Origin: an uncultured Granulosicoccaceae bacterium
Lineage (GTDB): Bacteria; Pseudomonadota; Gammaproteobacteria; Granulosicoccales; Granulosicoccaceae
DNA length: 64,000 nt
Direction of reading: 5' to 3'
NCBI GenBank assembly: GCA_937957915.1
Contig: CALGNZ010000028.1
Location: forward strand, 47,736-111,735
The notes under the pieces are model-generated. The model did no database searches. It had not been told where the DNA came from and worked only from the letters and a program-made list of their open reading frames with translations. Of this stretch, positions 1 to 64,000 are shown piece by piece. The position numbers and the translations under genes are program-made. The number at the start of each line of letters is the position of its first letter. The first letter of the stretch is position 1.

Positions 1-2
1 GA

Positions 3-674
3 CATGTCACATATCAGGGGGACGCGCAAATAGACGGCGTACCTGGCACTGCCGCAGCTGTGCTTCAGAACTTTCCTGAGGCTGCGGGCTCCAGCTGTGG
101 TGCGCTACTGCCAACTGGCAATCAGGTTGATGTGATTGACGGCGTGCAGGTGACCTGTATTGACAACGGCATGCCCGTAGCAGTGATACGAGCAGTTGAT
201 GTGGGCGTCACCGGGTATGAAACTCGAGAGGAGCTGGATGCAAACGAAAAGCTAAAGCGCAAACTTGAGAGTATTCGATTGCAGTTAGGTGAGCCGATGA
301 ACCTGGGCGATGTTACTGAAAAATCAGTACCGAAAATGTCTTTGGTAGCGGCGCCGCGCAATGGAGGTGCAATTTGCACACGCACCTTTATACCGCACAG
401 GTGTCATGCTTCAATTGGCGTGCTTGGGGCTGTCAGCGTGGCTACAGCGTGCATGATGCCTGAATCTCCTGCGGCACAGCTGTGCGTGTTGCCTGCCGCT
501 GATGCAGGTTTGAGTTCGACGCCTGAAAGTATGATTCAGGTGGAACATCCAATAGGCGCAACCGGTGTGTTGATGCAGGTCAGTGGAGACGGTGCAGCGT
601 TAACTGTTCACAAAGCGGCTATACTGCGCACCGCAAGGAAGCTAATGAGCGGCAGAGTTTTTCCGGCTAATTAA
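3..674 (+). CDS. PrpF-family protein (4-oxalomesaconate tautomerase / PrpF-like isomerase), 5'-truncated by window edge
   Basis: The ORF frame is open to the window start (HVTYQGDAQIDGVPGTAAAVLQNF...). Motifs SSCGALLPTGN and RTFIPHRCHASIGVLGAVSVATAC are typical of PrpF. Confidence 0.82.
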   Translation, partial: HVTYQGDAQIDGVPGTAAAVLQNFPEAAGSSCGALLPTGNQVDVIDGVQVTCIDNGMPVAVIRAVDVGVTGYETREELDANEKLKRKLESIRLQLGEPMNLGDVTEKSVPKMSLVAAPRNGGAICTRTFIPHRCHASIGVLGAVSVATACMMPESPAAQLCVLPAADAGLSSTPESMIQVEHPIGATGVLMQVSGDGAALTVHKAAILRTARKLMSGRVFPAN

Positions 675-849
675 AGAGCCACTGGATCGCTGGGGTTAAA
701 ACAGGCTGGTTTATCGCAGGATAAACTCAGTTTGACACAAACCTTATAGATTGATAGCGCTCACTGAGTGACAGCTGTGGTATTGATTATTAGTGTTACC
801 AAAAAGCTAAACAGCATCTGCAGTTTTGCAGGCATCAAAAGAGTAAAAA

Positions 850-1476
850 ATGTTAAACAAAAAAGTCATCATACCGATCATAGCGGCGATATTGGTCGCT
901 CTCGGTGTAAATCTGGAAGAGTTGGGTATTGACCTGAACCAACTGGCAGGCAATCAATCAACGTCTACGCAGTCGAACAACAATAAGGACGTTTTTGCTA
1001 CCAATACAAACAGCACCAAAACTATTCCGTCCAAAAACTCGGGTTCGGTAAAGGCTTACTCACCGGGCAGTAAATGGTCAAAAACCAGTCCGGCGGTGAA
1101 TTTACATCATGTCTTTGAAGGTGAAATTAATCGCAAAGGCAAGCCCGTTGGCTACCACTCTCGCCCTGGCGGGCAAGATCCGGAAGGTGCGAAGTTAGTA
1201 AAAATGCGTGATAAGCCGAACAAGGCGGGTGTCTACACAGCGATCATAGCCGTGCGTGATCAAGGTGACTGGAAAGAGAAATTTTCGAGTTTTTTCCCTG
1301 ATGACATGTCGCAGCAGGAAGTCGTTGATGCCGTGCTGAACGCTTACAGAAAAAGTTCAGACAAGAAAAAGCAACCCTGGCAGGGGCCGTCAGGTTTGGG
1401 TTTTGATATTCAGGGTTACACCCTGTCTAAAGGTGATATCAATACGGCATTCCCCGTTTACAGGAGAGACAACTGA
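850..1476 (+). CDS. EndoU-like nuclease domain protein with N-terminal hydrophobic segment
   Basis: N-terminal TM/signal (VIIPIIAAILVALGV), then a C-terminal domain with VNLHHVFEGEINRKGKPVGYHSRPGG...GVYTAIIAV...FFPDDMS...GLGFDIQGY, resembling bacterial EndoU toxin domains. Confidence 0.7.
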   Translation: MLNKKVIIPIIAAILVALGVNLEELGIDLNQLAGNQSTSTQSNNNKDVFATNTNSTKTIPSKNSGSVKAYSPGSKWSKTSPAVNLHHVFEGEINRKGKPVGYHSRPGGQDPEGAKLVKMRDKPNKAGVYTAIIAVRDQGDWKEKFSSFFPDDMSQQEVVDAVLNAYRKSSDKKKQPWQGPSGLGFDIQGYTLSKGDINTAFPVYRRDN

Positions 1477-1793
1477 TGGCGAAGCTTGAATTTTATCGCG
1501 ACGATCAGGGTAATGCCTGTGCTCGTGGCTCAGACCAGCGCCTGGCTACCTTTCTGCAAACCGATCTGCAGGGGTCTGTTGAGGTAACTCGGGATCTTGC
1601 AGGCAAGCTTGCAGGCTCTGATAAAAAGGCTGAGTTCAGTGGCAATGGACATAGCGTGAGCATTACCCCGGTGATGGCTGTTATCGAATCTCACTTTGAT
1701 GATGAGGCGCCGGATCGACGCATGACTCGTGCACATTTGTTAAAGCAGGTTGAGGCTTGGTTAAAATTTATCAGTGATGAAAAACATGCCTGA
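1476..1793 (+). CDS. small cytosolic protein overlapping the EndoU-like gene; candidate immunity protein
   Basis: 105 aa, start codon overlaps the upstream stop (TGATG). No signal peptide. Confidence 0.5.
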   Translation: MAKLEFYRDDQGNACARGSDQRLATFLQTDLQGSVEVTRDLAGKLAGSDKKAEFSGNGHSVSITPVMAVIESHFDDEAPDRRMTRAHLLKQVEAWLKFISDEKHA

Positions 1794-1829
1794 GTGCCAA
1801 TTACATTCGGTCGCTGACAGGAAGATGCG

Positions 1830-3737
1830 TTGAACAATAAAATTGCTGCGGCCTATGGCTCGTGGAAGTCACCGATCACCACCGAGTTGATGGTGTCCTC
1901 AAGTATCGGGTTGTCGGAGGCAAGGCTGTTTGACTCCACTCTATACTGGCTTGAAAGCCGCCCGCAGGAACAGGGCAGGTCAGTAATAGTAAAGCTGATG
2001 AATAACGAGCCGGTAGATGTTTTACCAGCGCCTTATAACTGTCGAACAACTGTTCATGAGTATGGCGGCAGTTGTTATTTGCCGACCGCGGAGGGTGTCT
2101 TCTTTGTCAATTTTGCTGATCAGCAAATCTGGTTGGTTGACGACGATGGATCAGTTCGGCAGATAACAGACAAAACGGATTTTCGCTTTGCTGATTTTGC
2201 CTACTGTGCAACAAAGAAGCGGCTTATTGCGATTGCAGAAGAGCATGGACCGTCACAGAGTGAGCCTGCTAACTCTCTGGTGCTGGTCGATACAACCAGC
2301 GGTATTATTACAACACTTCACAGTGGCGATGACTTTTATGCTACCGCATCGTTTGCACCTGATGGCGAGTCTGTAAGCTGGCTGACCTGGAGTCATCCGG
2401 ATATGCCCTGGGATAGCACCAGGCTCTGGCTGGCTTCCATTGATGCACAAGGCAATTTGGTTGATGCTGAGTCAATCGCTGGTGGCAATGGTGAGTCTTT
2501 GTTTCAGCCAGAGTGGAGTCCGGCGGGTGATTTATTTTTTGTGTCCGATAAAACAAACTGGTGGAATCTGTATCGCTGGAACAATGGCACCGCTATGTCG
2601 GTTTGTGCGCTCGATGCCGAGTTTGGCAAGCCGCAATGGCAGTTTGGGATGACCAGCTACGGATTTATTGATGGCAATACTATTATTTGCGCCTATAGCC
2701 AGGCAGGCATCGACACCCTTGCCCTGCTGAATGTTGAGTCGGGAACGCTGAGCACAATAGAACGGCCTCACAGTAGCTACGGATCGCTGCGAGCGGCTAG
2801 CGGACAAGTTTGCTACATCGCACAGTCTCCAACCGAGTTTCCAGCGCTTGTTCTATGCGATCAGCAACACGATTTCAAAGAGGAGCAAATCCGCAGTGCG
2901 TCGACTATAGCTTTAGACCATGAACACTATTCAGTGGGCCAGTCTATAAGCTACCCAACAGCCGGTGGACAGAATGCCTATGGTTTTTTCTACCCGCCCG
3001 TAAATGCAGCGCATCAGGGGCTGGAGTCAGAGTTGCCGCCGTTGATTGTAATGATTCATGGCGGGCCCACTGCATCCACACAAAATGATCTTGCACTAAA
3101 AATACAGTTTTGGACTAACCGCGGATTTGCTGTACTTGATGTTAACTATCGGGGTAGTACGGGCTTTGGCAGGAAGTATCGCGATGCACTGAAGGGGCAA
3201 TGGGGTGTGGCTGATGTGGAGGACTGCGATTATGGTGTGCGCTACCTGGTCGAGCGTAAAAAAGTTGATCCGAATCGGGTAGCGATTCGCGGTGGCAGTG
3301 CCGGGGGGTACACCACGCTGGCCGCGCTGGCTCACACCGATACATTCAAGGCAGGAGCCAGTCTTTACGGTGTCACTGACCTGGCCGCGCTGGCGACGGA
3401 TACACACAAGTTTGAATCACGTTACCTCGACAGCCTGATTGGTCCGTGGCCCGAAGAAAAAGAACTCTATGCCAGTCGATCTCCAATCAATCATGCTGAC
3501 TCAATAAACTGCCCGGTTATTTTTTTACAGGGGCTGGATGACAAAGTGGTGCCACCCAGTCAGGCAGAGGCAATGATCTCTGCTCTGCAACGCAATGGTG
3601 TAAAAACCTCTTATGTACCCTTTGAGGGGGAATCTCACGGCTTCCGCAAGAGCGAGAACATCCGCAAGGCGTTTGATCTGGAGCTGGCGTTTTATGGTGA
3701 GGTGTTTGGCTTTGCCACGGGCGATGCCGTCGGTTAA
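1830..3737 (+). CDS. S9 family peptidase (prolyl oligopeptidase / acylaminoacyl-peptidase-like)
   Basis: C-terminal alpha/beta hydrolase: PPLIVMIHGGPTAST, RGSTGFGRKYRDALKGQWGVADVED, GGSAGGYTTLAAL, LQGLDDKVVPPSQAE, ESHGFR. TTG start. Confidence 0.9.
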   Translation: MNNKIAAAYGSWKSPITTELMVSSSIGLSEARLFDSTLYWLESRPQEQGRSVIVKLMNNEPVDVLPAPYNCRTTVHEYGGSCYLPTAEGVFFVNFADQQIWLVDDDGSVRQITDKTDFRFADFAYCATKKRLIAIAEEHGPSQSEPANSLVLVDTTSGIITTLHSGDDFYATASFAPDGESVSWLTWSHPDMPWDSTRLWLASIDAQGNLVDAESIAGGNGESLFQPEWSPAGDLFFVSDKTNWWNLYRWNNGTAMSVCALDAEFGKPQWQFGMTSYGFIDGNTIICAYSQAGIDTLALLNVESGTLSTIERPHSSYGSLRAASGQVCYIAQSPTEFPALVLCDQQHDFKEEQIRSASTIALDHEHYSVGQSISYPTAGGQNAYGFFYPPVNAAHQGLESELPPLIVMIHGGPTASTQNDLALKIQFWTNRGFAVLDVNYRGSTGFGRKYRDALKGQWGVADVEDCDYGVRYLVERKKVDPNRVAIRGGSAGGYTTLAALAHTDTFKAGASLYGVTDLAALATDTHKFESRYLDSLIGPWPEEKELYASRSPINHADSINCPVIFLQGLDDKVVPPSQAEAMISALQRNGVKTSYVPFEGESHGFRKSENIRKAFDLELAFYGEVFGFATGDAVG

Positions 3738-3924
3738 GAGCATTCACTGCAATTAAAGTTGCAGGTGAAGTTCTGTGTTGCATGCCTGCTTCGTTTGTAA
3801 CAACGAATGTCCTGTCGCCCTTGCGCCCCAGCCGTCACCGCCACTGACATGGCGGTTTGGGGAGTGATTGCAGGCTGGCAGATTGTTGACATAGTGGATT
3901 GTTGCATAGTGGATGGTTGAAAAA

Positions 3925-4983
3925 TCAGTCCCATCGCAACGGAGTTTCATCAAGCGCTGAGCTTTGCTCCTTCAATGCCAGTATATGGTCATCCCAGTAT
4001 CGATTGCTCTCCAGCCATGGAAAAGCCTGTTGGAATGCAGGCTCCTCCCGTCGCTTGTCGAGCCAGGCGGCGTAGTGAATGATTCTAAGCGTGCGCAAAG
4101 CTTCAACCAGTCCCAGTTCGGCCGGATCAAACTCGCGAAACATGGTGTATCCATCTAGCAGGTCTGCCAGACGCGCCTGCTGGTATTGACGGTCACCGGA
4201 CAGAAACAGCCAAAGATCCTGAACGGCAGGGCCACTACGCGCGTCATCAAGGTCAACGATGTGTGGTGTTTCGTCTCGCCATAAAATGTTGCCCGGGTGA
4301 AAATCGCCATGCAGCCGGATGCTGCGCACCTGCTTGCAGGCATCAAACCGTGCCTCAACCTTTGAGAGCAGATCGTTGACCAGGCTTTCATACGCCTGAC
4401 CAAGATCGGCTGGCAGGCGATTGTTGCCAATCAGATATTCGGATGATTCGTTGCCGAGTGTTTCGGTATTCACACTGCTGCGGCTGGTAAACGAACTGGT
4501 TTCGGAGACCTTGTGCAATCTACCGATAAACCGTCCAATAATCTGGAGCTGTTCGGGATTGTCCAACTCCGGTGATCTGCCACCGCGCATCGGATAGAGC
4601 GCAAAATAAAACTCTCCCTGTTTGCGCAGTGTGTTACCGGATTCCGTAGCGAGAGGCGCGACTACAGGTATATCAGCTGCTGCCAGTTCCAGTGCAAACG
4701 CGTGCTCTTCGTTGATCTGTGCTTCGGTCCAGCGACTGGGTCGGTAGAACTTTGCAATCAGTGGTGTGCCGTCTTCGATCCCGATTCTGTAGACACGATT
4801 TTCGTAGCTGTTCAGAGCCAGCAATCGGCCATCGCACAACAATTTCTCGTCGCTTTCGATTGCCTCGATAATAATATCCGGAGACAGCGCGGCAAAGCTG
4901 TCAACGGCATCTTTTTCTGCATTGGCGGGAGTAGAGCCGTGCTCGGGCAGCGCGACGTTGCCGTTTACCTCGTTATTCGTCAT
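3925..4983 (-). CDS. srkA: Serine/threonine protein kinase, SrkA/RdoA (YihE) family
   Basis: LLALNSYENRVYRIGIEDGTPLIAKFYRPSRWTEAQI, RLHGDFHPGNILWRD, HIVDLDDARSGPAVQDLWL. Internal Met (MTNNEV) at 4983 preferred over the ORF-track start. Confidence 0.88.
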   Translation of the reverse strand: MTNNEVNGNVALPEHGSTPANAEKDAVDSFAALSPDIIIEAIESDEKLLCDGRLLALNSYENRVYRIGIEDGTPLIAKFYRPSRWTEAQINEEHAFALELAAADIPVVAPLATESGNTLRKQGEFYFALYPMRGGRSPELDNPEQLQIIGRFIGRLHKVSETSSFTSRSSVNTETLGNESSEYLIGNNRLPADLGQAYESLVNDLLSKVEARFDACKQVRSIRLHGDFHPGNILWRDETPHIVDLDDARSGPAVQDLWLFLSGDRQYQQARLADLLDGYTMFREFDPAELGLVEALRTLRIIHYAAWLDKRREEPAFQQAFPWLESNRYWDDHILALKEQSSALDETPLRWD

Positions 4984-5406
4984 CTGTGTCGACCGGGAGC
5001 GAAATGTGAATGATTTGTAATTTTTATGCTCGCTTTTACTGGCTTTGTAAAGCCTGCTGCCTTGTTTGTCATCAGCGAGTGTAGTGAAACTTGTGTTAAC
5101 ATTGCCCGAATTGCTTTGAAGCAGCGTAGTACTGCCGCGAAGTTCTGTAAAAATGCAACTAACGCCCGAATCAACACACATACCAATACATGTAGTAATG
5201 CATGTAGCAACCTACAGGTAAAGCGAAGTTTGTTTTGCACTGTCAGCTGGTATCACTTGCGACATGTGGCAGCTGTTGTACATCACGGCCAGTGTGGCGC
5301 AGTTGCCAGAGTCTGTCCAACTTGCGTTGCAGCCAGGTGCTGTTAAATCGGTTTGCGCAGTCACCGTGTGCGCACCCACTCTCTAGTCAGGCGAGTACAT
5401 TCATCG

Positions 5407-5865
5407 ATGGATATTCGAAAAGTCAAAAAGCTCATCGAACTGCTTGAAGAATCGGCGATTTCTGAAATAGAAATCAAAGAAGGCGAAGAATCGGTTCGAA
5501 TCAGTCGCGCCAATTCAGCTCCGCAATACATTGCACCGCCACCTGCCATGCCTGCAGCATTGCCCGCGGCACAGGCAGGTATACCCAAACCTGCCGAGCC
5601 TGCAGTCGCTGCCATAGAAGAAGGTACGGTAATCGAATCACCCATGGTCGGAACGTATTATTCCGCGCCGTCTCCCGAAGCGCCGGCGTTCGTCACCATT
5701 GGGCAAAATATTCGGGTTGGCGATGTTATCTGCATTGTTGAGGCAATGAAAATTCTCAACCAGATCGAATCAGAAGTCAGTGGCAAGGTGAAGGCAATTC
5801 GTGTCGAAGATGGGCAACCGGTTGAATTTGGTCAGCCATTGATAGTGGTTGATACTAACGGATGA
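5407..5865 (+). CDS. accB: Acetyl-CoA carboxylase biotin carboxyl carrier protein
   Basis: [16 protein letters not shown] start and biotinylation motif [10 protein letters not shown]. Confidence 0.97.
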
Positions 5866-7202
5866 AAAAAGTTCTCATAGCAAATCGGGGCGAGATAGCG
5901 CTCCGAATTATGCGGTGCTGTCGTGACATGGGTATCGGCACGGTCGCGGTGTATTCAACCGCCGATCGCGAACTCAAACATGTGCGTCTGGCGGATGAGG
6001 CCGTGTGTATCGGTCCACCTTCATCAACCGATAGCTACCTGAATGTGCCTGCACTGATAAGCGCTGCCGAAATTACCGACGCCGATGCGATACATCCGGG
6101 TTACGGATTTTTGTCAGAGAACGCAGACTTTGCTGAACGTGTCGAGTCCAGCGGATTCATTTTTATTGGTCCGAGCCCACGAGTTATTCGGCTGATGGGT
6201 GACAAAGTCAGTGCCATCAACGAAATGCGTGAAGCTGGCGTCCCCACAGTGCCCGGTTCTGATGGACCGCTCGGTGAAGATCCGGTGGTGAACCTGCAGA
6301 TGGCCAACAAGATCGGGTATCCGATTATCATCAAGGCGGCTGGTGGCGGCGGCGGCAGGGGCATGCGCGTTGTTCGTGGCGACAGCGAGTTGATTGACTC
6401 CATTCAGTTAACCAAGACTGAAGCCGGGGCGGCGTTTAACAATGACGTTGTCTACATGGAAAAATTTCTTGAGACACCTCGCCATGTCGAGTTTCAGGTG
6501 CTGGCTGATTCTCACGGTGACGCAATACATCTCGGTGAGCGCGACTGCTCCATGCAACGCCGTCATCAAAAAGTAGTCGAGGAAGCACCAGCACCGGGAA
6601 TTACCCCGGAACAGCGAGCGGAAGTTGGTGCCCGCTGTGTTGATGCCTGTAAGCGTCTGGGTTACCGCGGCGCTGGTACGTTTGAATTTCTGTATGAAAA
6701 CGGTGGTTTTTACTTCATTGAAATGAACACACGGGTTCAGGTTGAGCATCCGGTTACCGAGATGATCACTGGTGTCGATATCGTCAAAGAGCAACTCAGA
6801 ATTGCAATGGGTAACCCGCTCAGTTACAAACAAAGCGATATTCGCATCAAAGGCCATGCCTTCGAGTGTCGAATCAACGCCGAAGATCCTGATACCTTTA
6901 TGCCGAGCCCGGGTCTTATTGAACAGTTTCATCCGCCGGGTGGCCTGGGGGTCAGGGTAGATTCCCATATTTATAACGGCTACCGCGTTCCACCTTACTA
7001 CGACTCTATGATTGGCAAGCTGATAGTGCACGGCAACACCCGCGAGTCGGCAACCGCTCGTATGCGGGGTGCGTTGAGCGAGGCGTTTATAACCGGCATT
7101 AAAACCAATATCCCATTGCTGGCGTCAATTATGGATGATGAGAATTTCGCCGCTGGTGGAACCGATATTCACTACCTTGAAAAGAAGCTTGGCATTGCCT
7201 GA
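5862..7202 (+). CDS. accC: Acetyl-CoA carboxylase, biotin carboxylase subunit
   Basis: [52 protein letters not shown]. 4-bp overlap with accB. Confidence 0.98.
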
Positions 7203-7213
7203 CACAGGTCATT

Positions 7214-8158
7214 GTGACCACTGCAACTGTTGCAGACACCATCGGATCCGACAACAAGCGCATGGATAGTTATGTGTTGGTTAAGGTTCGCGTTGATCGC
7301 GATGTTGCCCCGCAGGTAGAGTCGGCCATGCTTGAGTTTGGTGCATTGTCCTGCACCTTTGAAGACGCAGGCGACAAACCCATTCACGAGCCCGCACCCG
7401 GGCAGGTGCCACTTTGGGAAAAGGTAGATGTCAGTGGCATGTTTCCGCAAAACTATGACGCGTCGCTGTTGTCTTCACTGTTGAAAAATGAAATTCCCGA
7501 TGTGCAAGAGCAAGACATCGTTACCGAAAACCTGCAGGGACAGGTGTGGGAACGAGCCTGGATGGAGCACTTCGAGCCGCAGCGTGTGGCGGGCAATTTT
7601 TGGGTTGTACCATCGTTTTGTGAGCCTCCTGACCCTGATGCCGTCAATCTGTCGATTGACCCGGGGCTTGCATTCGGCTCTGGTACGCATGCAACCACCT
7701 TTTTGTGTTTGCAATGGATGGCTAAACAGAAGCTGGCTGGCAAGACCGTGATTGATTACGGTTGCGGCTCCGGCATACTCGCGATAGCCGCAGTGCTGCT
7801 GGGTGCGAAGGAAGTGTTTGCCTACGACATCGACCAGCAGGCGTTAGTAGCTACAGACGACAACGCGACACGTAATGGCGTTGCCGACAGAATTCACATC
7901 TGTGCCAGTGATAAAGAGTTGTCGGGACCGGTTGATGTGGTGGTAGCAAATATTCTGTTGGCCCCGCTGCTGGAGCTGAGCGGACGATTCGCAGAGTTAT
8001 TGAAAACTGATGGAGCACTCGGTGTGTCCGGTGTGCTGTCCGAGCAGGTGGCGACACTGGCCGGCGTCTATGCATCGAACTTTCAACACAGCGCTACAGA
8101 AATGCGTGAGCAGTGGATTTTGTACAGCGCAAGAAAAAATGGGATTCGCCAGATATGA
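7214..8158 (+). CDS. prmA: Ribosomal protein L11 methyltransferase
   Basis: DPGLAFGSGTHATTFLCLQW, VIDYGCGSGILAIAAVLLGAKEVFAYDID, VVVANILLAPLLEL. Position next to accC. Confidence 0.96.
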   Translation: MTTATVADTIGSDNKRMDSYVLVKVRVDRDVAPQVESAMLEFGALSCTFEDAGDKPIHEPAPGQVPLWEKVDVSGMFPQNYDASLLSSLLKNEIPDVQEQDIVTENLQGQVWERAWMEHFEPQRVAGNFWVVPSFCEPPDPDAVNLSIDPGLAFGSGTHATTFLCLQWMAKQKLAGKTVIDYGCGSGILAIAAVLLGAKEVFAYDIDQQALVATDDNATRNGVADRIHICASDKELSGPVDVVVANILLAPLLELSGRFAELLKTDGALGVSGVLSEQVATLAGVYASNFQHSATEMREQWILYSARKNGIRQI

Positions 8159-9810
8159 TTACTCGTTGCCCTGAGTGTGGGACAAAGTTCAGGATCAGCG
8201 TTGATTTAATTCGCGCCGAAGATTCCACAGTGCGTTGTGGAGACTGCATGTCAGTCTTTGATGCCAGGTCACAACTGGTAGATGAAGCTGCGGAGTCGAG
8301 CTATCTTGCAGACAGTGCGCGTGAGCGTGCAGCGCGTTTACGTGAGCAAAGTCAGACCACTGTGCCGCCATTACCTGGAAGCGTTGATACCGCTGCAACC
8401 GGCAGTAATCAGCGCCTGGCTGACGACGACAGAGGTGGTCATGGTGCCGGGTGGGTTAGCCCTGGCGGGGACCTTACCAGCGATTATCGCCACCGCAATC
8501 CAGCAGTTGAGCGCAGTGCCCCAGGGCGACGTCCGCGGGGACACATACTGATCGACAGACGAGAGTCTGAAGCTGATATCGATCTGGATCATGCCGACAC
8601 CATTGCGTACCAGCCGTTTAATGAATCTGCTGAAGCCCCTCGTCAGTCCGAGACGCAGCGCGGTGCAGAGTACGGTCTTCGTGCAGATCAGCCTTCTGCA
8701 GCAGAGCGGTTGAGTAGTGAGACAGCCGAGCTTGAGCTGGCAGAGCGAGGTGGCGACCTGGCGCCAGCCCCGAATGATTACTCTCAGCGTATTGATCCGC
8801 TTATCAATCCCGATGACAAGGCGATTGAGTTTGAGCAGACGCTGGCGCTCGATGGGTTAACCGGAATCGAGGCCGATTACCCGCAACCTGCACCGGGAGT
8901 CGGTCGGCGCTCGGTGGTCGAAAGATCGGTAGAGGCAGTTTCGGAGTCCACAGCGGCCGGCACCAGCCACGCGAGTTCGTATGTGGGCGAGCACCAGTTT
9001 GATGCGCCTCGGCAGCCTGACACCGCAGGTAGTGCACGAGCACAAACTCCGCGGTATCGGCCGCGCGAACGCCTGGATTTAACCAACGACCCTGACATAG
9101 TTAACCGGCCAGCCGGGCCGCCTCGCTCTGAGCGCCACCTTCCGGAGCACCAGCAGAGTAATCTGAGCGATTCCTACAGCGATGGTCACCAGCGACAGTA
9201 TGAATCCGGTGACATTGAGGCTGCACACCATTCACTGGATCAGCCGTCAGATCGTTCAGACTCAGCCACTGCCATGCGCCAGCATCTCAATGAGCGCGGT
9301 GTCACCATCGACTCAGACGATGCTTACGCGCAAGAGTCGCAGGCCAGGTCAGGTTCTCTCGGCTGGTTGTTGCTGGCGCTGCTCGCAGTTGGTTGCGCAG
9401 CGGCCATGTACGCGCGCGACGACATCGCAAAGTCGAATTTACCGCAGTCAGTCAGAGCGGCCTTCTGCTCCGTAGCCGGTTGCGAGTTGCCGGTAGCGAG
9501 CAACATCGCTGATCTCGAACTCTTGCGACAAAAAGTTTACTCACACCCGAGCATTGAAGGTGCGCTTGTCGTTAGTATCGATGTCGTCAACAACGCTGTG
9601 TTTCCGCAGCCGTATCCGGTGTTGGCTATTACCATGGCCAATGGTAGCGGTGAGGCCGTTGCTCAGCGCGACTTTGCGCCCGCAGACTATCTCGAAAACT
9701 ATGCTGGCAATGAGGTGTTGGGGGCGGGCAAGCCAACGCGAATCAATATCGATATTGTTGATCCGGGTGCTGATGCTCAGTCCTTTGAGATGGAGTTTCG
9801 CCAGCTGTAG
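8155..9810 (+). CDS. Zinc-ribbon (MJ0042) and DUF3426 domain membrane protein
   Basis: MITRCPECGTKFRISVDLIRAEDSTVRCGDCMSVFDA at N-terminus, long polar linker, single TM (LGWLLLALLAVGCAAAMYA), DUF3426-like C-terminus. 4-bp overlap with prmA. Confidence 0.85.
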   Translation: MITRCPECGTKFRISVDLIRAEDSTVRCGDCMSVFDARSQLVDEAAESSYLADSARERAARLREQSQTTVPPLPGSVDTAATGSNQRLADDDRGGHGAGWVSPGGDLTSDYRHRNPAVERSAPGRRPRGHILIDRRESEADIDLDHADTIAYQPFNESAEAPRQSETQRGAEYGLRADQPSAAERLSSETAELELAERGGDLAPAPNDYSQRIDPLINPDDKAIEFEQTLALDGLTGIEADYPQPAPGVGRRSVVERSVEAVSESTAAGTSHASSYVGEHQFDAPRQPDTAGSARAQTPRYRPRERLDLTNDPDIVNRPAGPPRSERHLPEHQQSNLSDSYSDGHQRQYESGDIEAAHHSLDQPSDRSDSATAMRQHLNERGVTIDSDDAYAQESQARSGSLGWLLLALLAVGCAAAMYARDDIAKSNLPQSVRAAFCSVAGCELPVASNIADLELLRQKVYSHPSIEGALVVSIDVVNNAVFPQPYPVLAITMANGSGEAVAQRDFAPADYLENYAGNEVLGAGKPTRINIDIVDPGADAQSFEMEFRQL

Positions 9811-10123
9811 AGCGTCGGTGTCACGTGGTAACCAGCTAATAGCAAAGCACCGTACGATTGTAATAAAGCGTTTGTAGTGTCGCACTATGCTAACGGTGTA
9901 TTGCAGTTTCTCATCGTCACTTGTGTTTCGCTGCTGTTGCTAACACAAGCCATAGTGAACACACTTTTGTGTGTTGGCCTGAGGCGCGCTGTAGTGCGTC
10001 GATTAATGATGTGCTCACTGTCGCGACACAGCTAATCAACCCTCGTTATTCGCACGAAGTTGCTGCTAAACTGCGCGGCCGAAACCGGACGTCTGTTAAC
10101 ATACGTCGCTCCGCTAACTGCCC

Positions 10124-11248
10124 GTGTCGCTTTTGCCTGAATTGATTCCTACAACTTCTTTACCTGTGTGCCTCGGTGATCACGAGGTGTCTCGTCCGGT
10201 CGTGCTCGCGCCAATGGCAGGGGTAACAGACCGTCCTTTCAGGATTCTTTGCAAGCGCCTTGGTGCGGACCTGGCGGTGTCAGAGATGATCACGTCCAAT
10301 GCGGCACTCTACGCCTCACGCAAAACACTGACACGAATGAATCATGATGGCGAAGTCGAACCGGTTATCGTTCAGATTGCCGGCGGTGATGTGGAGATGA
10401 TGGTACAGGCGGCGCAGTTAAACGAAGCGCAGGGTGCCGATGTCATTGACATAAATATGGGATGCCCGGCAAAGAAAGTTTGTAATAAAGCGGCTGGCTC
10501 GGCACTGCTATCCGATGAAAGCCTGGTAGAAAAAATTCTACGAGCAGTAGTCAGCAGTGTATCGGTACCGGTCACACTTAAGATTAGAACCGGCCCTGAT
10601 CGAGCGAATAAAAACGGCCTGAAGATAGCTCGAATCGCCGAGCAGTGCGGCGTTGCAATGCTGGCGGTTCATGGTAGAACTCGCGCCGACAAATTTTTGG
10701 GGGAAGCCGAGTATGAAACCACCGCTGAAATTGTGCAGAGCGTTGCCATGCCCGTGCTGGCCAATGGCGATATCACAACGCCGGAAGATGCCGTGGCCGT
10801 GCTTGAAAAAACCGGCGCGGCTGGCGTGATGATCGGTCGAGCGGCGCAGGGGAACCCGTGGATATTTCGCGAAACCAAACACTTCTTTGCGACAGGCCAG
10901 CGTGCTGCACCACCCACAGATACAGAAAAAGCCAGTGTACTTAAGTGGCACCTGGAAAACCTGTATGACTTGTACGGTGAGTTTAGCGGTGTTCGCATCG
11001 CTCGCAAACATATTGCGTGGTATTGCAAAGGTAAGCCGCAGGCAGCTGAATTCAGGCAACGTGTTTATCGCGTTGAGAGTGCTGAAGAGCAATTGGCTCA
11101 CGTGGAAGATTTTTTTCTTGGTAACTACGAAGTAACAAATGAGGTAACTGATAGTGAGAACGAACACCGTATGAATTATCGGACAGCAACAAAAAATCAA
11201 TCTGAATCGGCTTACAGATCTGCTCCAAATGCGGGGCTGGCGCCTTGA
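10124..11248 (+). CDS. dusB: tRNA-dihydrouridine synthase B
   Basis: VVLAPMAGVTDRPFRILCKRLGADLAVSEMI, DINMGCPAKKVCNKAAGSALL, HGRTRADKF, MIGRAAQGNPWIF. Followed by fis. Confidence 0.96.
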   Translation: MSLLPELIPTTSLPVCLGDHEVSRPVVLAPMAGVTDRPFRILCKRLGADLAVSEMITSNAALYASRKTLTRMNHDGEVEPVIVQIAGGDVEMMVQAAQLNEAQGADVIDINMGCPAKKVCNKAAGSALLSDESLVEKILRAVVSSVSVPVTLKIRTGPDRANKNGLKIARIAEQCGVAMLAVHGRTRADKFLGEAEYETTAEIVQSVAMPVLANGDITTPEDAVAVLEKTGAAGVMIGRAAQGNPWIFRETKHFFATGQRAAPPTDTEKASVLKWHLENLYDLYGEFSGVRIARKHIAWYCKGKPQAAEFRQRVYRVESAEEQLAHVEDFFLGNYEVTNEVTDSENEHRMNYRTATKNQSESAYRSAPNAGLAP

Positions 11249-11487
11249 GTGCAGTCACCTGTTCGCCGTTGCAGGAACAAGTAGAAAAAGAGCTGCGCAG
11301 ATACTTTAAAATTTTGAACGGTCAGGAACCCTGCGATCTGCATGAACTCGTTATGGGGCAGGTCGAAGAAGCGCTGTATCGCACGGTTATGGACCAATGC
11401 GATGGGAACCAGAGTCGCGCTGCCGCTTGTCTGGGTATAAACCGGGGCACGCTGCGTAAAAAGTTACAGCTATACAATTTGTCCTGA
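11245..11487 (+). CDS. fis: DNA-binding protein Fis
   Basis: C-terminal HTH: RTVMDQCDGNQSRAAACLGINRGTLRKKLQLYNL. dusB-fis operon with 4-bp overlap. Confidence 0.96.
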   Translation: MSAVTCSPLQEQVEKELRRYFKILNGQEPCDLHELVMGQVEEALYRTVMDQCDGNQSRAAACLGINRGTLRKKLQLYNLS

Positions 11488-11577
11488 GTAAACCTGTTTT
11501 AACTTATGCGCCGGCTATCGGGTATAGCGAATCGGATATTTTAAAAAAGGCAGGAAAAGCCTGTCGGAAACCACCAA

Positions 11578-13152
11578 ATGATCAAGAAGATTAATCGAGC
11601 GCTAATCAGTGTGTCGGATAAAAACGGCCTGATTGATTTTGCGCGTGTACTGCAACAGTCCGGTATTGAGATATTATCCACCGGGGGCACCGCCAGGGCG
11701 CTTTCGGAAAGCGGCCTCAAGGTAACCGAAGTCTCCGAGGTGACCGGTTTTCCTGAAATTATGGATGGCCGGGTAAAAACACTACACCCCAAAATTCACG
11801 GCGGAATTCTGGGTCGACGTGACAAAGACCAGTCCGTCATGGCAGAGCATGGAATTGCGCCTATCGATTTAGTGGTAGTCAATTTATATCCGTTTCAGCA
11901 GACCGTGGCAAAACCGGGCTGTGCGCTTGAAGATGCCATAGAGAATATTGATATCGGCGGTCCGGCAATGATCCGTGCGTCAGCGAAAAACTACCGCGAT
12001 GTCGTTGTGGTAACTGACCCGGCAGACTACAGCAGGCTCTCTCCAGAAATAGCAGCGCAGGGCGGAACCTCGGAAAACCTGCGATTTGATCTGTCGCAAA
12101 AAGCATTTGCCCACACTGCAGACTACGATGCCGCGATCTCGACTTACCTGATGCAGCAACGCACTGTAGAAAAAGAAGGCAACACATCCACTGCGGCCAA
12201 TGCACTCAACCTGCAGTTTGAGAAGGTTCAGGATCTGCGCTACGGTGAAAATCCGCATCAAAGTGCTGGTTTCTATAGAGAGCGGGTTGCTGTACCCCAG
12301 TCCATAGCATTTGCCACGCAACTTCAGGGCAAGGAACTTTCGTTTAATAATATTGCTGATGCAGACGCCGCCCTGGAGTGCGTTAAGCAATTCGATGCCC
12401 CCGCTTGTGTCATCGTCAAACACGCCAACCCGTGTGGTGTGGCGGTAGCCTCCAATGTATTAGAAGCGTATCAGCTAGCCTATAAAACAGATCCGGTATC
12501 AGCTTTTGGAGGCATTATTACTTTTAATACCAGGCTCGACGCGCAAACAGCCAAATTGATCGTAGATCAACAGTTCGTAGAGGTTATCGTGGCGCCTGAG
12601 GTAGATAGCGCTGCCATGACGGTACTGGCTGATAAACCCAATGTACGTGTACTCGAAAGCGGCAAAGCTCAGGGTAAGCTCGTCGATGGAAAAGACTATC
12701 GACGCATCAACGGCGGCTTACTGGTACAGGATAGCGATAGCCGCATCATTACCGAGGCAGATTTGACCACGGCCACGACGACAGCCCCGGACGCATCTCA
12801 ACTACGCGATCTGTTATTTGCATGGAAAGTCGTGAAGTATGTTAAATCAAATGCGATTGTATTTTGTAAGGACGGGGCCACCATCGGGGTTGGTGCCGGA
12901 CAAATGAGTCGAGTGTACTCGGCAAAAATTGCTGCCATCAAGGCGAAGGATGCCGAGCTCGAAGTTGCCGGTACCGTATTGGCATCGGATGCATTTTTTC
13001 CATTCAGAGATACTATCGATCAGGCGGCGGAGTATGGTGTATCAGCTATTATTCAGCCCGGTGGTTCCATGCGTGATAACGAGGTTATAGAAGCTGCCAA
13101 TGAGCATGGTATAGCGATGGTCTTTACCGGTGTCCGGCATTTCCGACACTAG
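11578..13152 (+). CDS. purH: Bifunctional AICAR transformylase / IMP cyclohydrolase
   Basis: [72 protein letters not shown]-terminal [10 protein letters not shown]. Confidence 0.98.
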
Positions 13153-13211
13153 CGCAAACTATAAATCTCTATTTATCCGTTGCGCCGATATTGTGTTCTT
13201 GCTTTGTCGTA

Positions 13212-13240
13212 GGGTGTGGTGAGTGAAACAAACCGCACCC
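13212..13240. terminator. stem-loop between convergent purH and SRAP gene
   Basis: gggtgtggt (13212-13220) / accgcaccc (13232-13240): 9-bp stem with one G-U pair, between convergent genes. Confidence 0.45.
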
Positions 13241-13337
13241 AATGTCAACTCCACATAACACACCTTCGGTACGATAGTGTCTGCCACCCTGCTTATTATC
13301 TGACGAACTACTCCGCTGTAAGCGTCAAACAGGCGCG

Positions 13338-14024
13338 CTATGAACCGACGGCCTCGGTGCACTCAGGTCCTTCGTTAGTGGATTTGTTGACGTAGTCGCT
13401 GACCTCGGTAAACACCAGTGCGTCATTTCCGGCCGGTTGCATCAACTCATCCAGAGATTCCCGGTCATTTTCCTGAATCCATGCCATTGCCGCATTTTGT
13501 GAAGAAAGTATGACGGGCATGCGATCGTGCACGTTACTCATAGCGTCGTTGGCGCTGGTGGTCACGATTGATACTTCCGGGCGTTCTGCTGTATCTGCAC
13601 CGGTGTCTTTGGGTTTTCGATAGATACCGGCAAAAAACATGGCTGGTTTATCTGCTGCTGTGATGTGGTATGCCGCAACCAGCTTTTTATTTTTTCTTTT
13701 CCATTCGTAAAAGCCGTTGACCGGAATTAACACCCGTTGCTCTGGAATCAGATAGCGCCACAGATATGAAGTCCATACCTTGTCATCGCGTGAGTTGGGA
13801 ATTCTGCGTGTAATGGGTTGGCCCTTCGCACCTTTTGCTTTCATGGAAATTCCCCAGTTCATCGTAGTCAGTACTGGTTGATCACCATCGATAGTGACGA
13901 CATCTAGTGACTGGGTAGGGGCGACGTTATAGCGTGGTTGCTGGCTGGGCCACACTTCCATGCCCAGCGATTCAAGCAGTGAGCGAATACCTTCGTGATC
14001 GGATATGTTCATTCGGCCGCACAT
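13338..14024 (-). CDS. SOS response-associated peptidase (SRAP/YedK/HMCES family)
   Basis: Starts MCGRMNISDHEG with catalytic Cys2; RYNVAPTQSLDVV, WGISMKAKGAKGQPITRRIPNSRDDKVW, RVLIPVNGFYEWKR, MPVIL. Confidence 0.94.
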   Translation of the reverse strand: MCGRMNISDHEGIRSLLESLGMEVWPSQQPRYNVAPTQSLDVVTIDGDQPVLTTMNWGISMKAKGAKGQPITRRIPNSRDDKVWTSYLWRYLIPEQRVLIPVNGFYEWKRKNKKLVAAYHITAADKPAMFFAGIYRKPKDTGADTAERPEVSIVTTSANDAMSNVHDRMPVILSSQNAAMAWIQENDRESLDELMQPAGNDALVFTEVSDYVNKSTNEGPECTEAVGS

Positions 14025-14144
14025 AGCTCGGCACCTCCTGCATTTTACCGGGTTGTCTTCAATGTACCAAAGTTAACTGTCGGTATGTACTGTTTGCTGC
14101 GAGCTGTCAGTCGGCCCTGAGTTGAGGCGGTATCAGCAGTTTGT

Positions 14145-14966
14145 CTAGTTGTGTGCCAGCCACTCTATGACAGGTGCGGTATCGGGCTGCATTTTGGTCC
14201 AGGTAAAAAATGACACGGCGGCCTGCTCAATTAGCATACCTTTGCCATCGATGCTTCGGGCAGCACCCCGGGTTGCCGTCCATTGCAGAAAGGTGGTTGG
14301 TTCAGCGGCGTAGGCCAGGTCGTAGCAAATTGTATGATTAGCGATAACATCTTCCCTGCTGATGGGCAGTTCCGAAGACAGGCTCGCCGATGTTGCATTG
14401 ATTACCAGATCTGCCGCACGGTTGAATCCGGACAAGTCGGCGCCTGTGCTCCTGATGTCGAAGATTGAATTGAACTCACTCGCCAATCTGTCCGCTTTTG
14501 CAACGGTGCGATTAGCAATGGTAATGCTGGCTGGCTGTTTTGATATTAGTGGTTCCAGAATTCCTCTGGTCGCGCCGCCGGCGCCGAGAATCAGAATAGC
14601 CGAGTCTTTTATTTCGACCTGATGATTTTTACCCAGATCATTTACCAGCCCCGCACCGTCGGAGTTGTGGCCCCATAGTTTGTTGTCTGCATCTTGATAC
14701 AGGGTGTTCACCGCCCCGGCTGTTTGGGCAGTGTGGGTCAATGCATCGCACAATTCGAAGGCCTGTTCCTTGAACGGTACCGTCACATTGCAGCCAACGC
14801 CGCCGTTGTTGAAGAAACGTTCCACGTCGCTGGCAAATGCTTCAGGTGTTGACCGTATTTTTCGGTAATCGATGTCCAGGTCAAACTGTCTGGCAAAGTG
14901 CTGGTGTATGGGGGGGGATTTGCTGTGTTCGATCGGATTGCCGAAAACCGCGAATTTCTTGGTCAT
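14145..14966 (-). CDS. aroE: Shikimate dehydrogenase (NADP+)
   Basis: KFAVFGNPIEHSKSPPIHQHFARQ, GVGCNVTVPFKEQAFELCD, GAVNTL, LGAGGATRGIL, GKGMLIEQAAVSF. Confidence 0.96.
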   Translation of the reverse strand: MTKKFAVFGNPIEHSKSPPIHQHFARQFDLDIDYRKIRSTPEAFASDVERFFNNGGVGCNVTVPFKEQAFELCDALTHTAQTAGAVNTLYQDADNKLWGHNSDGAGLVNDLGKNHQVEIKDSAILILGAGGATRGILEPLISKQPASITIANRTVAKADRLASEFNSIFDIRSTGADLSGFNRAADLVINATSASLSSELPISREDVIANHTICYDLAYAAEPTTFLQWTATRGAARSIDGKGMLIEQAAVSFFTWTKMQPDTAPVIEWLAHN

Positions 14967-15017
14967 GGTGTGTTTCTCGGGAGTGCCCTGCCAGCACTAT
15001 TTTTATGCTGAGTCTAA

Positions 15018-16097
<1,080 letters not shown>

Positions 16098-16260
16098 TCC
16101 GACAATTGATAAAAAATTAGCAGACGAATCTGCATTCGTGGACTAGAAGTAATAGGCAAGGTGTGGCTATCAGGTTTGCATTTTATCAGTTTCGGGTGCT
16201 GTTCCACGGGCATTGATTAACAGCATTGCTCCGTTGATCAGTTACTCTGGCTGTATCCCG

Positions 16261-16318
16261 GTTGACAGGCTCGCATGCTTGTCAACAAGGGAAGTCTCCG
16301 TGTAAGCCAACACGGAGA
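16261..16318 (+). promoter_or_regulatory. two tandem hairpins in the 5' leader of the OmpA-family gene
   Basis: gttgacaggc/gcttgtcaac (16261-16286, 9/10 paired) and tctccgtgt/acacggaga (16295-16318, perfect 9-bp). Confidence 0.45.
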
Positions 16319-16378
16319 ACTGCTGAATGCAACTTGTGCTCATCACCCATAACAATCTGTTACTCCGGTGAGTTCACA

Positions 16379-17623
16379 ATGTTCGAATATAGAAAAAATA
16401 GCGCTGTTCAAATCAATTCCAAAGGCTCGTCTGCTGCTGCAGGGCCGGGCGTTTGCAAAGCCAAAACCAGGTTGTTGCCATTACTTCGCAGAGGCCTTTT
16501 GACCGTCGCAGTAGCAGGTGCGGTTGGCGGTTGCGCACAGGTGCAGTACGGCAGTATGTTCAGCGATGACCGGCAATTGCAACAACAGGCATCGCTGCAG
16601 CCCTCGCTCACAATCAGCAAAGACATCGACCTGGTCAGGGTTAACGGTGTGGTTGGTAGCGCTGTCGAAGCGGCCATGATCCGGCTGCGTGTTGCCTCTA
16701 TTTACGGGGCGGAAATGCTGATTGACGATCTTCAGATTGACGGTCGACTGAACGAAGCGGAATGGTATACAGCTGTGCTCGATACCGCTGAAGATATGCA
16801 GGATGTTGAAAAGTTCGCCATTACTGCCGAAAACGGCCAGTTGCGACTGGATGGCGAGATGGAATCTCAGGCGTCAGCCGAGGCACTGGCGAGCAATGCC
16901 AGTCTGGCACTCGGTGAGTTACTGGTTGTAAGTAATGAAATTAATTTCCCCGGTCGCGAAGCCAGCCAGGAAGCAATTTCTACCGCAACGTTGCTGCCAC
17001 TTGAAAACACCGTTCTCCCCTCTGCCGAGCAACAGGCCAGGGCTGATCAAGAGCTGTCTGCACAGTCAATACCTGCCCCGGGTGTGTCCGGTACCATTCC
17101 AATGCCGGTGACGTCCTCCGCGGTAGTGTTGGAACAGCGTACCGCCCTGAATGATAACAGCGACTCTGATCTGTTTGTGCCACCAGCCGATGATGGCATT
17201 GTTCGATCCGCCAGCAACGATTTAACCAACGATAGCGATGGCGACGGTGTGCCAAATTCTATCGATGAGTGCAAATCTCGACCCGGTTACCCGGTGAATG
17301 CAAGAGGGTGTCAGGCACTGGACGGTATGCTAAAAAATGTAGGGTTTCAGGGCGAAAGCGGTCAATTGACTCCCGAGGCGATGGAGTCATTGAATAATGT
17401 GGCGCGTGTGATGAAAGAATATCCGGCTGCGAGAATTGCGATTCTCTCCTACACCAGCAATTTCGGATCAGCACTAGAGACGCGTGGGCAGTCACGTGAA
17501 CGTGCGCGTTCAGTGGTTGGTTACTTAATCAATAAAGGGGTAGAGGGTGCACGCCTCGAAGCCTATGCATTCGGTCATATAAACAACTCCGATGATCACA
17601 TCAAGATTAAGGAAGTCGACTGA
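16379..17623 (+). CDS. OmpA-family outer-membrane protein with BON-like repeats and TSP3-type Ca-binding linker
   Basis: BON-like stretch (IRLRVASIYGAEMLIDDLQIDG...), SDGDGVPNSIDECKSRPGYPVNARGC, then an OmpA-like C-terminus (ARIAILSYTSNFGSALETRGQSRERARSVVGYLINKGVEGARLEAYAFG). Confidence 0.75.
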   Translation: MFEYRKNSAVQINSKGSSAAAGPGVCKAKTRLLPLLRRGLLTVAVAGAVGGCAQVQYGSMFSDDRQLQQQASLQPSLTISKDIDLVRVNGVVGSAVEAAMIRLRVASIYGAEMLIDDLQIDGRLNEAEWYTAVLDTAEDMQDVEKFAITAENGQLRLDGEMESQASAEALASNASLALGELLVVSNEINFPGREASQEAISTATLLPLENTVLPSAEQQARADQELSAQSIPAPGVSGTIPMPVTSSAVVLEQRTALNDNSDSDLFVPPADDGIVRSASNDLTNDSDGDGVPNSIDECKSRPGYPVNARGCQALDGMLKNVGFQGESGQLTPEAMESLNNVARVMKEYPAARIAILSYTSNFGSALETRGQSRERARSVVGYLINKGVEGARLEAYAFGHINNSDDHIKIKEVD

Positions 17624-18096
17624 TTCAGGATTGAAGCGCGTGTGTTGCGAATCCCGTGACACACGCTATCCCGACTGCTGGTCGGTTATTTGACTGAAAC
17701 ATCCCGGTCAACTTTGAGCTGACCGGTGATATCGCCAGTGCAGCGTAGTCGAGTACTGGCATGCAGGCAGCCGCACTATTGCTTTACGCATCCGCCCGAT
17801 AAAAATTATACTTTCTGAAAGTGCAGCGCTCGCGGTACACCTTTACTACCGTGCACTATTGTTTGTACGTTGCTATCTGCGGTTACTGCGCGTGAGCATT
17901 CTGCTTATACTCTTCACATCTCTGTACACAGAGCAGTGATATCTTCCCCCGACGTTGCAATCGCTGATAACTACCCGGATGATGGTTTGAGCTGTATCTT
18001 CTCGTCGCGCTCTTGTCAGACAATATTCGCCGTTATTCGCACACGTGATGAGCAGTCCGTGCTGACAATCGTTTTGGCTGCAATGGTGGCTCTATC

Positions 18097-18540
18097 GTGA
18101 AACCGCTTACTGTGTTCGATATCAGGCAACTAAAAGACGTTCATTTATTGCTTGCCGTGTTGATTGGGCCTGTGGTGTGGAGCCTGCTTTGGTTTGTCAC
18201 TCCGGGTGCGAGTGGTGCGATAACCCTGATGCTTGTTGCTAACATGGTTCTTCTCTATCCGTTGCTTGAGGAGCTGGCTTTCCGAGGATTCCTGCAGGGC
18301 TGGTTACTGGAAAACGAAACGTTCAGACGGCGAGTTTCAGGTCTTACTCTGGCAAACCTGCTGACCAGTATTGTCTTCGCGGCAGCGCATTTAATAAACC
18401 AGCCGCCGTTGTGGGCGGCTGGTGTATTTTTTCCGTCGCTGGTGTTCGGATATTTCCGAGACAGACATCAATCGATAGTCGCATCCTTTCTGCTCCATGC
18501 CTGGTACAACGCCGGTTTTCTATTGGTGATGGTTCGCTGA
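18097..18540 (+). CDS. CPBP-family intramembrane glutamic endopeptidase
   Basis: EELAFRGFLQGWLL (EExxxR), FAAAHLINQPPLWAAGVFFPSLVFGYFRDR, HAWYN motifs. GTG start. Confidence 0.8.
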   Translation: MKPLTVFDIRQLKDVHLLLAVLIGPVVWSLLWFVTPGASGAITLMLVANMVLLYPLLEELAFRGFLQGWLLENETFRRRVSGLTLANLLTSIVFAAAHLINQPPLWAAGVFFPSLVFGYFRDRHQSIVASFLLHAWYNAGFLLVMVR

Positions 18541-18583
18541 CAGTGTTTGCAAATCTGTGGTTTGAATCGGTAGTAATTTAACC

Positions 18584-19534
18584 TCACAGCAAACTAATCT
18601 CTAACCGCTCCAGTGCACCATCAATCGCTTTTTTAGTTGTCTGGGTCAACGGCACCATTGGCAATCGTACCGTGTCTGTGCAGAGGCCTCTGCGAGCACA
18701 GGCGTATTTCACGCCGGCTGGGCTGGGTTCCAGAAACAATGCCTCGTGTAATGGTGTAAGTTGCTGTTGCATTGCAATTGCCTGCGTAAAGTCTCCGCGC
18801 TGGCAGGCGCTTTGAATTGCTGTACATAGTTCCGGCGCAACGTTGCCAGTGGTTGAAATACAGCCATTGCCCCCCGCCGCGTTGTAGGCGACGGCGGTGC
18901 CATCTTCACCGGACAGAAAACTGAAAGGGCTTTGCAGTGCTTCCATGGCAACTTTCTCAAGACAGGGTCGCGCGAGATCCTTAGTGGCATCCTTGACCCC
19001 TGAAACGTGCTCAAGTGTGGCCAGTTGAGCCATCGTTTCTACCGATATATCGACATGAGTTCGACCGGGTATGTTGTAGACAACGATGGGCAGGGCATTA
19101 AGGTGATTGAGTGCCTTGAAGTGTTGATACACACCTTCCTGTGACGGGCGGTTATAGTAGCCGGTGACGTGTAGCGCGGCGGTCGCACCAATACTGTAGG
19201 CATGTGCATGATGTTCCAGCGCCTCGTGTGTATTGTTCGATCCGCAGCCAGCAACAACGGGTATAGCACCGTTAGCCTCTTCACAGACAATTTCAACAAC
19301 GCGGTGTTGCTCGGTTGTCGACAGCACCGGTGACTCGCCAGTGGTGCCTGCAGGGACAAGACCATTGGTGCCTGCGTCCAGATGCCACTTGACCAGATGG
19401 CGCAGCGCGTCTTCGTCAACCGATCCGTCCACGGTCATCGGGGTGATGAGTGCGACCAGGCAGCCGGTTAGATGCTGGTGTGGTCGGGGCCCGCTAAAAT
19501 TGGATTGGTGGTTTGATGTATTACCTTCTGACAT
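18584..19534 (-). CDS. dapA: 4-hydroxy-tetrahydrodipicolinate synthase
   Basis: GCLVALITPMTVDGSVDEDALRHLVKWHLDAGTNGLVPAGTTGESPVLS, YYNRPSQEGVYQHF, YNIPGRTHVDIS, GVKDATKDL. Confidence 0.94.
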   Translation of the reverse strand: MSEGNTSNHQSNFSGPRPHQHLTGCLVALITPMTVDGSVDEDALRHLVKWHLDAGTNGLVPAGTTGESPVLSTTEQHRVVEIVCEEANGAIPVVAGCGSNNTHEALEHHAHAYSIGATAALHVTGYYNRPSQEGVYQHFKALNHLNALPIVVYNIPGRTHVDISVETMAQLATLEHVSGVKDATKDLARPCLEKVAMEALQSPFSFLSGEDGTAVAYNAAGGNGCISTTGNVAPELCTAIQSACQRGDFTQAIAMQQQLTPLHEALFLEPSPAGVKYACARRGLCTDTVRLPMVPLTQTTKKAIDGALERLEISLL

Positions 19535-19907
19535 GAGTTTTCCTCAGTGAAGGCGGTCAATACGTGGTAACCCGGGAATGTTGTAATAGACAAGCTCCAG
19601 GACCGCGAAGGGCCGCCGGAGTGTTGGTAGGCAGAACCTTACGCGCGCAGCTTTGCTGCCGGTTTGGATTTACCCGGTTTTATTTTTTCGCACACGAGCA
19701 CTGGTGGCTTGTGGAGACTATGGTAGTTGCAGTTAATGTCCATGTGATACCGAGATTGCCGGACCCTGCGTATTATGTCAATGGCTACTGCAAATTGTCG
19801 GTGCCTATCTGGTAGAAGGAAATCCGCTGCCCTGGCTGCGTGCCTCTGGAGTTATAGGTATGCTGAAGCATCGTAACAGGGACAGTGTTTGTTGCCTGTC
19901 TCCGGTA

Positions 19908-20570
19908 CTACAGCGCATTGGTGGTGCTCTTTTTTAGTGCAACGTAAAAAGCTTTTGCACCCTGGCCCTTCATATAGTCATCTTCTGTCACCGAAGACGT
20001 CTCAATGCTGCCGTCAAGATGCAGTTGCATCACCAGATTTGCGACTTCCTCGTAGTAGAGTGGCCTGCAGCTGAACAACAGATAGCCGCCTGGCTTAATG
20101 ATACGCAACATCTCTCCGAGGAAATGCTGCTTAAATCGTTTGGTGTAGACCCCTATGGATATCACGCCGTGGTAAGTATCGCTTTGCAGGCTGATGGTCT
20201 GTGTGTAGTCTGCCTGCAGCAGGTGCTTATAGGTACCAGTGTCTCTGGCTTTTTTTAGCATGTCAGCAGAAAAATCACTGCCATCTATATTAGTGTAGCC
20301 AAGTGAATGTAGCAGTTTCCCGACCAGCCCGGTGCCACAGCCGGCATCATGGATTTTGGCGTCTGTGTCTGCCAGCAGCTGACAGAATAACGCAGTGCCG
20401 ATCTGCGGCGCCACATAACCAAATGAATCCAGATCATTGTCATAGGTGGCTGCCCACTGACGATAGAGCACTTTGACTTCTTCCGGGTCGTTGGCATGTA
20501 CCAGTTGATTTATCAGAGCGTCGAGCTGATCGGTGTTTGACATAACGTTTGTTCGAGTGGGAAGTGACAT
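19908..20570 (-). CDS. Class I SAM-dependent methyltransferase
   Basis: IHDAGCGTGLVGKLLHSLGYTNIDGSDFSADMLKKAR, LRIIKPGGYLLFSCRP. Start placed at an internal Met (MSLPTR or MSNTDQ). Confidence 0.82.
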   Translation of the reverse strand: MSLPTRTNVMSNTDQLDALINQLVHANDPEEVKVLYRQWAATYDNDLDSFGYVAPQIGTALFCQLLADTDAKIHDAGCGTGLVGKLLHSLGYTNIDGSDFSADMLKKARDTGTYKHLLQADYTQTISLQSDTYHGVISIGVYTKRFKQHFLGEMLRIIKPGGYLLFSCRPLYYEEVANLVMQLHLDGSIETSSVTEDDYMKGQGAKAFYVALKKSTTNAL

Positions 20571-20701
20571 CTTTGGTACAATATAGCACTGCACTACGTG
20601 CAGAAAGAAACAGTATTCTGAAGCCGTATGCTGAATGCGTGGTCTGTTGCAAGGTACACAAGGTATAAAAAACAACGTGTCCGACGAATTTTGGATTAAA
20701 A

Positions 20702-21745
20702 ATGAAAACAAATCAGCTGGGCCGAACCGGCATTGAAGTCAGCGCTCTGTGTCTGGGTAGTATGACCTGGGGTACGCAAAACACTCAGGCTGAAGGCTTT
20801 GAGCAAATGGATTTTGCCGTTGCCAACGGAATTAATTTTGTTGATACGGCAGAGATGTATCCGGTAAACCCGGTTGGTGCCGAGACTCAGGGCCGCACGG
20901 AAGAGATCATTGGCAACTGGTTCAGAAAAAGTGGCAAACGCAACCATGTGGTGCTGGCTACCAAAGCGACAGGTTCCGGTATGGATCACATCCACGGTGG
21001 TCGTGATCTAACACCGGCTAAACTCAAGTTGTCACTGGAGAGCAGCCTGAAGCGCCTGCAGACAGATTATATAGATCTCTATCAGCTTCACTGGCCCAAC
21101 CGAAGCACCTATCATTTTCGAAAATGCTGGGGCTTTAATGCAACCCCGCAGCCACGCGATGCGACGATTGATCACTTTCGGGAAATCCTGTTTGCGTTAC
21201 AAACACATGTAGAGGCCGGAAAAATCCGAAGCATCGGTTTGTCCAATGAATCCTGTTGGGGGGTATCGAAGTATCTGGATATTGCAAAGCAAAATCGCTT
21301 GCCCCGAGTCGCCACAATACAAAACGAATACAGCCTGCTTTGCCGTTTGTATGATCTGGATCTGGCTGAGCTCTCACACCATGAAGATGTTGGTTTGCTG
21401 TCGTTTTCGCCGCTTGCCGCAGGTTTGCTTGGTGGTAATTACGCCGATGGCAACGTGCCTCCAGGCTCCCGGATGAGCATCAATCCGGGTCTTAATGGCA
21501 GATATACAGAGCACTCGATACCGGCACTAAACCAGTACACCGCCATTGCAAAGAAACACGAACTGCATCCCGCGCAAATGGCACTGGCGTTCTGCATGTC
21601 GCGGCCGTTTATGGCTTCAACAATTTTCGGTGCAACCAGTATGAAGCAATTGAAAATTGATGTCGCAGCAAGTGAGGTGGAGCTGTCCGACGAGGTGCTG
21701 TCTGAGATTGAGGCTGTTCATCGACAGCACCCGATGCCAATATAG
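20702..21745 (+). CDS. Aldo/keto reductase (Tas/YajO-like)
   Basis: LGRTGIEVSALCLGSMTWGTQNTQAEGFEQMDFAVANGINFVDTAEMYPV, SLKRLQTDYIDLYQLHWPNR, FGATSMKQL. Confidence 0.92.
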   Translation: MKTNQLGRTGIEVSALCLGSMTWGTQNTQAEGFEQMDFAVANGINFVDTAEMYPVNPVGAETQGRTEEIIGNWFRKSGKRNHVVLATKATGSGMDHIHGGRDLTPAKLKLSLESSLKRLQTDYIDLYQLHWPNRSTYHFRKCWGFNATPQPRDATIDHFREILFALQTHVEAGKIRSIGLSNESCWGVSKYLDIAKQNRLPRVATIQNEYSLLCRLYDLDLAELSHHEDVGLLSFSPLAAGLLGGNYADGNVPPGSRMSINPGLNGRYTEHSIPALNQYTAIAKKHELHPAQMALAFCMSRPFMASTIFGATSMKQLKIDVAASEVELSDEVLSEIEAVHRQHPMPI

Positions 21746-21831
21746 AATACCTGTCGTGACTGCTCGTATTATAAGCTCTCTTTGTTAGCTTTTCCTGTCA
21801 GGTTCTCTGTGTCAGCCCTCGGTGTTAACTC

Positions 21832-23523
21832 ATGATCTATACCTGTGACCGAGGCGATTTTACGGATTGTTCAGTACCGGAGCGCTTTCCAAGTCCGTTT
21901 GATCTTGAGCCACACCCGCTGGCGCAATCAGCCAGTTTTGATTTGCAGAAAAAGCTGCTGTCGATTAGCACATCGGATCATAGTTTTTTCTCGCCAGATG
22001 GTGGAAAAATGTTTGGCGTACTTGTGGCACAGAAACCGGATACAAGCGCCACGATGGAACAAAAGTCACACGCTGATTTGGTCTATCTAGCGGCCTTTAG
22101 CGGTATGTTGGCAGGTGAGTGGGTGCGTGAGGGGTTTGCGCCCCCGGTTTTTAGTGTTGCCAAAAGAAGGCAAGTCCTCGACGAGGGCGAAGTAGAGCTT
22201 GCTGAAATCGCTAAAGCAATCGAAACGCAACTGCGGTCGCCACAACGCAGTGAGCTACAAGAGCAACTGTCTGCGATACTGGCTCAGCAACAACAGGCGT
22301 TGTCAGAGGCCGCTTTATATTTTCAGAAAAGGCGCGCACAACGCCATGACGTTCGGCACAATCATCAGACTGTTGAACGCGGTTTGGTTGGTAATCTGCC
22401 ATTGCACGTAGACCTTGCACTACAAAGTCAAAGAGATAAATCCGAGTATAAAGCGCTTAAGTCCGGATGGGCCCGGCGTGTCGCTACAATTCAGTCGGCG
22501 CTTGACGAGTTTGATCAAGCTATTTCCGCAAATAAACAAAAACGCAAAGCCTTATCAAGAACCCTGCAGGAGCAGTTGTTTTTTGACTACCGGTTGCCGT
22601 CGTACAGTGGCAAAAAGGCGTGCGTTACAGAGTTTTTTAGTGAGGCAATGCCACCTGGTGGCACCGGTGATTGTGCATCCATCAAGCTACTGTATCAGTG
22701 TTATGCGCTGAAACTGAAACCGGTTTGCATGGCAGAGTTCTGGTGGGGTGCGTCGCCTCCGGGTGGCGTGCGGCATCACGGTCAGTTCTATCCTGCCTGT
22801 CGTGGCAAGTGTCGTCCGGTGTTACCGCATATGTTGCATGGTCTGGATGTAGAGTCGCCTCGTTTTGAGGCGGTGCCTGAGTTTTCGCCTGCTGAGCCTC
22901 GTGTTGTATATGAAGATGAACATCTGTTGGTACTGATTAAGCCCGCCGGTATGTTGTCAGTGCCGGGCAAGGTGGTTTCAGATTCGGTAGAGTTGCGGTT
23001 GCAATCACGATACCCGGAACTTGTGCCGAAGGTACTATCACGCATGCTGGTGCACAGGCTCGATCAGGCAACTTCAGGGTTAATGGTGGCGGCCAGGAGT
23101 GCTGTTTGTCACAAAGCGCTGCACCAGCAGTTCGAGAGACGTGAAGTGACCAAGCGCTACATTGCGGTGGTGAATGGCACGGTTGCAGGTGACGCCGGTG
23201 TGATTGACCTCCCGCTTCGAGTTGATCTTGATGATCGACCCAGACAGATGGTGTGTTATCAGCACGGCAAACCCGCAGAAACACATTTCCAGGTATTGTC
23301 CCGAACCAGTGCTGGAACTCGCTTGCAGTTGTCCCCGGTCACCGGTCGCACCCATCAGCTAAGAGTACACCTGGCACACCCTGCCGGCCTAAATGCGCCG
23401 ATAAAGGGTGATGAGCTTTACGGCATCGGTTCTGATCGATTGTATTTACATGCCGAGCGATTGAGTTTTCGGCATCCGGTGACTGGTGAGAAACTCAGTT
23501 TTGAATCATCGGCGCCCTTTTAG
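21832..23523 (+). CDS. RluA-family pseudouridine synthase with long N-terminal domain
   Basis: PPGGTGDCASIKLLYQCYALKLKPVCMAEFWWGASPPGGVRHHGQFYPACRGKCRPVL, then VLIKPAGMLSVPG, LVHRLDQATSGLMVAARS, PVTGRTHQLRVHLAHP. Confidence 0.92.
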   Translation: MIYTCDRGDFTDCSVPERFPSPFDLEPHPLAQSASFDLQKKLLSISTSDHSFFSPDGGKMFGVLVAQKPDTSATMEQKSHADLVYLAAFSGMLAGEWVREGFAPPVFSVAKRRQVLDEGEVELAEIAKAIETQLRSPQRSELQEQLSAILAQQQQALSEAALYFQKRRAQRHDVRHNHQTVERGLVGNLPLHVDLALQSQRDKSEYKALKSGWARRVATIQSALDEFDQAISANKQKRKALSRTLQEQLFFDYRLPSYSGKKACVTEFFSEAMPPGGTGDCASIKLLYQCYALKLKPVCMAEFWWGASPPGGVRHHGQFYPACRGKCRPVLPHMLHGLDVESPRFEAVPEFSPAEPRVVYEDEHLLVLIKPAGMLSVPGKVVSDSVELRLQSRYPELVPKVLSRMLVHRLDQATSGLMVAARSAVCHKALHQQFERREVTKRYIAVVNGTVAGDAGVIDLPLRVDLDDRPRQMVCYQHGKPAETHFQVLSRTSAGTRLQLSPVTGRTHQLRVHLAHPAGLNAPIKGDELYGIGSDRLYLHAERLSFRHPVTGEKLSFESSAPF

Positions 23524-23653
23524 TGGTATTTTCTTTTCAAAAGCAAAAATAATCGTCATGCTACTGTTGCGATATCGTCCGCGGACTTGCTCTGTGTCTG
23601 ACGTGCTCCGTGGCTGGCTTGCTCCGTGAGATAAAAAACAGTAGCCCGTAACC

Positions 23654-24994
23654 GTGACTATTTATACCGAACAAACACCAAAGCAATTTAGCGATCCACT
23701 GCCACCCAGAGCTGACGTCGTCGTCATTGGTGGTGGCATTGCAGGTATTTGCACTGCACTGTATCTGGCTCAGCGCGGAGTGCAGGTTGTCGTGTGCGAA
23801 AAGGGTCGTGTTGCCGGTGAGCAGTCGTCGAGAAACTGGGGCTGGGTCAGGCAGCACGGGCGCGATCCAGCCGAGTTACCGATCATGATGGAGTCCAATC
23901 GGATCTGGCAGTCACTGCATAAAGTGGTCGGGGAGGATCTGGGGTTTCGGCAGCGTGGGGTATTGTATCTTGCCAGCAGTGAAAAAAAGATGGCAGTGCG
24001 AGAGCGCTGGGTTGATCTGGCTCGCGAACATCAACTTACTTCGGTCAAGCTCAGTGCCGGCGAGGTAGCCGACAACATCAAAACCTCAGCACATCGCTGG
24101 AAAGGCGCGGTATTTACACCGAGCGATGGCCGAGCCGAACCGTGGGTCGCCGTTCCTGCAATCGCACGGGCGGTGCAAAAATCAGGTGCTGTTATTCGCG
24201 AAGGCTGCGCCGTACGGTGTTTGGAAACCACCAATGGTCATGTGTCAGGGGTGGTTACAGAAGAGGGTCCGATACAGTGTGATCGCGTTGTGCTTGCAGG
24301 TGGAGCGTGGTCATCGTTATTTGCTGCTAATGAGGGCATTCGATTGCCACAGCTTGCAGTGCGATCAACGGTTGCCAGCACCGCTAACACAGCCGATATA
24401 TTTAGTGGCAATGCGGCAGATGAAGAGCTAGCCTGGCGCCGACGAGAAGACGGAGGTTATACCCTGGCGCTCACTGACCTTACCGAACACTTTATCGGTC
24501 CCGGTTCATTCCGATACTTTAAACCGTTTATTCCGGCGATGTTAAGCGAATGGGATACCTACCGATTGCATACCGCATGGCCAAAGAATTACCCGGACGG
24601 CTGGCGCACACAACGCAGCTGGTCGTCCGCCGAGGTATCACCGATGGAGCGTATCAGGGTGTTAAACCCGCCACCAAGGCAGGCGGCAGTGCGACGCATA
24701 CAGCAGCGATTCATCAATCGTTTCCCGGCGCTGCAAGATGCCACGATAGTGAAAACCTGGGCTGGCATAATAGACACCATGCCAGATGTTGTGCCGGTTA
24801 TCGATGAAGTAGATTCTCTGCCAGGCTGTATTATCGCCACCGGCTTCAGTGGACACGGTTTTGGTATTGGCCCTGCCGTTGGGAAAATAGTGGCAGATCT
24901 GGTGCAGAACCAAAAGCCCGAGCACGACCTGCACCGCTTTCGCTTTTCCCGTTTTTCAGATGGCTCGGCAATTAAGCTGGGGCCGGTTTGGTAG
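23654..24994 (+). CDS. FAD-dependent amine/amino-acid oxidoreductase (DadA/PuuB-like)
   Basis: ADVVVIGGGIAGICTALYLAQRGVQVVVCEKGRVAGEQSSRNWGWVRQHGRDP, VVLAGGAWSSLFA, C-terminal TGFSGHGFGIGPAVGKIVADL. Confidence 0.9.
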   Translation: MTIYTEQTPKQFSDPLPPRADVVVIGGGIAGICTALYLAQRGVQVVVCEKGRVAGEQSSRNWGWVRQHGRDPAELPIMMESNRIWQSLHKVVGEDLGFRQRGVLYLASSEKKMAVRERWVDLAREHQLTSVKLSAGEVADNIKTSAHRWKGAVFTPSDGRAEPWVAVPAIARAVQKSGAVIREGCAVRCLETTNGHVSGVVTEEGPIQCDRVVLAGGAWSSLFAANEGIRLPQLAVRSTVASTANTADIFSGNAADEELAWRRREDGGYTLALTDLTEHFIGPGSFRYFKPFIPAMLSEWDTYRLHTAWPKNYPDGWRTQRSWSSAEVSPMERIRVLNPPPRQAAVRRIQQRFINRFPALQDATIVKTWAGIIDTMPDVVPVIDEVDSLPGCIIATGFSGHGFGIGPAVGKIVADLVQNQKPEHDLHRFRFSRFSDGSAIKLGPVW

Positions 24995-25015
24995 TTATTA
25001 CTTTTTCACCAGGAA

Positions 25016-25312
25016 ATGCCGATGCCTAAAGGCTATGTAATTGCACAGATTAGTGTCTCCGATTCTGATACCTACTCACAATACATAAAGCTGGTGCTGC
25101 CAACCATAGAGCATTTTGGTGGTGAGTTTTTAGTGCGCGGAGGTCGCGCCGAAAGCTATGAGGGCGAGCCGCCCGGAGATCGGCATGTCGTGATTCAGTT
25201 TCCTTCGTACCAACATGCTCAAGACTGGTATCACTCGGATGTTTATGCGAAAGCAAAGCAACTGCGCATGTCGGCCTCAACCAGTGTGCAGACAATTGTT
25301 GAAGGCGTCTAA
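25016..25312 (+). CDS. DUF1330 domain-containing protein
   Basis: PKGYVIAQISVSDSDTYSQYIKLVLPTIEHFGGEFLVRGGRAESYEGEPPGDRHVVIQFPSYQHAQDWYHSDVYAKAKQLR. Confidence 0.93.
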   Translation: MPMPKGYVIAQISVSDSDTYSQYIKLVLPTIEHFGGEFLVRGGRAESYEGEPPGDRHVVIQFPSYQHAQDWYHSDVYAKAKQLRMSASTSVQTIVEGV

Positions 25313-25474
25313 CTAGCCAGGAAATTCTGCTCTGGTGAATGTTTTCCTGTCGAATTTAGGATTTGGTGCGGTTCGTTTCCCTTACCACTCCCTACGTGAG
25401 ATAAGGAAAGCCGATAACACCGCAAGCGGTACCTGTGAGTATGCAAACGTAAGGTGGTAGTGGGGTGTGCTGAA

Positions 25475-25492
25475 TGGTGCGAAGCGCGCCAG
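25475..25492. repeat. REP-like hairpin copy 1 (tggtgcgaagcgcgccag)
   Basis: 18-mer differing by one base from 31467-31484; self-complementary around gaagc. Confidence 0.4.
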
Positions 25493-25515
25493 CCAGATTT
25501 TCAAAGCCAGAAAAA

Positions 25516-25547
25516 CAGACACTTGCTAGTTGTTAGACAAGCGTCTG
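25516..25547. promoter_or_regulatory. imperfect palindrome upstream of the flavin oxidoreductase gene
   Basis: cagacacttg(25516-25525)...caagcgtctg(25538-25547) with one mismatch. Contains TTGTTAGACAA (25530-25540), a TTGT-N3-ACAA inverted repeat. Confidence 0.4.
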
Positions 25548-25578
25548 TGCAGACTCCTGGCATCGGTTTATTAAGAGA

Positions 25579-27618
25579 TTGACCATGTCACAAACTCGCT
25601 TTGATGTGCTTTTCGAATCAGTAAAAATTGGTCCGGTCACTGCACCCAACCGTTTTTATCAGGTTCCACACTGCAACGCTCTCGGTCATCTCAGGCCCAG
25701 GGCAGAGGCAGAAAACCGCAGGGTAAAAGCGCAGGGTGGCTGGGGTGTTATCTGCACACAGGAAGTCGAAATACATCCGAGTTCTGAAATAAGCCCTTTT
25801 GCCGAAGGGAGGCTTTGGGATGACGCCGACATTCCGGCAATGGAACTGACCACCAGTGCGATACATGAGTATGGATCGCTGGCGGCGATAGAGCTGGTTT
25901 ACAACGGTCATCATGCACCCAATCGTTACAGCCGTATTGCGCCGATGTCGGTATCTGCGATGCCGGTGGATTCCTATGATCCGGTGCAGGCCAGAGCGAT
26001 GAACAAAGCCGATATCAGTAACATGCGTCGGTGGTACGTTGACGCTGCAAAGCGAGCGAGAACCGCAGGCTTTGACATTGTTTATGTGTATGCCGGACAT
26101 GACATGTCTTTGCTGCAGCACTTTCTTTCACCACGCTACAACCAGCGCACTGACAACTACGGCGGCTCGCTGGTAAATCGCCTGCGTCTATTGCAGGAAA
26201 CCCTCACCGATGTAAAAAATGCTGTTGGTGATTCCTGCGGGATAGCGCTGCGCTTTGCAGTGGATGAGCTCATTGGCAGGGAAGGCTTACAGGCAGAGGG
26301 TGAGGCGCATGAGATGGTATCTATTTTGTCTGAAATACCTGACCTGTGGGATGTCAACATCAGTGACTGGAGTAACGATTCTTCGACAGCGCGCTTTGAG
26401 CCACAAGAAGGCTATCAGGAAAAATTTACCGCGTTTGTCAAAACCATTACCAGTAAACCTGTGGTTGGAGTGGGTCGGTTTACCTCACCGGATGCGATGC
26501 TGTCGCAGGTCAACCGTGGCATTCTCGACTTCATCGGTGCGGCGCGCCCGTCAATAGCAGATCCTTACTTACCCAATAAAATTCGTGAAGGCAGGTTTGA
26601 GGATATTCGCGAATGTATTGGCTGCAATATTTGTGTTGCCAGCGATAACGTTATAGCACCCATCCGTTGTACACAAAACCCGGTTGCTGGTGAGGAGTGG
26701 AAACGCAACTGGCATCCGGAGACCATAGCGCCCGCTGTTGAGGCTGTAGATACACTGGTCGTAGGTGCCGGGCCGGCAGGGCTTGAGTGTGCATTGCAAT
26801 TAGCCAGACGAGGACATAACGTATCACTGGCTGATACAGCAACTACACTGGGCGGCAGGGCATTGCGCGAGAGTACCTTACCGGGGCTTGCCAGTTACTG
26901 TCGCGTGGCAGACTACCGCATCAGTCAATTGCAACGTATGCCGAATGTGCAGTTATTGCCGGACAATCAGCTTCAGGCAAACGATATCGTTGAAGCTGGT
27001 ATCGAGCATGTCTTTATCGCCACGGGCAGCAGTTGGCGTCGAGATGCCATTGGCAGACAGCACCGGCTAGCCTTGCCACTTGAATCTGCAAAGGTACTAA
27101 CACCAGACGACATCCTTGACGGCGCCAGTGCAGGCGGCAACGTACTGGTTTACGACGATGATCACTATTATATGGGCGGCGTTATTGCCGAGCATCTGCA
27201 GGCGTCGGGTTGTACGGTAACACTGGTGACACCGGCTGCCAGAATATCCGAGTGGACTGAACACACGCTCGAAATAGATAAAATTCAGGCCAGAATATAC
27301 GAGGCTGGCATACAGGTGTTTACTAATACTGAATTAGTCAGTGCTAATAGTCAGTCGGTAACACTGCAGCATATTCACAGCGGTGTGCAACAGCAATTGA
27401 GTGTGGAATCGCTGTGCCTTGTCACTTCACGAGTGGCGCACGATAAACTCTATCAGTCGTTACTTGCTTCTGATTTAAAAACCTTGAACTGTATTGGAGA
27501 TTGCGAAGCACCCGGCACCGTCGCCGCAGCCGTGTATGCCGGGCATCTTGCTGCACGGCGTTTTCAAAATGAAGAAGCAGAAGATCAGCTACTGTTCAGA
27601 AGGGAGCTGGCCAGCTGA
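25579..27618 (+). CDS. NADH:flavin oxidoreductase / trimethylamine-dehydrogenase-like (DgcA-like) flavoprotein
   Basis: N-terminal OYE barrel (NRFYQVPHCNALGHLRP, YNGHHAPNRYSR, RTDNYGGSLVNRLRLLQE), 4Fe-4S motif CIGCNICVASDNVIAPIRCTQNP, C-terminal VVGAGPAGLECALQLARRGHNVSLAD. Confidence 0.9.
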   Translation: MTMSQTRFDVLFESVKIGPVTAPNRFYQVPHCNALGHLRPRAEAENRRVKAQGGWGVICTQEVEIHPSSEISPFAEGRLWDDADIPAMELTTSAIHEYGSLAAIELVYNGHHAPNRYSRIAPMSVSAMPVDSYDPVQARAMNKADISNMRRWYVDAAKRARTAGFDIVYVYAGHDMSLLQHFLSPRYNQRTDNYGGSLVNRLRLLQETLTDVKNAVGDSCGIALRFAVDELIGREGLQAEGEAHEMVSILSEIPDLWDVNISDWSNDSSTARFEPQEGYQEKFTAFVKTITSKPVVGVGRFTSPDAMLSQVNRGILDFIGAARPSIADPYLPNKIREGRFEDIRECIGCNICVASDNVIAPIRCTQNPVAGEEWKRNWHPETIAPAVEAVDTLVVGAGPAGLECALQLARRGHNVSLADTATTLGGRALRESTLPGLASYCRVADYRISQLQRMPNVQLLPDNQLQANDIVEAGIEHVFIATGSSWRRDAIGRQHRLALPLESAKVLTPDDILDGASAGGNVLVYDDDHYYMGGVIAEHLQASGCTVTLVTPAARISEWTEHTLEIDKIQARIYEAGIQVFTNTELVSANSQSVTLQHIHSGVQQQLSVESLCLVTSRVAHDKLYQSLLASDLKTLNCIGDCEAPGTVAAAVYAGHLAARRFQNEEAEDQLLFRRELAS

Positions 27619-28515
27619 ATGTCGATCGGGTTTTGGTTTTGTGCCACGGCGTGAAAGCGCCAGTGCACACAGTATAATCAGCAGAGCGAAATAGGCGTTA
27701 ATCGGCAAGCGCTCATGTAAAAAAATACTGCCCATCGCAACCCCGAACAGCGGCACCATAAAGTTGATCTGGCTCATAAACGAAGCGCCCTGTCGATCAA
27801 TGATGGTCAGAATAAGCCAGGTGGCAAATGCAGTTGGTCCAATGGCAAGTATCACTATCGCCACTACCGGTGTGGTTTCAAATTGCAATTGCCACGGCTG
27901 GTCGATTACCAGGGTAGGTACAACGAGCATCGCCGATGCGGACATCAGTATTGCCGTTATCATTGGCAGCCTTGGCAGTGATGTCAGTTGGCGAGTAATG
28001 ATAGCGTTTATCGCGTAGCAGATGGCAGCTGACAGAATGGCCAGTTGGCGTATCGTATTTTCGCCGACCTCTGATAATGCGGCCGGTCCAATTAAAACAA
28101 CAATGCCCGCAACCCCGCATAAAACACCGGCTAATTTCCAGCGATTCAGCTTTTCATCATCGGTAAACAAGTTGGCCAGTACAATGGTGGCCAATGGCAT
28201 GATGGCCATGAATATTGCGGTTAGCCCGGCTTCAACCTTTACCTGGCCCCAGCTGATCAGTACAAACGGTATTGCATTACCAGTGGCGGCAGATAAAACG
28301 ATATAAAGCCAAACTCTGCCCCTGGCAGGCATAGTTTGCCCCGCCGCTTTCATTACCGCGTACATCAGTAAAAAGGCGATGATCAGGCGTGTGGTTGCAA
28401 CCGTAAATGGCGGCAGATAAGACACCCCGATATCGGTAAAAATAAAGCTGGCACCAAAAATAAGCGACAGACCAACCAGTAAACCATAGTCCCAGATAGT
28501 GGGAGAGCTTCGCAC
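27589..28515 (-). CDS. DMT-family (EamA) transporter
   Basis: About ten hydrophobic segments in a repeated EamA layout; start MRSSPTIWDYGLLVGLSLIFGASFIFTDIGVSYLPP. Confidence 0.88.
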   Translation of the reverse strand: MRSSPTIWDYGLLVGLSLIFGASFIFTDIGVSYLPPFTVATTRLIIAFLLMYAVMKAAGQTMPARGRVWLYIVLSAATGNAIPFVLISWGQVKVEAGLTAIFMAIMPLATIVLANLFTDDEKLNRWKLAGVLCGVAGIVVLIGPAALSEVGENTIRQLAILSAAICYAINAIITRQLTSLPRLPMITAILMSASAMLVVPTLVIDQPWQLQFETTPVVAIVILAIGPTAFATWLILTIIDRQGASFMSQINFMVPLFGVAMGSIFLHERLPINAYFALLIILCALALSRRGTKPKPDRHSAGQLPSEQ

Positions 28516-28782
28516 GTCGCTATTATCTCAGTAGAGTGTGGCAATTGAGCAAGCCAGCGAGAATAGCGGTTTAATGGCTGTCGGGCCAGTCCGGATCAGT
28601 AATTCTTATTTGAGCGTTGATCACTGACGAGCGGATTACCTGGCAGGCGGTAACAGCAGCGCAACTCGCCACTGCCTGGCAGGCATCCGGGATGGTCCGT
28701 GCGACTCTGACGGTGGCGCCTGTATGAGCCTCGTTGTTAAGCATAGTCGTCAAAGCATAGTCGTCAAGCCATCGGGTTAGAT

Positions 28783-30006
28783 TCAGAATCCACCGGGTGG
28801 CAGTCCGCTGGGTACAGCCGTTGGTATGTTCCGATCAAACACTGGGTCATTCAGGGTTTTCAGGAAATCCTTAATGATAGTGCCCCGACCATCATCCATT
28901 TCAGGTACGTCAAGTAGTTCCTCGTCGAGGTTAGATGACCTCACATTCGGATTTTCAGAGCGTCGTGGTTCATCGTAAAAATCGATAGCCGCGTCCAGTG
29001 TTAGAAACTGGCCAGCGTGAAAGTACGGTGCGGTGAAGTCCAGTTGGCGCAGGCTTGGTGTTCTAAAGGCAAATGTTCCATCCCCGCTATCAGGTTCGGT
29101 TACCAGTGCACCTTCAGGTATACCGAGCACATGCGGGGTGAAATCAGAGAACAGTGGGCCACTGTGGCAGTCAGCGCAACCGGCTATAACGAATTCCTGC
29201 ATACCAGACAACTCGCGCGCATTCATGGATGTTGTGTCTCCTCTCATCCATTTATCGAATGGAGCGTTGTTGGCAACCAGCCCCGTTTGAAACTGGGCCA
29301 GCGCTGTTGCCACCTGATCTACCGTAGTTTCAGCTGAGTTAAAAGCACTCTGAAATAGAATCTGGTAATCCGTGTTGTTGGCCAGTCTCTGTTCAATTAC
29401 CTGATGGATTGCATCCTGGTTGAAAAAATTCCCCCTCATCTCCTGCCGAGACTCAATGGGTTCTATTGCCTGTGCTGCAAATCCTGAGGCGCGGTTGTCC
29501 CAGAACATCGGCGCAGTGGCAGGGTCAAACACCCCAAGTTCATCGATTCCATTCCAGGCCGTATTGATCAGTGTTTGAGAATTGCGCGGTACGACGCCTG
29601 TGTGACCGGCTATGCGTTCGGGACCTCTTCCGGCGCCGCCCACACCAATTGCCTGAGGCAGGCCATCAGTGTAAGCGCGCTCTGGCAGATGGCAAGTGGC
29701 GCATGCCGCGTCTTGCTCACCAGAGAGGATCGGGTCCCAAAACAACAGTCGCCCGAGTTCCGCCTGTTTTTCATTCACTGCGGGCGCACTTTCGGGCAGA
29801 GAGGAGATGATGCGCCCCCTTAGCTCAAGTGTGTGGACGTCACCGACCCTGACGATATCGCTCTGCGTAAAGTCGACAGGCGCTGGCGTAAACTCACCGC
29901 AGGCAGATAGCTGAATAAATGCCAGGCAGCACAATAGCGTTGGGACAACCCGACTGGTTTTGTGCTGGTACGGGCGTGAGTGTTCCAGGCTGTATGTTCG
30001 CAGCAT
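28783..30006 (-). CDS. Di-heme cytochrome c peroxidase (MauG/CcpA superfamily) lipoprotein
   Basis: Two CXXCH motifs (CATCH, CADCH), LGRLLFWDPILSGEQDAACATCHLPERAYTDGLP, PRNSQTLINTAWNG, FRTPSLRQLDFTAPYFHAGQFLTLDAAIDFYD. Lipobox-like LSACG. Confidence 0.9.
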   Translation of the reverse strand: MLRTYSLEHSRPYQHKTSRVVPTLLCCLAFIQLSACGEFTPAPVDFTQSDIVRVGDVHTLELRGRIISSLPESAPAVNEKQAELGRLLFWDPILSGEQDAACATCHLPERAYTDGLPQAIGVGGAGRGPERIAGHTGVVPRNSQTLINTAWNGIDELGVFDPATAPMFWDNRASGFAAQAIEPIESRQEMRGNFFNQDAIHQVIEQRLANNTDYQILFQSAFNSAETTVDQVATALAQFQTGLVANNAPFDKWMRGDTTSMNARELSGMQEFVIAGCADCHSGPLFSDFTPHVLGIPEGALVTEPDSGDGTFAFRTPSLRQLDFTAPYFHAGQFLTLDAAIDFYDEPRRSENPNVRSSNLDEELLDVPEMDDGRGTIIKDFLKTLNDPVFDRNIPTAVPSGLPPGGF

Positions 30007-30219
30007 TGGTTTGGCTTCCTTATGTGTTTGCAGGCAAAGTTGTTGTAATTGATATCGCTGCATACACTGTCGGGGTGATCAGCCGTTTTCACCATTGGGC
30101 ACATGTACACAATCCGAAATGTGAATCGAATAGCATCTGGTACATATGTCTGAAAGCCGTATTCGGCATTTGCCCCGTATGTTGTAAGTCATTGAATATA
30201 TTTGCTAGTGGAGTAACAG

Positions 30220-30765
30220 GTGACACGTGTTTTCGACAGTTTCAGTTGGCGCCAGCTTTTTTTTATGCTGTTTGTTCTAATTGTGCTCGGAGAGAGTGCA
30301 ACAGAGATCATCGGTGAGATCGCCGAGGGTCAATCGCTGGCAGACATGGCCGACGACATTGCTATGTTTTTAATTAGCCTGGCTGTGGTGGTGATGTTTG
30401 CACTCGAGTACTGGCGACAGCAGCGCGCGCTAACCGAGCTTCGAGAGAAGTTTGAAAACTCGCGTGGCAAACTCGCTGCGGTAGATGCAGAAACACCACA
30501 AATTGCCAGCCAGTATCGGCAGGTCATGCAAAAGCAGTTTGACGCCTGGAAGCTGACCGCAAGTGAGCAGGATGTGGTGCTCGGCCTGCTCAAAGGATTG
30601 TCGTTCCGCGAGGTTGCCGAGATTCGCGAGACACGTGAAAAGACGGTTAGACAACAAGCGACAAACGTGTATCGCAAGGCCGGCGTGGCCGGACGCCATG
30701 AGCTGGCGGGATGGTTCTTTGAGGATCTGCTACAGTCACCTGCTGGCGGTAATGATCACAGATAG
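30220..30765 (+). CDS. LuxR-type HTH regulator with N-terminal transmembrane helices
   Basis: Two hydrophobic segments (QLFFMLFVLIVLG, MFLISLAVVVMFAL), coiled region, then LTASEQDVVLGLLKGLSFREVAEIRETREKTVRQQATNVYRKAGVAGRHELAGWF. Confidence 0.85.
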   Translation: MTRVFDSFSWRQLFFMLFVLIVLGESATEIIGEIAEGQSLADMADDIAMFLISLAVVVMFALEYWRQQRALTELREKFENSRGKLAAVDAETPQIASQYRQVMQKQFDAWKLTASEQDVVLGLLKGLSFREVAEIRETREKTVRQQATNVYRKAGVAGRHELAGWFFEDLLQSPAGGNDHR

Positions 30766-30849
30766 CGGCGCTAACTGTGCTCAGCCAGATTAACAAATAC
30801 GCCTGGCGTGTGGGCTATCCGTAGGTACCAGCGTCAACGTCATATTCAG

Positions 30850-31401
30850 ATGAGAGTAGTTTGGATGAGAGCGTTTCGAATGAGAGCAAGAAGGCAACAT
30901 ATACGAAGCCCGTTTGTGCTGGCCATGCTGTTGCTGACTTTGGGAATGAGTGGTGCAGCAGACAGCGAGGACCCGGTCGAGCGCATAACTGCCAAGGCAG
31001 ATCGACTCGAGCTTGATCAGCGCACCGGTGTGCAGACGCTCAGTGGCAATGTGGTTATCTCACAAGGTGATATTTCGATTTATGGTGAGAGCATTCAGGT
31101 AGCTATGCGCAATGGCGCAGTATCCAGAATTTACGGGGCAGGAACACCGGTTAAGTTCAGTCAACGGCTCAGTAACGGCGACATAGTGCAAACGGAAAGC
31201 GATGAAATTGACTATCTGACCAGCAGCTGGACACTCGTGTTCAGAGGCAACGTCAGGTTGCAGCGAGGAGACTGGCAGCTAGGCGGTCAGGTGGTCGAAT
31301 ACAATATTCGCAACAGAAATTTTCAGGCCCGTGGTGGCAGGCAGATTGAATCCGGTGAATCGGCATCTGCTCCGCGAGTGAGTATTACTTACAACCGCTA
31401 G
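30850..31401 (+). CDS. lptA: LptA/OstA-like lipopolysaccharide transport protein
   Basis: ITAKADRLELDQRTGVQTLSGNVVISQGDISIYGESIQVAM...IYGAGTPVKFSQRL...GNVRLQRGDWQLGGQVVEYNI. Exact start uncertain (30808 to 30880). Confidence 0.8.
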   Translation: MRVVWMRAFRMRARRQHIRSPFVLAMLLLTLGMSGAADSEDPVERITAKADRLELDQRTGVQTLSGNVVISQGDISIYGESIQVAMRNGAVSRIYGAGTPVKFSQRLSNGDIVQTESDEIDYLTSSWTLVFRGNVRLQRGDWQLGGQVVEYNIRNRNFQARGGRQIESGESASAPRVSITYNR

Positions 31402-31466
31402 CAAGGTGAATATGCCACGGCGAGCGTACTGGCTGCCTGGCGCGGAGTGTGTGTGGTTTTATGGTT

Positions 31467-31484
31467 TGGTGCGAAGCGCACCAG
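31467..31484. repeat. REP-like hairpin copy 2 (tggtgcgaagcgcaccag)
   Basis: Stem ggtgcg-aag-cgcacc; one base different from the copy at 25475-25492. Both are intergenic. Confidence 0.4.
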
Positions 31485-31522
31485 CGTGTAGTGCTCGTAG
31501 TGGTTTTGTAGTGCGCTGAACA

Positions 31523-31553
31523 AATCTGCCCTCACCCATAGCAAGGGCAGATT
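31523..31553. terminator. bidirectional terminator between convergent lptA-like and lipoprotein genes
   Basis: aatctgccct (31523-31532) / agggcagatt (31544-31553), perfect 10-bp stem, 11-nt loop. Confidence 0.65.
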
Positions 31554-31566
31554 GTATTAGCTTTAC

Positions 31567-32979
31567 TTACTGGCAGCTCACCAGTTGCAGATCATCAGAA
31601 TCGGCATCGTCTTCGTCTGCACACTGACCTGAATTGACCGTCACCTGATTAACCACAGGATTGCCATTGTCGTCCTGAGTGGTCAGGCTATAGTTGAATG
31701 GTCCGCCACTTGTCACCATCAATGATCCGTTAAATTGTTCACTTAACTGAGTGCCTGCAGGTGCAGTCATTTCCAGCAGTGAAAACAGTGTGTCAGATAC
31801 GGTGTTGTCTTCAAGCAGTTCATTGATCATCAAACTCAGATTCAGTCCGCCCGTCAGTGTGATATCGCCGTCATCCATCGACACCGTGAAACCGAATGTG
31901 TCCAGACCAAGATTAACCACATCGGCGTTGTCCAGTGCGATACGCAGTGGCCCCTGGCCAATGCCAAGGTTTCGCACGGTCAACTGATCGGAGTTGTTGG
32001 CGATATCAATTATTGCGGTGAGCCCTTTCATATCGATACTGTTGACCGATCCATCTTCACTCTCACTGGCTTGCAATGCGCCAAGGGCAATTTCGATTGC
32101 AGCGCTTTCACTGGCTGCATCGGCCGACATGGCGAATATTTTCCCAGTGCCGAGTGACATCGTAGTAGCTGCGTCAGCGCTGGCGATACGCAGAGGACTG
32201 GAAACCTCCAGTGCCACAGACCCGGCCTCTGCACCACTGGTCTGGTTGGTTGCCACTGCAGACATGCGAATAGCGCCCTGAATAGTGTCGAGCGGGCTTT
32301 CGTCGCCAAAGTCCGGGTTCAGCGCATTGTCAGCATCAATAAGCGTTTTCAACGTGCCCAGATTTAACTCGAAGGAGTTGGAAGAATTGGTGTAGCCAAT
32401 AACCACCAGAGGCTGATTCTGAAACAGATAGCTGACTGAGCCGGCGGTATCACTGGTCGCATCAATTTGTACCAGCATGTCGCCGACCAGCGTCTGACAG
32501 CGCTGAAATTCAGTGTCGTTGGCATCCATGCCAACCAGTTCCTCAGCGCATACAGCAGCATCGTCAGGATCTATGGTGATGCGTGAGCCCTCGCGAACAG
32601 TGTTGTTCTCGTTCCCCAGATCGAGTGAAGTGTTAACCAGACTTTGGGCGTCGTCGCTCCAGAGTCCGCCGATGCCTGAATCTGCAGGGTCATCGGTAAA
32701 CCCGTCGGAGCTGCCACCACCAGAGGTGATCCGCGACGCGCCATTCAAAGTGGTATCGAGGCTACCGCCGATATTGCTGGAGGCATTGCGTTTCAGATCT
32801 GCTGTACTGGTGTCGTTTACGATCGGGTCTGGTTGTGGGTCGCTGCCTGATGATCCGCCACATCCTGCCATCAACAAACCGCTCATAATCAGAGGGATTG
32901 CTGCTAAACCACGACGGTTGCCGGTAATGGCCTGACGGACACTCGATGTAAGCCTGGTGGTTCTGATAAGGTAATTCAT
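31567..32979 (-). CDS. Hypothetical lipoprotein
   Basis: IPLIMSGLLMAGCGGSSGSDP lipobox; no recognised domain. Confidence 0.75.
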   Translation of the reverse strand: MNYLIRTTRLTSSVRQAITGNRRGLAAIPLIMSGLLMAGCGGSSGSDPQPDPIVNDTSTADLKRNASSNIGGSLDTTLNGASRITSGGGSSDGFTDDPADSGIGGLWSDDAQSLVNTSLDLGNENNTVREGSRITIDPDDAAVCAEELVGMDANDTEFQRCQTLVGDMLVQIDATSDTAGSVSYLFQNQPLVVIGYTNSSNSFELNLGTLKTLIDADNALNPDFGDESPLDTIQGAIRMSAVATNQTSGAEAGSVALEVSSPLRIASADAATTMSLGTGKIFAMSADAASESAAIEIALGALQASESEDGSVNSIDMKGLTAIIDIANNSDQLTVRNLGIGQGPLRIALDNADVVNLGLDTFGFTVSMDDGDITLTGGLNLSLMINELLEDNTVSDTLFSLLEMTAPAGTQLSEQFNGSLMVTSGGPFNYSLTTQDDNGNPVVNQVTVNSGQCADEDDADSDDLQLVSCQ

Positions 32980-33525
32980 GAGACTGAAATGCTCTCTCTA
33001 TTGTGATAGTGGTACCTGGTGGCATATAGGATTCGTTGTCGCCGGTAGTTACAACAACGCTGGTTCAGTTGAAAACTTTGGCTGAATGCAAAAATCGATT
33101 TTGCACTTTGCCGGGATTATAGTGCTTCTGCAATTGCCTTCCGTTGCCGGGATACAGTCGTCGGGCTTCTGTCATAGCAGCCTTCCTGCCACGACAGCGT
33201 AGCGGTTCTCATACCGGCGAAATGCCCCGATTTTAACCACCCCGATATTCAATTTGTGCAGTAGACAGATTAGATTAGTGTGTCTGATCGTATGTCTAGA
33301 ATAGTTATACTTGAGGTCTAATCCAAGTTAGCTGCTGTACATCTTGTTACAAATTAGTGTGGGTTTGACCCGGTGACACATCGTTGGCAGACGCTCCCGA
33401 CAGGGCAGGATTGCAGAAATTGTCTGTTGGAAAGTGACCGACTCGTTGACGGCGCGCCGCTGGCTCTGCTCAACTGGGGGTGAAATCAGAAGTGTGATTT
33501 CAGACGTCGGCAGGAGTAACCGATT

Positions 33526-33920
33526 ATGAATCTTGACGCAATGTTTCCAATATTAGTGCCTCTTGCGACTAAGTGGGGCAGGCGACAGACAAAGAGAATA
33601 CAGCTGCACGGGGTACCTCTGACTGAAGCGGAGTTAGTGCTGGCCAGGGCCGTTGGAGTAGCATTTCCAGAACGGGTAAGGCTGATGATTGTGCCAGTGA
33701 TATGCAGCCCGATAGCATATTACTTCGAATGGCTGCGCGCCAAACCAATATGCTAAGCGTTGCCACCGCTGGCATGGCCGTGGATCACTCTATCTATATT
33801 CGCGAAAACCAAATGTCTTCTCGATTGCCGTCACATGAGCTACGGCATGCATATCAGTGTGAGCAGTCTGGTTCATTCGATGAGTTTCTGACCGCCAATT
33901 TGAAGCAGGTTTTGCTATAG
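33526..33920 (+). pseudogene. Frameshifted small protein with HExxH-like motif (DUF4157-like)
   Basis: Two overlapping ORFs (33526..33756, 33702..33920) read as one protein after a -1 shift near 33690-33705: ...LTEAELVLARAVGVAFPERVRLMIV | ...TAGMAVDHSIYIRENQMSSRLPSHELRHAYQCEQSGSFDEFLTANL. Confidence 0.55.
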
Positions 33921-34108
33921 GGTTACAGAGATTGTCCGTTTGAAGTTGATGCCAGGAGTGATGAGCTTGCTGTGAACGATAGTTGTTTCTGGCCTGCATC
34001 CATAATCTGCAAGCGCCGCAGCAAATTACTATGTGGCTTTTATACGCGGTGTGTTCGTCGACGCGTCAGCTTGCTTTGTTTATTTGCGCACCAGACAGTT
34101 GTTCTGGC

Positions 34109-34372
34109 CTAGCGTAACTGGCTATCCTTACTGCCGCGTCGATTAAATGATTCAAGACTGGTTTTGCCGTCTTCGGCAGACTGACAGTTTACGCATAAGC
34201 GCACGCCTGGAATAATTTCGCGGCGCGCTATAGGTATCTCTGCATTGCATTCCTCGCAGTGGGTCAGACTCGGGCCACTGGGTAAACTGTTGCGTGCCTT
34301 TTCAACGGCATCTTTAACGCTGGCATCAATTTGATCCTGTACCGCACCGTCTTTTGACCATCCGCCTGCCAT
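34109..34372 (-). CDS. DksA/TraR-type C4 zinc-finger protein (YbiI-like)
   Basis: CEECNAEIPIARREIIPGVRLCVNCQ. Confidence 0.9.
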   Translation of the reverse strand: MAGGWSKDGAVQDQIDASVKDAVEKARNSLPSGPSLTHCEECNAEIPIARREIIPGVRLCVNCQSAEDGKTSLESFNRRGSKDSQLR

Positions 34373-34444
34373 TGTGTTTCCCTCAGTAGTTTACGGGTAC
34401 GGTGATAAGTGGCGTACAGCTATACTTTGAAGACCTCAAAAATT

Positions 34445-35236
34445 CTACAACGTAATTGTAGGTACTGCAGCCAGTAACTCTTTAGTGTAGCTGTGCTGAG
34501 GATTGTTGAAAAGGCTAAGGCGATCAGCGTATTCTACAATTTTACCTTTGTACATTACGGCCACGTAGTCGCACATATGCTGGACGACGCCAAGGTCATG
34601 CGAGATAAACAAATAAGTTAACGAAAACTCACTTTGCAATTTTCTCAGTAAATTGAGAATTTGCGCCTGTACTGCAACATCCAGCGCAGACACTGGCTCG
34701 TCACAGATGATTAAGTCTGGCTGCGTTGCCAGTGCACGGGCAATACCGATACGTTGACGCTGGCCGCCGGAAAACTGATGCGGAAAAAGTCTTTTCTGCT
34801 CTGGTCTGAGTCCGACAGCCTTGAACAACTCGTCAACCCGTTGCTCTTTGTCCTGTGCTGATAGTCTGCCCTGACTGTCGAGGGGTTCGCGTACTATGTG
34901 TTCAGCACGCAGTCGTGGATTAAGACTTGAGTAAGGATCCTGAAAGATAAACTGCATGCGATTTCTAACATCTCGCAGTTCACTGCCGTGCAATGATAAA
35001 AGATCAATATCACCGAGTTGTACCTGACCCGCGTATGCTTTTATTAAACGTGCTATAGCCAGTGCTGTGGTGGTTTTTCCGGAGCCGGATTCACCAACAA
35101 TGGCCAGAGTCTCTCCACGGTTTAGTTCAAACGAAACGCCGTCAACTGCATATAAATACTTGCGCTTGGTAAACATTGACCTGGTGAGTGGAAATCGCAC
35201 TTGCAGGTCTTTCACAGACAGAATTACTTCACTCAC
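34445..35236 (-). CDS. Peptide ABC transporter ATP-binding protein (OppF/DppF-like)
   Basis: GESGSGKTTTALAIARL, SGGQRQRIGIARALATQPDLIICDEPVSALDV. Confidence 0.93.
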   Translation of the reverse strand: MSEVILSVKDLQVRFPLTRSMFTKRKYLYAVDGVSFELNRGETLAIVGESGSGKTTTALAIARLIKAYAGQVQLGDIDLLSLHGSELRDVRNRMQFIFQDPYSSLNPRLRAEHIVREPLDSQGRLSAQDKEQRVDELFKAVGLRPEQKRLFPHQFSGGQRQRIGIARALATQPDLIICDEPVSALDVAVQAQILNLLRKLQSEFSLTYLFISHDLGVVQHMCDYVAVMYKGKIVEYADRLSLFNNPQHSYTKELLAAVPTITL

Positions 35237-36264
35237 GATAGACTATCCGTATGCCAGCAGGCCGTAATGTGTTGGTTTTCTCTTGAGATTTCTTCAGGCC
35301 GTTGTTGGCGGCATTGCTCTGTTGCATAGTTACATCGACTGGCAAATAGGCATCGGTTCTGACCAAACTGCGACAGTGGTGGCACGATACCCGGTATTTC
35401 CAGCAATTCGGGTCGTTCCTCTGTAATGGTGGGGAGCAGGTGTGGTACAGCCGCGATTAGTCCGTGTGTATAGGGATGAGCTGGTTGTCGAATAACCTGC
35501 GCCACCGTGCCTTGCTCTGCTTTACGCCCTGCGTACATGACGATGATGTCCTGCGACATCCTGGCTACTGCGCCCATATCGTGGGTAATCAGTACAATTG
35601 CAGTGCCGGTCTTTTCCTGTAGCTCTGTCAACAGGTCAAATATCTGCGCCTGCACGGTTACATCAAGTGCCGTTGTTGGTTCGTCAGCAATCAGGATTTT
35701 TGGTTCACAAGCCAGTGCGATGGCAATCATCACGCGTTGTCGCTGTCCACCTGATAACTGGTGCGGGTAGTCGTTAATGCGGCTGGCAGGGGATGGAATG
35801 TGTACCGCGTCTAAAAGCTCAATCGCTTTTGCGGTCGCTTCAGCTCGATCAAGATTGCGATGACGACGCAGCACCTCTGCTATCTGTTCACCAATCGTAT
35901 ACACCGGGTTAAGCGATGTCATGGGCTCCTGAAAAATCATCGAAATATCGTTGCCACGTATTTCACGAAGTCTGGCATCGCTGGCCTGCGCCAGGTCTTC
36001 GTTGTTGAAAAGGATCTGGCCACTGGCAATACGCCCGGCAGGTTGCGGCAGTAAACCCATTAACGCCAGTGCGGTCATGGATTTACCGCAACCGGATTCA
36101 CCAACAAAGCTGATGTTGCCACCGGTTTTTAAATCGAATGACATATTATCGATCACAGGCACCACGCCATCGCGGGTGGTTAGTTCTACTGTCAGATTTC
36201 GAACGCTAAGTAGTATGGCGTCCGCACTGTTGTCCGGAGCGATATGGTGAATAGTGTCTTGCAT
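35233..36264 (-). CDS. Peptide ABC transporter ATP-binding protein (OppD/DppD-like)
   Basis: GESGCGKSMTALALMGLLPQP, SGGQRQRVMIAIALACEPKILIADEPTTALDV, C-terminal GCxFxxRC-type cluster (NRCLFASRCNYATEQC). 4-bp overlap with the next gene. Confidence 0.94.
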   Translation of the reverse strand: MQDTIHHIAPDNSADAILLSVRNLTVELTTRDGVVPVIDNMSFDLKTGGNISFVGESGCGKSMTALALMGLLPQPAGRIASGQILFNNEDLAQASDARLREIRGNDISMIFQEPMTSLNPVYTIGEQIAEVLRRHRNLDRAEATAKAIELLDAVHIPSPASRINDYPHQLSGGQRQRVMIAIALACEPKILIADEPTTALDVTVQAQIFDLLTELQEKTGTAIVLITHDMGAVARMSQDIIVMYAGRKAEQGTVAQVIRQPAHPYTHGLIAAVPHLLPTITEERPELLEIPGIVPPLSQFGQNRCLFASRCNYATEQCRQQRPEEISRENQHITACWHTDSLS

Positions 36265-37151
36265 CAGCGCTGTCTCAGCTTCGGGTTGAGCGCATCATTG
36301 AGCCCATCGCCCACCAGAGAAATAGCCAGTACTGTTACAAAGATCGCTACCCCCGGTATAGTAACGGTATAACTTGCATCCAGAATATAGGGACGGTTCG
36401 ATCCAATGATCTGCCCCCAGCTTGCAACGTTGGGATCACTGAGCCCGAGAAAGCTCAGTCCGGCTTCAAACAATATGGCAGAGCCGACCATCAACGCCGC
36501 CTGCACAATAATAGGGGGCAGTGCATTGGGCAGAATAACGCTAAAGATCAACTTGGCATTGGTCGCCCCACTGGAGCGTGACGCCGTTACATATTCCAGC
36601 TCTCTGATGCGTAGAAATTCAGCACGTGTGATTCTCGCGACTGCCGTCCAGCTAACGATGCCGATGGCAAAGGTAATCATGGGTAGTGACGCACCAAACA
36701 GGGCCACTAACACCATTGAAAACAGGAGGGTTGGCAAAACCTGAAAAAACTCGGTTATTCGCATTAACACCTCTTCAATCCAGCCGCGGTAAAAGCCCGC
36801 GAGTGCACCGACCGTAATACCGATAAATACGCTCATCAGTGCTGCTGCCAGTCCAATGGCAATCGATACCCGACCACCATGTAACAGGCCGGAGAGCATG
36901 TCCCGACCCAGATAATCAGTGCCAAGCAGGAAGCCCTCTGCACCCGGTGGCGAAAATGGCGCCCATACCATTTCAAAGGGATCGGTCGGATAGAAAAACG
37001 GGCCAACGATTGCTGCGATGACAATGGTAACTAAAACGACCAGTGCCACCACTGCCGAATGGTTGCGAAAAAACATTTCTGCAGTTTCAACGAACGGGTG
37101 GCGCGATCGTAGAACTGGTTCGTCTGTGCTGATGTGGGTCGAATCATTCAT
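36264..37151 (-). CDS. Peptide ABC transporter permease (OppC/DppC-like)
   Basis: GFLLGTDYLGRDMLSGLLHGGRVSIAIGLAAA and the EAA-loop region of BPD permeases. Confidence 0.93.
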   Translation of the reverse strand: MNDSTHISTDEPVLRSRHPFVETAEMFFRNHSAVVALVVLVTIVIAAIVGPFFYPTDPFEMVWAPFSPPGAEGFLLGTDYLGRDMLSGLLHGGRVSIAIGLAAALMSVFIGITVGALAGFYRGWIEEVLMRITEFFQVLPTLLFSMVLVALFGASLPMITFAIGIVSWTAVARITRAEFLRIRELEYVTASRSSGATNAKLIFSVILPNALPPIIVQAALMVGSAILFEAGLSFLGLSDPNVASWGQIIGSNRPYILDASYTVTIPGVAIFVTVLAISLVGDGLNDALNPKLRQR

Positions 37152-37177
37152 GTCAGGTGCTGGTATCGGTAATGGCG

Positions 37178-38155
37178 TCAGGCACGATTGCGAATTCTCG
37201 GGTCAATCAATCGCAGCACCAGGTCAGTTAGCAGATTGCCAACGATCACAACCATTGCCGAGAAAAACAGAATGCCGATGATAGTCGGTGTATCTCGGGC
37301 AATAATTGATTGCAGTGCCAGTGTCCCGAGCCCGGGCCAGCTGAAAACTGTTTCAACAAGTACTGCACCCGAGACCACCGCAGAAAACTGAAGACCGGCG
37401 AGAGTGACAACCGGTCCGAGTGAATTCTTTAGTGCATGTTTAAAAACAATTTGTGATTCGGACAGGCCCTTGGCACGGGCGGTTCGAATGTAGTCTGAGC
37501 CCAGCACTTCCATCATACTGGCGCGGCATAGTCTGCTGTAGAGCGCCAGAAAAATACTGGACAGGGTAATAACCGGCAGCACCATATGCCTTGCAATATC
37601 GAGTACATGACTCCACCAGCCGCCTTCGATGGTCACGTCTACCATGCCTGCAACCGGGAAAATAGGTATCCACAGGGAAAACATGATCAGCAACATGATG
37701 CCAGTCCAGAACACCGGCGCCGAGTAGCCGAATAGTGCGATAAGTGTGACGATGTGGCTCAGCCATCCATTGGGTTTACGCGCAGCGAGGACACCCAGCA
37801 GCGTGCCCACAAACAGCGCCACTAATTGTGCTGTGATAACCAGCAGCAGTGTGGCCGGCAGCCTTTCTGCAATGAGTGAGGTAACAGGTTGTGTGTGAAA
37901 GTAAGAGTAACCAAGGTCACCTTGCATAACATTCGACACGTACCTGAAAAGCTGTTGCCATAGCGGTAGATCGAGTCCGTAATCAGCACGGATTTCTGCC
38001 ATTTGTTCAGCGGTAGCACCACCCATATCACCGGCAATTGTGTCGGCGATATCACCGGGTGCAAGATTAATCAGAATAAAGTTCAGTACCACTACTGCCA
38101 GCAGCAACATGGCCGCGTAGCTCACGCGTTTGACAATTAGTGTGAGTATTTCCAT
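37178..38155 (-). CDS. Peptide ABC transporter permease (OppB/DppB-like)
   Basis: VKRVSYAAMLLLAVVVLNFILINLAPGD, YIRTARAKGLSESQIVFKHALKNSLGPVVTLAGLQ. Start placed at MEILTL (38155). Confidence 0.93.
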   Translation of the reverse strand: MEILTLIVKRVSYAAMLLLAVVVLNFILINLAPGDIADTIAGDMGGATAEQMAEIRADYGLDLPLWQQLFRYVSNVMQGDLGYSYFHTQPVTSLIAERLPATLLLVITAQLVALFVGTLLGVLAARKPNGWLSHIVTLIALFGYSAPVFWTGIMLLIMFSLWIPIFPVAGMVDVTIEGGWWSHVLDIARHMVLPVITLSSIFLALYSRLCRASMMEVLGSDYIRTARAKGLSESQIVFKHALKNSLGPVVTLAGLQFSAVVSGAVLVETVFSWPGLGTLALQSIIARDTPTIIGILFFSAMVVIVGNLLTDLVLRLIDPRIRNRA

Positions 38156-38346
38156 TGGGCGTGATCTATCTATACAAGCGCGAGGATATCGCGCTGACAA
38201 TGGTTTTAACTTCGGCTCGAGCCAGGTGCGGAGGGTTTCGCAGAGTTACACGAGCGCAACGGATGCTAAGTGATGTGTACAAGGGATAAAAGTGCCCGGT
38301 TTGAGAAAACAAGCTTCAGGTAAAAACACGATCTGCATGAGCGGTC

Positions 38347-38372
38347 AGACGGGGTGCAGGCGCACCCCGTCT
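38347..38372. terminator. strong hairpin between oppA-like and oppB-like genes
   Basis: agacggggtgc (38347-38357) / gcaccccgtct (38362-38372), perfect 11-bp stem, 4-nt loop, just downstream of the oppA-like stop. Confidence 0.6.
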
Positions 38373-38387
38373 TCGTGCTTGTGGGTT

Positions 38388-39968
38388 TTACTTTAAATAA
38401 ACCAGATCAAGCGGTGAGCTGGTAGCCCAGATGCCAGCAGGGACATTTCCTACTTTGTCGCTATGGAAGGTGTGATACGGCAGTGCGTATGCCCAGTAAA
38501 CAGGCAGTTCATCGGCAAGTATTTTCTGGAACTTCGAGTAGAGTTCTTTACGCTTTTCCAGGTCGGTTTCCTTGCCTGCCGCCTCCATCAGTGCATCGAC
38601 TTCTTCATTGGCGTAGCTCTGAGTGTTAGACCAGATAACACCTTCTTTGATGTTTGTTGACTGATAAGTGCGGTGTACACCGATAACCGGGTCTCCCCAG
38701 TTAAATACGACGTCCCACGTCATGTCGAAATCGTGCGAGCTGATACGCTTGGCCCAGGTCGGGAAGTCAGGCGCTGCTCTGACAGTAATATCTATACCAA
38801 TTTTTTTAAGCTGTGGCTTAACGTACTCGGCAACTGCTTTAACATCTGGCCAGCCATAGTCGACAAACAGTTTGAATCGCATGCCATCGGCACCTTTTTC
38901 GTAGCCTGCGTCTTCGAGTATCTGATTGGCTTTTTTCAGGTCCACATCATAGGCTTCAACATCTTTTTCGTAGAACGGACTACCCGGGTGAATACCGGTG
39001 AGTGCAGGCTCTGCGGTGCCGAGCATGATCGCCTTGGTGATAAAATTCCGGTCTACCGCGTAGGCGATGGCTTTGCGTACGTTAATGTCACTGGTGGGTT
39101 CGCGCGCGGTATTAAAAGCGAGCCATGCAATTGGTCCAATCGCGGCATAGCCGTCTGCGGTTGCACTAACGCCTTCTGCCTTTTTGATGCGGTTGATGTT
39201 TTGCGCGCTCTGTTCAAACGCCGCCAGATGCACTTCACCGTTTTCGATGGCAATAGCGCGAGCTGAAGGGTCTTTGATGATGCGCATAACAATCTTGTCG
39301 AGGTACGGGCGTCCTTCCATGAAGAAGTTTTCGTTACGCTCAAGAATGATGTGTTGATCGCGTTTGAATTCGACCAGTTTGAACGGCCCGGAGCCGACCA
39401 CGTTTTCCGAGTTTTGCGGGTGTTTCTTTGGATCCTGTCCGTCGCCATAAACGTGCTCGGGAATAATTGGCAGCAACTGTGACGACATTGCCAGCAACAG
39501 AGCTGGATGTGGCTCGGACAGTTTCAGGATTGCCGTGTTGTCGTCTGGTGTTTCAACGCTTTGTACCGGCGCGAACATGGTTTTAAACGGGTGGTTTTCC
39601 TGAACAGTCTTTACCGAGAACGCCACATCTTTGGAGGTTATCGGCTTGCCGTCGTGGAAAGTTGCACCTTCAACCAGGTTTAAAGTCACCGTCAGACCAT
39701 CGTCTGAAACATCCCAGGACTTCGCGAGGTAAGGCTGAGGCTCCCAGTTTTCGTCATAGCGAAGCGGAGCGGCAAACAGCTGTGCTCCGGGGGCGCCAGT
39801 CGCCGTGCCGGACTGGACCGCCGGATTCAGGTGACGCGGGGTTTGCGGCGCCGACATTACGAGGGTGCCTCCTCGTTTTGGTTCTTCCGCAGTAGCCAGC
39901 CCTGCAGTTATCCCGGTCGCCAGCAAGCAGGTGGCGGCGAGGGTAAGTGGCTTTGAAAGTTTGCCCAT
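38388..39968 (-). CDS. Peptide ABC transporter substrate-binding protein (SBP_bac_5)
   Basis: Signal peptide; GGTLVMSAPQTPRHLNPAVQ, WDVSDDGLTVTLNLVEGATFHDGKPITSKDVAFSVK. Confidence 0.94.
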   Translation of the reverse strand: MGKLSKPLTLAATCLLATGITAGLATAEEPKRGGTLVMSAPQTPRHLNPAVQSGTATGAPGAQLFAAPLRYDENWEPQPYLAKSWDVSDDGLTVTLNLVEGATFHDGKPITSKDVAFSVKTVQENHPFKTMFAPVQSVETPDDNTAILKLSEPHPALLLAMSSQLLPIIPEHVYGDGQDPKKHPQNSENVVGSGPFKLVEFKRDQHIILERNENFFMEGRPYLDKIVMRIIKDPSARAIAIENGEVHLAAFEQSAQNINRIKKAEGVSATADGYAAIGPIAWLAFNTAREPTSDINVRKAIAYAVDRNFITKAIMLGTAEPALTGIHPGSPFYEKDVEAYDVDLKKANQILEDAGYEKGADGMRFKLFVDYGWPDVKAVAEYVKPQLKKIGIDITVRAAPDFPTWAKRISSHDFDMTWDVVFNWGDPVIGVHRTYQSTNIKEGVIWSNTQSYANEEVDALMEAAGKETDLEKRKELYSKFQKILADELPVYWAYALPYHTFHSDKVGNVPAGIWATSSPLDLVYLK

Positions 39969-40133
39969 AGATCCTCTCAGTCGTTGAGTAATTCAGGCGG
40001 TAATTCACCCGGTCGGTATTAGTATCACTTCAATGGGGGATTGTCGAATGCCGGCCGAACTCTGGTCGATGCTATGTCGGCATCAGACCTTTGCTTTGTT
40101 CAGCACGCGACAGCGGCCGAACTTTCCGGGGTG

Positions 40134-41417
40134 TCAGCGTTCAGAGAGATGGGCCCAGCCACGGTAGGCGCAGATATGGTCGGCGATATTGTGCACTCTG
40201 ATGATGTCGACGCCCTGTTGACACAGTTGCATGGCTGCACCGACGGTGACCATATCTCGCTCGTGTACATCGCTGCCGGCAAACGATTTCATAAATGATT
40301 TTCGTGAGTGGCCAACAAGCAGCCTGAATCCGCTTTCATGAAATGCATCGGCCCGCTGCAAAATTTTAAGTGACTGCAGCGGGTTCTTGCCAAAACCAAT
40401 ACCGGGATCAAAAATAACCCGACTGAGATCAATACCGGTCTTTGACCAGAGTTCAGATTTTTCGTGCAGCCACTGTTGCAATTGCTCGATCGGGTCTTTG
40501 CCAGTATCCATAACTACAGAAGAATCAGCGGGCACGCTGAGGCTGTGCATGGCAATCCAGTCGCAATCGCTTTGTGCAGCAAGCGATATCATGGCCGGGT
40601 CGGACAATCCACTAACGTCATTAATGAAGTCAACGCCGGCACAAAGCGCTTTTTCTGCCACAGACGGGTTGCGCGTGTCGATGCTGATTTTAGGGCGCAG
40701 ATCGTCAGACTGATAACGTGAGTGCAGCGCGTCGAGTAACGGTTGCAGTCGCTCCCATTCTGCATCAGCGCCTATGGTGTCAGCGCCGGGCCGGGTAGAC
40801 TCTGCACCGAGATCCAGAATACTGCATCCGGCGTTTGTCATCGCCTCGATGCTGGCTAGCGCATCATCCAGGTGCTGATGTTTACCGCCATCCGAAAATG
40901 AGTCTGGCGTAACGTTGATAATACCCATCCACAGTGGTATGTGGTGTGTTAGCTGACGTGACCACTGCAACAGTGTGTGATCACCCCGACCTGGAATGGT
41001 CATACCGGGGACCAGTGCAATCATCGGTGTTAAAACAAAGTGCCTGAGATGCATATCCCGATGAGGAATGGTCAGCGTGTCCGTCTGGATGATCTCATTA
41101 CCCCACAGCAAAATGTCTATATCCACAGGCCTTGGCGACCAGCGTCGGGAACTGTCACGGCCCATATTGTTTTGAATAGTGTGTATTGATGTCAGCAGCG
41201 CTTCCGGCGTGCAGGCCACATCGCACTCCAGTGCCAGATTAAGAAAGGGTTGGTTCCACTCCCAGGGAGCATCGTCTGGCAAAAGCGCAGGCGTCTCGAT
41301 GACAGGCGATACCCGCAGTACATCGACACTGCAGTTTCCCAGCGCCTCAATGGCATTGCGCAGGTTTTCTTTTCTGTCGCCGAGGTTTGAGCCCAGGCCA
41401 AGATAAACACGGATCAT
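40134..41417 (-). CDS. Bifunctional HPPK-DHPS (FolK-FolP fusion)
   Basis: N-terminal VYLGLGSNLGDRKENLRNAIEAL and RPVDIDILLWGNEII (HPPK); C-terminal MGIINVTPDSFSDGG, DLGAESTRPGA, FDPGIGFGKN, GHSRKSFM (DHPS). Confidence 0.93.
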   Translation of the reverse strand: MIRVYLGLGSNLGDRKENLRNAIEALGNCSVDVLRVSPVIETPALLPDDAPWEWNQPFLNLALECDVACTPEALLTSIHTIQNNMGRDSSRRWSPRPVDIDILLWGNEIIQTDTLTIPHRDMHLRHFVLTPMIALVPGMTIPGRGDHTLLQWSRQLTHHIPLWMGIINVTPDSFSDGGKHQHLDDALASIEAMTNAGCSILDLGAESTRPGADTIGADAEWERLQPLLDALHSRYQSDDLRPKISIDTRNPSVAEKALCAGVDFINDVSGLSDPAMISLAAQSDCDWIAMHSLSVPADSSVVMDTGKDPIEQLQQWLHEKSELWSKTGIDLSRVIFDPGIGFGKNPLQSLKILQRADAFHESGFRLLVGHSRKSFMKSFAGSDVHERDMVTVGAAMQLCQQGVDIIRVHNIADHICAYRGWAHLSER

Positions 41418-41855
41418 GGGTTTTTTAAGTCAATGAGATTGATGTCTGCAGTTTACCTTGATAGTGCAGTGTGCCGGGGGTTAGGGTTTGCCTGTTCGAC
41501 GCGTTGGATGCCTGCTACATGTCGGGTGTGGTTTTTCGGGTGTTTTGCCAGTGTGACATCCCTGCCGGGAGCCTTCATTGTTGAATGCAGGAAGACAAAA
41601 AACGAAGCAAAAAGTCATCCTCCGAACGGACGTAGGCTGTCGACGAGCGACGCGAACCGAACCGAACAAACCCTGAGGGTGCCTGCGGATATGTTGAGAT
41701 TGAATGCTCCAGCGTCAGCGTAATTTGCCCACCAAAGCAATAGCGCCCTCAGCGCCATTAATGGCTGGCCTCGTTGCACAGACGTCTCCTGCGCTGACAC
41801 CAGTCCGGTGTTAGTATTTCGCGTAACACCGGACTGATAACCCGAGAGATATTCC

Positions 41856-42143
41856 ATGGAATATATTCTCTTTATTCACAACAATTCTCGTACTCGCGCC
41901 AGCGCCGAGGAGTGGGACTGTTTTTTCACTAAGGCTCGCGCCAGTGGCATGTTTGCCGGAGGCAGTGAAATAGCTAACAGGCAATTGCTTGGAATGCAAC
42001 CGGGCCTGTGCATAACCGATTCGATCGGCGGATTTATGCGGTTTGAGGCTGACGATAAAAGCGCCTTGCTGCAACTCCTCGAATCACATCCGGTGCTGGT
42101 ACATGGCGGCACAATCGAACTGTGCGAGATGCCGAGGACCTAA
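41856..42143 (+). CDS. YCII/DGPF-related small protein
   Basis: MEYILFIHNNSRTRASAEEWDCFFTKARASGMFAGGSEI...GGFMRFEADDKSALLQLLESHPVLVHGGTIELCEM. Confidence 0.8.
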   Translation: MEYILFIHNNSRTRASAEEWDCFFTKARASGMFAGGSEIANRQLLGMQPGLCITDSIGGFMRFEADDKSALLQLLESHPVLVHGGTIELCEMPRT

Positions 42144-42295
42144 CGCTGCGGGTATTGCACGACTTAACGCTGCGGGATTTGAATGTGCCACTGCTATGAT
42201 TTGCAGGCTGGTAACCTGCCGTTCCTGATGTGCGTCGGTGAACTCAGTTGGGATCGGTTACCATCTACTCAGGATAAAACCGTGAGCATACCCTG

Positions 42296-43315
42296 TTGAC
42301 CGACAAAATGAACAAGCAATGGCTTTTGGCTGAGCGACCAAGTGGTCTCTTCACAAAAGAGAACTTCGAGTTGAAGCAGGTCATCATGCCACAACTCGAA
42401 GATGAGCAGTTTCTGGTCAAAGTCATCTATCTGTCAATTGATCCAACCCAGCGCATGTGGGCGCAAATGGACACCTATCTGCCGGCTGTTGCAAAAGGGG
42501 AGGTTATGCGCAGTCTCGGTATGGGGGTGGTTGTTCGCAGCCGCAATCCGGCGTTCAAGGAGGGTGATGTGGTGCAGGGAATGACCGGCTGGCAAACCCA
42601 CACGGTTACTGACGGGCGCGGATTTTCGCTGGTGCCGTGGAAAAGCGGGTTGCCACTCGACTCCTACATGGGCCCGCTGGGGATGACAGGCATCACCGCC
42701 TACTTTGGCCTGATGGATATCGGTAAACCTGAAAAAGGCGAGACACTGCTGGTATCGGCCGCCGCTGGTGCTGTCGGTTCAATCGTTTGCCAGATTGGCA
42801 AGATCAAGGGCATGCGAGTAGTGGGTCTGGCCGGCACCGATGACAAATGCAAGTGGCTGGCAGACGAACTGGATGTCGATGAGGCAATAAACTATCGCGA
42901 TGCCAATGCCTATAAAAAATTGCAGGAAGCCTGTCCAAAAGGTGTCGATGTTTTTTTTGATAACGTCGGTGGCAAAATGCTTGATATGGCGCTGGGCCTG
43001 ATCAACGTTGGTGCCAGAATCCCCCTGTGTGGCTATATCTCCGAGTATGCATCCAGCAAGCCTGGACCTGGCGTTCATAACCTTGCCGCACTGATTTCAA
43101 AGCGCGCAAGAATCGAGGGATTTTTAGTGCTCGACTATGTTCATCAAAGCCGCGATGCGCTGGGTGAGCTCGGTAAGTGGGTGATGGATGGCCGAATTAA
43201 ATATCGGATGGATATTGCCGAGGGTTTTGATGAGCTGCCACTGATTGCCAATAAGTTGTTTACTGGTGAAAACACCGGCAAGCTGCTGCTCAAGGTGAGC
43301 GAGCCGCCAGAGTAA
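42296..43315 (+). CDS. NADP-dependent medium-chain oxidoreductase (CurA-like)
   Basis: YLSIDPTQRMWAQMDTYLPAVAKGEVMRSLGMGVV, GPLGMTGITAYFGLMDIGKPEKGETLLVSAAAGAVGSIVCQIGKIKG, FDNVGGKMLD. Confidence 0.93.
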   Translation: MTDKMNKQWLLAERPSGLFTKENFELKQVIMPQLEDEQFLVKVIYLSIDPTQRMWAQMDTYLPAVAKGEVMRSLGMGVVVRSRNPAFKEGDVVQGMTGWQTHTVTDGRGFSLVPWKSGLPLDSYMGPLGMTGITAYFGLMDIGKPEKGETLLVSAAAGAVGSIVCQIGKIKGMRVVGLAGTDDKCKWLADELDVDEAINYRDANAYKKLQEACPKGVDVFFDNVGGKMLDMALGLINVGARIPLCGYISEYASSKPGPGVHNLAALISKRARIEGFLVLDYVHQSRDALGELGKWVMDGRIKYRMDIAEGFDELPLIANKLFTGENTGKLLLKVSEPPE

Positions 43316-43368
43316 TTGCCGGTTCAATTTTTGAAAAACACCGTTAACAAAATCTGAGGGTACAGGCG

Positions 43369-45048
43369 ATGAATTCTCGCAGAGGCTCTGACTGGTGTGC
43401 AATGACACAAAGTTCACGCGGCACCAGGAGCGTTGTTAAATTCAGGGGCGTTGTTAAATACCGCATTGCAGGTAGTGTACTGGCGATATTGTTGTGCTGT
43501 TCATCCGCAATAGCGCAGGACGATGAGCCATTCAGGCTAACCCTGATGCACACCAATGACACGCATTCGCACCATGAGCCACAGGGGCGCACCGGCACTG
43601 GTGGTGCCGCACGTCAGGCAACTGTAATTAAAGCGATCCGAGACAGTGTTGATAACAGCCTGCTACTCGATGCCGGTGATAGATTTACCGGTACGCTCTT
43701 TCACAAATACTACGAAGGCGTAGATAACATCAAGATTATGAATGCACTTGGCTATGACGCCATGGCGCTTGGTAATCATGAATTTGACAACGGTCTTGAA
43801 GTACTTGAAAGATTTGTCTCCGGGGTGAATTTTCCGGTGTTATCTGCCAATGTTGATTTTGGTCGACTGGAAACGCTGGCTGCGAAAATCCCTGCTTCAA
43901 CAACGCTCGAGGTTGGTGGCGAAAAGATTGGAATAATCGGTCTGGTTACAGCAGAGACACCAGAGATCACTATAAATTTTACTGACAAGGATGCGATAAC
44001 CTGGTCAGACGACTACGCGGCCGCGGTCAATCGCGAGGTGGCCATACTTAAAAGCGACGGCATTAACAAAATCATTCTGGTGACCCACATCGGTCTTGGC
44101 ATGGATAAAGCCGTCGCCGCACGGGTAACCGATGTCGATGTGATCGTTGGTGGACACAGTCATACTGTTGTCAGCAGCATCTTTAAAGAAGGCGGGGACA
44201 CAAAATACCCGCTGTCGGTAGAAGGTGCTGATGGCAAGCCGATTTACATCGTCCAGGCTGGTGATCGCGATCGATTTGTCGGCAAGCTCGATTTGCGCTT
44301 TGACAAAGACGGCAATGTTATTCGCGCGCGAGGTGACCTTGTGCGACTAACACGGTATATAGAGCCCGACCCCGAAATACAGGCATTGGTTGGTGAGCTC
44401 GCGGAGCCGATCAACGAATTAAAAAATACTGCCGTCGCCGATAGCACAGGGACAGTAGTCACGAGTAACCAGCTAATGAGTAACAAAAGCTGTCGTGGAC
44501 AGGAGTGTCTGATTGGCAATTTGATAGCCGATGCAATTCGTGCCGAGACCGGTGCGGATATCGCTATGCAAAATGGCGGGGGAATTCGAGCCGACATTGA
44601 CGAAGGCGAGGTTACCGTTGGTGAAGTATTAACCGTACTGCCGTTCGGCAACACCATAGCTACTCTCACGCTGTCTGGTGCTGATGTACTGGCATCACTT
44701 GAAACCGGCCTGTCTCGTGTCGGTGGCCCAAGTGGTACCGGCCGCTTTCCGCAAGTGTCTGGTATACGCTTTGAGTACGATCCCGCCAAAGAGCCGGGTA
44801 GCAGGGTAGTGAGTGCATCCGTTGTCAATAGTGAGGGTGTTGCCGAGCCGCTTGATATCGGCAAGCAGTACACACTGGCTACCAACAATTTTATGCGCAC
44901 CGGTGGTGATGGCTATCATCTGTTTAACGACAACGCCATTGATCCCTACGACTATGGGCGGCCGCTTGAGGAAGCGTTAATTGATTATATGATTGCGAAC
45001 AATCCGGTGTCCGTTACGCTCGATGGTCGCATTAAGGTTGTGCAGTAA
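43369..45048 (+). CDS. Bifunctional metallophosphatase / 5'-nucleotidase
   Basis: LTLMHTNDTHSHHEP, LDAGDRFTGTLF, MALGNHEFDNG, VGGHSHT, IAMQNGGGIRADIDEGEVTVGEVLTVLPFGNTIATLTLSGADVL. Confidence 0.94.
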   Translation: MNSRRGSDWCAMTQSSRGTRSVVKFRGVVKYRIAGSVLAILLCCSSAIAQDDEPFRLTLMHTNDTHSHHEPQGRTGTGGAARQATVIKAIRDSVDNSLLLDAGDRFTGTLFHKYYEGVDNIKIMNALGYDAMALGNHEFDNGLEVLERFVSGVNFPVLSANVDFGRLETLAAKIPASTTLEVGGEKIGIIGLVTAETPEITINFTDKDAITWSDDYAAAVNREVAILKSDGINKIILVTHIGLGMDKAVAARVTDVDVIVGGHSHTVVSSIFKEGGDTKYPLSVEGADGKPIYIVQAGDRDRFVGKLDLRFDKDGNVIRARGDLVRLTRYIEPDPEIQALVGELAEPINELKNTAVADSTGTVVTSNQLMSNKSCRGQECLIGNLIADAIRAETGADIAMQNGGGIRADIDEGEVTVGEVLTVLPFGNTIATLTLSGADVLASLETGLSRVGGPSGTGRFPQVSGIRFEYDPAKEPGSRVVSASVVNSEGVAEPLDIGKQYTLATNNFMRTGGDGYHLFNDNAIDPYDYGRPLEEALIDYMIANNPVSVTLDGRIKVVQ

Positions 45049-45136
45049 CAGGATGGTTGTCAGCTGCCCTGCGTGTAGGCCTGATGCTAACAATTATTCA
45101 CTGGGAGCATTCACCGGAGATTTCACACGAGCATTC

Positions 45137-45158
45137 ACCGGGAGGCGCTCCTCCCGGT
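45137..45158. terminator. hairpin between convergent 5'-nucleotidase and peroxiredoxin genes
   Basis: accgggagg / cctcccggt, perfect 9-bp stem, cgct loop. Confidence 0.5.
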
Positions 45159-45176
45159 CTATTGCCATTATCAAAA

Positions 45177-45659
45177 CTAGCTTTCCAGCCGCAGTTTTTC
45201 CTGAAAGGTAAGAAAGCGTACCGCATCGACGGCTTCCACTCTTCCGATAGAGCCACTGCTATAAGTTGCAGACAGCACCTTTCCCTCATGGTTGAGTACA
45301 AAGTTTGATGGTTGAATCAAACCGCGGCGATCTTCCCACCACGAGCCGAGTGTATCGGCCTGTTCACGAGTGACTCCGTGTGCTACCGGAAACGGCAGGT
45401 CAGCGGCAATGGCTTTTGAATTTTCAATGTCATCTGTGCTGGCTGCAATAATGCGCGCATTAAATTTCTGAAGTTCTGAAAATTGTTCACTGAAACCGCC
45501 CAACTGACGGAGACAGTAAGGTCAGAACTTACCTCGAAAAAAAAGAATAATCTGATACGCGCCCGGATCCAGCTGTTCCGGCAGCGATACCTGCTGCCCG
45601 TCGACTGTGTTCAGGGTCAGCGCTGGAAAGCTGTCCCCTGTGTTTAGTTTACTGTTCAT
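45177..45659 (-). CDS. Selenocysteine-containing peroxiredoxin-like protein (AhpC/TSA family, UPYC motif); in-frame TGA at 45522-45524
   Basis: Reading through one TGA from ATG 45659: MNSKLNTGDSFPALTLNTVDGQQVSLPEQLDPGAYQIILFFRGKF-U-PYCLRQLGGFSEQFSELQKFNARIIAASTDDIENSKAIAADLPFPVAHGVTREQADTLGSWWEDRRGLIQPSNFVLNHEGKVLSATYSSGSIGRVEAVDAVRFLTFQEKLRLES. Same frame as ORF 45177..45503; TGA falls at the peroxidatic-Cys position. Confidence 0.85.
45489..45517 (-). promoter_or_regulatory. Candidate bacterial SECIS element (selenocysteine insertion hairpin)
   Basis: RNA 5'-ACUG UCU CCGUC AGUUG GGCGG UUU CAGU-3'. 5-bp upper stem (one G-U), 5-nt loop with G at position 2 followed by U, 3x3 internal loop, 4-bp lower stem. 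Loop begins 16 nt after the UGA. Confidence 0.65.
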
Positions 45660-46108
45660 CTAATTTCCTTGTTATGGGACATGCAAGTATACCTGACTCG
45701 TCTGTTGTCATGGATAGCCACTGGCGTCGAATCTGCGTTTGCGCCAATCAGCAACTGTCTTAAGTCTCATTGAGAGCTGGTCTTGCGCGTTGCAACTGTC
45801 TTGTTACCACACTGGCCGCATCGTGGTTGCGGCTCATTCTGTAATCAGAAAATCGATGCCGCGACGGATCCCGGTTGCGGTGCAGAAACGGGCTTGTTCG
45901 TTGCACAGACTTTCCCGGGTAGCCCCGGAACGCAAGCCGCCTTGCGGAAATCTAAAGTGTGACCCTCTTGTCATTGGTCAAATGGTGAGTCGCAGCTATT
46001 AGTTATTGCAGCTATTTTCGAAAAATTGGCGCTTGTGTGATGCGAGCCCCGATCTTCCACTCTGCGTTGTCGGGTGCGTCGGTTGTAAATTACTCCAATG
46101 AAAAAATT

Positions 46109-47449
46109 ATGAAAGTAAAAATGATATTCCTGTCAGCGCTGTCGGTCTTCGTGCTGCACGGCTGCGGTAGTTCCACGACAGAACCGGTAGAAGAGTCCTT
46201 TTCACTAGAGCATTCCGTTTCAGCGGCGGAGCTTGTTTCGGGGTTGGGGTCTGGCACCGGAAAAGCGCCTGAAACCGGGGTGGAGCCCGTGCAGGGTGCG
46301 GCCCTGCCGGTTGCCGGTGCAGTCGCCGAGCTTATTTCTATTGCTGACTTATCGTACGTCGGTGCGTTTGCATTGCCCACGGCTGAGGACGGTGTTTCTA
46401 CCCTTGATTACTCAGCCGGGGTGATTGAAGTGAATGGTGATTCATTGCTTATTGTCGGCCACGATCAACACGACGCCATTGCGGAATTCAGCATTCCGGA
46501 TCTGGTTGCCAGCACGGAAATATCAGCGCTGAATATTGCCGATGCGCCTCGCCAGAGCTTTGTCAAAATTCTGGATCGGGCGGCGTCTGGCAACCCTGAG
46601 TCCCTGGATGAGATTGTCGGTCTCGAAGTGGTTGGCAACGCGCTGGTGATCAACGCGATCGAGTATTACGATGCTCCGGCCGACAATCAGCTGTCGACAC
46701 TGGTTGTTGATAATGCGTCTGATTTGAAAAACTCAGCTGTCGGTGAGTTCCGATCTATGGTCGGGCTGACGCGAGCCGCCGGATGGCTAAGCGCCATACC
46801 AGAAGGGTGGAGGCCCTTGATTGGCGGAAGCCATATATCCGGCTTTTCAAGTGGTGCGCCGATTATTGGTCGGCTCAGTGTGGGGCCGTCGGCGTTCGCT
46901 GTCGATCTTGAAGCTGTTGTCGCAACTGCCAGTACTGCTGCAATACCCAGCAAAGAGCTACTGGGTTTCAGCCTCGATCAGCCGCTCAACAATGATCTTC
47001 TAAACGAGAGCGGACAAAATAACTTGTGGACTCATCTGAGTCAGGCGAGGTTCGGTTTTATCGTTCCAGGGACCAGAACTTACATGACCTTAGGTCAGTC
47101 TGGCGGGCATCAATCAGGTGTTGGCTACAAGGTATCGCAAAGTAATGGTAACGTGTGTGGCGGACACTGCTCGTTTGGTGCACAGGACAGCTACAATTAT
47201 TACTGGCTCTGGGATCTTGATGATCTGCTTAGTGCGGCGGCCGGTGCGATTACCCCGGACAGCATAAAGCCATATGAGTTTGGCCAGCTTGACTTACCCT
47301 TTCAGACTGGCACCAGTTTGAAGCCGGTGGGTGGCGCCTCCTACGATAGCGTAAAAAACCTTCTGTACATTAGCCTGGTCAGAGCCAACAACGAATTGGG
47401 TGAGTACAACAATCCCCCGATTATTGTTGCGTATCGAATAAATCCTTGA
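46109..47449 (+). CDS. Hypothetical lipoprotein
   Basis: MKVKMIFLSALSVFVLHGCGSSTTEP lipobox; long secreted-type sequence without recognised domain. Confidence 0.75.
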   Translation: MKVKMIFLSALSVFVLHGCGSSTTEPVEESFSLEHSVSAAELVSGLGSGTGKAPETGVEPVQGAALPVAGAVAELISIADLSYVGAFALPTAEDGVSTLDYSAGVIEVNGDSLLIVGHDQHDAIAEFSIPDLVASTEISALNIADAPRQSFVKILDRAASGNPESLDEIVGLEVVGNALVINAIEYYDAPADNQLSTLVVDNASDLKNSAVGEFRSMVGLTRAAGWLSAIPEGWRPLIGGSHISGFSSGAPIIGRLSVGPSAFAVDLEAVVATASTAAIPSKELLGFSLDQPLNNDLLNESGQNNLWTHLSQARFGFIVPGTRTYMTLGQSGGHQSGVGYKVSQSNGNVCGGHCSFGAQDSYNYYWLWDLDDLLSAAAGAITPDSIKPYEFGQLDLPFQTGTSLKPVGGASYDSVKNLLYISLVRANNELGEYNNPPIIVAYRINP

Positions 47450-47633
47450 ATACCACACCTCGCAGGCCCCCCTCCGCCGTGTGAATTTTACTGGCTTCTT
47501 TTTTGGTTAAGCCCTTTGCTCGAGTCGATTGCATGGCGCGAAGGTCGTGCTGGCGTCAGGTCAAGTCAATCGCGCTGATCGATAAGGCAGGTTAGGAAGT
47601 CATATTTGCTGGTACTGGCTGCGTGTGCCGACC

Positions 47634-47678
47634 TATGCATTGCATCGATATGCATTGCACCGCTATGCGTTGTACTGA
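47634..47678. repeat. three imperfect 15-bp tandem repeats
   Basis: tatgcattgcatcga / tatgcattgcaccgc / tatgcgttgtactga, immediately downstream of the GST stop codon. Confidence 0.8.
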
Positions 47679-47682
47679 CCAT

Positions 47683-48381
47683 TCATCCGGCCACGAATCG
47701 ATCTGCATCTGGCATGTGAGGCGGCAGAGCGCGTTGCAGAACCTGTGCGACTGCAATGACGTATTCGTCACCCGGTTTAGGATAGCGAAGCGGGGATGCA
47801 AGATAGTTTGCAACACCTTTGTGACTCGTGACCGTGTCATGCAGTTTTTTAAGGTGTGGTCTGTCAGACAGAATATCAGGGCACCACTCAAGGTAAGAAC
47901 TTAATGCCTCTGTCAGTACCACATCGGCGAAGGTCATGTTGTCGGCGGCGCAGAATCCTGACCCCTGCTGTTCAATTCGAGCCTCAAACCGTGGACCAAA
48001 CTTTGACAAGCAAGTCGTCATCGCTTCTATAGCGACAGTCGCGCTCGGTTTAAAAGCGGCCTGAAGAGCGACTTCTGCAAAATCTGCGGCAGCGCCAGCA
48101 ACAAGGTCGCACCACATCGCATCTGTATCATTGTTTCCGTACAGATTTCCTCGTCGGGCCAGGTAGCGGATCATGGCTGACGATTGACTCAGGCGGTGAC
48201 CGTCAATCTCGAGCAGCGGCATTTGGTCAAAAGGTAATTTTCCGGTCGCTCGTAACGCAGTTAACTCCTGCGGCGTCTCAATTGCCACATTTGTGAAATC
48301 AACGTCTGTAGCAGCGAGCATCCATCGTGTCGTTTCAGCTCGGCCGCGTCCATGGAAATAGGTCAGTGTGGCAGCAGTCAT
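47683..48381 (-). CDS. Glutathione S-transferase family protein
   Basis: LTYFHGRGRAETTRWMLAATDVDF, LPFDQMPLLEIDGHRLSQSSAMIRYLARRGNLYG, ADNMTFADVVLTEAL. Confidence 0.9.
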   Translation of the reverse strand: MTAATLTYFHGRGRAETTRWMLAATDVDFTNVAIETPQELTALRATGKLPFDQMPLLEIDGHRLSQSSAMIRYLARRGNLYGNNDTDAMWCDLVAGAAADFAEVALQAAFKPSATVAIEAMTTCLSKFGPRFEARIEQQGSGFCAADNMTFADVVLTEALSSYLEWCPDILSDRPHLKKLHDTVTSHKGVANYLASPLRYPKPGDEYVIAVAQVLQRALPPHMPDADRFVAG

Positions 48382-48495
48382 TCAGTTTTCATCACTTATA
48401 TTTTAATTCAGGTTGCTTGTCGCGGCGTAATTGCCAAAAAGAGATTTGTTTTGTGTATGGGTATAACATGGATAGGGAATTCAAAGGAATTTTCC

Positions 48496-49263
48496 ATGTA
48501 CAAACCATTTGATCTCAATGGACGCAAGGCACTTGTTACCGGTGGTAACGGGGGTATTGGTCTGGGTATGGCGAGCGCATTGTTACAAGCAGGTGCTGAT
48601 GTTGCGATTTGGGGGTCTAATGCCGAGAAAACCACATCTGCAGTGGCAAAGTTGCAAGCTGAAGGTGGCACTGTTCACGGGTTTGTTTGTGATGTTGGTG
48701 ATGAACAGATGGTACAGGCTACGCTTGCAACCACGGTAGAAGCGCTGGGAGGGCTGGATGCCTGTTTTGCAAATGCCGGCGTATCGTCTGCTCCGGTGCC
48801 GATTGCCGATATGTCAGCAGAAGAATTTCGGCGCGTCCAGCGCGTCAATGTGGACGGGGTGTTTTATACCTTCAAGGAGGCGACCAAAGTCATGCAGCAG
48901 CATGGCACTGGAGGTTCTCTGATTGCCACAGCCAGTACCGCGGCGGTAGAAGGAGCAGCGCGCAACAGTCATTATGGTGCCTCTAAGGGTGCAGTTACCT
49001 CCTATGTGCGCGCATTGGCGGTTGAACTTGCCCGATTTCAAATAAGGGTCAATTCCATTTTGCCCGGCTGGATCACCACAGACATGACCGCAAGAGCAAT
49101 GGCGGATGAACGGTTTGCCAACAATGTTATGCCGCGTATCCCTGCTCGGCGCTGGGGTACGATAGAAGACTTTGGCGGTATCGCTGTCTATTTGATGAGT
49201 GATGCATCGTCCTATACCACTGGTGAGCAATTTATTATCGATGGTGGCTATACAAAGTTTTAG
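48496..49263 (+). CDS. SDR-family oxidoreductase
   Basis: FDLNGRKALVTGGNGGIGLGMASALLQAGADVAIWG, YGASKGAVTSYVRALAVELARFQIRVNSILPGWI, YTTGEQFIIDGGYTKF. Start at MYKPFD. Confidence 0.93.
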   Translation: MYKPFDLNGRKALVTGGNGGIGLGMASALLQAGADVAIWGSNAEKTTSAVAKLQAEGGTVHGFVCDVGDEQMVQATLATTVEALGGLDACFANAGVSSAPVPIADMSAEEFRRVQRVNVDGVFYTFKEATKVMQQHGTGGSLIATASTAAVEGAARNSHYGASKGAVTSYVRALAVELARFQIRVNSILPGWITTDMTARAMADERFANNVMPRIPARRWGTIEDFGGIAVYLMSDASSYTTGEQFIIDGGYTKF

Positions 49264-49915
49264 CCAGGCGCAATGGTGTGGGTCGGAAACAGGGTTTCAA
49301 TATTCAGCGCTGAATGGTTCGTGGATATCTGACCGCATAGTCCATCGGCGAGGCTGGTGTGTACGGTTTGCATGCCTGTTTGCAGCACTGGCAAGTTGTG
49401 ATAGATTTAGCGGTGCAACACCCACAGAATGCGCGAGCGACTACTGCTTGTTGTCCAGGGACTGTCTGAGTGCCCTCAAGGCTTGAATCGTTCGCGAACA
49501 AAGGAGCAGCATGCCCATGGAGTTGGGAACTCTCTCTTGTTAATCCAGCATCCGCAAGTCTTTTCCGAGCCAGGAAACCAGTGAATATTGGAAGTAAACC
49601 TAAGGCGGTGGGCCAGGTATTTCTCTTTGATGTTTTGCTGAGGTTTGTCCGCTTGGTCATTGAGCCTGCGCCGAGGCAAGTACGTGCTGAGAGCGCGAGC
49701 GCCGCTTATCCAGTGAATAGTAATAGCAATAGTATTATTAATGTGGCGTCTAAACCCTGGTTGCGCATCAGCCGGGTTACACGGTTCTATCGCGACGAAT
49801 CTATACATTCTGTCTGGCTGAATAAACCCGATGTCGAGCTTGATGTTAGTGTAACTGCTGCAACATCATTGGCCTTCGACAGATTGCTATTAGAAGTTGG
49901 TGGCGGAAAATAATA

Positions 49916-50095
49916 ATGCCGAGGGATACACCAGGGGAAAAGGAAGATGTAGAGCGACTGGAGGAGTTGGTCTCCATCAAAGTGCTGCTTGGTATAGCCT
50001 TTCTATTAATGTTTGCCCTGTGTGTGACTGTGGCCGACAAGCTGTCCGCGTTGATTTCAAAATTGGCAATATTCAAGTCGGCAACGAAGAAATAG
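49916..50095 (+). CDS. Small single-TM hypothetical protein (59 aa, below the ORF-track cutoff)
   Basis: MPRDTPGEKEDVERLEELVSIKVLLGIAFLLMFALCVTVADKLSALISKLAIFKSATKK. Begins 2 nt after the stop of ORF 49470..49913. Confidence 0.45.
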   Translation: MPRDTPGEKEDVERLEELVSIKVLLGIAFLLMFALCVTVADKLSALISKLAIFKSATKK

Positions 50096-50331
50096 TTGGC
50101 GGCCCGCACCTGCAATGAAGGGTGGCTGCTAATTTGAAAAACAGTCGTTCTTTAAAGCAGCAAGCGTCTGCAACTCCGCTTTCCTCCTCTGCTTGATGCA
50201 CAGTTTGCATCAGTAATTGTACCCTCTATTATTGGCCCTCGAATTTGTATGCCCTGTTGATCCTGACGTTGGTTATACTCCCCTGATAGACGAACAATTA
50301 GCGGATGTAATTTCCAGTAGGGAGAGTTGTC

Positions 50332-50730
50332 GTGAGCCGGGATGTTGAATCAATAATTACACAGATCATTCAGGGCGTTAACGGTGATGCGGCACTGGTA
50401 CGCCGAGGGCGTTATGTCAATCTGACCTTTCAGCTTGGCATTGACAATCACAACTATCTGGTCACCGTCGACAATGGCCGATTGACCGATATTCAGCCCC
50501 GTCTTCTATCTACCGAGACAGGGGTGTTTAGCGTGCGAGCTAAATCGGAGCACTGGCACAAGTTCTGGCTACCAGTGCCACCTCGCGACTACCAGGATTT
50601 GTTCAGCATGTTGCCAAAGCAGTATGCGCAGATTGATGGCAATGTGTTGCCACTCATGCAGAATCTGCAGTACTTTAAAGATGTGCTTGCCTGCGGCCGA
50701 ATGCCACAAGAGGGTGCAGCCAATGCCTGA
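50332..50730 (+). CDS. Hypothetical protein, SCP2-like small domain
   Basis: 132-aa ORF ending 8 nt inside the start of the next hydrolase gene. Domain assignment is weak. Confidence 0.6.
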   Translation: MSRDVESIITQIIQGVNGDAALVRRGRYVNLTFQLGIDNHNYLVTVDNGRLTDIQPRLLSTETGVFSVRAKSEHWHKFWLPVPPRDYQDLFSMLPKQYAQIDGNVLPLMQNLQYFKDVLACGRMPQEGAANA

Positions 50731-51565
50731 GTTTGAACCCATCGTTGGGCGCTACTTTACGATGGACGTTGCCGGTGAGGCCTGTCGAATCTACGTTGAA
50801 GAGGCGGGTAGTGGTATACCGCTGGTTTGCCTGCACACCGCCGGTTCTGATGCGCGCCAGTTTCGGCACCTGATGTGCGACGAAACCATCACGCGTGATT
50901 ACCGCGTAATCGCGTTTGACCTGCCATGGCATGGTAAGTCCAATCCTCCAGATGGTTATCGTGATCGGGAGTACCAATTGACGACTGACCTGTACAAAGA
51001 AATCGTGATGAACTTTTGCCACGCTTTTGAGTTACAGCAACCCGTAGTGATGGGGTGTTCGATGGGCGGTCGTATCGTGTTGCACCTTGCGTTAGAGCAG
51101 GCTGGCTATTTTCGCAGTGTAATAGCGCTGGAAGGCGCAGATAGACTCGAGCCCTACTACAGTCTTGACTGGCTACACCGACCTGATGTGCATGGCGGTG
51201 AAATTTGTGCGGCGTTTGTCAGTGCGCAGGTGGCCCCTCAAAGCCCGGATAACTATCGATGGGAAACACTGTGGCACTACATGCAAGGCGGGCCAGGTGT
51301 GTTCAAGGGTGATTTGTATTTCTATTGGCACGACGGGCACTTCGATGATCGTTCACCGCTGATTGATACTGAAAAATGTCCGGTATATTTGTTGTCTGGT
51401 GAATACGATTGCTCGTGTACGCCTGAGCGTACACAGGCGACGGCCGATCGAATAAAAGGGTCCAGCATGATGGTTATGCCTGGCATAGGCCACTTTCCCA
51501 TGTCTGAAAACCCTGACAAGTTTCGCGAGTACTTATTGCCGGTGTTAGAGCAAATAAAAGGATAG
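50723..51565 (+). CDS. Alpha/beta hydrolase
   Basis: GIPLVCLHTAGSDARQFRHL, VIAFDLPWHGKSNPP, VVMGCSMGGRIVLHLAL, YLLSGEYDCSCTPE, MVMPGIGHFPMSENP. Confidence 0.92.
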   Translation: MPEFEPIVGRYFTMDVAGEACRIYVEEAGSGIPLVCLHTAGSDARQFRHLMCDETITRDYRVIAFDLPWHGKSNPPDGYRDREYQLTTDLYKEIVMNFCHAFELQQPVVMGCSMGGRIVLHLALEQAGYFRSVIALEGADRLEPYYSLDWLHRPDVHGGEICAAFVSAQVAPQSPDNYRWETLWHYMQGGPGVFKGDLYFYWHDGHFDDRSPLIDTEKCPVYLLSGEYDCSCTPERTQATADRIKGSSMMVMPGIGHFPMSENPDKFREYLLPVLEQIKG

Positions 51566-51608
51566 CCGGATATACGCCAGGCAGGCTTCGTTCTGCATTA
51601 GCGCTTTA

Positions 51609-53708
51609 TCAAAGCGTCTTCAGATACTCTATCAGCGCGCTCTTTTGCTCTTCTGTGAAGACCGGACCAATTACGCCGTTCCTTGCGTAGTCGTCGTGAT
51701 CTGCTGGCCCCTCGAAACTGTGTCCGGTATTGTGATTGCCGGCCTCGCGTGTATCGAGCACGAAAAATCCATCATCGCTGTAGTAGGAGCCAACCGCTTT
51801 CTCCTTACCATCGACAACTTGCCGGTTTAGTTTTTCCACTTGTGCGCTTTGCCTGACCCCCACTTTTTTAACATCGAATTCCTGCGAGCCAAGCTCCACG
51901 AAAACCGGCCGCTTGCTGGCTGGTGTTAACAGGTCATCCAGAGTGGCCACCGATCCATTGTGCAAATACGGAGCTGTCGCCCAGACTCCGTTCAATGGAC
52001 GCGCTTTGTAACCTGCGCCTGCCTGCAGGCAATTCGGTCGCCCACCTTGCATTTCAGTTCTTGCAGAGGGTGATGTGTAGTTTTGGCTAAACCACTGCTG
52101 GTTGGTGCGTTCAACAACGGCACCCAGACTTAAGGCATAGCTGGCGCTTTCGCTGTCGTTTAAGTCAACGTACTTGAGTGCCGTGGTTTCCGGCTGTCCG
52201 TCACCGGGGCTAAACGTTACGACCGTGCAGACTTCAGTATCAAGGTTCAGTCCGGTTGTATTGACACGTCGGCTTGTTAGCACCTGAGACTGCCCGGGGT
52301 CAGTACCAATGTCCTGCTGTTTGATTATTTTCAATTTCAGATAGGGCTCATCAGTGGCGAGGAGCTCATTGTCGTTGGCATAGTAACGGATGGGCTGCCA
52401 GTGTTTATCGCTCCAGAATTCAGCTGAGTCAGTGCTCGGCAGGTGACAACCCGCACAGTGATTCTTATACAGTTTCGCCCCCTCATCTGCCAGCTTCTGG
52501 TCAGGAGCCGGTAACGATGCCGGCCATTTCGGTGATTTCAGTCCATTGAACTCCGGGTTTTCACTTTCGCCCGTCAACGGGTGAGTGCCACTTAGCCATT
52601 GTTCCATCTTGTGCAAATTCGCCATATTAATAGACGATGCAAAGCGCTGATTGTCTGGTGCCCGGGTATCAAGATAGGCTTTTACACCGAGTGCTTCACC
52701 GGCATTGCGAATTAACGGTTGCATGATTGAACCGTCGTATTGCACCCAGTCGAACCATGATGTAGTCCAGATATGCGGGTAGGTGACCGGTGCATTGACC
52801 ACGCTGTAGTTTGCCGGACGCTCCATATCAGTGGCGAACACCTGATTGCCAATTCGATTAAGTGCGTCATTACGGGTAAAACCTTCGGTAACCTTTATGA
52901 TATCCGAAGTCTTTTTCAACAAAGTAACGGTAGACTGCAGCTCATCTTTCAGTTTGCTTTTAGTCAGTACGTTATTGTTTTTGCCCAACACGCGCTCGGC
53001 GAATCGATCAAAGCGCGCATTGAGCAAGTTAAAGTTACTTGATAGTGCCGTCTGTCCAAGCGCCGCACCAATGGATCGTGAGAAAAGCCCAAGGTCAGTA
53101 ACCGCTGGTCCTCCGTCGACTATGTACCGTGTATTGTTGTGGGTGAACTGGCCGGTATGACATGCCGCACAGGTAAATCCCATTGTCGGCGCATGCCGAT
53201 CAATGCCGGGCAGGTAGATGCTGGGTGTTTTGGTTAGTCCGATTGGCAGCCCGTCCGGGTTGTAGGCAGATTCACCACCGCGGATAAATCCGTGTCTGTA
53301 AATAAAATCTTCTATAAACACGGCTTTGTCAGAGCCAATATCGATCAGCGATCGTATCGGGCCCGCCTGCGGCGCTTCGAGGGCCAAAAACCACTCGTAC
53401 GGGATTGGCACAGTGGCAGTGCCCTGAGAGGCGAAATGAAACCAGTCAGAGGTTTGTCCGTCGGCGCCGGTTTTGTTTATGAATTCCTCGTTTTCTACCC
53501 GGGTTAACTGTGGAAGATCGGGTGGTGACAACGCCAGCTCAATTTTCAGGAAAAAGTAATAGGTCCGCAAGAGGGTGATGAGTACGTACGCGACTATCGC
53601 CAGTATTACAAGGCTGGTGATGAATGTTTTAGGACGAGATTTAAACAGCCGACCTACTAAACCTGACCTTGCGACAGCAGAAGACATACACCCTCCAGTA
53701 ACTTCCAT
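51609..53708 (-). CDS. Large di-heme cytochrome c (di-heme peroxidase / RoxA-like family)
   Basis: 699 aa with N-terminal membrane segment; heme motifs GFTCAACHTGQFTHN and KNHCAGCHLPSTD; RPLNGVWATAPYLHNGSVATLDDLL. Confidence 0.82.
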   Translation of the reverse strand: MEVTGGCMSSAVARSGLVGRLFKSRPKTFITSLVILAIVAYVLITLLRTYYFFLKIELALSPPDLPQLTRVENEEFINKTGADGQTSDWFHFASQGTATVPIPYEWFLALEAPQAGPIRSLIDIGSDKAVFIEDFIYRHGFIRGGESAYNPDGLPIGLTKTPSIYLPGIDRHAPTMGFTCAACHTGQFTHNNTRYIVDGGPAVTDLGLFSRSIGAALGQTALSSNFNLLNARFDRFAERVLGKNNNVLTKSKLKDELQSTVTLLKKTSDIIKVTEGFTRNDALNRIGNQVFATDMERPANYSVVNAPVTYPHIWTTSWFDWVQYDGSIMQPLIRNAGEALGVKAYLDTRAPDNQRFASSINMANLHKMEQWLSGTHPLTGESENPEFNGLKSPKWPASLPAPDQKLADEGAKLYKNHCAGCHLPSTDSAEFWSDKHWQPIRYYANDNELLATDEPYLKLKIIKQQDIGTDPGQSQVLTSRRVNTTGLNLDTEVCTVVTFSPGDGQPETTALKYVDLNDSESASYALSLGAVVERTNQQWFSQNYTSPSARTEMQGGRPNCLQAGAGYKARPLNGVWATAPYLHNGSVATLDDLLTPASKRPVFVELGSQEFDVKKVGVRQSAQVEKLNRQVVDGKEKAVGSYYSDDGFFVLDTREAGNHNTGHSFEGPADHDDYARNGVIGPVFTEEQKSALIEYLKTL

Positions 53709-54228
53709 GAAAAAAATCTACTCCAACATGCCGAATGAGTTGTGCACTCTCGCACGGCTTGTTGACACTATTTCTACGGTGTGCTGCGAAAAAGCATCCT
53801 AATTGCAGTATTTGCCAGCGCTGCAGTTAAATATCCAGTCACTATTAGTGCGTCGGGAGATCGAGAAAGAGGTTTCGCCGTGTGACTCCGGTTGCACTGT
53901 TTTCGATCTCGTAGGCCTTATTATAGGTTGGTTTTGTATGGTTGCTGAAAACACTGTTGCTGCATTACGCGATTCTAATTTCCAGCTAACAAGTAAACAG
54001 AATCCGCCAAGATATACATCACCTATTCGGGTTATGCCGTAAAACAACTGTTCTACGTTTCTACAAGAAACTCAATACAGTGGAGGGGGTACTACACGCT
54101 TGCATCGAGAGACTTGAACAGGTCTATCGAGTGAGTCTGGTTACTTTCATGCCGTTCAGGAGCTCCGGCACTGTAGGTTCGGGCCGCCCGGTTGGCATTT
54201 GTGTTAGGTCAGCAGTGAAAGAGACCTG

Positions 54229-55269
54229 CTAGGTCGAGTGGCTACACGAAACTGTTCTGAATAATCCGGTTTTGCCGGATTGAAAAAAACCTCCTTGTTT
54301 TACTTGCTCGAGTACAACCTCTCCGGTGGAATCCATGGTCACCAGGGCAGTAAACACTAATGGCCTGAGTTGAGGCTCCAGTCTCCATTTTAGATCTTCG
54401 ACGAGCACGTACAGGGATCGTTGTTCGTTAACCAGTGTGTATACCGGCATATCAAATGTCACCAGCACTGCGCTAAGCAACTCATCGTTCTGACAAGCCG
54501 TGATTACCTTATCGAGGTGCCTCTGGTCGTAGTGGCCTGAGATGTGATGTTTTTGTTCATGCCAGGGTCCACGCCAAAGCAAATTCTGATAGGCGTATCT
54601 GTAACCGTCATCTTTTTGCAGAATAATCAACCAGCGAAATGGCGCAAGAAACCTCGGCTCAAGGTGCGCAAGGCGGTTACTGCCCAGGTCAGAGTGTCGG
54701 CTTGAATACCACGCGGTTAACGCATATCGGACGATTATGCCAAAAGAGAGGTAAATCAATAATGCGGCCATCCAGCGCACCGGGCTTGTAGAGAGTAAGC
54801 CAAAACCACATATCAGAATAACCACTGGGTCAAAGATAAAGTGGCTACGCGTAGTGAATCGGGTGGTGTTAAACGGATACAGCAGACATGTGCCGAAACT
54901 GGTCAATACATCAAGTAACAGATGAATGGTCGCGGCAGAGATACAGACGATAAGCACAACAGGCAGAGGTAGCGCTGTGGCAGACCACACTACCAACCCC
55001 AATACCGTGGCTAACAACAACGCAACCGGAATATTGTGAGCCACAATTCTGTGCATGGTCCATGCGGCTACTTTTCCTTTTAATTCGGCCAGAAAATCGA
55101 TGTCAGGAATCAAGCCCGCTATCAGACCAATGCAGATAAGACTGGTACTTGCTGTGGGCAGCATCAGTTCCGCCGCCACCGCACCCGTCAGCGCACCGCT
55201 TGTGGCATGACTTAAAGTATCCAATTGAAAGCCCTGTGTGTCACGGTTTTCCTGTTGGTCGAATGACAT
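54229..55269 (-). CDS. Membrane-bound metal-dependent hydrolase (YdjM/DUF457-like)
   Basis: LDTLSHATSGALTGAVAAEL, GLIPDIDFLAEL, HRIVAHNIPVALLLA, HLLLDVLTSFGTCLLYPF. Confidence 0.87.
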   Translation of the reverse strand: MSFDQQENRDTQGFQLDTLSHATSGALTGAVAAELMLPTASTSLICIGLIAGLIPDIDFLAELKGKVAAWTMHRIVAHNIPVALLLATVLGLVVWSATALPLPVVLIVCISAATIHLLLDVLTSFGTCLLYPFNTTRFTTRSHFIFDPVVILICGFGLLSTSPVRWMAALLIYLSFGIIVRYALTAWYSSRHSDLGSNRLAHLEPRFLAPFRWLIILQKDDGYRYAYQNLLWRGPWHEQKHHISGHYDQRHLDKVITACQNDELLSAVLVTFDMPVYTLVNEQRSLYVLVEDLKWRLEPQLRPLVFTALVTMDSTGEVVLEQVKQGGFFQSGKTGLFRTVSCSHST

Positions 55270-56096
55270 CCAAGCCGATTGTATTCATCAGAAATTCGCG
55301 TTTCGGCAAGATCAATTTTCTGCTCGATTGTCTCTGCGTCAATTGCAGACAGAATTGATAGCTCAATGTTTGTTGAAAAATTCGGTAGCTGATGCAACAG
55401 CTGCGATACGCTGCGACCCGTGGTGTAGAAATCACGGGTGCCTTTAATTACCACCGGTACAAGTATGGCATTGGGCATTTGCTCGAGTAAAATTCGCAGA
55501 CCATTTCGGCGAAAGGGCGCATTGTGTTCTGGTGTGGCCACAGACTTAACTCCCTCAGGAAATATTACAACGGCGCCGTTTATGGCGGCCTGTTCACTCG
55601 CAAATTCAGCGAGCATCGAATGGGAAGTGTGTTGGTTTTGCACGCGATCACCGGTTTTGAAGTGCGGCAAAGAGAAACAAAACTGACGCAGGTAGAAACT
55701 GATTAGCGGTATGTACTTGTCGAGTCCGGACCGGCTGATAAAACTGAATTTTCGCCCTTTAAGCAAGCCACCCAATACGTTTGTCAACAAGACAATATCC
55801 AGACAGGAATGGTGGCTGCTTACAAATATGATTGGTTTTTCTGTATCCCATTTTTCGCAGTTTGAGTTGGGATTCATGTGATAGTTAAACCTTGTACCCC
55901 AGGCTCGCATCAGCAATTGAACGAGGCAGGCTGTTTTACGTGTTAGTTCCTTCGCCAGTCGTTTATGCCCTAAAAGGCTTACGAGTTTTACTATCGGATC
56001 TGCGACAGTAATCAGGATTAGAAAGGCCAGCAGAACACAAGCCGAGATACACATATTGACCATTAAGAGCAACAGTTTCATGCTACCTGGCTCCAT
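55212..56096 (-). CDS. 1-acyl-sn-glycerol-3-phosphate acyltransferase (PlsC-like)
   Basis: IFVSSHHSCLDIVLLTNVL (HxxxxD-type), FSFISRSGLDKYIPLIS, VVIFPEGVKSVATPEHNAPFRRNGLRIL. Confidence 0.87.
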   Translation of the reverse strand: MEPGSMKLLLLMVNMCISACVLLAFLILITVADPIVKLVSLLGHKRLAKELTRKTACLVQLLMRAWGTRFNYHMNPNSNCEKWDTEKPIIFVSSHHSCLDIVLLTNVLGGLLKGRKFSFISRSGLDKYIPLISFYLRQFCFSLPHFKTGDRVQNQHTSHSMLAEFASEQAAINGAVVIFPEGVKSVATPEHNAPFRRNGLRILLEQMPNAILVPVVIKGTRDFYTTGRSVSQLLHQLPNFSTNIELSILSAIDAETIEQKIDLAETRISDEYNRLGCHSTNRKTVTHRAFNWIL

Positions 56097-57180
56097 TGAC
56101 AAGCCGCTGCACAAAATTACAATAGTCGATTTTCTTGCGGACCTTAGCTACGTTCCTTTGCAACCGATCCAGGTATTCTGTGTCACCGATTACTTTACAT
56201 AGAAATTCCGTTTGCTGATTCGAGTCTCTGCTTGCGATACCCAGTCCATTCTGCTCGATATAGGTAGTTTGAAAAACCTCGTGTGCGGTCCAGTCAAACC
56301 CTAAAACGGGTACACCGGCACTAATGCATTCGGACAACACTCCAGGGCTGGTTCGCACGAGCATCAAATCATAGTTGTGAAATGTTTGCGCTACGTTGTC
56401 AACATATCCATTTATCTTAAGATCAATAGTTTGAATGCCCTGTTTCATTTGCTCCATTGAATGTTTTAGTTTTTCGTTTTTGCCGCAAATGACGGTCAGT
56501 TCAATGTCAGTATTGCTACCTATTCGGCCTATTATTTCTACCAATCTATGAATCTGCCGGCCGTTAGAGCCATCCTGACCGGCAATGAGTAGCAGTTTCC
56601 AGGGTGCGTTAGCCTGCCGCATAACAGATTTATGCTGAAGCTCTTCTACAGGAACTATCTGCATCTTCGTTAGCGTTTTATCGGTATAGCCAATTGATCT
56701 GGCACGATTGACTCCTGAGTCGCTCACCACAAAAAGCTGATCGGTTTCTTTACCCAGCCACGCCCAGTGTGGATCGAAGTCTGTGACCACAATGCTAGTT
56801 TGTGGGGGACTGTTAAACTTCATCGCCAGCGATTTAAGTATTTGTGCCGGGTTAAAATGAACGGCAATGAGGTGACTGGTGTTTTTTGGCAGTTCTCGAG
56901 ATATCAAATGCAACATGTAACGGCGCATAAGCAATGAAATTACCTCGACTGCCCAGCGACGGTTAGTGATACGAAAAAATAGCCGCCATGCAAAGTCACT
57001 TTGATACCGGATTTTCGCCAACCCCGGCAAGCGGGATACGAGGTTGTTGCGGTAGATATCAATAATCTTATACTCGTATTGGTCTCCGTACTGTGCACGT
57101 ATGCGATTGACTATCGCCTTTGCAGCCGCATTATGCCCGCCGCCACTGGATGCACTTAATACTACAATTGCGCTGGTCAT
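56083..57180 (-). CDS. MGDG synthase/MurG-like glycosyltransferase
   Basis: IVVLSASSGGGHNAAAKAIVNRI, VTDFDPHWAWLGKETDQLFVVSD, LVRTSPGVLSECISAGVPVLGFDWTAHEVFQTTYIEQNGLGI. Confidence 0.85.
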   Translation of the reverse strand: MTSAIVVLSASSGGGHNAAAKAIVNRIRAQYGDQYEYKIIDIYRNNLVSRLPGLAKIRYQSDFAWRLFFRITNRRWAVEVISLLMRRYMLHLISRELPKNTSHLIAVHFNPAQILKSLAMKFNSPPQTSIVVTDFDPHWAWLGKETDQLFVVSDSGVNRARSIGYTDKTLTKMQIVPVEELQHKSVMRQANAPWKLLLIAGQDGSNGRQIHRLVEIIGRIGSNTDIELTVICGKNEKLKHSMEQMKQGIQTIDLKINGYVDNVAQTFHNYDLMLVRTSPGVLSECISAGVPVLGFDWTAHEVFQTTYIEQNGLGIASRDSNQQTEFLCKVIGDTEYLDRLQRNVAKVRKKIDYCNFVQRLVNGAR

Positions 57181-57454
57181 CTGTTCTTCTCGCTGGAAAT
57201 CCGCTTTGTGCTATTCGAAAGATATTTATCGGACTACGATAGATGATTGCAAACGGCGGATTTCGCATTCGTTTTGACAGTGTTAGTGTCTAAAACCCAG
57301 TTTCGACGATTTTGAATACGAATTGTGGGTAAAATTACCCGTTAGTAGCGGTAGACCTGCGAGTTATTTACTTCGTTTTTTTTGTACCCGTGGTTGAAAA
57401 GGTAAGTTTTCACACTCAATACGACGAGATAGCACTGAGTGATTCGATTGGTTG

Positions 57455-57883
57455 TTAGCCAACAGGTGCTCCGATTGCCGCAAGGCCTGCTCTTGCTACT
57501 TCCATGTCATCGCTATAGTGTCCACCAGATATTCCAATTGCACCGACTATTTTTCCATCTTCCACGATTGGATAGCCGCCACCAAATACAATCACTCGCG
57601 GGCAGGCGGGAAAGCCGTGCAAAAGCGGTGGATCGTTCTTAATGAAATCCCATAATGCATGGGTTGGCTGGCCAAATGATGCGCAGGTGTTGGCTTTGTC
57701 CTGAGCAATGTTCATGGTTGCCTCAGAGGCACCGTCCATTCGCAACGTGGCTTTGCTTATTCCGCCTTCATCGCAAATGGCAATGCTCATACTATGGCCA
57801 AGTTGTTTGGCTTTGGCGGCCGCTGCGGTAATGGCATTTTGCGCTGTTTGCGCATCGATACTGTGCTTGGTGAAGCTGGACAA
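57455..57883 (-). CDS. GlcG/HbpS-family heme-binding-like protein
   Basis: HSMSIAICDEGGISKATLRMDGASEATMNIAQDKANTCASFGQPT, FGGGYPIVEDGKIVGAIGISGGHYSDDMEVARAGLAAI. Confidence 0.9.
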   Translation of the reverse strand: MSSFTKHSIDAQTAQNAITAAAAKAKQLGHSMSIAICDEGGISKATLRMDGASEATMNIAQDKANTCASFGQPTHALWDFIKNDPPLLHGFPACPRVIVFGGGYPIVEDGKIVGAIGISGGHYSDDMEVARAGLAAIGAPVG

Positions 57884-58003
57884 GGTGTGTATCTCCGTGT
57901 TCGAATCGAATAGTTATGTGACGATTGTTACTCGCTTGCTGGTTTGCAAATTCGGAATCTATCGCAACGATAAAATCATCTGCTAATATATTTCAAGTCA
58001 ATT

Positions 58004-59992
58004 TCAGGCGGCTTGTGAACCGATCGCTCGTGCTGCCGTATGTGCTTCGACCAATGCGTTGACCAGTCGCCGTGGTGACCAGGCATCGCCAACAATACTC
58101 ATTTGACTCTTTGGAAACCCAGCCTCGGTTAGATCATCTGCCAACTGGTTGTTGGCTGTTGCTGAACCCACCCAGACAATCGCACACACATCTTCAATCC
58201 AGCACTCACGTGCAGTCATATAGTGGCTGAGCTGAACACGCCCGTTGTCAATTCTGGTGACTTCAGTATTAGGTTTAAGATCGGCATTGTGTTGGTCGAG
58301 TTGCCTGATCAATGCTATGCGAGAAACCATTGGGAGTTCCCGGGTGATTTCAAAAAAGCGGCTCACGACTATGGGTCGCTTGCCCTGTGCGATAACACTT
58401 TCAGCGACAGCGGAAGTCCAGTAGTAGCCATCCTCGTCAACGATAATAACGTTATTACCAGGTCTGTCGGGAAGGTTCTTTTCACCGTCAGAACAAATCA
58501 CCGGCACACTTTGATCACCCGCTATAGCCGGCACGGTTGCCGTAGCACCAGTGGCGATCACGAGGTGGTCGGGTCTGGCTTCAAGCACAGAGTCAACAGA
58601 AGCTATGGTGTCGGTTTTGATCGTTACACCGGCTTTGATTACCTGCGGTATGAGAAAATCAAACAGGTGGCGCATCTCTTCGTGAAAGGGCACGCTGTGT
58701 ATGTCTTTGAGGCGCCCGCCTAAACGTGATTGCGCTTCTAGCAGGGTTACCTGATGCCCCCTTTTTGCCGCAACGCGCGCAGCCTCGAGGCCGCCAGGGC
58801 CGCCACCTATCACCAGTACCGTTCGCGACTGTGCAGCGCGATCCGTTTCCAGGCTGGGCCACAGATGCTCACGGCCGGCAACCGGGTTGGTTGCACAGGC
58901 GATGGGTTCCCCGGTAGATATCCATGCCCAGCACTGGTTGCAGGCAATGCAGTGGCGAATATCGTCAGGTTTGCCGGCACTGGCTTTTTTAGGCCATTCC
59001 GGGTCTACCAGCAACGCGCGACACATACCTACCATATCGGCTTCGCCGTCTTCCAGTAGTTGCTCTGCCTGTGCCGGGCGCTGGATTCGTGTCGAGGCTA
59101 TTACCGGAACATCTCCGGCCACAGATTTAAACTGCGAATGCAGGTTTTGATAAGCCAGAATTGGCCAGTGACGGTCAGGCAGATGAGTTTCAATGCTGTT
59201 GAAGTTGCCCTGGCTTAGCGATAGGTAGTCGACCAGTTGATCATCGCAAAAGGTTTTGGCAATCGCCAGCGTGTCTTCAACGCCCAAGCCACCGTCGGTA
59301 AACTCGGCGACTCCCATGCGGTAACCAACGATGTGCTGATGGCCAATTCGTTTGCGCACCTGTTGCAGTATTTCTCGTGCAAAACGCAATCTGTTTTCAC
59401 TGCTGCCGCCGTATTCGTCCGAACGTTTGTTGGTATAGGGCGAGGTGAATTGTTGAATCAAATGGCCTTGCGCACCATGGATTTCCACGCCATCCATCCC
59501 CGCCTCTATGCAGTGCACTGCACACATGACGTAGTTCTCTATCGTTTCTTTGACCTCGCGCGTGCTGAGTTCGTGTGGCACCCCTCCGCTGCGTGGGCAG
59601 GCGATCGCTGATGGTGCGATGGTAAAAGGCATCACGCGTGAGGCCAGATGCTGGCGCCCACCCATATTCAACTGACCTATCAGTAATGCACCTTCGGCAT
59701 GGCAGACATCGGCAATGCGCTTTAACCCTTCGATACTACTGCGATCAAAAATAACCAGTGCACTTGGGCCGAAAGGCTCCTGTGCGGTCATACGCATCGC
59801 TTCGGTAACGATGGTGCCGGTGCCGCCTTTGGCTACTGTGCGATAAAAAGCCAGCACACGTTCGCCAACCGTGTTGCCGTCTGCCAGATTTGCGGTAGTG
59901 GCCACGCGCATAATTCGATTTTTCGCGCTTTTTGAGCCGATAGCGATAGGCGTGAATAGCTGCGGAAAGTGTGCATTCATGGATCTCAGCAT
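58004..59992 (-). CDS. NADH:flavin oxidoreductase / 2,4-dienoyl-CoA reductase-like
   Basis: OYE barrel (ANLADGNTVGERVLAFYRTVAKGGTGTIVTEAM, EIHGAQGHLIQQFTSPYTNKRSDEYGGSSENRLRFA), CIACNQCWAWISTGEPIACATNP Fe-S motif, VLVIGGGPGGLEAARVAAKRGHQVTLLEA. Confidence 0.9.
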   Translation of the reverse strand: MLRSMNAHFPQLFTPIAIGSKSAKNRIMRVATTANLADGNTVGERVLAFYRTVAKGGTGTIVTEAMRMTAQEPFGPSALVIFDRSSIEGLKRIADVCHAEGALLIGQLNMGGRQHLASRVMPFTIAPSAIACPRSGGVPHELSTREVKETIENYVMCAVHCIEAGMDGVEIHGAQGHLIQQFTSPYTNKRSDEYGGSSENRLRFAREILQQVRKRIGHQHIVGYRMGVAEFTDGGLGVEDTLAIAKTFCDDQLVDYLSLSQGNFNSIETHLPDRHWPILAYQNLHSQFKSVAGDVPVIASTRIQRPAQAEQLLEDGEADMVGMCRALLVDPEWPKKASAGKPDDIRHCIACNQCWAWISTGEPIACATNPVAGREHLWPSLETDRAAQSRTVLVIGGGPGGLEAARVAAKRGHQVTLLEAQSRLGGRLKDIHSVPFHEEMRHLFDFLIPQVIKAGVTIKTDTIASVDSVLEARPDHLVIATGATATVPAIAGDQSVPVICSDGEKNLPDRPGNNVIIVDEDGYYWTSAVAESVIAQGKRPIVVSRFFEITRELPMVSRIALIRQLDQHNADLKPNTEVTRIDNGRVQLSHYMTARECWIEDVCAIVWVGSATANNQLADDLTEAGFPKSQMSIVGDAWSPRRLVNALVEAHTAARAIGSQAA

Positions 59993-60299
59993 GCGTTATA
60001 TCGCCACGAGATTCAATATCGAATTAGCCAGAGGTATATTTGTGAAAGTCTGATGTTATGTGTGTACTGGCTTGAGGACGTTTGATTTTTTGGTGTTTAA
60101 GAATTATCGGGTACCTACCAAAGTGGTGGCACGATACGTACGATAAAACAGATGGGAAACACAAAGCGTTTGCTTTGCCTGCGTTTAATCTTAAAATGCC
60201 GGAGGCACCCGTACGATCGGTGCGGGGCGCGTCGCTCGCTGACAACCTGCGACCGACCGCAAAAGACTTTTGCTACGCTCTTGCTTTTCAAAAATGAAG

Positions 60300-60394
60300 G
60301 CCCCGGCAGGGGTGTTTATATGCGAGCGCCACTGGAGTGGTCAAACTTAAAATCCAGATTGTAAGCTGTGTAACAGCGCACCGCTTGCCGGGGC
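60300..60394 (-). ncRNA. Candidate structured RNA / complex terminator
   Basis: Perfect 9-bp outer stem gccccggca (60300-60308) / tgccggggc (60386-60394) enclosing ctgga/tccag and gctg/cagc helices. On the minus strand the outer stem is followed by CTTCATTTTT. Confidence 0.35.
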
Positions 60395-60425
60395 ATTACC
60401 TTTTAGTTGGCCTTTGCTTCAGCAA

Positions 60426-61235
60426 TCACTGTATGGAAGTAATAATAACCAGCCCGCTGTCTCCGCGTGTCGGGCTCGTAAAGTTCTGGCGTTGAATGGT
60501 AAGTGAGCTGGCTGCAAACAGTTCACCAAGTTGCGCCTGTGTGGCTGCGGAAAAACTGAACGAACCGTCGTCGGCGAGTGAGCAGTTCACAGTTACATCT
60601 GCATCTGACGCGGTTAGCAATAAGCGAGAGTTGGGGCTGTCTGTGGCCGCATTCCATGCTATGGCTGTATCACTGCGAAGAAGTTCGCCGCTCGTCGGTG
60701 AGCTGACTGCAAGTTCCTGTAAGTCCGGAATTTGCACTGCAGAGAACGGCGAGAATGTATCTCCTGGTATATCCAGCGTCAGTCCATTTGGAGGCCGCGG
60801 TAATGGACTGCTTGTTGTATAAGTGATGTTGTCAACGGAAATTTCCTGTGCCAGATCTGCATAGGTGCCGGCATTTGAACTGACTGTCAGGTTTTCGCCT
60901 GCGCTGATTGATTGCGCTGGTAGCGCGGCACTGCATAGCAATGGTGTTGCCTGGTCGATATTGCCCTGGCTGTCATTAGAGACAACACAGCTATCAGCAG
61001 CAGACAGAAACTGTGCATCAATGATGGCCGCAGTAGCGGGTGCAGACAGATCGCAGAACACCGCATCCAGCCTGGTTTGTGCAGTGCCGGTATTGTGATC
61101 GACGCGGATGATGCCATAGTCGGTCAGTGCAACCGTGGCCTCAGTGATCGGCTGGGGGCTCTCATCAGAGCCGCAACCACTCAGTAGGGCGGTAATGAGT
61201 GTGATCAGTAGCAGTGAAGGCTTCATTCGGGGCAT
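60426..61235 (-). CDS. Hypothetical lipoprotein
   Basis: MKPSLLLITLITALLSGCGSDESPQ lipobox; no recognised domain. Confidence 0.75.
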   Translation of the reverse strand: MPRMKPSLLLITLITALLSGCGSDESPQPITEATVALTDYGIIRVDHNTGTAQTRLDAVFCDLSAPATAAIIDAQFLSAADSCVVSNDSQGNIDQATPLLCSAALPAQSISAGENLTVSSNAGTYADLAQEISVDNITYTTSSPLPRPPNGLTLDIPGDTFSPFSAVQIPDLQELAVSSPTSGELLRSDTAIAWNAATDSPNSRLLLTASDADVTVNCSLADDGSFSFSAATQAQLGELFAASSLTIQRQNFTSPTRGDSGLVIITSIQ

Positions 61236-61905
61236 ATTCCTAAGATTTCCGGGCTACTAAAGAGTAGCAGTATGGCGCCACCACAAAGACCTACATGTCG
61301 GCAAGGTGGTGGCTGTAGACTCGTCGAGTATGTGCACTTGACCCAGGACTGCCACACAACTAAATACTTTGACCAAAAACTACCAGATAGATTCCATCGG
61401 TAATCCCACCAAATGGATGCAAAGACTGCTTCAGTAGACGGACAAGTGTGAAGCCGAGAAACTATTCGTCTGGATCTTTTTGTACAGAATCGGGTTAGAT
61501 GCAATATCGAGAGTAAAAATGTGACACTCGACCCTTCGACACAAAAACTGAGATCGAGCAGTTGGGTCGTTATTAGCATGTGCTGGCGCTAACACTAACA
61601 CCAGTGAAACAATAACGACTCGGATTGAGTTGGTGCTGTTTCCAGTTGCTTCCGGACAGCTATCGTTCGCAATTCCAGCAGTTTGTGGTTTAACATCATA
61701 AACCTCAGTGGCGCACTAAAGATACCAGGCTGCTGCAAGGTAAAATGGAAAACGGGTTATGGTCGTGGGAGTCGACAATGGCACGTGACTTCGTAATTGT
61801 TTTCGAAATGTGCCGGTACGAATACAATGCTTCTAGTGCATATTGGATGGAAGCTCATCAACCATTGTTGTTAAAAAGGACTAACCCTGACACCAATAAC
61901 TACGA

Positions 61906-62541
61906 ATGCTGTCAAAACTGAGCCAAACCCGGTTAACCTGGTCAGATATAGTGAACATTAAAACGAATTTTACAAGCGGGATGCTACGGTGCCTGACGAT
62001 GGCGGTGCTTATAACCGGTATATGGTCAATTGCCAAAGCGAACACCAGTATTAGCACTGACGATGCCTTTACCCTGAATCTAACCAACGTCGATATCCGA
62101 TCGTTAATTGAAACCGTTTCCAAACAGACCGGAAAAAATTTCATCGTCGATCCCCGGGTAAAAGCCACCGTCACTGTCATATCGGCAACGCCCGTCAATG
62201 CAGATAAACTCTACGACTTGTTTCTGTCGGTATTGAGTGTGCACGGATACGCTGCGGTACCAGCTGGCAGTGTAACCAAGATAGTGCCGCTGGCAACCGG
62301 TGTGCAAAGTGCGCTGCCAGTGCTGTCAGATAGTGGAGAAAGTGGCGACGAACTGGTAACCAGAGTAGTTCAGGTTGAATATGTGTCTGCGCAAAAACTA
62401 GTCGAGGCATTGCGACCACTGTTACCTGAAACAGCCACCGTTGGTGCGGAGCCAGATTCCAACACCGTTGTCATCACCGACAGCGCTGATAATATAGAAC
62501 GGGTGATCGAAATAATACGCCTGCTGGATCGTGCCCGGTAA
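61906..62541 (+). CDS. Stand-alone GspD-like N0-N1 domain protein (no secretin domain)
   Basis: FTLNLTNVDIRSLIETVSKQTGKNFIVDPRVKATVTVISATPVNADKLYDLFLSVLSVHGYAAVPAGSVTKIVP...VVQVEYVSAQKLVEALRPLLPETATVGAEPDSNTVVITDSADNIERVIEIIRLLDRAR then stop. Confidence 0.82.
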   Translation: MLSKLSQTRLTWSDIVNIKTNFTSGMLRCLTMAVLITGIWSIAKANTSISTDDAFTLNLTNVDIRSLIETVSKQTGKNFIVDPRVKATVTVISATPVNADKLYDLFLSVLSVHGYAAVPAGSVTKIVPLATGVQSALPVLSDSGESGDELVTRVVQVEYVSAQKLVEALRPLLPETATVGAEPDSNTVVITDSADNIERVIEIIRLLDRAR

Positions 62542-62827
62542 TCTGATTGGTAGCTAATTGGCTCGTTCTGGCACGGCCTGCACAAGGATGTATCTTTGCC
62601 TCGGCTTAGGAATCCTGTTCAATATGATATTTATCGTTTTAAATTAAACGATAGTTGCTGATATTTGTTCCAGGCTCAAACAGCCCGAATCCTCTTCCGC
62701 GTCAACCAGTCATAACGCATAGACGGAGCGCATTCGACACTCTTTACGATTGCGCTCGTGTTCACGGCATGCAGCAATAGTAAAAGCGCCGCATGCGGAG
62801 CAACGAGAATTCCCCACTGCGGATAGA

Positions 62828-63748
62828 TCACTGCACGCCCATATTTGAGGCCACCGCTTTCATATGCCTCGGTCCGATTCCGCAACAACCACCGATAATC
62901 GTTGCCCCGGCATCGAACCAGGCGGGGGTATAGGCTGCGTAGTCCTCGGGACTGATCACGTCCTCGAATGTCAACTGACCGTCCAGTTCCTGTGCCGCGT
63001 GTGCATAGGCACCGATCGGACCATCCCATCGTTCCCGAATCGCTGTTACTCCACGCTCGGTCAATCGCACATCGGAATGCATGATACAAAGTACATCAAC
63101 GAGTTCGTGTGTGATCGCAAGCTCGATCGCATCGGCCAGTAGTCCGCCTTCGCGCAATGGAACCGGTGTCGGCAATTCTTCAGCCGGCTGCCCCTGCTCA
63201 GGGCCGATGGTAAATCCAACCCATATCGGCAGGCCTACACTCGATACTGCGTCCAGCGTGGTGCTGAGCCGTGGCAGGTCAACCATCATTTCAAGACTCA
63301 AAAGATCCACACCGGCGTCGCGCATGATCGTCGCCTGTTCTATCGTGTTTTGGCGTAACGTCTCCAGAGAAGGCCGATCTCCGGAAAAGCTCCAGTTGCT
63401 GATACCGCCCGCGACAAGCACATGATCGGCACCTGCGCGGGTTCGCGCCTCGATCGCCAACTCCACCGCGCGACGATTGCAAAGCTCGAAGTCATCGGCC
63501 ACGCCGGCGTCCTCAAGCACATTGCGACCGGTCGCGAAGGTATTCGACGCAATCATTTCTGCACCTAATGCCAGGTAATCGGTGTGAATGTCGAGCACGA
63601 TTTCAGGATTGTTCAAAATCGCACCGCCACTCCAGCCGTTAGGCAAGCGCGCCGCACCGCGACGGAGACACTCCGAGCCGGTCGCGCCGTCTATCAGTAT
63701 ACGTTTACCGATTCTGGCTCTCTGAATCAGTCGCTGGTAACGGTTCAT
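62828..63748 (-). CDS. Homocysteine S-methyltransferase family protein
   Basis: RILIDGATGSECLRRGA, ALGAEMIASNTFATGRNVLEDAG, AGGISNWSF, C-terminal Zn motif GGCCGIGPRHMKAV. Start at MNRYQR (63748). Confidence 0.92.
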   Translation of the reverse strand: MNRYQRLIQRARIGKRILIDGATGSECLRRGAARLPNGWSGGAILNNPEIVLDIHTDYLALGAEMIASNTFATGRNVLEDAGVADDFELCNRRAVELAIEARTRAGADHVLVAGGISNWSFSGDRPSLETLRQNTIEQATIMRDAGVDLLSLEMMVDLPRLSTTLDAVSSVGLPIWVGFTIGPEQGQPAEELPTPVPLREGGLLADAIELAITHELVDVLCIMHSDVRLTERGVTAIRERWDGPIGAYAHAAQELDGQLTFEDVISPEDYAAYTPAWFDAGATIIGGCCGIGPRHMKAVASNMGVQ

Positions 63749-64000
63749 GTTATTTGTCCACGAATAAATGTTTCTATTCAGAGGCGATGAAAATTCCACT
63801 GTCGGCCAGTTTAGGTACGATTTGACACGGTGAGGCCCGTGCAAACTCTCTTTCGTTGCACACGTCAATTATGGCTTGGCGTTCAGCAGGAGTAAGCTTA
63901 TTGGCTGGTATCGGACGAACCGCACCAGGTCGTTTGTCCTATGTTATCTCATCCGGTTCGCAGCACCATCGCTGAAGAGTTCTTATCGAAATCTGAACAA

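Follow-up and report, generated by a model that had tools for sequence, protein, structure and literature searches.

Barnase is an exported RNase and barstar is its cytosolic inhibitor. Pairs of an EndoU-type nuclease and a small immunity protein have been described among the CdiA-CT/CdiI systems (e.g. that of Escherichia coli STECO31; PMC9086364) and the MafB/MafI systems of Neisseria (PMC4287609). The EndoU signatures that we used for comparison are H,H,[SNT],[SNT] and H-H-K (PMC3482391, PMC9086364). In a survey of polymorphic toxins, the only immunities given for EndoU are SUKH, SuFu and Imm28, and UPF0231 is absent (PMC3482391).

Here we analyze two overlapping genes at the start of a 64,000-nt stretch of DNA from an uncultured Granulosicoccaceae bacterium (the window). 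From sequence comparisons we consider it probable that they encode an exported RNase and a cytosolic inhibitor, and that together they are a domesticated toxin-immunity pair belonging to the stable core of Granulosicoccaceae.

Layout of the gene pair

The features of the locus are as follows.

850..1476, + strand: EndoU-A, predicted stand-alone exported EndoU nuclease of 208 aa (ATG ORF; PF14436 match)
850..909, + strand: N-terminal membrane anchor, residues ~1-20 of EndoU-A (alignment, AlphaFold helix 4-17, hydrophobicity)
910..1074, + strand: low-complexity linker, residues ~21-75 of EndoU-A (alignment; pLDDT 56-70)
1075..1464, + strand: EndoU catalytic domain (PF14436 match; conservation)
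1108-1110, 1156-1158, 1279-1281, 1390-1392 and 1444-1446, + strand: EndoU domain codons for H87, H103, K144, S181 and T199, in that order
1462..1466, + strand: AGGAG, Shine-Dalgarno-like, within the EndoU gene and 9 nt ahead of the ORF2 ATG (sequence read directly)
1474..1478, + strand: TGATG stop/start overlap (sequence read directly)
1476..1793, + strand: ORF2a, predicted cytosolic immunity protein of 105 aa, from a family homologous to UPF0231/YacL (ATG ORF; AlphaFold pLDDT 92)

An earlier note on this DNA had described a small ORF, lacking a signal, that starts inside the stop codon of the EndoU gene. Both statements agree with what we found: one base is common to the EndoU TGA (1474-1476) and the ORF2a ATG, and ORF2 has no membrane segment.

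EndoU family assignment

The same note had assigned 850..1476 to the EndoU family on the basis of a sequence pattern and had looked to conservation of the catalytic His pair as a check. The assignment holds. PF14436 (EndoU_bacteria) matches residues 86-203 with an E-value of 1.3e-22 and a score of 80.9 bits, compared with a cut-off of 25.3, and EndoU-A covers positions 6-128 of the 129 in the profile; the quoted pattern is present as H87-V-F-x-GE ... GYH103-S. All 41 aligned relatives also match PF14436, and EndoU-A is the sole match in its own genome. Invariant in these relatives, which come from several phyla, are both members of the His pair, H87 and H103, together with F89, G91, G101, N124, G127, Y129, S146, P150, T199, A200 and P202, and K144 is nearly invariant in the same set. 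The two His residues of EndoU-A are ~16 residues apart and are followed by a Lys and a S/T. By analogy with known EndoU enzymes, H87, H103, K144 and T199 probably have catalytic roles, and EndoU-A is predicted to be an active nuclease.

The AlphaFold model of EndoU-A has a pLDDT of ~97 over residues 80-208, where the order of elements is helix-3 strands-helix-3 strands. A Foldseek search with this model against the PDB and the BFVD viral library retrieved no EndoU structure and nothing significant; therefore, membership in the EndoU family rests on the sequence profile and the motif. When the EndoU profile was compared with PDB sequences, the only match was a motif-level, non-significant one to the EndoU-family endoribonuclease 9ftw (E 0.2). 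PADLOC gave no match.

Membrane anchor and export

EndoU-A begins with KK followed by a hydrophobic helix at residues ~4-17, and the linker between this anchor and the EndoU domain varies in length and sequence among the aligned relatives. The description in the earlier note, a short N-terminal membrane segment with no large scaffold, is accurate, as the 208 residues comprise anchor, linker and EndoU domain. A strongly hydrophobic segment precedes the EndoU domain in 80 of the 81 short EndoU proteins, and the orthologues from g3/g6 (L007, L011, L030) carry a lipobox, which EndoU-A of the window lacks. Because of the hydrophobic segments and the lipoboxes, we conclude that export is the rule in the short-EndoU branch. 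The same hydrophobicity threshold was reached by only 2 of 67 ORF2 proteins, and by those marginally. The lysines suggest the orientation of EndoU-A in the membrane.

Conservation in Granulosicoccaceae

The named relatives belong to Granulosicoccaceae. EndoU is a single-copy gene in 46 of 48 genomes (species) of this family and ORF2 is present in 44 of the 48, while in the sampled class EndoU was found in 16 of 369 genomes, including three members of the family besides the genome of the window. Within the window genus the pair has one fixed neighborhood, with the order 4-oxalomesaconate tautomerase, EndoU, ORF2a, S9 peptidase, kinase and accB. The dN/dS ratio, taken only where dS was not saturated, is ~0.03-0.11 for both EndoU and ORF2, and both genes are under strong purifying selection. 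Both are absent from G001 and G030; since these are draft assemblies, the apparent co-loss is weak evidence.

The earlier note had also implied a polymorphic or contact-dependent toxin, and this part of its interpretation did not stand. Consisting of anchor, linker and EndoU domain, EndoU-A carries no N-terminal trafficking, repeat, delivery or pre-toxin domains, and its C-terminal tip does not vary among close relatives, the same EndoU being found at the conserved locus. Core status, conserved locus and low dN/dS do not fit a polymorphic toxin in active use. These observations bear on the possibility of a working antibacterial toxin-immunity pair, in which the anchored EndoU would be displayed or shed and kill neighboring cells while ORF2 protects kin. 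Homologues of EndoU-A do occur in CdiA, Rhs and LXG toxins, its partner is of the immunity type, and secreted MafB EndoU toxins use only a Sec signal peptide and an N-terminal domain (PMC4287609). However, polymorphic toxins vary between close relatives, and here a near-universal gene with fixed neighbors is under strong constraint; we believe that such a use is unlikely.

Core status and a conserved locus, together with the membrane or lipoprotein N-terminus, would also be suited to a housekeeping periplasmic RNase that acts in RNA scavenging or turnover in place of RNase I, with ORF2 serving only to guard the cytosol until the enzyme is exported, much as barstar guards against barnase. RNA-uptake genes are not linked to the pair, which counts against this role. 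We regard it as quite possible, at a little under an even chance; it is a sub-version of the domesticated-pair explanation with the role fixed.

ORF2 homologues behind EndoU tips

ORF2 homologues lie directly downstream of an EndoU gene in 55 linked pairs, all of them same-strand and mostly with a gap of -4 to +16 nt. In the ORF2 profile search the linked pairs span six phyla: Pseudomonadota, Acidobacteriota, Thermodesulfobacteriota/Myxococcota, Cyanobacteriota, Planctomycetota and Verrucomicrobiota. Thus the co-occurrence of the two genes in relatives, on which the earlier note had made its proposal depend, was found.

ORF2-family genes also follow the EndoU tips of long toxins. In L217 a ShlB-type CdiB is followed by a 2608-aa CdiA with ESPR, TPS, haemagglutinin repeats, PT-VENN and an EndoU tip, and then by an ORF2-family gene. 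In L150, from Photorhabdus, such a gene follows a CdiA-type protein of 1741 aa that ends in an EndoU tip, and on the same contig (L219) an EndoU domain comes after an N-terminal stretch that reads like the end of an Rhs core. The 111-aa gene after this Rhs-like EndoU tip itself reaches the UPF0231 cut-off. The gene adjacent to EndoU-A is of the same family as these genes of true CDI systems (L150, L217, L219). Homologues behind CdiA and Rhs EndoU tips make the strongest case that ORF2 has an immunity role, which the earlier note had offered as an inference and which homology now supports. ORF2 would probably neutralize EndoU physically. An exported nuclease may require no immunity protein at all, and this counts against the domesticated-pair explanation.

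ORF2 had no match in phages, and a Foldseek search of the PDB with the ORF2 model gave nothing significant. A weak phmmer match in the PDB to colicin-M immunity (E 1.6, 27 residues) was rejected as chance, and matches of the ORF2 profile to designed TPR repeats were dismissed as a repeat artefact in which many sub-threshold stretches are summed over the repeats. Tandem immunity gene copies in G458 (L217) were considered and dropped because the second, 163-aa ORF is unrelated. This ORF (L217:206-697) lies beyond the EndoU CdiA and the ORF2-type gene and may be the orphan immunity gene of a different tip.

Other cassettes were seen in the course of these searches. The Rhs-like EndoU tip of Photorhabdus with its UPF0231-type immunity gene (L219:1557-2715) is preceded by a second Rhs-like tip (3-797), whose C-terminus differs, an arrangement that is a typical run of displaced tips. 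EndoU proteins of ~600 aa, with N-terminal regions that have no Pfam matches and each followed by an ORF2-family gene, are encoded at L152:503-2341 and L069:1489-3255, from Akkermansiaceae and a gammaproteobacterium, respectively; the start of the L069 gene is possibly misplaced.

Two ORF2 lineages

A scheme in which EndoU and ORF2 are a single co-inherited pair everywhere was replaced after trees were made, as the ORF2 tree splits into two lineages, ORF2a and ORF2b. ORF2a is found in the window genus, G003, L087 and L110 and is linked to EndoU-A. ORF2b is linked to a lipoprotein, EndoU-B, in g3 and g6 and is unlinked in g4 and g5, which include Granulosicoccus; the EndoU tree groups the g4/g5 EndoU with the window type. 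In the single-contig Granulosicoccus genome G019, EndoU and ORF2b are 1.39 Mb apart, each in its own conserved neighborhood. So large a separation is unusual for a toxin-immunity pair and is a second point against the domesticated-pair explanation. In several Granulosicoccus genomes a DUF937 protein (L208:3354-3974) is conserved next to the unlinked ORF2b.

A single intact ORF2, either ORF2a or ORF2b, is present in nearly all genomes that carry EndoU. The EndoU-A genomes without ORF2a all have an intact unlinked ORF2b, with the exceptions of G031 and G037. True loss of ORF2 in these two was dropped as an explanation, assembly gaps being likely: in G031 the contig ends before the ORF2b site, and the neighboring kinase of G037 was likewise not found. 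Only G003 has both lineages, and its ORF2b (L220) is degraded, lacking the otherwise nearly invariant Q32 and GN motif; G560 and G561, of the G003 group, have ORF2a and no ORF2b. From these few independent events, ORF2b appears to be retained in genomes without ORF2a, as a replacement of ORF2a by ORF2b would predict.

Relationship to UPF0231/YacL

By profile comparison, the ORF2 family is homologous to UPF0231/YacL of E. coli, with the window protein as a distant relative. PF06062 (UPF0231) is matched by 32 of 43 family members (best E 1.5e-9), several members match NCBIfam YacL models, and hhalign aligned the ORF2 family with UPF0231/YacL at an E-value of 3.3e-16 over 107 columns. The ORF2 profile scored 18 of 18 YacL proteins at 19.7-44.9 bits, compared with at most 10.3 bits in ~900 shuffles. 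The window ORF2a itself gave no Pfam match at E<=1 and falls short of the PF06062 cut-off. In Photorhabdus the gene that follows the CdiA tip exceeds the Pfam UPF0231 cut-off, and the genome also has a true YacL.

Of 149 genomes sampled around G298 in the E. coli-side order, 98 had UPF0231 and only 4 had EndoU; because of this, YacL is considered an orphan in that order. In E. coli yacL is an orphan adjoining acnB. These counts would agree with a regulatory or YacL-like housekeeping function of ORF2, which would merely be co-transcribed with EndoU and have no part in immunity, and so would the persistence of unlinked ORF2b in Granulosicoccus, where it adjoins a two-component system. Such a role would make it hard to account for ORF2-family genes being linked to EndoU in six phyla and directly associated with three long toxins, and we consider this role improbable.

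Taking ORF2 again as a predicted immunity protein, we tentatively suggest that UPF0231/YacL may be a family of EndoU immunity proteins, i.e. RNase inhibitors. E. coli YacL would then be a fixed orphan antidote, and Granulosicoccaceae would represent an intermediate stage, a domesticated pair whose antidote is already unlinked and exchanged between lineages. In our judgment the balance leans against this wider proposal. No mention of UPF0231/PF06062 was found in the open-access literature searched, and the link may be noted elsewhere. If true, the proposal would offer a testable function, inhibition of EndoU-type RNases, for YacL/UPF0231, an uncharacterized protein that is core in E. coli and throughout most of the order to which it belongs. 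The ORF2 family itself is a predicted EndoU immunity family that the main survey of polymorphic toxins does not list for EndoU.

Proposed mechanism

In the domesticated-pair explanation, 850-1476 would encode a metal-independent EndoU-type RNase whose single N-terminal helix tethers it to the inner membrane and whose catalytic domain lies outside the cytosol. From the same message, 1476-1793 would give a small cytosolic protein that binds and blocks the EndoU domain, protecting the cell from EndoU that is not yet exported or that re-enters. The pair would descend from, or have common ancestry with, the toxin-immunity cassettes at CdiA and Rhs tips. In Granulosicoccaceae it would have become a pair of stable, vertically inherited core genes, and in part of the family the job of immunity would apparently have passed to the unlinked ORF2b. 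This would be a case of a toxin-immunity cassette fixed for good, in single copy, as a gene pair of a bacterial family, in some of whose lineages the antidote gene has been relocated within the genome.

Comparison with known systems

The window pair resembles the EndoU pairs of CdiA-CT/CdiI systems (such as that of E. coli STECO31; PMC9086364) in having an EndoU-type nuclease with a small immunity gene, predicted in the case of the window, directly after it, and relatives of its ORF2 are the gene behind EndoU-tipped CdiA (L217, L150). It differs in that CdiB, the TPS domain, the repeats and the pre-toxin domain are missing and in that it is not variable. The STECO31 pair has been solved (5HKQ), whereas no sequence match to the ORF2 family of the window could be detected in the PDB. 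With MafB/MafI of Neisseria (PMC4287609) the pair has in common a Sec-exported EndoU RNase, as predicted here, and a specific immunity gene downstream. However, MafB has a variable tip, carries DUF1020 and lies in genomic islands, whereas the window EndoU has an anchor only and is a core gene. The likeness to barnase/barstar, in which the RNase is exported and the inhibitor is cytosolic, is one of analogy: that nuclease is from another branch, its inhibitor is a different one, and the window enzyme probably stays membrane-anchored, or lipidated in some orthologues. UPF0231/YacL (PF06062) is related to the ORF2 family, most of whose members match it; in contrast to the window protein, which scores below the PF06062 cut-off and is coupled to an EndoU gene, E. 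coli YacL stands as an orphan beside acnB.
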